A stretch of 43,565 bases of DNA from Methylocystaceae bacterium (GTDB taxonomy: Bacteria; Pseudomonadota; Alphaproteobacteria; Rhizobiales; Beijerinckiaceae): NCBI GenBank assembly GCA_009773555.1, contig WSXZ01000014.1, forward strand, positions 1 to 43,565, given 5' to 3'. Under the pieces are notes generated by a model, which worked only from the letters and a program-made list of their open reading frames with translations, was not told the origin of the DNA and ran no database searches. A program made the position numbers and the translations under genes. Position 1 is the stretch's first letter. Each line of letters begins with the position of its first letter. This document shows, piece by piece, positions 1-43,565 of this stretch.

Positions 1-1
1 C

Positions 2-82
2 AGGATCGGCGCGCTGCTGAAGGAGTTCTCGCCGACAGAATGCGCAAACTTCTTCGCCGCCGCGGGATATGAACCGGTTTAA
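2..82 (+). pseudogene. C-terminal end of an IS630-family transposase (cut by window edge)
   Basis: The frame is open from the window edge to a TAA at 80-82 and encodes 26 residues containing FSPTECANFF followed by AAAGY. This matches the usual end of IS630-type transposases, where a 'xxPxECxNYFxxAGY' tail follows the DDE domain. Only the tail is visible, so whether the upstream gene is intact is unknown. The stop lies 13 bases before the stop of the convergent LysR gene. A TA at the LysR stop codon would suit the TA target preference of IS630 elements. Seen: the motif. Known: its association with IS630. Inferred: the element's border near base 93. Confidence 0.6.
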
Positions 83-94
83 GGCGAATCCGCT

Positions 95-1006
95 CTAGAC
101 CAGCCAGTCCCGCGCGCTCTCGAGAATGGCTGCGACGCCCGCGTGCTTGATCTTCCTCTGCGCGGTGATCGCATAGAATCGCTCGCTGACGCCGTCCAGC
201 GTCGCGATATATTTGACGCCATATTGTTCCTCGACCTGAGCGCGGACCGCCGTCGGCGCCATGAAGACGCCGGCGCCCCCCGCCCCGAATGTCTTCAGCA
301 GGGCGCTGTCCTCGACTTCCGCGACGATTTTCGGAAAGAGACTGTTGGCGTCCAGCCATTGGTCGAGCGAACGTCGTAACGCAGTGTTCGACGTCGGCAG
401 TAAGAGCGGCGCGCCGTCGAGACATCGCGGGAAATTCTTCCGGTAGCGCTGCTGCAGTTCGAGCGTCGCAAACGCCGCCACGCCGCATTCGCCGATCGGA
501 TGATTGTAGATCCGCGCATCCGCGGCGCCCGTCGCAGGCCAGTCTGAAAACACGAGATCGACTCCGTGCACTGGCAACTCGGCCAGGAGGCGCTCGGTTT
601 TATCCTCATGACAGACGACTTGATTATGCGCGGCGAGAGCGGGTTCGAGCAGACGATAGATGAGGAGTTTCGGCAGGGCGTTGGAAACGCCGACGCTCAG
701 CCTGACGCTTACCGCCGTCGCTCGATCCTTCAAGGCGCTGCCGAGTTCGCGTCCCAGCGAAAATATTTCGTCGGCGTAATTGAACACCGTGCGTCCGGTT
801 TCGGTCATCACGAGATTGCGGCCTTCCTTGCGGAACAGCTGCGCGCCGATCGACTCCTCGAAAACCGCGATCTGGCCGCTGATCGTCGGCTGCGCCAATC
901 CGAGCTTTTCGCTCGCGCGGGTGACGCCGCCCTCCCGGGCGACGTTCCAGAAGTAGAACAGGTGCTGATAGTTGAGACGTTCATATATCCTTATTTTCAA
1001 TCTCAA
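95..1006 (-). CDS. LysR-family transcriptional regulator, NhaR-like
   Basis: A 303-residue LysR-type regulator. The N-terminal winged helix-turn-helix is at about residues 12-70 (LNYQHLFYFWNVAREGG, then ASEKLGLAQPTISGQI), followed by a linker helix and a substrate-binding domain to the C-terminus (RDWLV). The opening NYQHLFYFW and the length match the NhaR subgroup, whose founding member responds to sodium in enterobacteria; the ligand here is unknown. No ATG is available: the frame opens at TTG (1006), with a second TTG at 1000 preceded by GGGGA, so the start is uncertain by two codons. It is divergent from the small exported protein, carbonic anhydrase and SulP transporter genes with 64 bases between, the classical arrangement for a LysR protein controlling the opposite operon. 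Function as their regulator is inferred. Confidence 0.88.
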   Translation of the reverse strand: MRLKIRIYERLNYQHLFYFWNVAREGGVTRASEKLGLAQPTISGQIAVFEESIGAQLFRKEGRNLVMTETGRTVFNYADEIFSLGRELGSALKDRATAVSVRLSVGVSNALPKLLIYRLLEPALAAHNQVVCHEDKTERLLAELPVHGVDLVFSDWPATGAADARIYNHPIGECGVAAFATLELQQRYRKNFPRCLDGAPLLLPTSNTALRRSLDQWLDANSLFPKIVAEVEDSALLKTFGAGGAGVFMAPTAVRAQVEEQYGVKYIATLDGVSERFYAITAQRKIKHAGVAAILESARDWLV

Positions 1007-1070
1007 TCCCCTGCGCCATCTTTAATGACGTCAGCGTCGCGGCGGCGCTCGACGAAAAGGAGGACAGGCA
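1007..1070. promoter_or_regulatory. Divergent promoter region between the LysR gene and the carbon-uptake operon
   Basis: This 64-base gap must hold the promoter for at least one direction and the expected LysR binding site. It ends in an AGGAGGA ribosome-binding site ahead of the gene at 1071. No convincing T-N11-A palindrome or -35/-10 pair stands out by eye. Confidence 0.4.
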
Positions 1071-1298
1071 ATGGCGCATCGCTCCGCACTCATTGCGCTC
1101 GCCCTGGCCGGTGCGCTGGCGTCGCCCGGATTCGCCACCGCGCGCGAATTCATAGACGGCGCTCCTGGACACTGCCTGCTCTGCGACCTTTTTAGCCAAT
1201 TGCGCAAGCGCAACGCAGAAGCGGATTGCCGACCGCCGACGGCCGACGACGTGAGCGCATCGGAGCAGGCGGATGAAAAAACCGGCGGCCTGAATTGA
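1071..1298 (+). CDS. Small exported protein of unknown function
   Basis: A 75-residue protein with a clear signal peptide: positively charged start, hydrophobic core ALIALALAGALA, and cleavage probably after FATA (about residue 23). The mature part is about 50 residues with a CxxC pair (HCLLCD) and a third cysteine in ADCRPP. A strong AGGAGGA lies six bases ahead of the ATG, which supports a real gene despite its size. It is the first gene of the plus-strand run leading to the beta-carbonic anhydrase, 93 bases upstream of it. I do not recognise the family. The cysteines could bind metal or form a disulphide; a periplasmic role is inferred from the signal peptide only. Confidence 0.6.
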   Translation: MAHRSALIALALAGALASPGFATAREFIDGAPGHCLLCDLFSQLRKRNAEADCRPPTADDVSASEQADEKTGGLN

Positions 1299-1391
1299 CG
1301 CGACCGCCAGAGAGACGCTCGGGCTGTTCTCAATGCGGTTGGAGCGCGCCTTCACCGGCGCAATCTCGCGCATAAGCGATAGGAGCTCAAG

Positions 1392-2066
1392 GTGCAGCGG
1401 TTGATCGAAGGCCTACACCACTTCCAGTCGCAGGTGTTCGGTAGCCAGCGTGACTTGTTCGAACGCCTCGCGCAGGGCCAGGCGCCGGAGACGCTGTTCA
1501 TCACCTGCGCCGATTCCCGCATCGACCCCTGCCTGATCACCCAGTCGGCGCCTGGAGACCTTTTCATCCTGCGTAACGCCGGCAATCTCGTCCCGCCATA
1601 CGGCGCCGTGCGCGGCGGCGAAGCGGCGACCATCGAATTCGCGATTGCTGGCCTTGGCGTCAAGGACATCATCGTGTGCGGCCACTCGCACTGCGGGGCG
1701 ATGAAGGGCCTGCTCAATCCGCCCCCCGCCGCAGCCTTTCCCGCGCTGAGCGACTGGCTGTCGCACGCCGAAGCCACACGGCGCATCATGAACGAAAAAT
1801 ACGCGGACAGAACCGGGTCCGAACAGCTCAACGTCGCCATTCAGGAGAATGTGCTCGCGCAACTCGAAAACTTGCGCACGCATCCTGTCGTCGCCTCCGC
1901 CCTCGCTCAGGACAAACTGAGGCTGCATGGCTGGGTCTACAAGATCGAGACAGGCGAAGTCTTTGTTTACGATCCCGCGACGCGCCAATTCGCACTCGCG
2001 CCGGCGCCGGCGGAAATGCCTGCGCGCGAAGAAGAAGAAAGAGAACGCGTCAGCGTCGAGGTTTGA
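1392..2066 (+). CDS. Beta-class carbonic anhydrase
   Basis: A 224-residue enzyme that interconverts CO2 and bicarbonate. The zinc ligands of the beta class are visible: CADSR (Cys39, with the Asp41/Arg43 dyad) and HSHCGAMKG (His98 and Cys101). The NAGN motif follows at about residue 62. Length is normal for the family. There is no signal peptide, so it is cytoplasmic. The start is GTG, preceded by AGGAGCTC. Forty-eight bases downstream begins a SulP-family transporter. Beta-carbonic anhydrase with SulP is a recurring pair in bacteria and suggests supply or trapping of inorganic carbon. Family assignment is secure; the partnership with the transporter is inferred from position. Confidence 0.95.
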   Translation: MQRLIEGLHHFQSQVFGSQRDLFERLAQGQAPETLFITCADSRIDPCLITQSAPGDLFILRNAGNLVPPYGAVRGGEAATIEFAIAGLGVKDIIVCGHSHCGAMKGLLNPPPAAAFPALSDWLSHAEATRRIMNEKYADRTGSEQLNVAIQENVLAQLENLRTHPVVASALAQDKLRLHGWVYKIETGEVFVYDPATRQFALAPAPAEMPAREEEERERVSVEV

Positions 2067-2114
2067 CGTCGCGCCGCTTCCGTCGAATGCGCCAAACCAT
2101 AAGAGGATGCGAAA

Positions 2115-3680
2115 ATGTCTTTAGAAGTTGATGTCGCGCCTTCTCGCTTCTCGGCGATCAAGGACGACGTCTTCGCTTCCGTCGTCGTGCTGCTCGTGGC
2201 CCTTCCCTTGTCCATGGGTCTCGCGCTCGTCGCCGGCTTTCCCTTCGAGAACGCCGCCGCCGTCGGCCTCATCAGCGGCGTCATCGGCGGCATCGTCGTC
2301 GGCATGCTTTCGGGCTGTCCCCTGCAAGTGAGCGGCGCGGCGAATGGCGCGGCCGTGATGGCCGCCGTGTTCATTAAGGACCTCGGCTTCGAGGTCTTCG
2401 GGCTCATCGTGATAATGTCGGGCGTGATTCAGATTGCGGCCGGCGCCCTGCGGTTCGGACCGGTGTTCCGGGCGGTCGCGCCGGCGCTGATTCAGGGCAT
2501 GCTCGCCGGAATCGGCTTGCTGATTTTCGCGTCGCAATTTCACGTGATGGTTGACGATACGCCGCCCGGGACGGGACAGGAGTTTGGCGGCGTCGTCAAT
2601 CTCTGGTCGCTGCCGGTCGCCGTTTGGAAGGGTCTGACGATGGAGGCGCACCAATCCGCCGCCCTGATCGGACTGCTCACGGTCGCCGTAATTCTCTCGT
2701 GGCGCCGCTGGGCGCCGAGATGGCTGTCCTTTCTCCCGGCCCCGCTCATCGGCGTCGGCCTGGCGACGGCGGCCGCGGCGTTCTTTGGCCTGGACATCAA
2801 ATATGTCCCAGCGCCGGACGATCTTTTGGCTGCGGTGAATTTGCCGACAACGCACACCCTTGGCCGGATCGGCGACGGCGCGCTGTGGGCGGCGGCGTTG
2901 TCGCTCGCGTTCGTTTCGAGCGCGGAATCGCTTCTGACGGCGACCGCCGTCGATGCGATGCAGCGCCGCACGCCGCGAACCCGCTACAACAGGGAACTGA
3001 TCGCGCAGGGCGTCGGCAATTTCCTTTGCGGAATTCTTGGCGTGCTGCCCATATCGGGCGTCATCGTGCGCAGTTCGGCCAATGTCACCGCGGGGGGGCG
3101 CACGAGACTCTCGACCGTGCTGCATGGCCTGTGGATTCTGCTGTTCATCACCCTCGCGCCCGACGTGCTCCGCATCATCCCCGTGGCGAGCCTCGCGGCA
3201 GTGCTGGTCTACGCGGGCATCAATCTGATCAATCTCGGATTCGCGCGCTTTCTCTGGGGTCAGGACCGTATCGAGACCGGCATCTACGCGGCGACGTTCG
3301 CGACGGTGGTCGCGACCGACGTACTAACCGGCATTGCGGTTGGCGTCGGTCTGGCGGTCGCGCGCTTGCTCTACACCTTCTCGCATCTCAACATCCGCAG
3401 GGAACAGATCAACGGCATGACCGTGATCCACCTGGAGGGCGCCGCGACTTTCATACGGCTGCCGCAGCTCGCCGCCGCTTTCGAATCCCTGCCGCGGGGC
3501 GCGCGCCTCCATGTGCATCTCAACGAGCTGAAGTATATCGATCACGCCTGTCTCGATCTGCTCGCGAGCTGGGACGAGCAACTTCGCAGCGACGGCGGCG
3601 AACTGGTGCTCGATTGGGATGCGCTGCACGGCCTGTTCCGGGAGCGGGCGCGTCCCACGCCAACATCAGTCGCGGCCTGA
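2115..3680 (+). CDS. SulP-family anion transporter with STAS domain (candidate bicarbonate transporter)
   Basis: A 521-residue inner-membrane protein. The SulP core has many hydrophobic segments, beginning around residues 20-60 with the family's ALPLSMGLALVAG signature. A C-terminal STAS domain runs from about 430 to 515 (HVHLNELKYIDHACLDLL). SulP proteins carry bicarbonate (BicA), sulfate or dicarboxylates, and sequence alone does not settle the substrate. The adjoining carbonic anhydrase favours bicarbonate. The ATG is preceded by AAGAGGAT and lies 48 bases after the anhydrase stop, consistent with one transcript. A perfect 22-bp hairpin 14 bases after the stop could terminate it. Confidence 0.92.
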   Translation: MSLEVDVAPSRFSAIKDDVFASVVVLLVALPLSMGLALVAGFPFENAAAVGLISGVIGGIVVGMLSGCPLQVSGAANGAAVMAAVFIKDLGFEVFGLIVIMSGVIQIAAGALRFGPVFRAVAPALIQGMLAGIGLLIFASQFHVMVDDTPPGTGQEFGGVVNLWSLPVAVWKGLTMEAHQSAALIGLLTVAVILSWRRWAPRWLSFLPAPLIGVGLATAAAAFFGLDIKYVPAPDDLLAAVNLPTTHTLGRIGDGALWAAALSLAFVSSAESLLTATAVDAMQRRTPRTRYNRELIAQGVGNFLCGILGVLPISGVIVRSSANVTAGGRTRLSTVLHGLWILLFITLAPDVLRIIPVASLAAVLVYAGINLINLGFARFLWGQDRIETGIYAATFATVVATDVLTGIAVGVGLAVARLLYTFSHLNIRREQINGMTVIHLEGAATFIRLPQLAAAFESLPRGARLHVHLNELKYIDHACLDLLASWDEQLRSDGGELVLDWDALHGLFRERARPTPTSVAA

Positions 3681-3694
3681 TCTATCGTCTCTAG

Positions 3695-3744
3695 AGCAGG
3701 TTCTCATCGAAAAAGTTGACAGACTTTTTCGATGAGAACCTGCT
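3695..3744. repeat. Perfect 22-bp inverted repeat with 6-base loop
   Basis: The arms at 3695-3716 and 3723-3744 are exact reverse complements; the left arm begins AGCAGGTTCTCATCG and the loop is TGACAG. It lies just downstream of the SulP gene and before the broken DUF2490 gene. Uninterrupted stems of this length resemble intergenic palindromic repeats seen in alphaproteobacterial genomes. It could act as a transcript end or stabiliser, but no clear T-run follows the right arm. Confidence 0.85.
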
Positions 3745-3839
3745 TCAGCATTATGATTTTGAGCGCGTCCTGTGGCGTTTGACAGATCTGAGAGGAGTCG
3801 CTCCAATGCGCAGGGTGCTCGATTTCCACGGAGACGGCG

Positions 3840-4569
3840 GTGTCAGCGGCGACACTTCAAAGGACGAGGCGGCTCGCCGTTTGCGGCGGGTCCTTGCTCG
3901 GAATTTTCGCGCCGGTCGCCCCGGCGGCGGCTGTCGACGAAGATTTCAGGATCTGGGAAAACGTCACCACCATCGCCAAGCTCGGCTCGATTGATCCAAG
4001 TCTCGAAAAATGGCGGCTGTGGCTGGAAAGCCAGGGACGCTTTCGGAACGATGGCGCCACCGCCGATCAGGCGCTGGGGCGCGCCGGCGTCGGCTATGCG
4101 CTATCCGACAAGGCCAGCCTGTGGCTCGGCTACGCGCATATCGCGACCTTTCCGCAAGACGCCAAAACGCAACATGAAAATCGGATCTGGCAGCAGGTCC
4201 TGCTGACCGACAAGGCCGCCTTCGGCGACCTGTGAGCAACGCTTCATTCAGAACGTGAACACCGTCGAATGGCGCCTGCGCCAATTTGTGCGCTTTTCGC
4301 ATCCGCTCTGGGAAAACGCTCCCTTGAGCCTCGTGCTCTGGGATGAAGTGTTTGTGCGGCTGAATTCAACGTCGCCTACAACGCGGTTCGGCTTCGACCA
4401 GAATCGCGGCTTCGCCGGCCTTGGCTACAGTTTCAGCGAGAAGGCGCGCGTGGAGATCGGCTATATGAACCAGCTCATCCAATCGCGCGTCGTCTCGCGG
4501 CGCGAGCAGAAGTTCGATCACCGGATCTCCTCAACCTGTAGCGCGCCGTCAGCGCGCGACGCCTTTTAA
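3840..4569 (+). pseudogene. DUF2490-type outer-membrane beta-barrel-like protein, frameshifted
   Basis: Two adjoining frames together spell one DUF2490-like protein. The first (GTG at 3840, stop at 4233-4235) gives a signal peptide ending near APAAA, then EDFRIWENV and alternating beta-strand-like sequence with RAGVGYALS and LWLGYAHI, breaking off at AAFGDL. The second frame resumes at 4234 with EQRFIQNVNTVEWRLRQFVRF and runs to 4569 with FAGLGYSFS and VEIGYMNQ. Family members normally have 'LRTRLEQRF' across this point, so the codons between L and E are missing and the frame is shifted. The 3' end overlaps the convergent carboxylase gene by four bases. Either real decay or an assembly error. 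The function of DUF2490 proteins is not established. Confidence 0.7.
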
Positions 4570-6575
4570 GCGAACTCCATGATCACGGCGTCGACCGCAA
4601 GACTGTCGCCGGCCTTCGCCAGGATCTTCTTCACGGTCACGTCGCGCTCGGCGCGCAGCACGTTCTCCATTTTCATGGCTTCGACCATGCACAAAGCCTC
4701 TCCGGCCTTGACTTCCTGACCTTCCGTGACGTCGACGGTCTTCACCAGGCCGGGCATCGGACACAACAGGTGCTTGGAGGCGCCGGCGTCTTTTTTCTTC
4801 GGCATGAAGGCGACAAGTTCCGCCTCGCGCTTGGTGTAGACGCGCGCCGTGACGTCGACGCCCTGATGCGACAGCCCATAGCCGTTGAGGATGGGCCGCG
4901 CCTGCACATAGACCGTGCGGCCGTCGACATCGCCTTCGAGCACGAGTTCGCCCGGACGCCACTGGGTCGAAACGCGATGGGCGCGCTGATCGCCCTCGGC
5001 GAAACGCACGATCAGCGCCTCGCCTTGCGCCTCGACGCAGACGTCGAATCTCTGCTCGCCGAGCATGCACACGCGTTCGCGCTCGAATTCGACCGGCCTT
5101 CCGCCGCGCAGCTGCCCCGAGATCTTGCGTTTGCGCTCATTGCCGATGTGGTCCATGAGCGTCGCGATCGCGGCAAGCGTGTGCGCCAGATCTCCGCGAG
5201 GCTCGGGCGACGAAAATCCGTCCGGATATTCTTCGCTGATAAAGCCCGTCGAGAGATTGCCTGAGCGCCAGCGCGGGCTCTGCATGAGCGACGACAGAAA
5301 CGGAATGTTGTGGCGGATTCCATCGATCACAAAGCGATCGAGCGCGTCGGCCTGCGCCACGATCGCCCGAAGGCGGTCCGGCGCATGCGTCACCAGCTTG
5401 GCGATCATCGGATCGTAGTGGATCGAGATTTCGCGGCCTTCGGTGACGCCGGTGTCGTTGCGCACCGTAACGCCGCCTTCGCGCTTCTCTTCCGGCGGCC
5501 GGTATTTGACCAGTCGCCCAACCGAGGGCAGGAAGTTGCGCGTGGGGTCCTCGGCATAAATACGGCTCTCGACCGCCCAGCCGTTGATCTTGACGTTTTC
5601 CTGCTTGAGTTGCAGCGGCTCGCCCGCCGCGACGCGGATCATCTGCTCGACAAGATCGATGCCGGTGATGAGCTCCGTCACCGGATGCTCGACCTGCAGG
5701 CGGGTGTTCATTTCAAGGAAGTAGAAGCTCTTGTCCTGACCGGCGACGAATTCGACCGTGCCCGCCGAATCATAGTTCACGGCCCTGGCGAGCGCGACGG
5801 CCTGAGCGCCCATTTCGCGACGAGTCTTCTCGTCCAGCAGCGGCGACGGCGCTTCTTCAATCACCTTTTGATTGCGCCGCTGAATGGAACATTCGCGCTC
5901 GTTCAGGTAGATGACATTGCCGTGCTTGTCGCCGAGCACCTGAATTTCGATGTGGCGCGGATTGACGATGAATTTCTCGACGAAGACGCGGTCGTCGCCG
6001 AAGGAAGACGCCGCCTCCGAACGCGCGCGCGTGAAACCTTCGATCACTTCGGCGTCGGTGAAAGCGACGCGCATGCCCTTGCCGCCGCCGCCAGCCGACG
6101 CTTTCAGCATCACCGGATAGCCGATGTCCCTGGCGATCGTAACGGCCTCTTCGGCGTTCTCGATGACGCCAAGGTAGCCGGGCACGACGCTGACATTGGC
6201 GGCTGAGGCGAATTTCTTCGACTCGATCTTGTCGCCCATCGCCTCGATGGCGCGAATATTGGGGCCGATGAAAACGATATTCGCCTCGGCGAGCGCATTG
6301 GCGAAGGCGGCGCGCTCGGACAAAAAGCCATAGCCCGGATGCACCGCTTCGGCGCCGGTTTCCTTACAGGCGGCGACGATCTTATCGATCAGCAGATAGG
6401 ACTGGGCGGCGGGCGGCGGGCCGAGACGGACGGCCTCGTCGGCCATTTCGACATGCAACGCGTCGGCGTCGGCGTCGGAATAGACGGCGACGGTTGCAAG
6501 TCCCATGCGCTTCGCCGTCTTAATGATGCGACAAGCGATCTCGCCGCGATTGGCGATTAGAATTTTGCGAAACAT
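4566..6575 (-). CDS. pccA: Biotin-dependent acyl-CoA carboxylase alpha subunit (propionyl-CoA carboxylase type)
   Basis: A 669-residue biotin carboxylase plus biotin-carrier fusion. It opens with FRKILIANRGEIACRII, typical of biotin carboxylases. The ATP-grasp glycine loop is at about residues 160-170 (KASAGGGGKGMR), followed by NTRLQVEHPVTE. After a linker domain comes the biotinyl domain with EAMKMEN, where Lys635 is the biotin site. The start is placed at the ATG at 6575 because it gives the usual family N-terminus; a TTG nine codons upstream is also open. It would carboxylate propionyl-CoA to methylmalonyl-CoA together with a beta subunit that is not in this window. An acetyl-CoA or methylcrotonyl-CoA paralogue is possible, but the length and the middle domain favour PccA. 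Confidence 0.9.
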   Translation of the reverse strand: MFRKILIANRGEIACRIIKTAKRMGLATVAVYSDADADALHVEMADEAVRLGPPPAAQSYLLIDKIVAACKETGAEAVHPGYGFLSERAAFANALAEANIVFIGPNIRAIEAMGDKIESKKFASAANVSVVPGYLGVIENAEEAVTIARDIGYPVMLKASAGGGGKGMRVAFTDAEVIEGFTRARSEAASSFGDDRVFVEKFIVNPRHIEIQVLGDKHGNVIYLNERECSIQRRNQKVIEEAPSPLLDEKTRREMGAQAVALARAVNYDSAGTVEFVAGQDKSFYFLEMNTRLQVEHPVTELITGIDLVEQMIRVAAGEPLQLKQENVKINGWAVESRIYAEDPTRNFLPSVGRLVKYRPPEEKREGGVTVRNDTGVTEGREISIHYDPMIAKLVTHAPDRLRAIVAQADALDRFVIDGIRHNIPFLSSLMQSPRWRSGNLSTGFISEEYPDGFSSPEPRGDLAHTLAAIATLMDHIGNERKRKISGQLRGGRPVEFERERVCMLGEQRFDVCVEAQGEALIVRFAEGDQRAHRVSTQWRPGELVLEGDVDGRTVYVQARPILNGYGLSHQGVDVTARVYTKREAELVAFMPKKKDAGASKHLLCPMPGLVKTVDVTEGQEVKAGEALCMVEAMKMENVLRAERDVTVKKILAKAGDSLAVDAVIMEFA

Positions 6576-6650
6576 GCGCGCCCCAGTGCCCCAATCCCTC
6601 AAGCAATTGGCGCCGGACGCTCAGAAAACGCGGCCGACACCCTTCAGCGT

Positions 6651-7286
6651 TTATCGCTTGGCGTCGCTCTCGTCGTCAGGCCGTCGCTCCTGAACGGCGT
6701 CGACGATTCCGAAATGCCGCGCCTCTTCCGCCGACATGAAATGATCGCGGTCAAGCGTGTGCTCGATCGTCTCATAATCCTTGCCCGTGTGACGGACATA
6801 GATGTCATTGAGGCGCTTTTTGACTTTCAGAATGTCTTCCGCATGGCGCTGGATATCCGACGCCTGACCCTGAAAGCCGCCGGACGGCTGGTGAAGCATC
6901 ACGCGCGCGTTCGGGAGCGCATAACGCAGACCGGCGGCGCCCGCGGCCAGCAGAAGCGAGCCCATCGACGCCGCCTGCCCCACGCAAAGCGTCGAAACCT
7001 TCGGCTTGATGAACTGAATCGTGTCGTAGATGGCGAGGCCGGACGTCACCACGCCGCCCGGCGAATTGATGTAGAGCGAGATTTCCTTTTTGGGGTTCTC
7101 GGACTCCAGAAACAACAGCTGCGCGATGATGACCGACGCCATGTGATCTTCGATCGGCCCGGTGATGAAAATGATGCGCTCGCGCAGCAGGCGGGAATAG
7201 ATGTCGAAACCGCGCTCGCCGCGCGAAGTGTTCTCGATCACCTGTGGGATCAGATATTGGCTGTAGTTTTCGATTGGGTCGCGCAT
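6651..7286 (-). CDS. clpP: ATP-dependent Clp protease proteolytic subunit
   Basis: A 211-residue ClpP. The serine-protease triad is visible: Ser107 in GQAASMGS, His132 in MLHQPSGG and Asp181 in DRDHFMS. The start at the ATG 7286 gives the usual N-terminus [18 protein letters not shown]; the frame is open upstream but with low-complexity sequence. ClpP forms a tetradecameric chamber that degrades unfolded or tagged proteins fed by ClpX or ClpA. Trigger factor lies 207 bases upstream on the same strand, the usual alphaproteobacterial order, but the gene that follows is a carboxylase subunit rather than clpX. Confidence 0.97.
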
Positions 7287-7493
7287 CGCGTATCGCCTCT
7301 GTGGTCCGGCGGAGGCGGATGCGCCTGCGCCGGGAACTCTTGACCCGTCATATATCTGCGCCCGCGCCGGACGCAAAGACTCGATTGCGGCCGTCACGCC
7401 ACGATCTCCGCAGCGCGCCGTGCGCATGAGCCTGAGATGCCGGATTTCCTCGCGGCGCGCCGCCGCCTGCGGGGAAGGCGGCCGGACGACAGA

Positions 7494-8777
7494 CTATTCC
7501 TCGTCTTCCTTGAACAGCTCTGCGCGGGAGACGGTCTTGTCGGCGATCTTGATCAGCTTGGAGAGGTGGTCGACGACGCGCTCCTCGTAGATCGGGGCGC
7601 GGAGCTGGGCGAGGGCCTGCTCATTGTTGCGGTAATAGTCCCAAACCGCCTTCTCCTGGCCTGGGAACATGCGCGCCCGCTCGACCAAAGCGTCGGTCAG
7701 ATCCTTTTCGTCCACCTTCACGTCGGCGCTTTTGCCGATCTCGGCCAGAACCAGCCCCAACCGCACGCGTCGTTCGGCGATCTTGCGGAACTCGGCCTTC
7801 GTCTCTTCCTCCGTCTTGCCGTCTTCGGCGACGGGTTGGCCCGCCCGCTGGCTTTCCTGCTCGTGCTGGCCCCAGATATTGGCGAATTCCTGCGCGACGA
7901 GGCTCTCCGGCAGCTCAAAGGAATAGCGTCTGTCGAGCGCGTCGAGGAGCGCGCGCTTCATCTTTTCGCGCGACGCCTTGTCGAAATCGGCTTCGAGATT
8001 GCCGCGAACGGCGGTCTTCATCGCCTCGAGCGACTCGAAGCCGTATTTCTTGGCGAGCTCCTCGTCGAGCCCGAGCGTCTTTGGCGCCGCAACGGCCTTG
8101 ACCGTCACGTCGAACTCGGCGTCCTTCCCCGCGAGCTGCTTGGCGGCATAGTCCTCGGGGAACCGGACCTTGACGACCGGCTGGTCGCCGGCGGCGGCGC
8201 CCTCGAGCTGCTCCTCGAAACCGGGAATGAAGGTTCCGGCGCCCAGCACCAGATCGACGTCCCCGCCCGCGCCGCCCTCAAAGGGCTCGCCGTCGAGCTT
8301 GCCGGTGAAATCGATCGTCAGCCTGTCGCCCTTCTCCGCCCTGGTCCCTTCGGGCCTGGCCTCGAATTCCTGAGCACGATCGGCGAGAGACTGCAGCGCC
8401 TTCTCGATATCGTCCTCGGCGACTTCGGCGACGGGACGCTCCAGGGAGATGTCGTCGAAGGCGCCGATGTCGAACTTCGGCAGCGTTTCGAAGGTGACGA
8501 CATAGGAGAAATCGCCCTCTGCCGTTAGCGCGCGCTCGACTTCCTCCTGCCCGCCGGGGTCGTTAACCGCCTCCTGCAACACGTCGCTCATGATGCTCTT
8601 TCCGTAGAGCTTCTTGAGATGGCCAATCGGCGCCTTGCCGGGGCGAAATCCCTTGATCTGACTTTTCGCCTGAATCTCGCTGAGCTGAGCGGCGAGCTTG
8701 GCGGCGAGTTCGCCGGCCGGCAGAACCACCTTGTATTCCTGCTTCAAGCCCTGCGAGGAGGTCTGCGTTACTTGCAT
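7494..8777 (-). CDS. tig: Trigger factor, ribosome-associated chaperone and prolyl isomerase
   Basis: A 427-residue protein with the three trigger-factor parts. The N-terminal ribosome-binding domain carries the loop around GFRPGKAP (residues 43-50). A central FKBP-type isomerase domain follows (EKGDRLTIDFTGKLDGEPF, about 155-173). The rest is the helical C-terminal chaperone domain, with an acidic tail ELFKEDEE. The start is the ATG at 8777 (MQVTQTSSQGLKQEY). It binds near the exit tunnel and shields nascent chains. It sits between tRNA-Leu and clpP on the same strand, a conserved alphaproteobacterial neighbourhood. Confidence 0.97.
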   Translation of the reverse strand: MQVTQTSSQGLKQEYKVVLPAGELAAKLAAQLSEIQAKSQIKGFRPGKAPIGHLKKLYGKSIMSDVLQEAVNDPGGQEEVERALTAEGDFSYVVTFETLPKFDIGAFDDISLERPVAEVAEDDIEKALQSLADRAQEFEARPEGTRAEKGDRLTIDFTGKLDGEPFEGGAGGDVDLVLGAGTFIPGFEEQLEGAAAGDQPVVKVRFPEDYAAKQLAGKDAEFDVTVKAVAAPKTLGLDEELAKKYGFESLEAMKTAVRGNLEADFDKASREKMKRALLDALDRRYSFELPESLVAQEFANIWGQHEQESQRAGQPVAEDGKTEEETKAEFRKIAERRVRLGLVLAEIGKSADVKVDEKDLTDALVERARMFPGQEKAVWDYYRNNEQALAQLRAPIYEERVVDHLSKLIKIADKTVSRAELFKEDEE

Positions 8778-8853
8778 CTCGATTAGCCTTCTTAATGACT
8801 GCGACGTCGCCGGCGCGCGACGACGATTATGCAACTGCCACGGTAGGCGGCTC

Positions 8854-8938
8854 TGGTGCGGGCGGAGGGAGTCGAACCCCCACGACTTTCGTCACCGGAA
8901 CCTAAATCCGGCGCGTCTACCAGTTCCGCCACGCCCGC
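8854..8938 (-). tRNA. tRNA-Leu (anticodon TAG)
   Basis: On the minus strand the sequence folds as a class II tRNA. The acceptor stem GCGGGCG pairs with CGCCCGC. The anticodon arm is CCGGA-TTTAGGT-TCCGG with anticodon TAG, there is a short variable arm, and the T arm has GGTTCGACTCC. The CCA end is encoded at 8854-8856. The length of 85 including CCA fits tRNA-Leu. It reads CUA-type codons. Confidence 0.95.
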
Positions 8939-9156
8939 GATCGGCGGATAGGGCCCGCCTTAATTCCCTGCCCGTGAACCGGGATCGCTTGAGATGAAAT
9001 CGAACCGTTCGACTCCCTCTCAAACGATCCTGTTCCCCCGAAAAGGCGCAGTCCCTTGCGCGTTTTGAGGGCGCGCCAAGGCTCTCCCAAGCGCGAACTC
9101 GATTCGTCGGGCGTCGCTCTATAGCATGGACGCGGCGGGATGCCAGCCGCCGCTGG

Positions 9157-9474
9157 CTATTGTGGCGCCACGCGGTGATCCGCCCCCTCGAGGCCGCGGA
9201 TCAGCGTAATGACCTTTTCGTGCCCCTGGGGATCGCGCCATTTGGCGTTGCAGAGCGTCGGACCGCAGACGACTTCCGGAAACTTATAGAGGGGCTTGCC
9301 GCGGGCGGTTTTCAGCCCGTAGCCGACATTGGGCTTCCAGCCGCCGGCGATCAGCGACTGGCGATAGTCGGAATAGCCTTGCGAAGCCTGCGCCCACGCG
9401 GCGAGCGGCAAAAACCCGCACGCGCTGCAGAAGCCTAAAATTGCGGCAGTCTTCTTCATGCGCGGCGCGCTCAT
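9157..9474 (-). CDS. Small exported protein of unknown function
   Basis: A 105-residue protein starting at the ATG 9474, chosen because GAGGAGG stands eight bases ahead. The N-terminus is a signal peptide (KKTAAILGFCSACGFLPLAAWAQA, cut after about residue 30). The mature part has an even spread of charged and aromatic residues, with a YSDYRQSLIAGGWKP stretch and one CxxxxC pair (VCGPTLC). The 'YRQxLIxxGWxP' opening recurs in short exported proteins of alphaproteobacteria, but I know of no assigned function. It is divergent from the multicopper-oxidase-fold gene with 104 bases between, so they may share a control region. Confidence 0.72.
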   Translation of the reverse strand: MSAPRMKKTAAILGFCSACGFLPLAAWAQASQGYSDYRQSLIAGGWKPNVGYGLKTARGKPLYKFPEVVCGPTLCNAKWRDPQGHEKVITLIRGLEGADHRVAPQ

Positions 9475-9578
9475 GTCTCTAGCCTCCTCGTGTTCTGGCC
9501 GTTCTCGCGCTCCCCTCACGGCGCGTGACGTTGAAGCTCTCAATCATTGCCCAATGGGCCGGGCTGCGCCATAGCTAG

Positions 9579-10937
9579 ATGGCGATGTCACAACTCCTCT
9601 CCCGCCGCGTCGTTCTTTCCGGCGTCGCCGCCAGCCTGGCGGCGCTTCCGGCGATAGCGCAGTCGCCGCCGCGCTCCCTGCGGCAGCTCGAGGCCCGACC
9701 GGGGAAGGCGCGCCTGTCCGGCGGCGGCGAAACCAGCATTCTCGGTTTCGACGGGATCACGCCGGGTCCTGTCCTTCGCTACCAGCAGGGCGACGAACTC
9801 GCCGTCCGTTTTCTGAACAAGCTTGACCAACCCGCAACCATTCACTGGCATGGCTTGCGCGGCGACAATGCGATGGAGGGCGTCGCCCCGCTGACGCAGG
9901 CGGCGGTCGCGCCAGGCGGGTCCTTCGATTACCGCCGCACGCTCGCCGATCCCGGCCTGTTCTGCTACCGGCCGAGCGTCTACGGCGCGACGCCGGAGCT
10001 GGTCGGGCGCGGCCTCAAGGGCCTGCTGGTCGTCGATGAGCCGGCGCCGCTGCCCGCAGACGCCGACCTGCTCCTCGTGCTCGACGACTGGCGGCTTAAT
10101 GACGCGGGCCAGGTCGTTGGCGACTTCAACGATCCAGCGGCGGCAAGCGGCGTCGGCCGGATTGGTCCGCTGCTCTGCGTCAACGGCAAGGCTGCGCCGG
10201 CCCTGCAGAGCCTCGCGCCCGGTGCCAGGGTGCGGCTGCGCCTGGCCAATCTCAGCAATGCGCGCATCATGGTGCTGTCCCTCGCGGGCGCGCAGCCTTT
10301 CGTGATCGCCATCGACGGCCAGCCGTGCGACGCCTTCGAGCCGATCAAGCGCAGCATTCCCGTCGCGCCGGGGGCGCGCTTCGAGCTGATGTTCGACATG
10401 CCGGAGACCGAGGGCGCCAAGGCCAATTTGATCTTGCGCGGACAAAATGGCGAGGATCGCGACCTTTTCGTCGCGGACGCCAAGGGCGCAATGGCGTCGA
10501 AGCGTCCGCCGATAGCGTCGCTCCCGCAGAATGCGGCGCTTCCTGCCGAGATTAAGCTTGCGAGCGCCAAAAAAGTCGATCTCGTGATCGAACCGCGCAA
10601 GGCCGCAACCGGCCCCGCCTGGACGATCAATGGCGCCTTGACGAAAGGCTACGAAGGCCAGCCTCTCTTCAAAGTGGCCCGCGGAACCCCGGTGACGCTG
10701 GGCTTTGTCAATAAGTCGGGAGCGGCGCTCGCGATGCATGTTCACGGGCAGTGCATGCGTCTTCTGCATGACCTCGATGACGGATGGGAGCCCTATTGGC
10801 GCAACGGCGTGATCGTCCCCCCCGGAAAAACCAAGCACGCCGCCTTCCTCGCCGAATCGCCTGGAAAGTGGGCCGTTCATGATGATATTCTGGAGCACGA
10901 AGCAGGCGGACTGGCGACTTGGTTCGAAGTCGCCTAG
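9579..10937 (+). CDS. Multicopper-oxidase-fold protein lacking most copper ligands
   Basis: A 452-residue protein with a twin-arginine-like export signal (SRRVVLSGVAASLAALP) and the cupredoxin layout of laccase/CueO-type oxidases. HWHGLR is present at 89-94. The second motif, normally WYHPH, reads CYRPS (129-133). The third, normally HPMHLHG, reads LAMHVHG (His387 and His389 kept, the type 1 His lost). The fourth, normally HCHILEHxxxGM, reads HDDILEH (434-440), losing the type 1 Cys and one type 3 His, and GGL replaces GM. The fold is recognisable but the type 1 site and most of the trinuclear site are gone, so classical oxidase activity is unlikely. A comparable copper-free member is FtsP/SufI. 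Two ATG codons (9579, 9585) lack a clear ribosome-binding site. Confidence 0.85.
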   Translation: MAMSQLLSRRVVLSGVAASLAALPAIAQSPPRSLRQLEARPGKARLSGGGETSILGFDGITPGPVLRYQQGDELAVRFLNKLDQPATIHWHGLRGDNAMEGVAPLTQAAVAPGGSFDYRRTLADPGLFCYRPSVYGATPELVGRGLKGLLVVDEPAPLPADADLLLVLDDWRLNDAGQVVGDFNDPAAASGVGRIGPLLCVNGKAAPALQSLAPGARVRLRLANLSNARIMVLSLAGAQPFVIAIDGQPCDAFEPIKRSIPVAPGARFELMFDMPETEGAKANLILRGQNGEDRDLFVADAKGAMASKRPPIASLPQNAALPAEIKLASAKKVDLVIEPRKAATGPAWTINGALTKGYEGQPLFKVARGTPVTLGFVNKSGAALAMHVHGQCMRLLHDLDDGWEPYWRNGVIVPPGKTKHAAFLAESPGKWAVHDDILEHEAGGLATWFEVA

Positions 10938-10980
10938 AGCAAGCGTCACAAAGGTTAATAGGACACCGAAATAGAACCAC

Positions 10981-11031
10981 GCTTTTTCCGTCTGTTCAGA
11001 CCTTTGTCTGAACTTCTGTGACGGAAAATGC
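10981..11031. repeat. Nested imperfect inverted repeat
   Basis: The outer arms at 10981-10992 (ending TTTTCCGTC) and 11020-11031 (GACGGAAAA) enclose an inner hairpin GTTCAGA / TCTGAAC (10994-11000 and 11007-11013). It fills the gap between the multicopper-oxidase-like gene and the DSF synthase. It may be a dispersed palindromic repeat or a weak transcript end. Confidence 0.65.
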
Positions 11032-11059
11032 TTCGAATATGAGTTGAAGGCATTGTCAA

Positions 11060-12121
11060 ATGCTGGATCAAACTCACTTAAAGCTTGGCGGCTTAGCCCG
11101 CCCGCGCCGCCGCGCCTTGCGTCGGGACCCGGACGGCTCGTTTTCTTGCGTCATCGAGGGGGGAGGCCTTGGCCCCGAAGTATCGGATATGATCGGCGCC
11201 GCGCACCTACGGCACCCTCCCCAAGATTTTCCGCACTGGCGCTTCGAACACCTAGAGATTGAATATGACGCGCCGACGCAATCGGCGTGGATGAATTATC
11301 GCGCAGACTCGCCGCACTGTTACACTTTGCGGATGTTGCAGGAGGCGATCGAGTTTCGCGACGCGATCAAACGTCTGGCGCAGACGGAGGGCTCGAAGTG
11401 GCCGATCCGCTATATCGTGATGGCCTCGAAGAAGCCGCATGTATTCAGCTTGGGCGGCGATCTTGCGACATTCGTTTCCTGCATCAGGAACAATGACCGT
11501 GATTCCCTGTTAACCTACGCCTACGCCTGTATCGAGGTCATGTACACGCTAACCTCGGCGTTCGATCTTCCTGTCCTGACGCTGTCCGTCGTCAGGGGAC
11601 AGTGCATGGGCGGCGGCTTCGAAGGGGCGCTGGCCACCGATTTTCTCATCGCCGAGGAGAGCGCGCGTCTTGGAGTGCCCGAGATCGCCTTCAACACCTT
11701 TCCGGGAATGGGCGCGGTGACGTTTCTCACCAGGCGCGTGGGGCCGGCGCGAACACAACAGATTCTCTCGGCCGGCCGCGTTTATACGGCGCGAGAACTG
11801 TTCGATCTCGACATTGTCGACGTCGTCGCGCCGGAAGGCCGGGCGCTCGAAACCGCCCATGAGTGGATGCTCGACCCCGACGGCGCGAACTGGCGGCGCC
11901 GTCAGGCCCTCGTCAACTTTCGGAAGCAATGTTTCCCCGTGCGCAAAGAGGAATTGCTTCGGGTGGTCGAGCTTTGGACGGATTGCTCCATGGCCATTTC
12001 ACGGCACGATTTGCGTTACATGGAACGGCTTGTTTCGGCGCAGTCGCGTCTTCCCCGCGACGAGCTTCCCTCCGGCAAGGGCGAGGCTTTGAAAAAGCCG
12101 CCGCCTTCCGAAGAGGATTAG
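11060..12121 (+). CDS. rpfF: RpfF-type DSF synthase (crotonase family)
   Basis: A 353-residue crotonase-fold enzyme matching RpfF, which makes the diffusible signal factor, a cis-2-unsaturated fatty acid, from acyl carrier protein thioesters. The oxyanion-hole segment is FSLGGDLATF. The two catalytic glutamates are Glu188 in GGGFEGAL and Glu208 in GVPEIAFN, twenty residues apart as in RpfF (Glu141/Glu161). The segments IRYIVMASKKPHVFSLGGDL and FPGMGAVTFL are also RpfF-like. The first 60 residues are arginine-rich and less conserved, so the true start could be later. Three bases separate it from a GGDEF-EAL gene, so signal synthesis and cyclic-di-GMP turnover are probably cotranscribed. No RpfC/RpfG sensor pair is in the window. 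Confidence 0.85.
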   Translation: MLDQTHLKLGGLARPRRRALRRDPDGSFSCVIEGGGLGPEVSDMIGAAHLRHPPQDFPHWRFEHLEIEYDAPTQSAWMNYRADSPHCYTLRMLQEAIEFRDAIKRLAQTEGSKWPIRYIVMASKKPHVFSLGGDLATFVSCIRNNDRDSLLTYAYACIEVMYTLTSAFDLPVLTLSVVRGQCMGGGFEGALATDFLIAEESARLGVPEIAFNTFPGMGAVTFLTRRVGPARTQQILSAGRVYTARELFDLDIVDVVAPEGRALETAHEWMLDPDGANWRRRQALVNFRKQCFPVRKEELLRVVELWTDCSMAISRHDLRYMERLVSAQSRLPRDELPSGKGEALKKPPPSEED

Positions 12122-12124
12122 CTC

Positions 12125-14419
12125 ATGCTCGTCCACGGGAAGCCAGCCGCCAGCGAAAGCACCGATGTTCAAATCCATATCGACCTGGTTGAAACCCTGT
12201 TCGGCACCGCCGGTTCGTTTTTTGCGGGCCTTCTCGGCGGCCTCATCGCGCCTGCGCTCGCTTGGCTCCTTCTCGGCGATCGAATCTACCTCTACTTCGT
12301 GGCGCTGATCGCCGTTCTCGGCGCCTTTCGCCTTTACGTTTTCTTTGCGCATGCGAGCACGCCGGTCTCGCTTCGCCGACAGGATTCGCTGGAATGGGAG
12401 CGGCTCTACGCGATTGGCGCGGTCGGCTTCATGACGGCGGTCGGTGCGTCCGTCGCGGTCTTGTTCTACAGTCACTACAACGACGTGCTCGGCATTTACA
12501 GCATCGTCATTATGATGAGCGGCCTGAGCGGACTCGCGGGTCGCAACGCCGGCCGTCCCTGGATCGTTCTCGCGCAATCGCTCGGCCTCGCGCTTCCGCT
12601 TGCCATCGCCGCGATGATGCATGAAGAACGGCGCTACCTCGGCCTTGCGCTGATTGTCGTGCTGCTGATCGTCTCCATTCATTCAACGACGAAATTTCTG
12701 CACGGCAATCTGGAGTCGGCGCTGCGCAACGGCTTGGACGCCACCCGCCAGCGGCAAAAATTCAGCCTCGCGTTGAACTCGATGACACACGGCCTGTGCA
12801 TGGGCGACGCCGATCTGTCGGTCACGGTCGTGAACCGGCGCGTCATCGATTTCTTCGGCATCGTGGCGGCGGCGACGCCGATCCGGCTCGAAGCGCTGGC
12901 GCACGCGATCGGCAAGAGCGTCGGCATGTCGCCGCACGAAAGCAAAATCTTTTTTGAGCGGTGGAAGCGGCACGTCACAATGCCGCGTGCGACCATCTTT
13001 ACGCACAAGCTCGGCGAACGTTTTTTTGAGTTTCACTGCGAACGCGCCGAAGCAGGATCCTTCATTACCGTCATCGAGGACGTGACGATACAAAAGCGCG
13101 CGCTCCGTGAGATCGAGCGCATCGCGCATTTCGACGATCTGACCAATCTCCCGAACCGCTATCAGTTTCAGGAGACGCTGGAGGAGGAAATGGTTCAGCT
13201 CAGGCAGCGCGGGTTCCACGCCGCGCTGCTCAACATTGATCTCGATCGGTTCAAAGACGTCAATGACACGCTGGGCCACTCCATCGGCGATGAGCTGCTG
13301 TCCGCGGTCGGCGCGCGTCTCGCCGCCTGCGTGCCGCATCCGCACGTCGTGGCGAGGCTCGGCGGCGACGAATTCTGTGTGCTGCTGCGCGCCGGCGAAC
13401 GCCTTCCTGAGGTTGACGAACTCGCCGCGAATATCCTTGCCGAGATGCATCGCACCTTCATCGTCGAAAATCACGTCATCAACATCGGCGCGAGCATCGG
13501 CATGGCTGCGGCGCCCAACGACTCGGAGACCTCCGGCGGCCTGCTCAAATGCAGCGATCTCGCGCTTTACCAGTCGAAAGCCGAAGGGCGCGGCAAGGCG
13601 ATTTGGTATTCCCAGGAGATGCAGGATGCGCTGACCCGAAAGCGGGCAATCGACACCGAACTGCGTCACGCGTTCCTGGCGAACGAATTGATCGTCTACT
13701 ATCAGCCGGTCGTCGATTCCCGCACCGCGACCATCGTTTCCATGGAGGCGCTGCTGCGATGGCGCCACCCGACCCGAGGAATGATCTCACCGGGCGAATT
13801 CATTCCTGTCGCCGAAGAAACCGGCATGATCATCGAACTCGGCGCCTGGGCGCTGCGGCAGGCGTGCAATGACGCGAAGTCGTGGCCTTCGAACGTCCGT
13901 GTCGCCGTCAACATCGCGCCGAGACAGTTCCAACAGAAGGATCTCGCCGAGATGGTCGCGGCGACGCTCCGTGAATCTGGATTGGAGCCCGATCGTCTGG
14001 AACTCGAAATCACCGAAACGACGCTCATGGTGTCAGATGACGTCGACAGTAAGTTACGCGAGATCGAAGCGCTCGGCGTCCGTCTCTCGCTCGATGATTT
14101 CGGAACCGGCTACAGCAGCCTCGGCTATCTCAATCGTTTCCCGGTCAAGAAGGTCAAGATTGATCGCTCCTTCGCGCGGCAGGCGATCGAGTCGCCGAAG
14201 ACGCAGGCGATCATTTCGGCGATCTCTGCGCTGGCGCGGGATCTGTCCATCGATCTCGTCGCCGAGGGCGTCGAAACTGACGCTCAACTCGCCTTCATGG
14301 CGAGCAAGAATATTTTTCTCATTCAGGGATACCTATACACGAGGCCGCGGCCAATCGAGGAGCTGAGACCGCTCCTCAAGTATTGGCGCGACGCGCCGCG
14401 CCTCGTCAGCGCGGCGTGA
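12125..14419 (+). CDS. Membrane-bound PAS-GGDEF-EAL cyclic-di-GMP protein
   Basis: A 764-residue protein. Residues 20-195 form five or six membrane segments. A PAS-like region at about 205-315 ends in VIEDVTIQKRA. The GGDEF domain (about 330-495) has intact Gly-Gly-Asp-Glu-Phe at 413-417, and no RxxD inhibitory site is visible just before it. The EAL domain follows with Glu541-Ala-Leu, NIAPRQFQ, LEITETT, LDDFGTGYSS, KVKIDRSF and VAEGVET, so all metal-binding and catalytic motifs appear present. Both synthesis and breakdown of cyclic-di-GMP are possible. It starts three bases after the DSF synthase, which suggests coupling of DSF and cyclic-di-GMP signalling, as in other DSF systems. Confidence 0.93.
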   Translation: MLVHGKPAASESTDVQIHIDLVETLFGTAGSFFAGLLGGLIAPALAWLLLGDRIYLYFVALIAVLGAFRLYVFFAHASTPVSLRRQDSLEWERLYAIGAVGFMTAVGASVAVLFYSHYNDVLGIYSIVIMMSGLSGLAGRNAGRPWIVLAQSLGLALPLAIAAMMHEERRYLGLALIVVLLIVSIHSTTKFLHGNLESALRNGLDATRQRQKFSLALNSMTHGLCMGDADLSVTVVNRRVIDFFGIVAAATPIRLEALAHAIGKSVGMSPHESKIFFERWKRHVTMPRATIFTHKLGERFFEFHCERAEAGSFITVIEDVTIQKRALREIERIAHFDDLTNLPNRYQFQETLEEEMVQLRQRGFHAALLNIDLDRFKDVNDTLGHSIGDELLSAVGARLAACVPHPHVVARLGGDEFCVLLRAGERLPEVDELAANILAEMHRTFIVENHVINIGASIGMAAAPNDSETSGGLLKCSDLALYQSKAEGRGKAIWYSQEMQDALTRKRAIDTELRHAFLANELIVYYQPVVDSRTATIVSMEALLRWRHPTRGMISPGEFIPVAEETGMIIELGAWALRQACNDAKSWPSNVRVAVNIAPRQFQQKDLAEMVAATLRESGLEPDRLELEITETTLMVSDDVDSKLREIEALGVRLSLDDFGTGYSSLGYLNRFPVKKVKIDRSFARQAIESPKTQAIISAISALARDLSIDLVAEGVETDAQLAFMASKNIFLIQGYLYTRPRPIEELRPLLKYWRDAPRLVSAA

Positions 14420-14436
14420 TTTACGCACGACAAGCA

Positions 14437-15129
14437 TCAGTTGCGCTCAAGCGCCACCAAGCTCCGTCGATCAACCCCAGGTTGCACCATGCGTTGCGCG
14501 CGAAAAATCGCGTGCGAGGCGTTATAGCGTCGACCGAATTGAGCGAGGTAGCGCTCTATCGCAGCGGCGCCAGGCTGTGGCTCGACGACGTCTCTAACGA
14601 TCAGCAGTTCATGGGCGTCTTCGGCGGTGAGCGCCCTATTGCTCTCCATGAGACGTTCCGCCTTGACGAAGCCGAGCGTCCGGCCAACCGCCGCGTAAAG
14701 TCCCAAGAAATCTGAAGGATCCCCCGAGAAGGAGAATTGCGCGTCCCTTTCGGCGACGATGGCGGAGCAATGCATCGCGAAGTCGAAATCGGAGCCGCTC
14801 ATCAGGCCGCGCGCCCAGGCGAGCGTGATCACCGGCGTATCGACGATCAGCTCGGAATTTTCGGCAGCCATCTCTCCGAAACCCTCGGCCGGCCTCGGCG
14901 CCTCTCGCACGCCATGCGCGAAATCATAGACGAGGTAGCGGAGCTCGTTCAGCTCGCCTCGGTCGATCGCCGACAAAATCTCGGTAATTGTACGGATCGT
15001 TAACGCGTCAAAACCCGGCCGAGTCTTGCGCAATACTAGAGCCTGGTGGTCTTTCAACCAGATGGTCGACAGGCAGCCGCCGGAGACGGAAAGTTCAGCT
15101 TGGTCACGGAGATAAGGAAAGTTCAGCAT
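14437..15129 (-). CDS. Divergent crotonase-fold protein without catalytic glutamates, next to the DSF synthase
   Basis: About 230 residues, starting at ATG 15129 (MLNFPYLRDQAE) or 15141. It reads through a crotonase fold: a beta-rich start, LRYLVYDFAHGV, the helix segment ARGLMSGSDFDFAMHCSAIVAE, then AQFSFSGDPSDFLGLYAAVGRTLG. Aligned by eye with RpfF, the GGGFE position reads GSDFD and the second glutamate region reads GDPSD, so both catalytic glutamates seem replaced and the classical reaction is doubtful. It is convergent with the rpfF/GGDEF-EAL pair, 17 bases away. It could be a regulatory or scaffolding partner of the synthase or bind acyl chains; this is inference. Confidence 0.75.
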   Translation of the reverse strand: MLNFPYLRDQAELSVSGGCLSTIWLKDHQALVLRKTRPGFDALTIRTITEILSAIDRGELNELRYLVYDFAHGVREAPRPAEGFGEMAAENSELIVDTPVITLAWARGLMSGSDFDFAMHCSAIVAERDAQFSFSGDPSDFLGLYAAVGRTLGFVKAERLMESNRALTAEDAHELLIVRDVVEPQPGAAAIERYLAQFGRRYNASHAIFRAQRMVQPGVDRRSLVALERN

Positions 15130-15161
15130 GTGTCCCGCCATAGTTTGGTGAAGGCTCGATT

Positions 15162-15183
15162 AAGTTAAATGAAAATTTAACTT
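15162..15183. promoter_or_regulatory. AT-rich palindrome upstream of the second crotonase gene
   Basis: AAGTTAAAT, a four-base spacer GAAA, then ATTTAACTT form a perfect 9-bp inverted repeat in GC-rich surroundings. Outer bases TTGGTG (15145-15150) and CGCCAA (15184-15189) extend the symmetry. It lies about 33 bases ahead of the ATG at 15129, a position suited to an operator. Confidence 0.5.
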
Positions 15184-15311
15184 CGCCAACCCTGGCGCTC
15201 ATGATTGCTCAAAATTGCGCCGAAGTTACGCCAAGTGCATGACGTTTAACCAACTTCGCTAACGGCAGGCCTTAGGAAAAATCATCGTCAGGCGACTGGT
15301 TTGTACAATAA

Positions 15312-15350
15312 AAGGGCCGCGCATACTTTTTTCGCGCGCGTGTGGCCCTT
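15312..15350. repeat. Hairpin in the intergenic region
   Basis: The arms AAGGGCC (15312-15318) and GGCCCTT (15344-15350) are exact complements, with further partial GC pairing inside and a run of six T in the loop. It could be a transcript end for either direction or a regulatory stem. Confidence 0.5.
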
Positions 15351-15536
15351 GGTCGCGGGACAAGTGAGCGCCGCTAATTTATATTAACTAAAGCGCTGCT
15401 GGAGGTTCCGGAATCTCGCCCGTCGCAGCTCGCGTTCGCTCAAAGGGTGTGCGAAAACTGGCGCGTCGGAACCGGACCTGCGCGCCAAGAAGAGACCGCT
15501 CATCGCAGAGCGGCCGGTTCAGAAGGGAGAAACCAG

Positions 15537-16078
15537 ATGATCACTGGGTCACGCAAGCACATGCGCATGGCGACGTCGGCATCAATCAGGGCCAGTGCCT
15601 GATGAAACTCGGCCCCGATACAATGACTTTCACAGGGTATCAGCCGCAAAAGTCGCGTGAACAGTTCTGCGACGACATTCCAGACGCCGGGCCCACCATT
15701 ATCACCCTGGATGCGCAGCAGGACGAACTGCGCGACATGAATCTCGAAATGCGCGTCGTCCGCGACGTGGGCCAAAAGGACGACACCGAAAATCTCGAGG
15801 CGAACACAGAGTATTACTCTCCGCCCAAGAAGTATAAGTCAGGAACTCTCACCTTCGAACACGTCTTTCCGCAGGAAGGCAAGTTCATCGGGCTGGTGAA
15901 GGCGAAAAGCGACGATGGCGCGAAAGAATATGTCGCTCGCTTCCCCTTCTCTGTCGGCTTGACCCAAACCAGGGAAATAACGATCGCCGTGTTCTTCGCG
16001 GGTCTGGCGCTGGTTGGCTTCGGGCTTTGGTACAAGAATCAATTCATCGACAAGAAGAAGTCTGCGCCGAAGGCTTAA
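15537..16078 (+). pseudogene. PmoD/AmoD-like copper-site membrane protein with lost or out-of-frame signal peptide
   Basis: The recognisable frame (open from 15449) encodes AHAHGDVGINQGQCLMKLGP, then FTGYQPQ, FCDDIPDAGPTIITLD, ELRDMNLEMRVVRDVGQ, an immunoglobulin-like beta section (YVARFPFSVG) and a C-terminal membrane helix ITIAVFFAGLALVGFGLWY followed by a lysine tail. This resembles periplasmic PmoD/AmoD-type proteins, some of which form CuA-like sites with Cys and Met ligands; the CLM and FC motifs would suit that. The AGAAGGGAG ribosome-binding site and its ATG at 15537 are in another frame that stops after 21 codons. The mature frame before AHAHG has no hydrophobic signal core, so about 20 codons appear deleted with a frame change. 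The family call is moderately sure; function as a copper protein is inferred. Confidence 0.6.
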
Positions 16079-16085
16079 ATCGGCT

Positions 16086-16769
16086 TCAGCTTAGCAGCTC
16101 TACTCGACCGTCGCGTAAGGTTACGCGGCGGTCCATTTGTTTGGCGAGCTCCAGATTGTGAGTGGCGATGAGCGCCGCCAGTCCGGTGCTGCGCGCGAGC
16201 GCCAACAACGTTCCGAAAACATGCTCCGCCGTGCGCGGATCGAGATTGCCCGTCGGTTCGTCGGCGAGCAGAAGATGCGGCGCGTTCGCGACCGCGCGGG
16301 CGATGGCGACGCGCTGCTGTTCGCCGCCGGAAAGCTCCGAGGGACGGTGCGACGCGCGCGGTCCCAGCCTCAAATAGTCGAGCAATTGTTGCGCCCGCAG
16401 GCGCGCTTCATTCGCGCTCAGGCCATTGATCATCTGCGGCAGCGCAACATTCTCGAGCGCCGAGAACTCCGGCAGCAGATGATGGAATTGATAGATGAAG
16501 CCGACGGTGGCGCGCCGCAGACGCGTGCGCTCGGCGTCGGACATGCGCGACGTCGGCGCATTTGCAATCAGCACTTCGCCGCCGTCCTGGCGCTCCAAGA
16601 GTCCGGCGATATGGAGGAGCGTCGACTTGCCGGCGCCAGAGGGCGCCAGCAACGCGACCGTCTCGCCCGGGTAGATGGACAGATTGACGTCCATCAGAAT
16701 GTCGAGCCGCGCCTCGCCCTCGCGATAGTGGCGCGCAATGCTGCGGAATTCGAGAACGGCCTCGCTCAT
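16086..16769 (-). CDS. lolD: Lipoprotein-releasing system ATP-binding protein
   Basis: A 227-residue ABC ATPase of the LolD/MacB class. Walker A is [13 protein letters not shown] (residues about 39-51), the signature is [15 protein letters not shown], and Walker B is [12 protein letters not shown], followed by the H-loop ATHN. It powers extraction of outer-membrane lipoproteins from the inner membrane for delivery to LolA. The permease gene lies five bases upstream on the same strand, and prolyl-tRNA synthetase precedes that, the usual alphaproteobacterial operon. In related genomes dnaE often follows; here the convergent PmoD-like gene ends seven bases away instead. Confidence 0.95.
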
Positions 16770-16774
16770 CGCGA

Positions 16775-18082
16775 CTACTCGTGCCGCAGCGCTTCGATCG
16801 GATCGAGCGATGCGGCTTTCCAGGCTGGATAGATCGAGGCGAGAACGGCGAGCGTGAGCGTCATGGCCACGATCGCCGTCACCTCGCGGGGGTCGACGAT
16901 CGCCGGCAGCCGCGAGAGAAAATAAAACTCCGCAGGGAAGAGATTGGCGTCGAAAAGCTTATTAACGCCGAGGCGGATGGTGTCGAGATTTTTCGCCAGC
17001 GCCAGACCTAACGCAAAGCCGGCCAGCGTGCCGACGACGCCGATCGAAGCGCCGATGATCAGGAACACGCGCAGGACCGCGCCCCGCGTCGCGCCCATCG
17101 TGCGCAGTATGGCGATATCCTGAGTCTTGTCCTTCACGAGCATCGTCAACCCGGAGATGATGTTGAAGGCCGCGACCACGACGATCAAAGCAAGAATGAT
17201 GAAGAGGATGTTTTTCTCGACCTGCAGCGTGTCGAAGAACGTCTTGTTGCGCTGGCGCCAATCGGTGATGATCAACGGCCGCTCGATCGCCTTTTCGACG
17301 TTGATGCGAAAATCGTCCATCTTCTCGGGATCGGTGACGAAAGCTTCAACGACCGTCGCCTCATTCTCCCTGTTGAAGAAGAGCTGCGCCTCGGTGAGCG
17401 GCATATAGACGAAGACGCTATCGAATTCGGACATGCCGATAGAGAAGATCGCGACGACTTTGTAGGCTTTGATGCGTGGGGCGACCCCGAAAGGCGTCTG
17501 CACGCCCTTGGCGATGAGCAGGCTGACCGAGTCGCCGACGCCGACGCCGAGCGTCTCCGCCAACCGCTGACCGATGGCGACGCCGCCGGCCTTATCGAAT
17601 CCCGCGAGCGCGCCGCTCTTGACGTTGCCCGCCACGCCGGGGAGCCGCGTCAGGTCCTTCTCGCGCACGCCGCGCACAAGCACGCCCGATTGGCCGAACT
17701 GGGTCGATATGCCGGCCGCGCCCTCGACCATGGGAATTGCAAGCTGGACGCCGGGCAGCTTCGCCGTCTTCGCTGCCACCCGGTCCCAATCCGTGAACGG
17801 AGTCTCCACCGCCTGCAAAAATGCGTGGCCGTTGATGCCGATGATCTTGTCCATCAGCTCGCGATGGAATCCGTTCATCACCGAAGTGACGACGATGAGG
17901 GTGGCGACGCCCAGCATGATGCCGAGGAACGAAAAGCCGGCGATGACCGAGACGAAGCCGTCGGCGCGACGGGCGCGCAGATAGCGCAGCGCCACCATCC
18001 GCTCAAAGGCCGAAAAGGCGCCGGCGCCTCTTGCCGGTTGCGCCGCTCCGGCGCCTCTTGCCGGTTGCGCCGCTTCGGTCAT
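16775..18082 (-). CDS. Lipoprotein-releasing system transmembrane protein LolC/LolE
   Basis: A 435-residue permease with one N-terminal membrane helix ([23 protein letters not shown], residues about 43-65), a large periplasmic domain, and three C-terminal helices, the FtsX/MacB layout of LolC/E. It is partnered with the ATPase five bases downstream; alphaproteobacteria typically have one permease forming a homodimer. The start overlaps the proS stop by four bases. Odd feature: the first 22 codons contain a perfect 27-bp tandem duplication (18021-18074) that gives two copies of AAQPARGAG before the family's usual start at [16 protein letters not shown]. Confidence 0.95.
18021..18074. repeat. 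Two perfect 27-bp tandem copies inside the LolC/E N-terminal coding region
   Basis: The units at 18021-18047 and 18048-18074 are identical and keep the reading frame, encoding a nine-residue repeat in the cytoplasmic tail of the permease. Identical copies point to a recent slippage event and a potentially variable site. Confidence 0.9.
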
Positions 18083-19419
18083 GCCTGAGCCTGTCGCATT
18101 GCGGCGACGATGCGGGTGACGGCGTCCTGAGGCGCGAGAAGCTCCCGCTCTCCGGTGCGGCGCTGCTTCACCTCCACCCTGCCCTCAGCCAGGCCCTTGG
18201 GCCCGACCACGACCTGCCAGGGCAGACCGATGAGATCGAGCGTCGCGAATTTCGCGCCGGGGCGTTCGTCGCGGTCGTCATGCAGCACGTCCAGTCCCGC
18301 GTTCTCGAGCTGCTCCACGAGATCGGCGCAGACCTTGCCGGTCGCCGGGTCTCCGACTTTCAGATCGGCGACCCCGACGTGGAAGGGGGCGACGGATTCG
18401 GGCCATATGACGCCGTTGTCGTCATGGCCCGCCTCGATGATGGCGGCGGCGAGGCGCGACGGCCCGATGCCGTAGGAACCCATTTGCACGACGACCTCCT
18501 TGCCGTCCGGTCCGTTGACGACGGCCTTCATCGGCTCGGAATATTTGGTTCCGAAGTAGAAAATATGGCCGACCTCGATGCCGCGCGCCGCAACCCGCGA
18601 ATCCTCAGGAACCGCGGCGAAGGCGGCGGCGTCATGCATCTCGCTCGTCGCCGCGTAGCGGCTGGTCCATTTGTCGACCACCCCCTGCAACGCCGCCGCA
18701 TCGTCGAAGTCGATCGAAGCGGGCGGCGGCGCGAAGGACAGAAAATCTTTGTGGCAAAAGACTTCGCTCTCGCCGGTCGAGGCGAGGATAATGAATTCGT
18801 GGCTGTTGCCGCCGATGGGGCCCGACTCCGCCGCCATCGGAATGGCGGTCAGGCCCAGGCGCGCGAAGGTGCGCAGATAGGCGACGAACATCTTGTTGTA
18901 GGAATGCTGACCGGCTTCGGCTGTGAGATCGAAGGAATAGGCGTCCTTCATCAAGAATTCGCGCGAGCGCATCACGCCGAAACGCGGCCGCACCTCATCC
19001 CGGAATTTCCACTGGATATGAAAGAGATTGAGCGGCAGATCCTTGTATGAGCGCACATAGGCTCGAAAAATCTCCGTGATCATCTCTTCGTTAGTGGGGC
19101 CGTAGAGCATCTCGCGGTCATGGCGGTCGGCGATGCGCAGCATTTCCTTGCCATAGGCGTCATAGCGGCCCGACTCGCGCCACAGATCGGCGGGCTGGAT
19201 GGTCGGCATCAGACATTCGATGGCGCCGGCGCGGGTCTGCTCCTCGCGGATAATGGCGTTGATCTTGTTTAAGACCCGCAACCCGAGCGGCAGCCAGGCG
19301 TAAATGCCGGCCGACTCCTGTCGGATCATGCCCGCCCGCAGCATCAGCCTGTGCGAGACAATTTCCGCCTCTTTCGGCGTCTCGCGCAGGATGGGCAGAA
19401 AATAGCGGGAAAGGCGCAT
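18079..19419 (-). CDS. proS: Prolyl-tRNA synthetase, short alphaproteobacterial type
   Basis: A 446-residue class II synthetase that charges tRNA-Pro. The start is the ATG at 19419 ([19 protein letters not shown]); the frame is open further upstream without family similarity. Class II motif 2 is seen as [23 protein letters not shown] and motif 3 as [13 protein letters not shown] near the end of the catalytic domain, followed by the anticodon-binding domain. The length shows it lacks the long editing insertion of the Escherichia coli enzyme, as is usual in alphaproteobacteria. It is the first gene of the proS-lolC/E-lolD run. Confidence 0.97.
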
Positions 19420-19594
19420 GTGGGATCCAGTTGGGCGAATCGAAGGAGCGGCGAGCATAGCCCGTTCGCCGCCCGGAAAAACGGCGCGGGCGGAGCTTTT
19501 GAACCCGGCGTGGCCAAAAACGCAAGCCGAAGGCGCCTTCCCTTTTCGCCGAGCCCGGCCCATTTCGGGATCATGAACGCTTGAGGAGGCCGGC

Positions 19595-19930
19595 ATGGGC
19601 AAGACTGTGGGCGAGGCTATGGGCAAGGCTAAAGGTGAGCCTGCGAACAGACATCCCTGGGGAAGCGTCCGCGACAATCCCGAGTTCAGTCGCTTCGAAC
19701 TCGACATCGATGGCGAGACGGCGCTCGCCTATTACCGCATCGACAATGACGTGATGGTCTTCACCTCAACGCAGACGCCGCCAAGCCTGCGCGGTCAGGG
19801 CGTCGCCTCAGAGCTCATCCGCAACGCGCTGGAATTTGCGCGGGCGCGCGGCTTGAAGGTTCAGGGCGACTGCGCCTTCGTTGCGGACTATGTGGAAAAA
19901 CATCCGGAGTTCCAGGATCTGCTGCCCTAA
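19595..19930 (+). CDS. Small GNAT-fold acetyltransferase-like protein
   Basis: A 111-residue protein of the short Gcn5-related family typified by YjdJ. It has [37 protein letters not shown] (the acetyl-CoA pyrophosphate loop is RGQGVA) and a C-terminal [14 protein letters not shown]. The substrate is unknown. TTGAGGAGG precedes the ATG at 19595, supporting this start; the first 20 residues are a variable charged leader. It is divergent from proS and is followed by a strong terminator-like hairpin. Confidence 0.88.
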
Positions 19931-19972
19931 GCGATCGACTCGCCGGCGGCCCTTCTGTGCTCCGGTGTCAAA

Positions 19973-20005
19973 AAAGAGGTCTCGACACTGCGTCGAGGCC
20001 TCTTT
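19973..20005. terminator. Bidirectional hairpin terminator between convergent genes
   Basis: The 14-base arms at 19973-19986 and 19992-20005 pair with one T-G wobble, closing a five-base loop. An A-run precedes and TTT follows, so it could terminate both the GNAT gene and the convergent haem-protein gene. Confidence 0.8.
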
Positions 20006-20035
20006 CAATTTGTCGCCCCGCTCGATAGCGCTGGC

Positions 20036-20572
20036 TTATTTCACCACCGGCATGGTGTAGGACAGAGCGCCGATATTGCCCTTGTCGCCCTTGAAATGCG
20101 CATGGCACATGACGCAATTCTCGGACACGACGGGTATCCCAGTCGCCATGCGCAGATAGCGCTTGCCGTCCTTTTCCAGGATCTCTTCATAGGCCTGCTC
20201 GCCGCCGCCGCGCAGCCTTTTCGCCGCCGTCTTTTCAAAAGCGTCCTTGGGCTCGTCGTCGGGGTCGCCGACTTTGTCGGTCAGCCCGATCAGCCTGACG
20301 TCGTACCAGCCGTTCTTTTTCATCGCGGCGAAAAGCGCCTTGGCCGCCGACGCGGCGGAAGGGTCCGACGGGTGTTTGACGTAAGTTTCGTCGATCAGCA
20401 CCACGGCCGTCTTGAAGACGTCATCGAGCATTTTGATGTGCTGCCGCGTGCGCTCGATCTCGGGATCCTTGATCGGGGCGGCGTTTTCGGCGGATGCGGC
20501 GAGCGTCACGCCGGCCAATCCGCCGACCATCGCAACCGCCATAACGATGTTTCTCTTCATTCCCTTGGTCAT
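20036..20572 (-). CDS. Periplasmic Tll0287/DUF3365-like haem protein
   Basis: A 178-residue exported protein starting at the ATG 20572, preceded by GGGAGGAAG. The signal peptide covers about residues 5-30 (MKRNIVMAVAMVGGLAGVTLAASA). The mature part is mainly helical. It has a DVRLIGLTDKVGDPDDEPKD segment typical of the Tll0287/DUF3365 domain and a single c-type haem motif, CVMCH, near the C-terminus (VVSENCVMCHAHFKGDKGN). Such domains occur as small monohaem cytochromes and as sensor domains. The ECF sigma factor gene lies 54 bases upstream on the same strand, so the sigma factor may control or respond with it. The redox partner is unknown. Confidence 0.85.
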   Translation of the reverse strand: MTKGMKRNIVMAVAMVGGLAGVTLAASAENAAPIKDPEIERTRQHIKMLDDVFKTAVVLIDETYVKHPSDPSAASAAKALFAAMKKNGWYDVRLIGLTDKVGDPDDEPKDAFEKTAAKRLRGGGEQAYEEILEKDGKRYLRMATGIPVVSENCVMCHAHFKGDKGNIGALSYTMPVVK

Positions 20573-20626
20573 CTCTTCCTCCCGGCCCCGGGCGACCGCC
20601 TGTGGGCGCATGGGCGCCAACTTCGC

Positions 20627-21379
20627 TCACGACTGCTGCGTGACGGTCATTGGATGAGAGCGGGCGGAAAAGGTTCCCGAATTTTTATGGGGCGATGACA
20701 ATCGCGCCAGAACGGCGCGCACGCTTTGCGCGCAGCGCGCCCCTCCAAAGGGAAACGCCTCCATGACGAAGGGGCCGATGTCCTTCTCCAGCTGATCGCG
20801 AATGAGACGCCGGGCGCGATGCAGGCGAGTCTTCACGGTCTCCGGCCGCAGTTCGAGGATCTGCGCGACCTCGGCGACGGAGAGCCCCTCAATGACGCGC
20901 AAAACGAAAACCAGGCGGAAATCCTCCGGAAGCCTCTCGGTGGCCTGCTCGACGAGGCGCAGAATTTCGCGCTGGGCCAGAGATTTCTCGGGATCGTCGC
21001 AGTCTTTCGCCTCTGATGAGAAAGCCTCGCCCTCGTTTCTCTGCGCGCCAAAGACATGAATGAGCTTCGCCCGGCGCCTCACGCGCAGCCGCGCGGCGGC
21101 TTCATTGATGGTGATCCGCGCAAGCCAGGTGGCGAGCGTGGCCTCGCCGCGAAATTCGTCGAGATGGGTGAAGGCCTTCAGATAGGCCTCCTGGACCACG
21201 TCCTCGGCCTCATGACTGTCGAGCACGATGCTGCGGGCGATGCGATAGAGACGGCGATTGTTGTCCGCCATGATGAGGCGCAGCGCCTCTTCTTCGCCCG
21301 CCAGCGCGCGCGCCGCGAGCAAGCGTTCGTCTCGCCTATCCACCTCGGGCGTTAATTGCGCCGCGTGCACGCCTTCCAT
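20627..21379 (-). CDS. ECF-type RNA polymerase sigma factor
   Basis: A 250-residue sigma-70-family protein of the extracytoplasmic-function group. Region 2 is at about residues 30-95 (IARSIVLDSHEAEDVVQEAYLKAF, then TWLARITINEA). Region 4 is at about 145-195 (LPEDFRLVFVLRVIEGLSVAEVA with the helix-turn-helix and TVKTRLHRARRLIRD). The C-terminal 50 residues are a poorly conserved tail. No anti-sigma factor is adjacent; instead an exported monohaem protein follows on the same strand. That pairing suggests control of a redox or electron-transfer function, by inference. Confidence 0.9.
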   Translation of the reverse strand: MEGVHAAQLTPEVDRRDERLLAARALAGEEEALRLIMADNNRRLYRIARSIVLDSHEAEDVVQEAYLKAFTHLDEFRGEATLATWLARITINEAAARLRVRRRAKLIHVFGAQRNEGEAFSSEAKDCDDPEKSLAQREILRLVEQATERLPEDFRLVFVLRVIEGLSVAEVAQILELRPETVKTRLHRARRLIRDQLEKDIGPFVMEAFPFGGARCAQSVRAVLARLSSPHKNSGTFSARSHPMTVTQQS

Positions 21380-21543
21380 CCGATCGGCCTTTCGACGCGC
21401 TCAAGGATAAGGCTTATCAGGCGCGACCATAGATCCAGTGGCGGCGCATTTATGCTGGCCAGCGCGGACCGGAGAACTTTAGGCCTACGACTCGGCGGAT
21501 GAGTTCGCGCCCTCCCTTCTCCACTTGAGGAAAGGGTGGCTCG

Positions 21544-22053
21544 GTGAAGCCGGGTCGGATGTGGGCGGACCATGCGCGACCACCTTCGCGCCACGGAGCG
21601 CGAAGTCATCGAACGGGGGACGAACTATCTTGGCGGCAGCGTTTCAACAAAATCGACCGCGAGTTGCGCGTAGCTGGAAAGCTGAGCATCGGTCCGAATT
21701 GCTTCTTCATGCTCACGGGCGGCAATGTCGCCGATTGCACCGCTGGCGCAGAGCTTCTGTCGAAGATGCCCGCTTGTGACATCCTGCATGGCGACAAAGG
21801 TTACGACAGCGACGTCATCCGCCGGCAGGTCGAGAATGCCGGCGTGATGCCGAACATCCCGCCCAAGGCCAGTCGCAAATGGAAGAACTGCTTCTCGCCT
21901 TTCCTTTACCGAATCCGAAACGCCATCGACCGCATGTTCTGCCAGTTGAAGGACTTCAGACGCATCGCCACGCGCTACGATCAAAGCGCGACTAACTTTC
22001 TCGCAGCCGTCTGCATCGCGGCGACAATCAGCTATTGGTTATGAGTCTGGACC
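21544..22053 (+). pseudogene. IS5-family transposase remnant, 3' part with right terminal end
   Basis: From about 21685 the frame ending at 22044 matches the C-terminal half of IS5-type transposases: FFMLTGGNVAD, LHGDKGYDSDVIRR (second catalytic Asp), NIPPKASRK, and RNAIDRMFCQLKDFRRIATRYD (catalytic Glu region replaced by MFCQLK here), ending ATISYWL. The element's end GAGTCTGGACC is at 22043-22053 with CTAA outside. The N-terminal half and left end are missing, and sequence upstream of 21685 is not recognisable. The last 111 bases differ at only a handful of positions from the end of the mini-element at 28176-28536, so both derive from one IS. Confidence 0.75.
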
Positions 22054-22272
22054 CTAAGGCCTCACGGCGCATCAGACCCCTTTTTAGCCTGTCCGCTTTT
22101 TCGCCTCAGCCCTCCTACTCCGTGGCTATTGGACCGGACTATTGGAATATCAAATTCTACGCAGTCGCGTCTTGCCCCCTATCAAAGTTCGCCTATCTCA
22201 ACCTTAGGCGCGCACACGTGCGAATTCCGCGCCTTGGGGCGGCAAGGCTTCAGCTAGAACAGGGAGCGAGAA
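22054..22272. promoter_or_regulatory. Intergenic region ahead of the stress-protein island
   Basis: This 219-base stretch between the IS remnant and the first universal stress protein gene should contain the island's promoter. It is richer in A+T around 22130-22165 and ends in AGGGAGCG before the TTG start. No palindrome or promoter pair is clear by eye. Confidence 0.35.
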
Positions 22273-23655
22273 TTGGACCTCCAGAATATCACGCACATTC
22301 TCGCCGCGACGGATTTTTCCGACACTTCGATTTCCGCTTTGGAGCGCGGCTTTCTGATCGCGAAAGCCGCAGGGGCCCGATATTCGGTGGTCCACGCGGT
22401 TGACGACGGCGCCCTCACCTCACTGCGTCGACTGTTCGACGAGACGTTTGATCCATTCCCGAAAGATGCCAAAGAAAAAGCACGGGAACAACTGGAGAAA
22501 GTCGTTTCGGGCGCAAGCCAGGACTGCGGACTTTGCGCGGAGCTGCGGCTTGAAAATGGCTCCGCCTGGGCTGCGGTTTGCTCTCTCGCGGACACAACCG
22601 ATGCAGGCCTGATCGTCGTCGGAGCGCATGGCGGCGGCTTTTTGTCCCGACCTACGGTCGGCTCGACCGTTTCGCGCATTCTTCACCAGAGCCGACAGCC
22701 CGTCCTGATCGTGAAACGGCGGCCCGGTCAGGCGTACCAGCGCGTCCTTGTGGCCGCGGACTTTTCTCCCGTGTCAACCGCGACGGTTCGCCTCGCGCGC
22801 ACCATCGCGCCCGAGGCTGAGATCATTCTGATGCATGCGTTCGAGGAACCCTTGTATGAAGAGCTTCTCGAATATGACGGGGATGGCGAGCATATCGTTG
22901 ATCGGTATCGCGAGCGCGCGCATCGAGAGCTTCAGGAACTCGCGGCGGCATCCGGACTGTCCGCATCGCAGTTTTCCGCTCTCGTCGTCCGGGGCAACGC
23001 CAAACGGGCAATCGTCGCTCATGCGAACCAGCTCCGTTGTGACCTGATCGTCATGGGAAAACATGGGAGTGGAGGTATCGATGAGCTTCTTCTCGGCAGC
23101 GTCGCGAACCAAGTAGTGATCGACGCCGAAAGCGACATTCTCATCGTCGTCGATGCGCGCGAGCCAGAGCTTTGGTGCTACACCGAGGATAGAAGAGCGA
23201 AGACAAAGCTGCTCCAGTCGGATCGTTTCGACATTAGCGCCTGGGGCGTTGGCAGGGCCGGTTCGCTGAAGACGCTTGTCGCCGGCGAGGTTGGAGAGGA
23301 GATCGTGGAGGCGCTTCGCGAGGCGTTTGCGAAAGCAGATGTTTGCGAGATCAATTGGGGAGCGACGCTCACGCATGAAGATGTAGAGGCGCGACCCGTA
23401 GATCTTGTCATGACGCTGCCATTTTCGAGCGGCGGAGACGCCTGGGAGGGGCCTCTACTCCTTATCTCGCTAGAGAATGCCGTCCAGGAGCAGATCGACA
23501 AATTCGACGCATCTGGTGGCAGTGAGCCGAGCCCGGATGAATTGATAACGTTGCGAGATGGTCTGCACATGCTTGCGAACCGCCTCAATAAGGCGCGAAT
23601 CCGCAATGCGGCAAAAATCGCTCGGCGGGAAGAGCATAAGGCGCCGCTCTTTTGA
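22273..23655 (+). CDS. Tandem universal stress protein with an extra C-terminal domain of unknown function
   Basis: A 460-residue protein. Two UspA-type domains lie in tandem: about residues 5-150 (ILAATDFSDTSISAL, VVGAHGGGFLSRPTVGSTVSRIL, PVLIVKR) and about 155-300 (RVLVAADFSPVSTATV, VMGKHGSGGIDELLLGSVANQV, DILIVVD). The G-2x-G-9x-G(S/T) nucleotide-binding pattern can be traced in both. Residues about 305-460 do not match a Usp fold: a charged, mixed alpha/beta segment with WCYTEDRRAK, LKTLVAGEVGEEIVEALREAF and a long helical tail. The start is TTG at 22273 with AGGGAGCG ahead. It heads a run with a second Usp and a P-type ATPase, a set known from hypoxia and dormancy responses in other bacteria; its role here is inferred. 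Confidence 0.88.
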   Translation: MDLQNITHILAATDFSDTSISALERGFLIAKAAGARYSVVHAVDDGALTSLRRLFDETFDPFPKDAKEKAREQLEKVVSGASQDCGLCAELRLENGSAWAAVCSLADTTDAGLIVVGAHGGGFLSRPTVGSTVSRILHQSRQPVLIVKRRPGQAYQRVLVAADFSPVSTATVRLARTIAPEAEIILMHAFEEPLYEELLEYDGDGEHIVDRYRERAHRELQELAAASGLSASQFSALVVRGNAKRAIVAHANQLRCDLIVMGKHGSGGIDELLLGSVANQVVIDAESDILIVVDAREPELWCYTEDRRAKTKLLQSDRFDISAWGVGRAGSLKTLVAGEVGEEIVEALREAFAKADVCEINWGATLTHEDVEARPVDLVMTLPFSSGGDAWEGPLLLISLENAVQEQIDKFDASGGSEPSPDELITLRDGLHMLANRLNKARIRNAAKIARREEHKAPLF

Positions 23656-23831
23656 TCGTCGCCCGCCAGGGCGTTCATGCAACTCGCACGATGTATTCCG
23701 TAATGACAGTCGCGAGATCCTGAACGACGCCCCCGCTTGCTCGGTCGCAGTCCGTCGCGGGAAAAGGAATTCATGCGGGCGAACTGTCAACGGATGTCGA
23801 GTAAAACCCGTCCTGACAAGAAGGAAAGATG

Positions 23832-24254
23832 ATGTTCAAGAAAATCCTCCTCCCGATCGATCTCGAAGAAGCCGAGATGACGCGCCAGGCGATCGAAGCA
23901 GCCATTGAGATCGCCAGTCCCGACGCCGAACTGCGTCTTGTCAGTGTGCAAACGATGGCTCCCACGACCTTCGTCGAATACGCACCGCCTGATTACGAAG
24001 GTGAAGTGCGCCTTGTGGCCGAAAAGCACATCGCGGAAACTGCGGCCAGAATAAATTGCCCGCGTGAACGCGTTTCGACCATCGTGAGAATCGGCGCTGT
24101 CTATGACGAGGCGCTAATCGAGGCTGGAGAGTGGGGCGCCGATCTCATCGTTATCTGCTCGAACCGGCCAACTCTGGCGACGTATCTTCTTGGCTCCAAT
24201 GCCGCCAAAATCGTAAGGCACGCAACATGTTCGGTATTGGTGGTGCGGAAGTAG
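23832..24254 (+). CDS. Single-domain universal stress protein
   Basis: A 140-residue UspA-family protein: MFKKILLPIDLEEAEMT, LRLVSVQTMAPTTFVEY, GADLIVICSNRPTLATYLLGSNAAKIVRHATCSVLVVRK. The SNRPTLATYLLGSNAAKI stretch is the nucleotide-binding loop; its first glycine positions are changed compared with the ATP-binding consensus GxxGxxxxxxxxGS, so binding may differ. The second of two adjacent ATG codons is chosen because AAGGA then sits six bases away; the other gives one more Met. It is 176 bases after the tandem Usp gene and 298 bases before the P-type ATPase fusion. Confidence 0.88.
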   Translation: MFKKILLPIDLEEAEMTRQAIEAAIEIASPDAELRLVSVQTMAPTTFVEYAPPDYEGEVRLVAEKHIAETAARINCPRERVSTIVRIGAVYDEALIEAGEWGADLIVICSNRPTLATYLLGSNAAKIVRHATCSVLVVRK

Positions 24255-24552
24255 GATTCGTTACGCTGCGCGATTCAGGCAAACTGAGCGGCACAGAGCG
24301 CGGTTATCCGATATTGCGCTCGGCAAGAAGCACCTGATGTCGGCCGAGTGCGGTAGACTAAAACTCTTTGATCAGGCGAAGCGCCGCCTGCGTACGCCAA
24401 GCGTCTCCTGGCTCACGCACAACGCCGAGCCCTGCCTTGATCTCAGGCTCGCCGTCAATGCGTGATGGACCTGTTCGAAATCAATCCCCGCTCCGCCGCG
24501 CGGGAAGCAGCTGCGCCCTTCCGCGGCGCTGTCTTCAACCTGGTTATGTTGA
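24255..24552. other. Gap without a supported gene
   Basis: This 298-base stretch between the small Usp gene and the ATPase fusion has no open frame with family similarity or a convincing ribosome-binding site. It may hold a separate promoter for the ATPase gene. No strong hairpin is seen. Confidence 0.4.
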
Positions 24553-27500
24553 ATGAGCGATAATAAAGAGAATCCTAAGTCTAACTGGCCGGCTGTTCCA
24601 GCTGAGGCCGTTCTTGAAAGTTTCGGATCATCGAGCGCAGGATTGAGCGAAGGGGAAGCCGCGCGGCGACTCGCCCAGTATGGTCCTAATCTGCTTCCGC
24701 GCGGAAAGCGCCGCAGTCCATTTGTCCGATTCATCGCGCAATTCCACAATGTGATCATCTATGTCCTTCTCGCCTCGAGCGCTGGCGCTGCTGCTCTGGG
24801 CGATTGGTTGGACGCAGGCGTGATTTTAGCCGCGGTCATTATCAACGCCGCCATCGGATTTATTCAGGAAGGCAAAGCGGAAGAGGCCATGGACGCCGTC
24901 CGCAATATGCTCTCCCTCCATTCAACCGTGATCCGTGACGGGCGCCGACTGGTCGTGGATAGCGAATCCATAGTCCCTGGAGACATCATATTCGTTCAAT
25001 CAGGCGACAAGATTCCAGCCGACATGCGTCTTGTTCGGCTGAAGTCTCTACAGGTTCAGGAAGCCGCGCTAACGGGTGAGTCGTTGCCTGTCAGCAAAGA
25101 CGTTTCCTCAGTCGCCGAGGATGCGCTTCTCGCTGACCGCGCGTCGATGGCTTATTCCGGCACTGTCGTCACATATGGCCAAGGGATGGGCGTCGTGGTC
25201 GCGACCGGCGCCGCAACGGAACTCGGCCGCATCAGCGCTATGCTGTCCGAGGTCGCAGAGTTGACCACTCCCCTGCTTGAACAGATGGGGATATTTGGGC
25301 GTTGGTTGACGGTTATCATACTTGCAGTCGCCGCGGCGGTGTTCGCAATTGGGAAGGGGATATGGAGCCTTCCAACCTCGGACATGTTCATGGCGGCGGT
25401 CGGCGTGGTTGTCGCCGCGATTCCGGAAGGATTGCCGGCCGTCATCACAGTCACGCTCGCGATAGGCGTCCAGCGGATGGCGAAACGCCGTGCTATCATC
25501 AGACGCCTGCCCGCAGTCGAAACGCTGGGAGCCGTCACAACCATTTGCTCGGACAAGACGGGCACTTTGACTCGCAACGAGTTGACTGTTCGCACCGTCG
25601 TCACCGTGACTTCGATCTACGAAACCTCGGGTTCTGGTTACGATCCACGCGGCGCCTTCACCAAGGAGGGGCGCGACGTCCCAATCGACGGAGCGACAGA
25701 CCTTGTCGAGATCATGCGCGCCATCGCCTTGTGCAATGACGCGTCGCTACATGAAAAGGACGGCGTCTGGAGCATTGACGGCGACCCTACCGAGGGCGCC
25801 TTGCTGACCGCCGCCATGAAAGGCGGCCTGGACCTGCGACGGGAGCAGCAGGAGCTTTCGAGAACAGACGCGATACCATTTGAATCGCAGCATTGCTTCA
25901 TGGCGACGCTTCATCACGACCATCTCGGACAGGGATTTATTTTTGTGAAGGGCGCGCCGGAACGCTTACTTGATATGTGCGTCTCTGAGCGCAACCGAGA
26001 TCAAGGGCAGCGAACGCTCGACCGCGACTCTTGGCTCGCGCAGATAGATGCGATCGCAGCGAAAGGCCAGCGCGTGCTTGGCGTCGCCGTGAAACACACC
26101 GTCGCTGGCCATTGCGAGCTTACATTTGGCGACGTTGAGACTGGGCTCACCTTTCTTGGCCTGATTGGTTTGATTGACCCGCCGCGAGAAGAAACCCGTG
26201 ACGCTGTGCGTCAATGCGTTGCGGCGGGAATCGGCATCAAGATGATAACGGGCGATCACGCGGCGACGGCGGCGGCTATCGGCCGGGAGTTGAGACTCAA
26301 GAATCCGGACGCTGTGCTAACTGGCCGAGACTTAGACTTGCTGTCGGATGAAGAATTGAGCAATGCGGCATTGAGCACCACAATCTTTGCCCGCACAAGT
26401 CCAGAACATAAGCTCCGTCTCGTCAAGACCCTCCAAGATCAAGGGCAGATTGTTGCGATGACCGGCGACGGCGTCAATGACGCGCCAGCGCTCAAACGCG
26501 CTGATATCGGCATCGCCATGGGCGTGAAAGGAACTGAGGCCGCGAAAGAAGCCGCTGAAATGGTGCTGGCTGATGATAACTTCGCCTCGATTGTGCATGC
26601 CGTTTATGAGGGCCGCGTCGTCTACGACAACTTAAGAAAATGTATCATGTATATGCTGGCCATTAGCAGTGGCCAGGCGTTGACGATCGTGGCCGCGATT
26701 GCCTTCGGGGAAGCGCTGCCTATCACTCCAATCCAGATCCTTTGGGTCAATCTAGTCGACGGCGTAACGCTCGGCCTGGCGCTGGCTTTTGAGGCCGCCG
26801 AGCAGAACGTCATGGATCGTTCGCCGCGCGCGCCCAAAGAGCCGATCGTGTCTCGCTATTTGTTGTGGCGAACCGCATTTGTATCGTTCCTGGTGCTTAT
26901 TGCCACCTTCGGCCTCTATGAATTGGAAACGATTCATGGCGCCAACGTTGAGACAGCGCGAACCGTGGCCGTCAACACTCTCGTCGCATGTGGAATAGGC
27001 TACATTTTCAGCGTGAGACGTCTGGTCGCCTCATCCATATCCTGGGACGGATTTTTCGGCAGCCGTCCCGTGCTGATCGCTGTGAGTCTTATCGTCGTCT
27101 TTCAGGCCTTGTTCACTTATGCGCCATGGCTGCAAACCCTTTTTGGAACGAGCGGGTTGGGGTTACGTTCCTGGCTGAGCATTGTTGCTGCCGGAGTCTC
27201 AGTGTTTGCCATTGCGGAGCTAGAGAAGGCAGCCCGCCGTCATAAGAACTGGACCGATTCGGAGGCAGCCCAACCTATCGCCAAAGTCGGTCGCGTCCTG
27301 CCGATTCTTGGCGCTTTCGCGCTTCTCGTGACTGCAGGCGGTTGGCTTTACTTTAGCGTAATGAGTGGCCTCACGGTCGTGAGCGCTACGGGCGTCGTAA
27401 ATCCCCTCTCTGCCACTCCAATGACCGCTCAGGCGTCTGGCGTCGTTCAAGCGGTCTATTGTGATCCCGGATTGAAAGTGGCGAAAGGCCAACTCTGCGC

Positions 27501-28218
27501 GAAACTTGATCCGCGTCCCTTCGATGACATCATCGAAGGGGAGAAAGCCGCTCTTGCCGCGGCTGAAGTGACGCTCTCCGGAAGCAAGACAAGCCTCGCG
27601 GCCGCAGAGTCAGACCTCGATCGCAAGACAACGCTCTCGAAGCGGCGCGCCATCGCTCGCAAGGCGCTTGAGGCGTCGCGAAAAGCGGTTGCTCAGGCGC
27701 AGGCGCGCATGAGCCTGGCCGAGGCGGCGATCGCCGAACGCCGAGAAGCGCTGGCGGCAGCCGAGGCGGCGCTCGGCAAGACAGACGTTTTTGCGCCTTC
27801 CGAAGGCATCGTAGTCACGCGAAACGTCGCGGCGGGACAGAGGATCATCGCGGGCGTAGAAACGCCACTCTTCCTCATCGCGACCGATCTTGCGAACGTA
27901 CGAGTGGCGATCGAGGTCGCCGAAAAGGATGCTGGAAAGATCGAAGTTGGCGACGCAGCTGTCATCACGGTTGCGACTCTCCCCGGCAAGAAATTTTTCG
28001 GCGTGGTCAGCGGCGTGCGACGTGCGGAGGCAGGCAAAAGCGGCGTCACATACGAGGTTGCAATCGACACGGCCAACCCGGATCAATTACTTGAACCTGG
28101 CATGACGGCGACCGCAAGGATTGATGTTAACGGTCGCGACGCTTGGCGCATTGATCGCGCTCACACGACATCTAGGGTCCAGACCCATAAAATGCTCGGC
28201 ACGATCCAAGCGTCGTGA
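24553..28218 (+). CDS. P-type cation ATPase fused to a HlyD-type periplasmic adaptor
   Basis: A 1221-residue fusion. Residues 1-900 are a complete P2-type ATPase: N-terminal cation-ATPase domain (LAQYGPNLLP), TGES 174-177, PEGLP 291-295 in membrane helix 4, phosphorylation Asp334 in CSDKTGTLT, TGDGVNDAPALKRADIG, and C-terminal helices with WVNLVDGVTLGL in helix 6. An extra helix at about 915-937 then leads out of the membrane into a HlyD/RND-adaptor-like region. That region has a first lipoyl half (SGVVQAVYCDPGLKVAKGQ), an alanine-rich coiled-coil hairpin at about 995-1075, a second lipoyl half (TDVFAPSEGIVVTRNVAAGQ), and a beta-barrel part to about 1200. The last 14 residues (1208-1221) are encoded by an IS-derived mini-element, so the native C-terminus is replaced. 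It probably exports a cation; the ion is unknown. Confidence 0.9.
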   Translation: MSDNKENPKSNWPAVPAEAVLESFGSSSAGLSEGEAARRLAQYGPNLLPRGKRRSPFVRFIAQFHNVIIYVLLASSAGAAALGDWLDAGVILAAVIINAAIGFIQEGKAEEAMDAVRNMLSLHSTVIRDGRRLVVDSESIVPGDIIFVQSGDKIPADMRLVRLKSLQVQEAALTGESLPVSKDVSSVAEDALLADRASMAYSGTVVTYGQGMGVVVATGAATELGRISAMLSEVAELTTPLLEQMGIFGRWLTVIILAVAAAVFAIGKGIWSLPTSDMFMAAVGVVVAAIPEGLPAVITVTLAIGVQRMAKRRAIIRRLPAVETLGAVTTICSDKTGTLTRNELTVRTVVTVTSIYETSGSGYDPRGAFTKEGRDVPIDGATDLVEIMRAIALCNDASLHEKDGVWSIDGDPTEGALLTAAMKGGLDLRREQQELSRTDAIPFESQHCFMATLHHDHLGQGFIFVKGAPERLLDMCVSERNRDQGQRTLDRDSWLAQIDAIAAKGQRVLGVAVKHTVAGHCELTFGDVETGLTFLGLIGLIDPPREETRDAVRQCVAAGIGIKMITGDHAATAAAIGRELRLKNPDAVLTGRDLDLLSDEELSNAALSTTIFARTSPEHKLRLVKTLQDQGQIVAMTGDGVNDAPALKRADIGIAMGVKGTEAAKEAAEMVLADDNFASIVHAVYEGRVVYDNLRKCIMYMLAISSGQALTIVAAIAFGEALPITPIQILWVNLVDGVTLGLALAFEAAEQNVMDRSPRAPKEPIVSRYLLWRTAFVSFLVLIATFGLYELETIHGANVETARTVAVNTLVACGIGYIFSVRRLVASSISWDGFFGSRPVLIAVSLIVVFQALFTYAPWLQTLFGTSGLGLRSWLSIVAAGVSVFAIAELEKAARRHKNWTDSEAAQPIAKVGRVLPILGAFALLVTAGGWLYFSVMSGLTVVSATGVVNPLSATPMTAQASGVVQAVYCDPGLKVAKGQLCAKLDPRPFDDIIEGEKAALAAAEVTLSGSKTSLAAAESDLDRKTTLSKRRAIARKALEASRKAVAQAQARMSLAEAAIAERREALAAAEAALGKTDVFAPSEGIVVTRNVAAGQRIIAGVETPLFLIATDLANVRVAIEVAEKDAGKIEVGDAAVITVATLPGKKFFGVVSGVRRAEAGKSGVTYEVAIDTANPDQLLEPGMTATARIDVNGRDAWRIDRAHTTSRVQTHKMLGTIQAS

Positions 28219-28536
28219 TTCACAGCTTCAGAAAGGAAGCGACCATGATTCCCGACCGTTTTTGGCTGACCGACGCCTAGTTTGCGAAGATTGCGCCGCA
28301 CCTCCCCACTGACACGAGGGGCAAGGCGCGGGTCGACGATCCGCGCGTGATCAGCGGGATTGTCCCCGTGCTGAAATCCGGCGGGCGCTGGATCGACGCG
28401 CCGTCGGAATACGGGCCGCGCAAGATGGTTGAAGGACTTCAGACGCATCGCCACGCGCGACGATCGAAGCACGACTAACTTTCTCGCAGCCGTCTGCATC
28501 GCCGCGACAATCAGCTATTGGTTGTGAGTCTGGACC
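28176..28536. mobile_element. Internally deleted 361-bp IS5-family mini-element with CTAG target duplication
   Basis: The left end GGTCCAGAC (28176) and right end GTCTGGACC (to 28536) are inverted repeats flanked on both sides by CTAG (28172-28175 and 28537-28540). Inside is the transposase N-terminus (ATG at 28245, FWLTDA then an in-frame TAG at 28278, continuing FAKIAPHLP and KSGGRWIDAPSEYGP). At 28427/28428 this is joined directly to the last 111 bases of the same IS as at 21945-22055. The middle is deleted, so it could move only with a helper transposase. Its insertion supplies the stop of the ATPase fusion gene and abuts the stop of the GFA gene. Confidence 0.88.
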
Positions 28537-28959
28537 CTAGCCCTTCATCATGGGCGGCATTTTTTCGAAGCGCGGCAAATTTGTATCGAAGATATCCCAA
28601 GAAGCGCCGCGGCTCGCGTAAACGATCATTTGAGGTTTGAACACTTCGAGATCGTCGAGGCTCGACGCCCTGAGGAAGATCAAATCGGGCATTGCGTCGT
28701 TTAGCGAATATATCGGTGCGCCGCAGCGAGGGCAGAAAGCGCGCGAGACCACATGCCCGCTGTCAGCTGGTTTTTCGTAGACGGTTACGTCCCCTGATAT
28801 GGTTACAGAGGTGCGAGGAACGGCGAGATGCGAGCTATGACCCGTCCCACTGCTCTTGCGGCAATCAGCGCACTGGCAATGACCGGACACGAGGGGATCG
28901 GCGTTGCATTCATAATGGACAGCGCCGCAAAGACAGCGGCCTTGGAAGGGTCCCGACAT
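28537..28959 (-). CDS. GFA/CENP-V-domain zinc protein
   Basis: A 140-residue protein of the family named after glutathione-dependent formaldehyde-activating enzyme. The cysteine ligands are visible: RCLCGAV (residues about 8-14), HCQCADCRKSSG (27-38) and FCPRCGAPIY (about 76-85), as expected for two zinc sites. Length is typical. Despite the family name, activity on S-hydroxymethylglutathione is not secure for most members; in a C1-using organism a role in formaldehyde handling is tempting but unproven. The TAG stop lies in the CTAG target site of the adjoining mini-element. It is divergent from an HxlR regulator with 82 bases between. Confidence 0.88.
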   Translation of the reverse strand: MSGPFQGRCLCGAVHYECNADPLVSGHCQCADCRKSSGTGHSSHLAVPRTSVTISGDVTVYEKPADSGHVVSRAFCPRCGAPIYSLNDAMPDLIFLRASSLDDLEVFKPQMIVYASRGASWDIFDTNLPRFEKMPPMMKG

Positions 28960-29006
28960 TGGATTTCTTCCTCGATTGTGCGTTCATGTCGCACTAGATT
29001 AGAGTT

Positions 29007-29029
29007 GTGACTTGTGATTTGCAAGTCAC
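29007..29029. promoter_or_regulatory. Palindromic operator candidate between the GFA and HxlR genes
   Basis: GTGACTTG and CAAGTCAC form perfect 8-bp arms around a seven-base spacer, ending 12 bases before the HxlR start. The position in a divergent gap, overlapping the expected ribosome-binding site of the regulator, suits binding by the HxlR dimer and control of both genes. Confidence 0.6.
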
Positions 29030-29041
29030 TGTCAGCCAACG

Positions 29042-29440
29042 ATGCGCGCCTTGAAGAAACTCAGGTCGGGATGCCCGATAGCCACCTCTCTCGATATTTT
29101 TGGCGACCGATGGACGCTTGTCATCATGCGCGATCTTGCAATGGGGAAAACGCGGTTTGGAGATTTTTCTCAATCCCCTGAACGCATCCCGACGAATGTG
29201 CTGACAAATCGACTCTTACGATTGGAGGAATTCGGCCTTATCGAGAAGAGTCCTTATCAGGAACATCCAATCAGGTACGACTATGCGGTGACGCAGAAAG
29301 GAGCCGAATTGCTGCCCGTGCTGCAAGCGGTTTGCAAATGGGCGAATAAGCATCTGCCAGACACATGGAAAACGCCGGATAAGTTTCTCTCGCTGAAACC
29401 GTCAGATCTCACGGTTCGAAAAGCCAAACCCCGTGGGTAG
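29042..29440 (+). CDS. HxlR-family winged-helix transcriptional regulator
   Basis: A 132-residue regulator. The conserved start CPIATSLDIFGDRWTLVIMRD and the winged-helix core (RFGDFSQSPERIPTNVLTNRLLRLEEFGLIEK, then RYDYAVTQKGAELLPVL) are clear. The single Cys11 is where several HxlR members, including formaldehyde and quinone sensors, carry their sensing cysteine. It is divergent from the GFA gene; a perfect inverted repeat lies in the gap. Control of the GFA gene, perhaps in response to an aldehyde or other electrophile, is inferred from layout. Confidence 0.92.
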   Translation: MRALKKLRSGCPIATSLDIFGDRWTLVIMRDLAMGKTRFGDFSQSPERIPTNVLTNRLLRLEEFGLIEKSPYQEHPIRYDYAVTQKGAELLPVLQAVCKWANKHLPDTWKTPDKFLSLKPSDLTVRKAKPRG

Positions 29441-29512
29441 GCTGACCGCTCGGTCTTGCCACTTGCAAAATCAAGAATTTTGCGCCGCAAGGAAATGGTC
29501 TGGCGGGAGCGA

Positions 29513-31387
29513 CTACGCCTCAGCCTCGGCGGCGAGCTCCAGCCATTGTTCCTCAGCGGCGGCGAGCGCCTGGGCCAATTCCTCGCGCTGCGACGCGAGC
29601 CGCGCCGCCTCCTGCGGATTGCGCGCGAAGGCGTCGGGCGCGGCGAGCGCCTCGTCGACGCGGGCGATCAGCTGCGTGAATTTCTCGACGCGTTCCTCGG
29701 CGGCGGCGAGCTTGCGCCGCGTCTGCCCGGCGTCACGGCGCCTTGGCGACTGCTGCTTTGCCGCCCCCTGCTCTGCCGCCTCTTGCGCCGGCGTCGCGAG
29801 CGCGCGCTTGGGCTCGTCGTCGCGCGATTTTGAGAGCACCTGCCGCGCATAATCGTCCATATCGCCGTCAAAGGCGCGCACGGTTCCGTCATCGACCAGC
29901 CACAGACGATCGGCGCAGGCCTCGAGCAGATAGCGGTCATGCGAGACCAGCACGACAGCGCCCTCGTAATCGTTGATCGCCTCGATCAGCGCGGCGCGGC
30001 TGTCGATGTCGAGATGGTTCGTCGGCTCGTCGAGGATGAGGAGATGCGGCGCGTTGAAGGTGGCGACGCCGAGCAGCAGCCGCGCCTTTTCCCCTCCCGA
30101 AAGCTTGGCGATGACGGTTTCGGCGCGCGCGCCGGAAAATCCGGTCTGCGCCGCGCGGCCGCGAATGCGCGCCTCGGGGGCGCCCGGCATCAGCCGTGCG
30201 AAGACGGCGTAAGGCGTCTCGCCCTCATTCAGGTCGTCGACCTGATGCTGCGCGAAGAATCCCGCCTCCAGCTTCGGCGCCCGCACCATTTCGCCGGCGC
30301 AGGCCGAAAGCCGCCCGCCGAGCAATTTGGCGAAGGTCGACTTGCCATTGCCATTGGCGCCGAGCAGGCCGATGCGATCGTCGTTGGAGATCGACAGCGT
30401 GAGCCGCGACAGCACAACCCGATCGCCATAGCCGACCGCCGCTTTCTCCAGCGCGATGATCGGCGGCGACAGCGGTTTCTCGGGCGAGGGCAAACGAATC
30501 GGCAGGACCGAATCGTCGACGATCGCCGCGATCGGCTCCATTTTGGCGAGGAGTTTCAAGCGCGACTGCGCCTGGCGCGCTTTCGTCGCCTTGGAGCGGA
30601 AGCGATCGACGAAGGCCTGCAGATGCTTGCGCTGCTCTTCCTGCTTCTTGGCGCCCTTGACGGCGAGGAGCTGCGCCTCGCGCCGCTGCTTTTCGAAGGA
30701 GGAGTAGTCGCCCTTATAGAGCGTCAGCTTTCCCCGCTCGAGATGCAGAATATGCGTGGCGACGTCATCGAGCAGATCGCGGTCATGGCTGATGACGACG
30801 ACGCTCGCCGGATAGCGCGACAGGTAATCGACGAGCCACAGCGTGCCTTCGAGATCGAGATAATTGGTTGGTTCGTCGAGAAGCAGCAGGTCGGGCTGCG
30901 CGAACAGCACCGCCGCCAGCGCGACGCGCATCCGCCAGCCGCCGGAGAATTCCGATAGCGGCCGGCGCTGCGCCGCGGCGTCGAAGCCCAGCCCGTGCAG
31001 GATGGCGGCGGCGCGGGCGGGCGCCGAATGGGCGTCGATGTCGGCGAGCCGCGTCTGAATGTCGGCGATGTCATGCGCATCATGCGCGGCCTCGGCCCGC
31101 GCCAGCAGGTCGGCGCGCTCGAGGTCCGCCGCCAGCACGAAGTCGATTAGCGCCGTCGGACCGCCCGGCGCCTCCTGCTCGACGCGCCCGAGCCGTGTGC
31201 GGGCGGGAATCGAGATCGCGCCGCTTTCCGGGGCGATTTCGCCGCTGATCAGCCGGAACAGCGTGGTCTTGCCGGCGCCGTTGCGGCCGACAAAGCCCGC
31301 GCGGGAGCGTCCCGGCAGGAACACCCCGGCGTGGTCGAACAGCAGCCGGCCGCCGAGCCGGTAGACGAGATCGTTGATCGTGAGCAT
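29513..31387 (-). CDS. ABC-F family ATPase (YheS/ABCF3-like)
   Basis: A 624-residue soluble protein with two ABC ATPase domains and no membrane segments. Domain 1 has GRNGAGKTTLF, EFSGGWRMRVALAA and LLLLDEPTNYLDLEG. The ABC-F linker is rich in Lys, Arg and Gln (about 230-300). Domain 2 has GANGNGKSTF, LSGGEKARLLLG and LLILDEPTNHLDIDS. A charged coiled-coil tail ends in EEQWLELAAEAEA. ABC-F proteins act on ribosomes, relieving stalls or giving antibiotic protection; this one looks like the housekeeping YheS-like type. It stands alone, with 142 bases before tRNA-Glu on the other strand. Confidence 0.93.
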   Translation of the reverse strand: MLTINDLVYRLGGRLLFDHAGVFLPGRSRAGFVGRNGAGKTTLFRLISGEIAPESGAISIPARTRLGRVEQEAPGGPTALIDFVLAADLERADLLARAEAAHDAHDIADIQTRLADIDAHSAPARAAAILHGLGFDAAAQRRPLSEFSGGWRMRVALAAVLFAQPDLLLLDEPTNYLDLEGTLWLVDYLSRYPASVVVISHDRDLLDDVATHILHLERGKLTLYKGDYSSFEKQRREAQLLAVKGAKKQEEQRKHLQAFVDRFRSKATKARQAQSRLKLLAKMEPIAAIVDDSVLPIRLPSPEKPLSPPIIALEKAAVGYGDRVVLSRLTLSISNDDRIGLLGANGNGKSTFAKLLGGRLSACAGEMVRAPKLEAGFFAQHQVDDLNEGETPYAVFARLMPGAPEARIRGRAAQTGFSGARAETVIAKLSGGEKARLLLGVATFNAPHLLILDEPTNHLDIDSRAALIEAINDYEGAVVLVSHDRYLLEACADRLWLVDDGTVRAFDGDMDDYARQVLSKSRDDEPKRALATPAQEAAEQGAAKQQSPRRRDAGQTRRKLAAAEERVEKFTQLIARVDEALAAPDAFARNPQEAARLASQREELAQALAAAEEQWLELAAEAEA

Positions 31388-31529
31388 TGCTGCGATGCTT
31401 TAGGGCCTCGCCCGAAGGGGTGCAAACGCGAGGCCATGCGCGGCGATCTGGCGCCGCCGGACGGCCTTGTCTTGCGCCGCCCGCGCCTCTATACACGCCC
31501 TCGCGCCGCCGCCATGCGGCAGCGCAGCC

Positions 31530-31605
31530 GCGCCCATCGTCTAGAGGCCTAGGACGTCGCCCTTTCACGGCGAAAACAGGGGTTCGAATCCCCTTGGGCG
31601 CGCCA
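31530..31605 (+). tRNA. tRNA-Glu (anticodon TTC)
   Basis: The acceptor stem GCGCCCA pairs with TGGGCGC. The anticodon arm is CGCC-CTTTCAC-GGCG with anticodon TTC, and the T arm is GGGG-TTCGAAT-CCCC. CCA is encoded at 31603-31605. Length 76. A serine-recombinase relic ends against its 3' side, so it has probably served as an integration site. Confidence 0.95.
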
Positions 31606-32090
31606 CTTCGGAACAAAACTGGGGAACGCCCATTCCCGCCGTTTTCCCGCCAGATGCGGCGACGAGGGTTCGGAGCAATGCCTCTTTCGATCCCATGACG
31701 CGGACTTCCCGCTCGTCGACCTCGACCCGCTGCGGCGCCCACAAATGGTCGCCCCGGTCGCCGCCTTTGGCGTCACGCATCCGTTTTCGCGCCTGTCGGG
31801 CGAATTGCACCGCGCCTGGGGTGTGAGCGTCGGTCCGGACTTTCGATTTCGGCCGCCGCGCGGTCGGCGTTGAGGCGACTGTTCCCGGATCGCCGTCAGC
31901 TCGGCCACGCGGTCCTTGAGCCTTGGATCGGCAAGATCGGCGACGCCATTTTCGACGGCCTCATAGAGCCGCATCAGCTTGGCGTCATGAGATTGGAGCT
32001 TGTCGAATGATACGCGCAAGAGACGCCGCGCGAGGTTTATCGAACGCTTGGCCGCATTGCCGCGCTGCTTGCCAACGCACTGCAATCTCT
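31606..32090 (-). pseudogene. Serine site-specific recombinase relic abutting tRNA-Glu
   Basis: Three overlapping minus-strand frames carry successive pieces of the C-terminal part of a large serine recombinase. They are KLMRLYEAVENGVADLADP with LKDRVAELTAIREQ (about 31880-31985); then, in another frame, QFARQARKRMRDA and QRVEVDEREVRVMGSKEALLRTLVAASGG (about 31650-31810); then a third frame FPSFVPKWRAQGDSNP running antisense into the tRNA. That ending inside a tRNA gene is common for such recombinases. At least two frameshifts and loss of the catalytic N-terminal domain show it is dead. Confidence 0.72.
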
Positions 32091-32194
32091 CCTTGGGCTC
32101 ATCCTCCGGCGGCGTTCGGCGTGCGCTTGTGCGGTGCCGACGCAGGCGTAAGGCAAAGCGACGAGCCCCGCCCTCACGCCGCCCCAGGCGGCGG

Positions 32195-32494
32195 CTATCG
32201 CTGACGCGCGGCGCGCAAACGAGCGGCGGGATGCCTGCGTTGGAGTGCGACTTGCGCCAGCGGCGCGATGAAGGACGAGCCATCGCTATCCTCGGCGACG
32301 GCGAAGCGGCACATCAGGCCAGCCGCCGCGCCGGCGTCGAACACGTCGAGCACGATAAGCTGTGGCGACCCCCGCCCCGCATAGCCGCGCGCGCGCAAAA
32401 GGGCGACGAGCGCCGGTCTTGGATACGCCGACCGCGGTAGCGTGGGACGCAGATTTTGAACAAGACTTCCCCGGTTTGCGTAACTGAAATCCAT
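32195..32494 (-). CDS. Small conserved protein downstream of the PepSY gene
   Basis: A 99-residue protein. GGAGTGAGAAC precedes its ATG at 32494, a good ribosome-binding site. It contains SLVQNLRPTLPRSAYPRPALVALL, LIVLDVFDAGAAAGLMCRFAV and SFIAPLAQVALQRRHPAARL, resembling short uncharacterised proteins found next to iron-uptake and PepSY genes in alphaproteobacteria. No signal peptide or membrane segment. It follows the PepSY gene by 41 bases and probably belongs to that operon. Function unknown. Confidence 0.65.
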   Translation of the reverse strand: MDFSYANRGSLVQNLRPTLPRSAYPRPALVALLRARGYAGRGSPQLIVLDVFDAGAAAGLMCRFAVAEDSDGSSFIAPLAQVALQRRHPAARLRAARQR

Positions 32495-32535
32495 GTTCTC
32501 ACTCCATCAAAATCAACAACACATTCGGATCGAAA

Positions 32536-33753
32536 TCACGCGGGCGTTCGCTCCGCCGGCGCCGGCCGCGCCGCTGTCCGCCGCGCATGCGCCAGCCGCG
32601 CGACACGCTTCTTCCACCAGATATAGACGCCGGTCACGGAGAGCATCGCCACGACGAGCCCCATTGCGCAGACGAAGAGGCGGTAGGGAAAACCAAAGAG
32701 ATTGGCCGTATGCAGTTCGACAAGCCAGGTGGTCAGCGTCATTCCGCTGCGATGGCCCGTCGGCAGCTTGAGGGCCTTCAGTTCGCCTGAGCGCGAATCG
32801 AACAGGATCGAAGTTGACCCCGCCTTGTCGCCGATGTCGCGCGACGAGCGCACCCGATATTCATAGAGGCCCCTGCCGTGCATGTGATAGAGCGCCAGCG
32901 GGCGTTCGATCGCAAAGCTGTGCCGGCGCGCCTGCTCCTCCATCAGCCGCTCGCCGGTCGCCTGCGCCGCCTCCCATTCCATCGGCGCGCGCGCGTCGTT
33001 TGGCGGCGTCCTCGCCTGCGCCCAGACCGGCGTCTCGTAATCGAGAACAAGCTGCGTCGCGCGCGTATAGAAATTGGGCAGCTTGAAGGAGACGCTCGAC
33101 CAGGCGAAGACGACGAGTATCGCCCATATCCATAGGCCCGCCGCGCGATGCAGATCGAAATTGACCCGATAAAAGGAGCTTTTGAACTTTACCAGCCACG
33201 ACGATTTCCAGCGCGCCAAGAAGCTTTTGCGTGAACGCTCTCCGCCCGCCGGCAACGTCAGGTAGAAGCCGACGAAACAATCGAGCGTCCAGAGGAGCGC
33301 CACCGCGCCGAGTATCCACTCGCCGATGCTTCCCAACGCGAGATACATGTGAAGCTGGTAGACGAATGGCATGATTTGGTCGACATGCACCGGGAGGCCG
33401 CCGACCTTGCGTCGGCCGAGTTCATGGCCGTCGAGCGGATCGAGGAACAACTGGTTGAAGGGAAGCGTCGGGTCGCTCAATCGTGGGGATACGCCGACGA
33501 CAACCGCGCCCGGATACCCAAGAAAAATCGTATCGACGCGGGCTTGGGGAGCGAGCGCCTCGGCGCGTCGCGCGAGCGTCGCCGCGTCGAGCGCTATCCC
33601 GGCGCGCGGGCCCGGAAAGAGCTCTGGCGTCAGCCAATGGTTCAACTCGCCCCAGAACGCGAGCAGGCTGCCGGTCAGACCGACGATGATCAGGAAGGCG
33701 GCCATGAGCAGTCCTGTCCAGCGATGCAGCCAAACAAAGAGCGCGCGGGTCAT
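32536..33753 (-). CDS. PepSY-domain inner-membrane protein
   Basis: A 405-residue protein starting at the ATG 33753 (MTRALFVWLHRWTGL), preceded by GCAGGAG. Four membrane helices can be placed: about 11-33 (LLMAAFLIIVGLTGSLLAFW), 165-190, 225-245 and 355-377 (FVCAMGLVVAMLSVTGVYIWW), with PepSY periplasmic parts between. It has the conserved FVYQLHMYL and VNFDLHRAAGLW histidine motifs of PepSY-associated transmembrane proteins. Members next to TonB-dependent siderophore receptors are thought to help reduce or release iron from imported chelates. Here the receptor gene lies 55 bases upstream, supporting that role by context. Confidence 0.9.
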   Translation of the reverse strand: MTRALFVWLHRWTGLLMAAFLIIVGLTGSLLAFWGELNHWLTPELFPGPRAGIALDAATLARRAEALAPQARVDTIFLGYPGAVVVGVSPRLSDPTLPFNQLFLDPLDGHELGRRKVGGLPVHVDQIMPFVYQLHMYLALGSIGEWILGAVALLWTLDCFVGFYLTLPAGGERSRKSFLARWKSSWLVKFKSSFYRVNFDLHRAAGLWIWAILVVFAWSSVSFKLPNFYTRATQLVLDYETPVWAQARTPPNDARAPMEWEAAQATGERLMEEQARRHSFAIERPLALYHMHGRGLYEYRVRSSRDIGDKAGSTSILFDSRSGELKALKLPTGHRSGMTLTTWLVELHTANLFGFPYRLFVCAMGLVVAMLSVTGVYIWWKKRVARLAHARRTAARPAPAERTPA

Positions 33754-33808
33754 GGCTTGATCTCCTGCGAACAACGTCCCCGCCGTCGCTGACGGCGGGG
33801 CGAATTCG

Positions 33809-36136
33809 TCACCATTCGAATTTGAGCGTTCCAACCACGGTCAACGGCTCCGCAGGGAAGGCCGCCAGACGAGGGCCAGCATTGAAATTAATGTCCGTTG
33901 CGGTGAAATATCGCGTGTTGGTGATGTTGTTGAGATTGAGCTGGGCGGTCAGCTTGTGGCCTTCATACAGCGTCGCATAGCTCGCCATTGCATCGAGCCG
34001 CGCCCATCCGGGAATGAGGAAGGTGTTCTGGATGTCGCCCCAGGCGCGGGTCGAAACCGTCACGCCGCCGCCGACGCGCCAGCCAAGGCCCGTATCGCCG
34101 AAATCATAGGTCAGCCAGACTTTGCCGGAGTGGCGAGGCACATTGTCGAGATGGTTCAAATAGAGTCCGCTCCCATAGGGATTCAGCGGATTTCTCGCAT
34201 TGTCGGCGATCACCTTGGCGTCGATGAGCGCATAATTGGCGAGTATGGCGAGACGATCATTGAAGCGACCCATGATATCGAGTTCAATGCCCCGGCTTCT
34301 TTGAAGACCCGCAAGCTTCAACGCCGTTGGATCCGTCGACGCAAAATCGCGTGTCGTCAGATTCGATCTCGTGAGCTGGAATATCGCGAGATTCGCCGAA
34401 AGATCGGGCAAGGGCTGCGTTTTGAGTCCGACCTCCCACTGAACGCCGATCTGCGGTGGAAAGGTCTGACCAGTCGTCGTCGAATTATTGGGACCGAAGG
34501 AACGCGTGTAGCTGCCGTAGACGCTGGCCTCTGGGATCACGTCGTAGACGACGCCAAATCGCGGGCTCCAAGCTTTGTCCTGGCGTGAAGGTCGTCGCAG
34601 CCGGTCTTGCGCCGCCGCCCATGCGCTGGCGCTGTAGTTGGGAGCGGCGCTTGCAGAGCTGCCGCTCGTCACGTCGGCGATGTCGTAACGCACGCCCAGC
34701 AGGATATGCGCCTTGTCATCCAGGACGTTGATGAGGTCCTGGACATACATGCCCTTTTGGCGCTGCAGATTCGATGAATAGCCTTTATTGAGGCCGCCGA
34801 ACAACGCAGAATCATATGCCCAGCCCGGAACCAGTCCATAGATCGGGGCGAAAACGTTTATCGGAAACCGCGCGGCTCTTCCGAACGCATAGACGTTGTA
34901 CTGGTTCAGATAATCCAACCCGAACAAGAATGTATGCTTGGCTCCGAAGGTATCAAACTTGCCTTCAAGATTGATGTTCGTTGAAAATGCGTCTCCCTGA
35001 GTCGATTGGAACTGAGTGAATCGGTTCAGCGTGACTGCATCCAAAAAGCCCACCGCAATGATGCCTCTTTCCATACTATTGTGCGACAAATAAAGGAAAC
35101 GATTGACGATCTTCCAGTCCTCGTTGAGGTTTTGTCTGAACACGTAGCTTCCTACGAAGGAATCCGTGCCGCTACGGGGAACGTTTGGCTCCTGATAAGA
35201 ACGCCGGAGCGGAACGTCGAGGGGCGCCGACGCATTGGGTAACGTCGGAATGCCGTTCACCACATTGACCTTATTGCTGAGATACTGGAGATCGGCGGTG
35301 AATTCCGTCCAGGGGCTCGGCTGATAGGTCACGACCGGCGCGATCAGGAAGCGCTCGCCGTGTTGGAATTGCCGAAACACGCGGCTGTTCTGATAGGCGC
35401 CTGAGACGCGGTAGGCGAGTCCCTGAACCTGCTCCACCGGCGCCGAGAAATCCCATTGCGTTCGATAATGATCGTAGTTCCCAATCTGCTGTTCGACGAC
35501 GTAGCGCGGCGTGAACAGCGGCTGTTTCGTCACGATGTTGACGAGGCCGCCAGGATCGGAGCGGCCGTAGAGGATCGACGCTGGCCCCTTGAGCACCTCG
35601 ATGCGCTCGACATTGGCGAGGTCGGTGAATAAGCCGAAGAAGCCGCCCTGATTGAGCTGGTTGCGAAACGTTTGGCGGACGTCGAAGCCACGAATCTTGA
35701 ATGTATAACCGGTGATGTCGTTGTTCCCACGATTGGTCCCGCGAGCTCCCGGAACGTTTTCGAGTGCGCCTTGCAAACTCGTGAGCGCCTGATCGCGGAT
35801 CACCTGCTTGGGCACGACATTGATCGTGACAGGCGTCTGTCTGATCGGAATGTCCGCCTTCATCCCAGTCGATGCATCGTGGACGACATAGCCTTCGGTC
35901 GGATTTTTCGGTTCGCTGGAGACGGTGGACGTTCCGCCCTGTGTCTCGGCGCTCGTCGTCGGTCCTAACGCTGGCCTTCCCCCCGGCCCGGGAGCGGCGC
36001 GCGGCGCCGGCCCCACGCGCCGCTGGCCGCCGACGTCGATGGTGGGCAGCGATTGCTGCGCTTGGGCGAGCGAGGCTGAAAGCGCAAGTCCGAGTGCGCC
36101 GGCGGAAACGCCGCGCGATAGGCTGCAACGAAACAT
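33809..36136 (-). CDS. TonB-dependent siderophore receptor
   Basis: A 775-residue outer-membrane receptor. The signal peptide ends near residue 26 (SASLAQA). A TonB-box-like LPTIDVGG follows, then a proline/glycine-rich linker. The plug domain starts at about 85 (IPIRQTPVTINVVPKQVIRDQ, later RGFDVRQTFRNQ and VLKGPASILYGRSDPGGLVN). The rest is a 22-strand barrel ending in the aromatic VVGTLKFEW. Subfamily features (RIEVLKGP, NDRLAILANYALIDAKV, DNVPRHSGKVWLTYDF) place it with ferric-hydroxamate/catecholate siderophore receptors. There is no N-terminal signalling domain, so it does not itself trigger a FecR/FecI cascade. It is operonic with the PepSY gene downstream. Confidence 0.95.
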   Translation of the reverse strand: MFRCSLSRGVSAGALGLALSASLAQAQQSLPTIDVGGQRRVGPAPRAAPGPGGRPALGPTTSAETQGGTSTVSSEPKNPTEGYVVHDASTGMKADIPIRQTPVTINVVPKQVIRDQALTSLQGALENVPGARGTNRGNNDITGYTFKIRGFDVRQTFRNQLNQGGFFGLFTDLANVERIEVLKGPASILYGRSDPGGLVNIVTKQPLFTPRYVVEQQIGNYDHYRTQWDFSAPVEQVQGLAYRVSGAYQNSRVFRQFQHGERFLIAPVVTYQPSPWTEFTADLQYLSNKVNVVNGIPTLPNASAPLDVPLRRSYQEPNVPRSGTDSFVGSYVFRQNLNEDWKIVNRFLYLSHNSMERGIIAVGFLDAVTLNRFTQFQSTQGDAFSTNINLEGKFDTFGAKHTFLFGLDYLNQYNVYAFGRAARFPINVFAPIYGLVPGWAYDSALFGGLNKGYSSNLQRQKGMYVQDLINVLDDKAHILLGVRYDIADVTSGSSASAAPNYSASAWAAAQDRLRRPSRQDKAWSPRFGVVYDVIPEASVYGSYTRSFGPNNSTTTGQTFPPQIGVQWEVGLKTQPLPDLSANLAIFQLTRSNLTTRDFASTDPTALKLAGLQRSRGIELDIMGRFNDRLAILANYALIDAKVIADNARNPLNPYGSGLYLNHLDNVPRHSGKVWLTYDFGDTGLGWRVGGGVTVSTRAWGDIQNTFLIPGWARLDAMASYATLYEGHKLTAQLNLNNITNTRYFTATDINFNAGPRLAAFPAEPLTVVGTLKFEW

Positions 36137-36215
36137 GAGATTTCTCCAGGCGCGGCGACTTGCGCCCGCGCGAACCGAGGTGAAGAAATGCAGCGGCTAA
36201 ACCGCGTGCAGTCGG

Positions 36216-36635
36216 TCAGGAGAAGATTGGGGGCCCGCGCGACGAGTGGGAGTTGATCCAGCCTTTCGGCGGCGCGCCCAAAGTGGCGATCGCGGTCGAT
36301 TCCAGCGTCGATATCAGGGCAAATGGAACGAAACGGACAGTCCCGATCTGCAAGATGGCGGGGTCGAAGCTGGATACATGGCCTCTGGCGATGCAAAAAA
36401 CGCAGCTTTTATGATGATGATGGCGGGGAGAGTTTGGAACGCCGTCCCCATCCACATCCGCATTGTAGCAATCGGCGACGATGGCGGATGCTTCGGCGCT
36501 CGCGCCCCATGCGCCGCCGGTCCGTCCATTGGAGAGAAGATCGAGGCCGAGAACTTGCAGAAAGACCAGGCACGCGGCAGCGATCGCGACGCCTGCGCGC
36601 GCTGATCTGTTCCGACGTGTCCAAAGCCTTGTCAC
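36216..36635 (-). CDS. DUF2946-like small exported protein with His/Cys motif
   Basis: A 139-residue protein. An N-terminal hydrophobic segment (VAIAAACLVFLQVLGLDLL, residues 16-34) acts as signal or anchor. The middle carries RHHHHKSCVFCIARG, a four-histidine run beside a CxxC, and the end is WINSHSSRGPPIFS. This arrangement matches DUF2946-type proteins, often coded near TonB receptors and copper or iron genes. Metal binding is likely from the residues but unproven. It is the first gene of the minus-strand iron-uptake run, 79 bases before the receptor. Confidence 0.75.
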   Translation of the reverse strand: MTRLWTRRNRSARAGVAIAAACLVFLQVLGLDLLSNGRTGGAWGASAEASAIVADCYNADVDGDGVPNSPRHHHHKSCVFCIARGHVSSFDPAILQIGTVRFVPFALISTLESTAIATLGAPPKGWINSHSSRGPPIFS

Positions 36636-36928
36636 CGTTCGATTACCCCGAAATTTTTGCCCTGCCGCTAGCTCAAAGAAAAAGCGGTTAGAAGCTCAGG
36701 CGCCGGCGCATGCGGCGCGTTCGTGGAATCAAACGTAACTTTTTTCGAAGCCCGGAAAGTTTCATGACGATTCCAACCCCTGGGCAGTAGCGATAATTTT
36801 GTTATTGTTGCATCTTCGCCACACCCAAGGCTCGTCGGATTGACCTTGTAAGGGGATGTCTGCTCTGATCGTTCCTCCAATAGACAGCTTGGCAAGAGCG
36901 ATTTTTGTGTTCCTTGGCGGAAGGTCAC
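36636..36928. promoter_or_regulatory. Divergent intergenic region between the iron-uptake run and the two-component genes
   Basis: This 293-base gap must contain promoters in both directions. It has an AT-rich block around 36785-36810 (GATAATTTTGTTATTG) and ends in GGAAGGTC before the response-regulator ATG. No clear gene or Fur-type 19-bp palindrome is seen by eye. Confidence 0.4.
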
Positions 36929-37603
36929 ATGCGAATTCTCTTGGTTGAAGATGAGTTGGAGGTCGCGCGCTCGATTTCCCGCGAACTCGCCCGCGCAGGA
37001 TTTGTCGCCGACCATGTTGCCTCGATCGACGAAGCTCGGCGGGCGCTGAAAGCTCTTCCCTACGCTCTGGTGATGCTGGATCGGCGGCTGCCCGACGGCG
37101 ACGGGTTGTCCTTGGCGCCAGAGATGCGCCGGATGCGGCCAGGCGTTCAGGTCTTGATATTGACCGCTTGCAACAAGACGGACGAGATCGTGGCGGGCCT
37201 CGACGCCGGCGCCGACGATTATCTGACGAAGCCTTTCGACTTCGATGAATTATTGGCGAGGACGCGTGTCGCTATGCGTCGCCATGGCGGTTCGCTTCCG
37301 GCGATTGTCGTCGGCGATCTGTCCTTCGATCCGCGCCTTCGCGATGTTTCGGTGCGCGGCAAATCAGTTGTCTTGCATGGACGCGAGTTGAAGCTGCTTG
37401 AAGTTCTCATGCGTCATGCGGATCGCATGGTGTCGCGCCAGACCCTCCTCGAGGAAATCTACGGTTTTGACGAAGACATCCAGCCGAGCGTCTTGAACCT
37501 GCTTGTCTTGCGCTTACGTCGGCGTTTGGAAGAATTCGGCGCCAGCGTGACAATTCACGCGGCGCGCGGCGTCGGCTATATGATAAGGGCGTCGCGTCCG
37601 TGA
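36929..37603 (+). CDS. OmpR-family response regulator
   Basis: A 224-residue two-domain regulator. In the receiver domain, residues 1-120, the acidic pocket is Glu7/Asp8, the phosphorylation site is Asp51 in VMLDRRLPDGDGL, and the conserved lysine is in LTKPFDF. The DNA-binding domain, about 130-220, is a winged helix (GRELKLLEVLMRHADRMVSR, then HAARGVGYMIR). The ATG at 36929 is chosen over an in-frame TTG at 36905 because it gives the standard RILLVEDE start and follows GGAAGGT. It overlaps the kinase gene by four bases. It is divergent from the iron/siderophore genes, which it may control; the signal is unknown. Confidence 0.94.
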   Translation: MRILLVEDELEVARSISRELARAGFVADHVASIDEARRALKALPYALVMLDRRLPDGDGLSLAPEMRRMRPGVQVLILTACNKTDEIVAGLDAGADDYLTKPFDFDELLARTRVAMRRHGGSLPAIVVGDLSFDPRLRDVSVRGKSVVLHGRELKLLEVLMRHADRMVSRQTLLEEIYGFDEDIQPSVLNLLVLRLRRRLEEFGASVTIHAARGVGYMIRASRP

Positions 37604-39025
37604 TAAGATGGCGTTCGCTGTCGTCGCGCTTGATCGCCTATTGGATCGTCGGCTCGGCGTTCGTGTTTTTCACGCTGCCGGCTGTGATACATCTTTCCCT
37701 CGCGGCGCTTCGGCTTGCCGTCTATCCGGAAGTGAATCTCGAAAGCTGGACCACGCAGAGGGCCCGCTATGTCGTGGAGGCGGCCCTTCGACAGGAGCGG
37801 GATGGCCGAAAATTCGTCGAGCAAACCGACGTCTTGCGCGCGTACATGAGCCGTAATCCGGATTTTCGATTTGCCGCCATCGACGCGACCCTCGGCGTCC
37901 TTCTGCCCGGATCGTCGGTCGAATTGGCGAATGCCTTCTCGCCGCTCACGCGAGTCGACTTGATCGCTCTTTCATTTCATCTGGCCGACGATCCCAACCC
38001 GGACGCTCGCGGATGGGTTCGCTCGATCGACACTGGCGTCGGCAGGATCACATTCATTCTCTATGGCGCACATTTCCATTGGGATGATGTGCTCTACAAT
38101 ATGTCCTATTACTTCACGATCCAGAATCTTTTCGTCTATCTCCCGCTCGCCGGGGTAATGGCGTTGATTGCCGTCCTTGTGGTGCGGCGAGGCTTGGCCC
38201 CTTTGCGCAGGGCGGCTGAGAGAGTCGCCAGGATCGGCGTGAATTCGCTCAACGAGCGCATTCCCTGCGCCGAGCTGCCTTTGGAAATCCTGCCTTTTGT
38301 CGAGTCGGTGAACAATGCGCTGGCGCGCGTCGACGACAGCGTGTCCCGCCAAAAACGTTTCCTCGCCAACGCGGCCCATGAACTGCGCACGCCAATCACG
38401 ATATTATGCGCCCATATCGCCAATCCCGACGAGGCGACGTTCCGGCAAGACGTCAAGCGCGACGCGCGGCGCATTCGCACCATCGTCGAGCAATTGCTGA
38501 GCGTGGCGCACATTGAGGGTCAAAAGGACGCGATCGGAAAAGCCGCCGACCTCGGAAAAACGGCCCTCTCCGTGATCTTGGATTACATGCCCTTGGCGAT
38601 CCAAAACGGCCGCACTATCGAACTGGACTGTCCGCCTTCACCCGTCAATGTGCACGCCGATCCATGGGCCCTGGAAAGCGTCATCACAAATTTGATTGAA
38701 AACGCCGTTCGCGCCGAACCTGCGGGTGGAACGGTTTTGGTGCGCGTATTGCCGGACGCGACGATCGAAGTCATCGATCACGGCCCTGGCGTCGCCGCGG
38801 AAGATCGCAATGCTATCTTTGAGCCGTTCTGGCGAAAAAGCGACACTGCCCGGCGCCGGATTAGGCCTCGCTATCGCAAAGGAGCTGGTGGACAAACTTG
38901 GGGGGCGGATCTGGGTCGAAGAAACGCCCGGCGGCGGCGCGACCTTCAAGTTGTCGCTCCGGCGAACTGACTCAATTGGAGCTGCGGCAGAGGTCCGGAC
39001 AAAGCTTCATAGCGGCGTAGCGTAG
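37600..39025 (+). pseudogene. Sensor histidine kinase gene with a frameshift in the ATPase domain
   Basis: Frame 1 (GTG at 37600, translationally overlapping the regulator) gives membrane helix 1 (about 13-38), a periplasmic domain, and helix 2 (about 175-195). A HAMP-like segment follows, then the phosphoacceptor His260 in AAHELRTPITIL, the N box NLIENAVRAEP and the D box DHGPGVAAED. At about 38842-38851 the G2 region shifts: frame 1 continues as an arginine-rich tail to 38970. The expected PGAGLGLAIAKELVDKLGGR and GGGATFKLSL follow in the next frame to 39025. One extra base or two missing bases would explain it. If real, the kinase loses its nucleotide lid and probably its activity; an assembly error is equally possible. 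Confidence 0.85.
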
Positions 39026-39149
39026 GAATATTGCCCATCTTCATCGACCGGGGCGCGCCAAGTAAATCAATTGGTTAATGAAAAAGATTACGCCTAATCG
39101 GGGCACGTGCCCAACTTTTACCGAATAAGCATGGGCGAACGGCCGTGAA

Positions 39150-39440
39150 CGCGCCGTCCATATCGCGTAATCCAAGCCCTGCCGCGGTGCTGCGACAGGC
39201 GTCGCGTGGACGATCTGTCCCGACATAGCGATGAAGCCAGAATCGCGGAAAACCGCGTCGAGCGCGCCAACCAAGACTCTAACGCTTTCGCCTTGCTTCA
39301 GCTTCTCCCGAAACAGCCAAATCGTGCGCGCATCGGAACACGATAGGCGAGCGACAGCCCGAGGAACCGCATGAACGACATGCGGTCGTTGATCAGGAAC
39401 TCGGCGCGCTCGTCCATCGCCACGCGGCTTCGGCAATGCA
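39150..39440 (-). pseudogene. IS5-family transposase remnant, frameshifted
   Basis: Two minus-strand frames carry neighbouring pieces of one transposase: AEFLINDRMSFMRFLGLSLAYRVP (about 39330-39425), and then ARTIWLFREKLKQGESV, FIAMSGQIVHATPVAAPRQ (about 39185-39340). The pattern 'RxSFxRFLGLxLxxxxPDxxTIWLFRExL' and 'GQIVDATxVxAPRQ' (first catalytic Asp, here His) is that of IS5-type enzymes. The frame changes near 39340 and nothing recognisable remains beyond APRQ. It differs in subgroup from the remnants at 22053 and 28176. Confidence 0.7.
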
Positions 39441-40041
39441 CAGCAAAGTGGCGATGTTGATTTTCTATGCCAACACAGCGCGTGCGGCGCGGTCGACGCG
39501 CATACTCGCGAAGCCTATCTTCGAATTTGTGCCCGCGCATCGATTGCTGCGCGCAGCCGCGCTTCGCGTTCGCAACTCGATGCGGTCATGGTGCGGGTCT
39601 TGCGCAAGTTGCGATCTGACCGCGCCGAATGCGTCGCGCTTCAGGGAGGCTCGCGAAGAAACCACCGGCCCCGCTCGTCGCGGGCGGTCTTGGCGGTTCG
39701 CTTGGTAGGTTGGTTCAACGCGAATCCGGCGCGCCTCCGGAAGCAACTTCCGAAATCAAATGCGCGACTTTGGCGAGAGGCTCCGGCTGGGCAAGCCCAG
39801 CGCGAAGACGCCGCACTATTTTTCATCATCGCGGCGCCCCGCCGAGCGCTTCAAGCTTGCAAGGCGCGATTCTGGAGCGTAGCAAAATTACCGGATTCAC
39901 CGCTCGCCGGCAATCAGCGGAATTCCTCCGATGGTGGCAGACAACCGGTCGATACATAAGTGGGCGCCAGGCGAACAGCCTCTTGGGGGTCGAAGTTCGT
40001 GTCCAGTTCGTCAACAGGTGAACCGCCCCGTCGCCGACAGT
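39441..40041. other. Gene-poor debris between IS remnant and transglutaminase fragment
   Basis: About 600 bases without a supported gene. Open frames on both strands are short, arginine-rich and lack ribosome-binding sites or family motifs. Given the broken genes on either side, this is probably decayed sequence from rearrangements. Confidence 0.5.
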
Positions 40042-40299
40042 TCATCGTATTGGCGCTGCGCTGACCGACACATCGACATGCATGCCTATCGTGTCGACTT
40101 CACTGCCAACGAATCCGCCAGAGATGGGGATCGCTTGGGCGGCCTCGCGGGTTACGCCGACGCGTATCAGGTTCGCGCCGGCAATCAGACCGTTGGTCGG
40201 GTCGTATTCGACACAGCCAGCGCCGGGCAAATAGACGCCGCACCAAGCATACGTGCTTCCGCCGCCGCGGGTCTCATCTCGAATGATCTCGCAGGCGTC
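40042..40299 (-). pseudogene. C-terminal fragment of a transglutaminase-like protein
   Basis: Directly after the stop of the second ATPase fusion, and in the same frame, the minus strand reads TYAWCGVYLPGAGCVEYDPTNG, ANLIRVGVTREAAQAIPISGGF and ends MHVDVSVSAAPIR. Bacterial transglutaminase-like proteins have 'HAWxEVYxPGxGWxxxDPTN' with catalytic His and Asp, then 'IxVAxxRDxxxxxPxxG'. Here the catalytic His position is Tyr (TYAW) and the Asp of DPTN is kept. The N-terminal two thirds, including the catalytic Cys, are absent. It is a leftover joined to the ATPase gene by a deletion or rearrangement. Confidence 0.65.
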
Positions 40300-43200
40300 C
40301 TATTCGGGCGTCGCGGCGGAATTTGGCGCAATGACGAATAGCGGAAACTCTTGATTGACTTGAAACTGTTGGCCCGCTTCGGCGTTGCGTGAAATGACCG
40401 TGCCGTCGACGGGCGAGAAAATGTCCGTGAGCGCAAGATCGTTCTTCGCCGCCGCAAGCGCCTTTTGGCTTCTCGCGACGTCAGCTTCGTCAGCGGCAGC
40501 CCGCGCCTTCGCCCTTTCGTATATGACGCGCGACCTGTCGAGCGCCGCGCGGGACTTGGCGCCGTGCGCGCCCAGATCCTGCCTTCGCTCGAAATCCTTT
40601 TGCGCGCGCAGCAGGGCCTCTGCGCTCCTGTCGCGCCGCTGCTGAGCGTTCGCCAGAGCCGCCTTTTCCCGATCCACCACAGCCTCGAAAGGCCGCGGAT
40701 CGATCTTGCCGCAAAGCTGGCCCGCTTTGATTGCGGCGTCCGGCTCGCAGAACATCGCATCGATTCTCCCCGACACCCGCGCGCCGAAGGTCACTGGAAT
40801 CGGCGCATCCATCCACTCCTTTGCTGTTCCCGAATGGATCGCAGCGCTCTCGCGCAGGTCTTCACTCACATATTGATTCGCGGCGCCTCGATGCAGATAC
40901 GAATAGACTTCTCCAGCGATCAGGCCCAATACCGCAAGCCCTCCCAACGCCCCCTGCCAATTGGCCGAGCGGCGAGAAGCCGGCGCCGATGAGGTTTGCG
41001 CGACGGCGCGTTGGATCTCCAGAGGAAGGGACTCGGCCGGCGGTTCCGGGGCCGGCGATGAGCGGCGCCTGGATCGATAGGCGCGAATGACGAATTTCTC
41101 CGCCTCTACGATGAGGAAGAACGCCAAGCCGCCTAAGAACAGCCACGGCCAAACATCCAGGGGAATGGCGGCAGCGCCGAACAAACGCTGCAGCGGCGGC
41201 GCATAAGTGAACAGAAGCTGGAGAATGATAACCGCGCCGACGCCGAGCGGCACATAGCGGTTGCCAAGATGCGCGGCGATCGACAGCGACGAATCCGTCT
41301 TGAAGCGGCTGTTGAACAGATAGAAGACCTGGCCGATGACGAGCGCATTGACTGCAACGGCGCGCGCAAGTTCGTCGGCGGCGTCTTGCGACTTCATCCA
41401 GAAGAACGCCGACAGGGTGAGGACAAGCAGCGCCAGACCAACAAAGATGACCCGCCATATCGCGAAGCCGTCGAGTATCGGTCGCGACACCGCGCGCGGG
41501 GGACGCTGCATCACGTCGATCTCGTGTGGCTCAAAGGAGATGACGAGCCCAAGCGCCACCGACGTCACCATGTTGACCCAAAGGATCTGCGGAGCCGTGA
41601 TCGGCAAGATGAATCCGACGACGATCGCGACGAGAATGACCAGCGCCTGGGCGACGTTGGTCGGCAACATGAAAAGCAGAGCCTTTTCAATATTGTTGTA
41701 GACCGTCCGCCCTTCACGAACCGCCGCCGTGATCGACGCGAAATTGTCGTCGGCGAGCACCATCGCCGCGGCTTCCTTCGTGACCTCGGTGCCTTTGATG
41801 CCCATCGCCACGCCAATATCGGCGCGTTTGAGCGCCGGCGCATCATTAACGCCGTCGCCGGTCATCGCCACGACCTGACCGTTCGCCTGGATCGCTTTCA
41901 CGAGCCGCAGTTTGTGCTCGGGGCTCGCGCGCGCGAAAACGTCAACATTGCGCACCGTCTCCTGGAGCGCGGCGTCGTTCATCTCTTCGATTTCGGCGCC
42001 GGCGACGGCGGTTCTCCCGTCGCCGATGCCGAGCATCTTGGCGATCGCCGCCGCTGTGACCTTGTGATCGCCCGTGATCATCGTCACCCGAATGCCGCCA
42101 TTGTGGCATTCGGCGACGGCCTCGACCGCTTCCTTACGCGGCGGGTCCATCAGTCCGACCAGCCCTAAAAGGATGAGGTCGCGAGGCAAATCCTCGGGCG
42201 CCAGACTCGTTGTCTCAACACGCGGATTGGGCAGCCAGGCTAGTCCCAGCACCCGTTCGCCCTGCGCCGCGAGCCGGTCCGACGCCTGCATCCAATAATC
42301 GCGCATCAGCGGCGTGGGAACGCTTTCAGTTTCCTGCCGGCTGCAGTGCGCCAGAATGACTTCGGGCGCTCCCTTGACGAGCAGCATGCGGCCGCCGCCC
42401 GCGTCCTCATGCAAGGTCGCCATGAATTTGTGTTCGGACTCAAAGGGTATCGCGTCGATCCTGCGCCGCCCCGCTCTTTCGGCTTGCCGGTCGAACCCTA
42501 GTTTGGCGGCGAAAGGATAAAGCGCGGCCTCGGTGGGGTCGCCTTCGACCTTCCACACGCCGTCCGATTGGCGCAGCTCGGAGTCGTTGCAAAGCGCTGA
42601 AACCATGGCCATGCGCTTGAGGACAACGCTTTGACCTGCCGGCTCGCCGTCGAGCAGCACCTCGCCTTCGCTCGCATACCCGTCGCCCGTGACATGATAT
42701 TGCGAATTCGCGCTGACGGCCGAAGCGACCATCATTTCCATGAGCGTCAGCGTGCCGGTCTTGTCGGAGCAAATTCTCGATACGGATCCGAGCGTTTCCA
42801 CTGCGGGAAGGCGGCGGATGATGGCGTTGCGCTGCGCCATCCGCTGCACCCCGATCGCCATCGTAATCGTGATCAGCGCAGGCAAGCCTTCGGGGATCAC
42901 CGAGACGGCGATGCCCACTACCGCTTGAAAAGCCTCGACGAACGGCAGGTCACGCACCCACCGCCCATAGGCGAAGATCAGGACGCTGATGACGCCGATC
43001 ACTTTCGCGATCGTGTGTCCGAACTCTTTGATCTGGCGCAGCAGGGGCGTTTCAAGCACATTGACCGCGGCCAGCATCTGATTGATGCGGCCGAGCTCCG
43101 TCGCTGCGCCTGTGCCGACGACGATCCCCAGGGCGCGACCCGAGACGACCAGAGTGCCTGAGAACGCCAAGTTCTCGCGATCTCCGACCGTCGAATTTTC

Positions 43201-43565
43201 CGGCGTCAGGTCCGTCGACTTGTCCGCCGGCACGGACTCCCCCGTCAGGGCGGCTTCGTCCGTCCGCAGGTTTTTCACCTCGATGAGGCGAATGTCCGCG
43301 GGTATGCGGTCGCCTGATTCGAGAAGCACGACGTCGCCTGGAACGAGTTCCTCCGCGGCGACGACGCGCGTCTCGCCATCGCGCAACGTGCGAGCCTCGG
43401 AAGAAAGCATGTTGCGGATTGAATCCAGCGCCTTTTCAGCCTTGCCTTCCTGGATAAAGCCGAGCAGCGCATTGATGACGACGACGCCGGTGATGATCGA
43501 CGCGTCGAGCCAAAGTCCGAGCATCAGCTTGATGAAGCCGGCGGCAAGCAGGACATAGACAAGGA
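40300..43565 (-). CDS. Second P-type cation ATPase-HlyD fusion; N-terminus beyond window, adaptor truncated
   Basis: Open from the window edge to TAG at 40300-40302; at least 1087 residues are visible. ATPase signatures: [24 protein letters not shown] (helix 4), [46 protein letters not shown] (helix 5) and [12 protein letters not shown] (helix 6), resembling CtpF-type pumps. After a charged cytoplasmic linker, another helix ([18 protein letters not shown]) leads to an adaptor region: [24 protein letters not shown] (lipoyl half), an alanine/arginine-rich coiled coil, then [20 protein letters not shown] (second half). It stops at [15 protein letters not shown], so the beta-barrel present in the copy at 24553 is missing. 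A transglutaminase fragment follows in frame. It shares layout with, but is clearly diverged from, the first copy. Confidence 0.9.
   Translation of the reverse strand, partial: [1087 protein letters not shown]

Follow-up and report, generated by a model that had tools for sequence, protein, structure and literature searches.

To our knowledge, P-type ATPases are taken to function without periplasmic adaptors. The window analysed here, an entire contig of 43,565 bases, contains a gene in which a P2-type ATPase reads on, uninterrupted and with zero internal stops, into an adaptor of the MacA type, together with a second gene of related build. This raises the questions of whether the fusion is real, how widely it occurs, and what an adaptor could do on such a pump. 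Among the openly licensed papers that our searches listed, we saw no report of a P-type ATPase-adaptor fusion; by word search, the term "P-type" is absent from the text of a 2026 review of periplasmic adaptors (PMC13328181) and from the first 300,000 of the 747,799 characters of a 2021 review (PMC8277102).

Domain structure of the two genes

The features of the two genes and their context are as follows.

22273..24254, + strand: two universal stress protein ORFs, directly 5' of the fusion gene (context)
24553..28218, + strand: P2-type ATPase/MacA-like adaptor fusion gene (P0001), 1221 aa
24589..27231, + strand: P2-type ATPase part, residues 13-893, Cation_ATPase_N to Cation_ATPase_C
27295..27351, + strand: extra transmembrane helix (TM11), residues 915-933 (Kyte-Doolittle scan, 19-mer mean 1.81)
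27373..27507, + strand: lipoyl half 1, residues 941-985, with the Cys970/Cys982 pair
27514..27777, + strand: alpha-hairpin, residues 988-1075, tip R1024-L1028-A1035 where RLS is expected
27784..27870, + strand: lipoyl half 2 and shortened gate loop (GQRIIAGVETPLF), residues about 1078-1106
27871..28125, + strand: beta-barrel domain, residues 1107-1191
40300..43563, - strand: second fusion copy (P0002), 1087 aa read; P2 ATPase, TM11, lipoyl-hairpin-lipoyl
41089..43563, - strand: ATPase part of the second copy, residues 1-825
40894..40950, - strand: TM11 of the second copy, residues 872-890 (Kyte-Doolittle scan)
40318..40812, - strand: adaptor part of the second copy, residues 918-1082, RLS motif and Cys pair kept

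The original prediction had read P0001 as a P-type ATPase, an extra helix and a HlyD-type adaptor in one chain, and the open frame together with the Pfam and NCBIfam matches bears this out. In the pump half, Pfam assigns Cation_ATPase_N (residues 13-76), E1-E2_ATPase (119-312), Cation_ATPase (392-476), Hydrolase (521-651) and Cation_ATPase_C (722-893), and P0001 has the A, P and N domains, the membrane core and the DKTGT and TGDGVND motifs of a P2-class P-type ATPase, with the phosphorylation site CSDKTGT at D334. The adaptor half matches HlyD_D23 (955-1186, E 3.6e-20, score 72.6 against a cut-off of 30) and HlyD_3 (1079-1183), and passes the NCBIfam RND_mfp model TIGR01730 with 109.5 bits against a cut-off of 94.9. 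The helix proposed to follow the ATPase was located at residues 915-933 by the Kyte-Doolittle scan, and the structure prediction also has a helix there, at low confidence. For the remainder of the adaptor, two lipoyl halves, a hairpin and a barrel had been proposed, with structure prediction as the suggested check; AlphaFold recovered this fold at high confidence (pLDDT mostly >90), and E. coli MacA was its best Foldseek match. The full-length model of P0001 is poor (mean pLDDT 60) and unusable for placing the adaptor relative to the pump.

P0001 has its catalytic domains and C-terminal membrane domain in common with the P2A-type ATPases (the PMR1/SERCA/LMCA1 group), to which it adds the extra helix and the adaptor. 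E. coli MacA, also the top profile-search match, resembles it in the sequence and fold of the lipoyl, hairpin and barrel regions. In contrast to MacA, the P0001 adaptor sits behind an ATPase, has an altered RLS motif and gate loop and carries a Cys pair, and, since the alignment stops at residue 300 of the 371 in MacA, P0001 is without the membrane-proximal domain. A calcium pump is an unsupported identity for P0001, which falls below the cut-offs of the Ca2+-ATPase equivalogs TIGR01522 (641 bits, 798 needed) and TIGR01116 (594 bits, 703 needed) and in whose M5/M6 the SERCA residues N768, E771, T799 and D800, which we take to be ion ligands, are aligned with S, Q, D and G.

The second copy had been described as having the same join, taken as a strong argument against an assembly artefact. 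It is indeed fused, but it lies on the minus strand, stops after lipoyl half 2 without a barrel, and scores under both adaptor cut-offs (RND_mfp 61.1 bits, HlyD_D23 15.5). Its 5' end lies beyond the contig edge.

Spread of the fusion and exchange of its adaptor

Of the 39 genomes of the genus Methylocystis, 27 yielded fused frames, the present genome included, and a fused frame is also seen on pGW6_1, a complete plasmid of Methylocystis rosea. With this recurrence, and with adaptor dN/dS below 1, we reject an assembly artefact or chance joining; the ATPase-adaptor fusion is genuine and lineage-wide. From the fetched loci and the present contig, deduplicated by the last 200 residues, we assembled 54 distinct fusions (38 P2, 12 P1B and 4 P3 pumps), whose sequences are interrelated, so that the counts given below are not of independent events. 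This set excludes the C15 copy, in which pump and adaptor lie in separate frames, as well as G013, the G016 gene and the G018 twins of the G019 AI-2E and P1B fusions. A helix with a mean of at least 1.3 (Kyte-Doolittle) is present at the TM11 position in all 54.

In a GTDB family sample of 199 genomes from 43 genera, with 11 candidates scored per genome, long fusion frames occurred in three genera, the same three that carry pmoA; in the pmoA table G004 counts among the genomes lacking a fusion, its match having fallen short of the 1e-18 limit, though a P1B fusion was found in that genome. Beyond the three genera, no fusion was seen in 297 genomes of the order (1e-45) or in 385 of the class and 349 of the phylum (1e-75), with 4 or 5 candidates scored per genome and with the 1e-75 limit such that fusions on other pump classes could score too low to appear. 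Four long pump frames were on the order list, one of them that of G411 (1037 aa); the three opened (G255, G396 and G494) are plain pumps of 940-954 aa. A scan of genome contigs with one short barrel pattern kept 80 loci, of which only 4 were fusions, each in a record of Methylocystis or Methylocystaceae. The idea that the trait is general to bearers of AMO or PMO is unsupported by the one AMO-positive family considered (centred on G969, perhaps ammonia oxidisers): among the matches listed for 110 genomes there was no open frame with both parts, and the one match that reaches both, in G1223, does so across three stops.

Across 21 hand-chosen pairs, several of which share a member, adaptor dN/dS is 0.22-0.73, below 1 in every pair, and pump dN/dS is 0.06-0.22, so that the adaptor is kept by purifying selection, though under a different or weaker constraint than the pump. 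In the adaptor tree, 51 of the 54 fusion adaptors cluster in a single clade, supported at 0.98, in which P2, P1B and P3 pumps are intermingled. The DNA identity between the second copy and the L075 fusion is 97-99% in the pump (to codon 800) and 67-77% in the adaptor. This break at the pump-adaptor border, taken together with the mixed clade, marks the adaptor as an exchangeable module. One adaptor lineage swapped among three P-type classes suggests reuse of the fold outside tripartite efflux.

As for topology, the count of K+R before TM11 is higher than that after it in 22 fusions, equal in 7 and lower in 25, so the positive-inside rule gives no backing to either orientation. The odd number of helices and homology suggest that the adaptor lies on the periplasmic side.

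Docking features and neighbouring channel genes

The RLS motif at the hairpin tip is a TolC-docking feature of tripartite adaptors, its serine being the more permissive position (PMC3391258), and the gate loop of the lipoyl ring is a feature of MacA-type adaptors, the gating ring of MacA being described in PMC8277102. We compared both features with those of 62 stand-alone adaptors, comprising 6 from eight in-genus loci and 56 of 57 others retrieved by the barrel pattern; L113, possibly part of a fusion, was removed and L105 was retained among the 56. Two in-genus loci were omitted, L040 as a fragment and L034 because the filter missed it; L034 has the Cys pair, RLS and gate loop all present.

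A complete RLS occurs in 4 of the 54 fusions against 40 of the 62 stand-alone adaptors, and its Leu position is L, I or M in 13/54 against 60/62. Within the fusions, 45 retain the R and 29 have S or T at the Ser position. The four complete motifs belong to the second copy, the C88 copy, which is likewise from the present genome, the M. rosea fusion (L021) and L051; the tip of P0001 reads R-L-A, short of a full RLS. The gate-loop pattern Q[TASN]P is present in a single fusion against 55 of the 62 stand-alone adaptors, and a loop length of 14 in 8/54 against 62/62, with the loop altered even in the fusions that keep RLS. Both features are intact in the in-genus stand-alone MacA homologues examined. 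The Cys pair is present in 54/54 fusions and in 16/56 stand-alone adaptors from outside the genus, the six in-genus ones having been chosen by their C-x11-C pair and thus being no control for it. The median hairpin length is 90 in fusions and stand-alone adaptors alike; hairpin tips are more basic in the fusions, with basic fractions of 0.38 (P2/P3) and 0.26 (P1B), than in the stand-alone adaptors (0.21 and 0.14).

For 15 long-class genes, the neighbour families listed (25 out of 50) include no outer-membrane channel family, a count that omitted the M. rosea and C88 genes, both of which keep RLS. The fusion on M. rosea pGW6_1 has an MFS-HlyD-outer membrane subunit operon starting about 4 kb from it, with the channel gene at 5.3 kb, and the C88 fusion has an OEP match at a distance of 6.3 kb. 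The short-class genes, which are without a barrel, have an OEP match 4.7-7.1 kb off in G002, G003, G012 and G019, and an RND pump adjoins them in 4/4 loci tested. The nearby efflux operons own an adaptor, MFS with HlyD in M. rosea and RND with MFP in L190 and L194. OEP matches were present in 8/8 genomes checked, 22 to 39 in each.

The role of the tethered adaptor

In most fusions the adaptor seems to have been repurposed and not to serve as an exit pipe. We lean slightly towards reading it as a regulatory or anchoring domain tethered in the periplasm that, in most members, is no longer a TolC-docking channel. P0001 would then be a single inner-membrane protein, with a P2-type cation pump, an eleventh helix leading across to the periplasmic side, and a MacA-like domain most likely descended from the stand-alone partner of an ABC pump. 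Such a domain, having probably lost TolC docking in most members, would work in cis, in a regulatory or anchoring role akin to that of an accessory subunit, and may hold or sense something at the outer face of the pump or in the lumen of intracytoplasmic membranes. The MacA-like fold, the changed RLS and gate loop, the Cys pair, dN/dS below 1, the exchangeability and the absence of channel families among the listed neighbours favour this, as do P-type ATPase-OmpA fusions of the same genus (9 of the 39 genomes have such frames, 1025-1185 aa long, and the domains were Pfam-checked in 4 of the 9), which fit a parallel family with a second type of periplasmic anchor domain on such pumps. The RLS-keepers, the nearby channel genes, the normal hairpin length and the R retained in 45/54 argue against it. 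Trimming the adaptor would be a direct genetic test of what such a domain does when docking motifs are lost.

The original prediction had put forward a conduit towards the outer membrane, and alternatively a sensor or scaffold. As a conduit, the adaptor would oligomerise, dock a TolC-family channel and pass the pumped ion over the outer membrane, making P-type pumps a further class of energiser for tripartite efflux. The full MacA-type fold with its normal hairpin, the complete RLS in four fusions (two of them in the present genome), the abundance of OEP matches and the channel genes near the short-class, M. rosea and C88 genes all speak for this. Nevertheless, RLS and gate loop are changed in most fusions while intact in the in-genus stand-alone homologues, so that the conduit is not the leading idea for most members, for which the sensor or scaffold options fit better; it may still apply to the second copy, the C88 copy and the M. 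rosea gene, which keep RLS, and to short-class genes with a channel gene nearby. The altered gate loop of the RLS-keepers, the missing barrel of the short class and the adaptors that neighbouring efflux operons already have also weigh against it, and we know of no precedent for six-fold packing around a P-type monomer; we regard the conduit as fairly unlikely, although the motif changes could also reflect a different channel partner. A bolder and somewhat more doubtful version would make these proteins envelope-spanning pumps of methanotrophs, with an exchangeable MacA-derived module on P1B, P2 and P3 pumps, some of which would still dock a TolC-family channel; if so, P-type ATPases would join the engines that drive trans-envelope export. 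Long hairpins could instead bridge facing membranes or peptidoglycan and position pumps in the lumen. The fusion-bearing genera have intracytoplasmic membranes, and the restriction of family-sample fusions to the three pmoA-bearing genera of 43, the OmpA fusions and the Arg/Lys-rich hairpin tips would suit such a spacer, but a related P1B pump on a Methylocella tundrae plasmid does without an adaptor, and we consider a spacer quite improbable. Least probable, in our view, is that the adaptor is tolerated recombination freight of little function: its faster evolution (dN/dS to 0.73), its exchange and truncation and the split C15 copy are what freight would show, yet dN/dS stays below 1 in every pair, the Cys pair is universal among the fusions and the fused frame recurs across most of the genus.

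The fusion may be relevant to how methane-oxidising bacteria handle ions or metals. Pfam Hemerythrin was above its cut-off in 10/10 P1B fusions tested. P1B-5 ATPases with a C-terminal hemerythrin domain are described from A. cellulolyticus and S. meliloti (PMC9388753); in contrast to these, the P1B fusions here have a MacA-like adaptor after the hemerythrin domain.

Fusion genes and adaptor fold

The window, one whole contig from a draft genome of 4.0 Mb, holds two genes in which a P-type ATPase is joined to a MacA-like adaptor:

24553-28218, plus strand: P-type ATPase-adaptor fusion ORF (P0001), 1221 aa, zero internal stops
40300-43563, minus strand: second fusion (copy 2), 5' end running off the contig

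The original prediction of a pump, an extra helix and an adaptor in one frame at 24553-28218 is borne out by P0001, in which residues 13-893 match a P2-type ATPase domain, residues 944-1196 score above the curated cut-off of the RND_mfp adaptor family, and a hydrophobic helix (TM11, residues 915-933) sits between the two. A second copy with the same join had also been proposed; a fused pump and adaptor is indeed present on the minus strand, but its adaptor is not complete, ending past the second lipoyl half. Two universal stress protein ORFs lie immediately upstream of P0001. Adjoining copy 2, positions 32536-38970 encode a PepSY_TM protein and a TonB-dependent receptor (minus strand), then a two-component system (plus strand).

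AlphaFold2, run on P0001 residues 881-1207 with an alignment of 63 sequences, predicted the anticipated lipoyl/hairpin fold, with pLDDT mostly >90 across the lipoyl halves, the two hairpin helices of ~40 residues and the barrel, and 30-46 in the TM11-containing stretch. E. coli MacA ranked first for this adaptor in both Foldseek and a profile search. The full-length AlphaFold model of P0001 was poor, and no geometry was taken from it. By alignment, the SERCA residues N768, E771, T799 and D800 are not retained in the P0001 pump.

Spread and pump classes

In the same genome (G000), contig 88 carries another intact fusion, of 1204 aa, or 1200 aa counted from its ATG. A further copy on contig 15 (L024:8143-11740), with pump (993 aa) and adaptor (252 aa) in different frames, is either a sequence error or a broken gene. 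On contig 65 (L027:4623-7616), PfkB-like and FtsH-like ORFs adjoin a short P-type ATPase fragment (recognized by eye), possibly a remnant of a stress-gene cluster resembling the one on M. rosea pGW6_1.

The adaptor query matches 33/39 Methylocystis genomes (threshold 1e-12), and in the fetched loci of 27 of the 39, G000 included, pump motifs and a long tail were read within one open frame. Across 199 genomes of the family, with the best 11 candidates per genome scored, frames of at least 1000 aa were restricted to genera g1, g40 and g42; those of g40 and g42 proved on reading to be pumps with adaptors, and a second search found frames >1000 aa in 8/10 g42 genomes (G1283 and G179 by frame length alone). 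Outside the family, with 4 or 5 candidates scored per genome, no fusion was found in 297 genomes of the order (1e-45) or in 385 of the class and 349 of the phylum (1e-75, a threshold that fusions with other pump classes might miss), and in an AMO-positive family (centre G969) no open frame with both parts occurred among the matches listed for 110 genomes. PF02461 (pmoA/amoA) is likewise found in g1, g40 and g42 only, 3 of 43 genera, in 19/199 genomes; 12 genomes have both it and a fusion, one the fusion only (G000), seven pmoA only and 179 neither (Fisher p 1e-13, the genomes of one genus not being independent). PF02461 is matched in seven sampled genus mates, and the lack of a match in G000, a 99% complete draft in 144 contigs, may reflect an assembly gap.

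By motif and best BLAST match, the 54 distinct fusions read comprise 38 P2, 12 P1B and 4 P3 pumps. NCBIfam matches above cut-off assign L068 and L082 to P1B and L055 to P3A, with RND_mfp also above cut-off in all three, while L073 is P3-like with both parts under the NCBIfam cut-off. A hemerythrin domain lies between pump and adaptor, above the Pfam cut-off, in 10/10 P1B fusions tested (of 12); P1B-5 pumps with a hemerythrin domain are already known (PMC9388753). The multipart frames are:

L053 (16785 on), minus strand: P1B ATPase, hemerythrin and MacA-like adaptor in one frame; also in L068, L070, L071, L082, L086, L088, L090, L091 and L093-L095
L053:6787-11586, minus strand: three-part fusion of N-terminal AI-2E_transport, P2 ATPase and adaptor, 1600 aa
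L061:5620-10515, minus strand: three-part fusion of the same order, 1632 aa

The Methylocapsa polymorpha plasmid pRX1 carries, consecutively, genes for AI-2E, Usp, a P1B pump with hemerythrin and adaptor, and another P-type ATPase. The opening part of this P1B pump lies in a different frame, hemerythrin and adaptor are read together in one, and the annotation treats the adaptor as a protein of its own.

Adaptor exchange and selection

In a FastTree phylogeny of the adaptors, 51/54 fusion adaptors form one clade (support 0.98) mixing P2, P1B and P3 pumps, with two P3 fusions and one P2 fusion outside it. DNA identity between copy 2 and L075 is 97-99% to codon 800, then 85%, then 67-77% in the linker and adaptor, and dS rises from 0.06 in the pump to 0.73 in the adaptor; L074 and L075 show the reverse pattern (dS 0.49 pump, 0.10 adaptor). 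The sharp identity drop at the pump-adaptor border is a sign of module exchange, and these patterns indicate that the adaptor recombines separately from the pump. Over 21 pairs of our own choosing, some sharing members, dN/dS was 0.22-0.73 in the adaptor and 0.06-0.22 in the pump.

Conduit or built-in periplasmic domain

Whether the fused adaptor passes the pumped ion towards an outer-membrane channel was weighed on its docking and gate motifs, and we consider such a conduit unlikely. The TolC-binding motif RxxxLxxxxxxS (RLS), described at the hairpin tip (PMC3391258), is complete in 4/54 fusions, compared with 34/56 other stand-alone adaptors and 6/6 of those in the genus, each of which has a MacB-like ABC frame next after it (by eye). 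Its Leu position is L, I or M in 13/54 fusions versus 60/62 stand-alone adaptors; the Arg is retained in 45/54 fusions and Ser or Thr in 29/54. The fusion gate loop aligns with E. coli MacA residues 202-213, inside the lipoyl domain, which is reported to form a gating ring in MacA (PMC8277102); this loop is shortened in 46/54 fusions versus 0/62 stand-alone adaptors, and Q[TASN]P is present in 1/54 versus 55/62. A Cys pair in lipoyl half 1, by its position a putative disulfide, occurs in 54/54 fusions versus 16/56 other stand-alone adaptors.

What speaks for a conduit is that the full RLS is retained by copy 2, the contig 88 copy, L021 of M. rosea and L051, and that a channel gene lies 5.3 kb from the M. 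rosea fusion and 6.3 kb from the contig 88 fusion, both RLS-keeping; the M. rosea channel gene shares its operon with an MFS pump plus a HlyD of its own. In G002, G003, G012 and G019, the distance from the short-class gene, whose adaptor is without the barrel, to an outer-membrane channel (OEP) match is 4.7-7.1 kb. At 15 long-class loci, a count outside which M. rosea and contig 88 stand, no channel family was among the 25 of 50 neighbour families listed, and SIMPL was the commonest family (9) among 96 neighbour ORFs. An RND pump adjoins the short-class fusion at 4/4 loci tested (L188, L190, L193, L194), with an OEP gene in L188 and an MFP in L190 and L194. PPK2 was also seen in L194, and both L190 and L194 have a Na/Pi cotransporter.

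We lean, by a little, towards the reading in which a MacA-type adaptor gave rise to a periplasmic domain built into the pump, with a regulatory or anchoring role. Covalently part of the pump, this domain would regulate or anchor it, presumably from the periplasmic side, and has probably lost docking. That such pumps gain periplasmic anchor or sensor domains in this genus is a view supported by a second family in G000:

L026:13759-17109 (contig 35), plus strand: P-type ATPase with C-terminal OmpA domain, 1116 aa

A query match with frames of 1025-1185 aa places this family in 9/39 genus genomes (G000, G003, G005, G009, G010, G011, G025, G032 and G033), and all four tested by Pfam (G000, G009, G011 and G025) have both domains, pump and OmpA, within a single frame.
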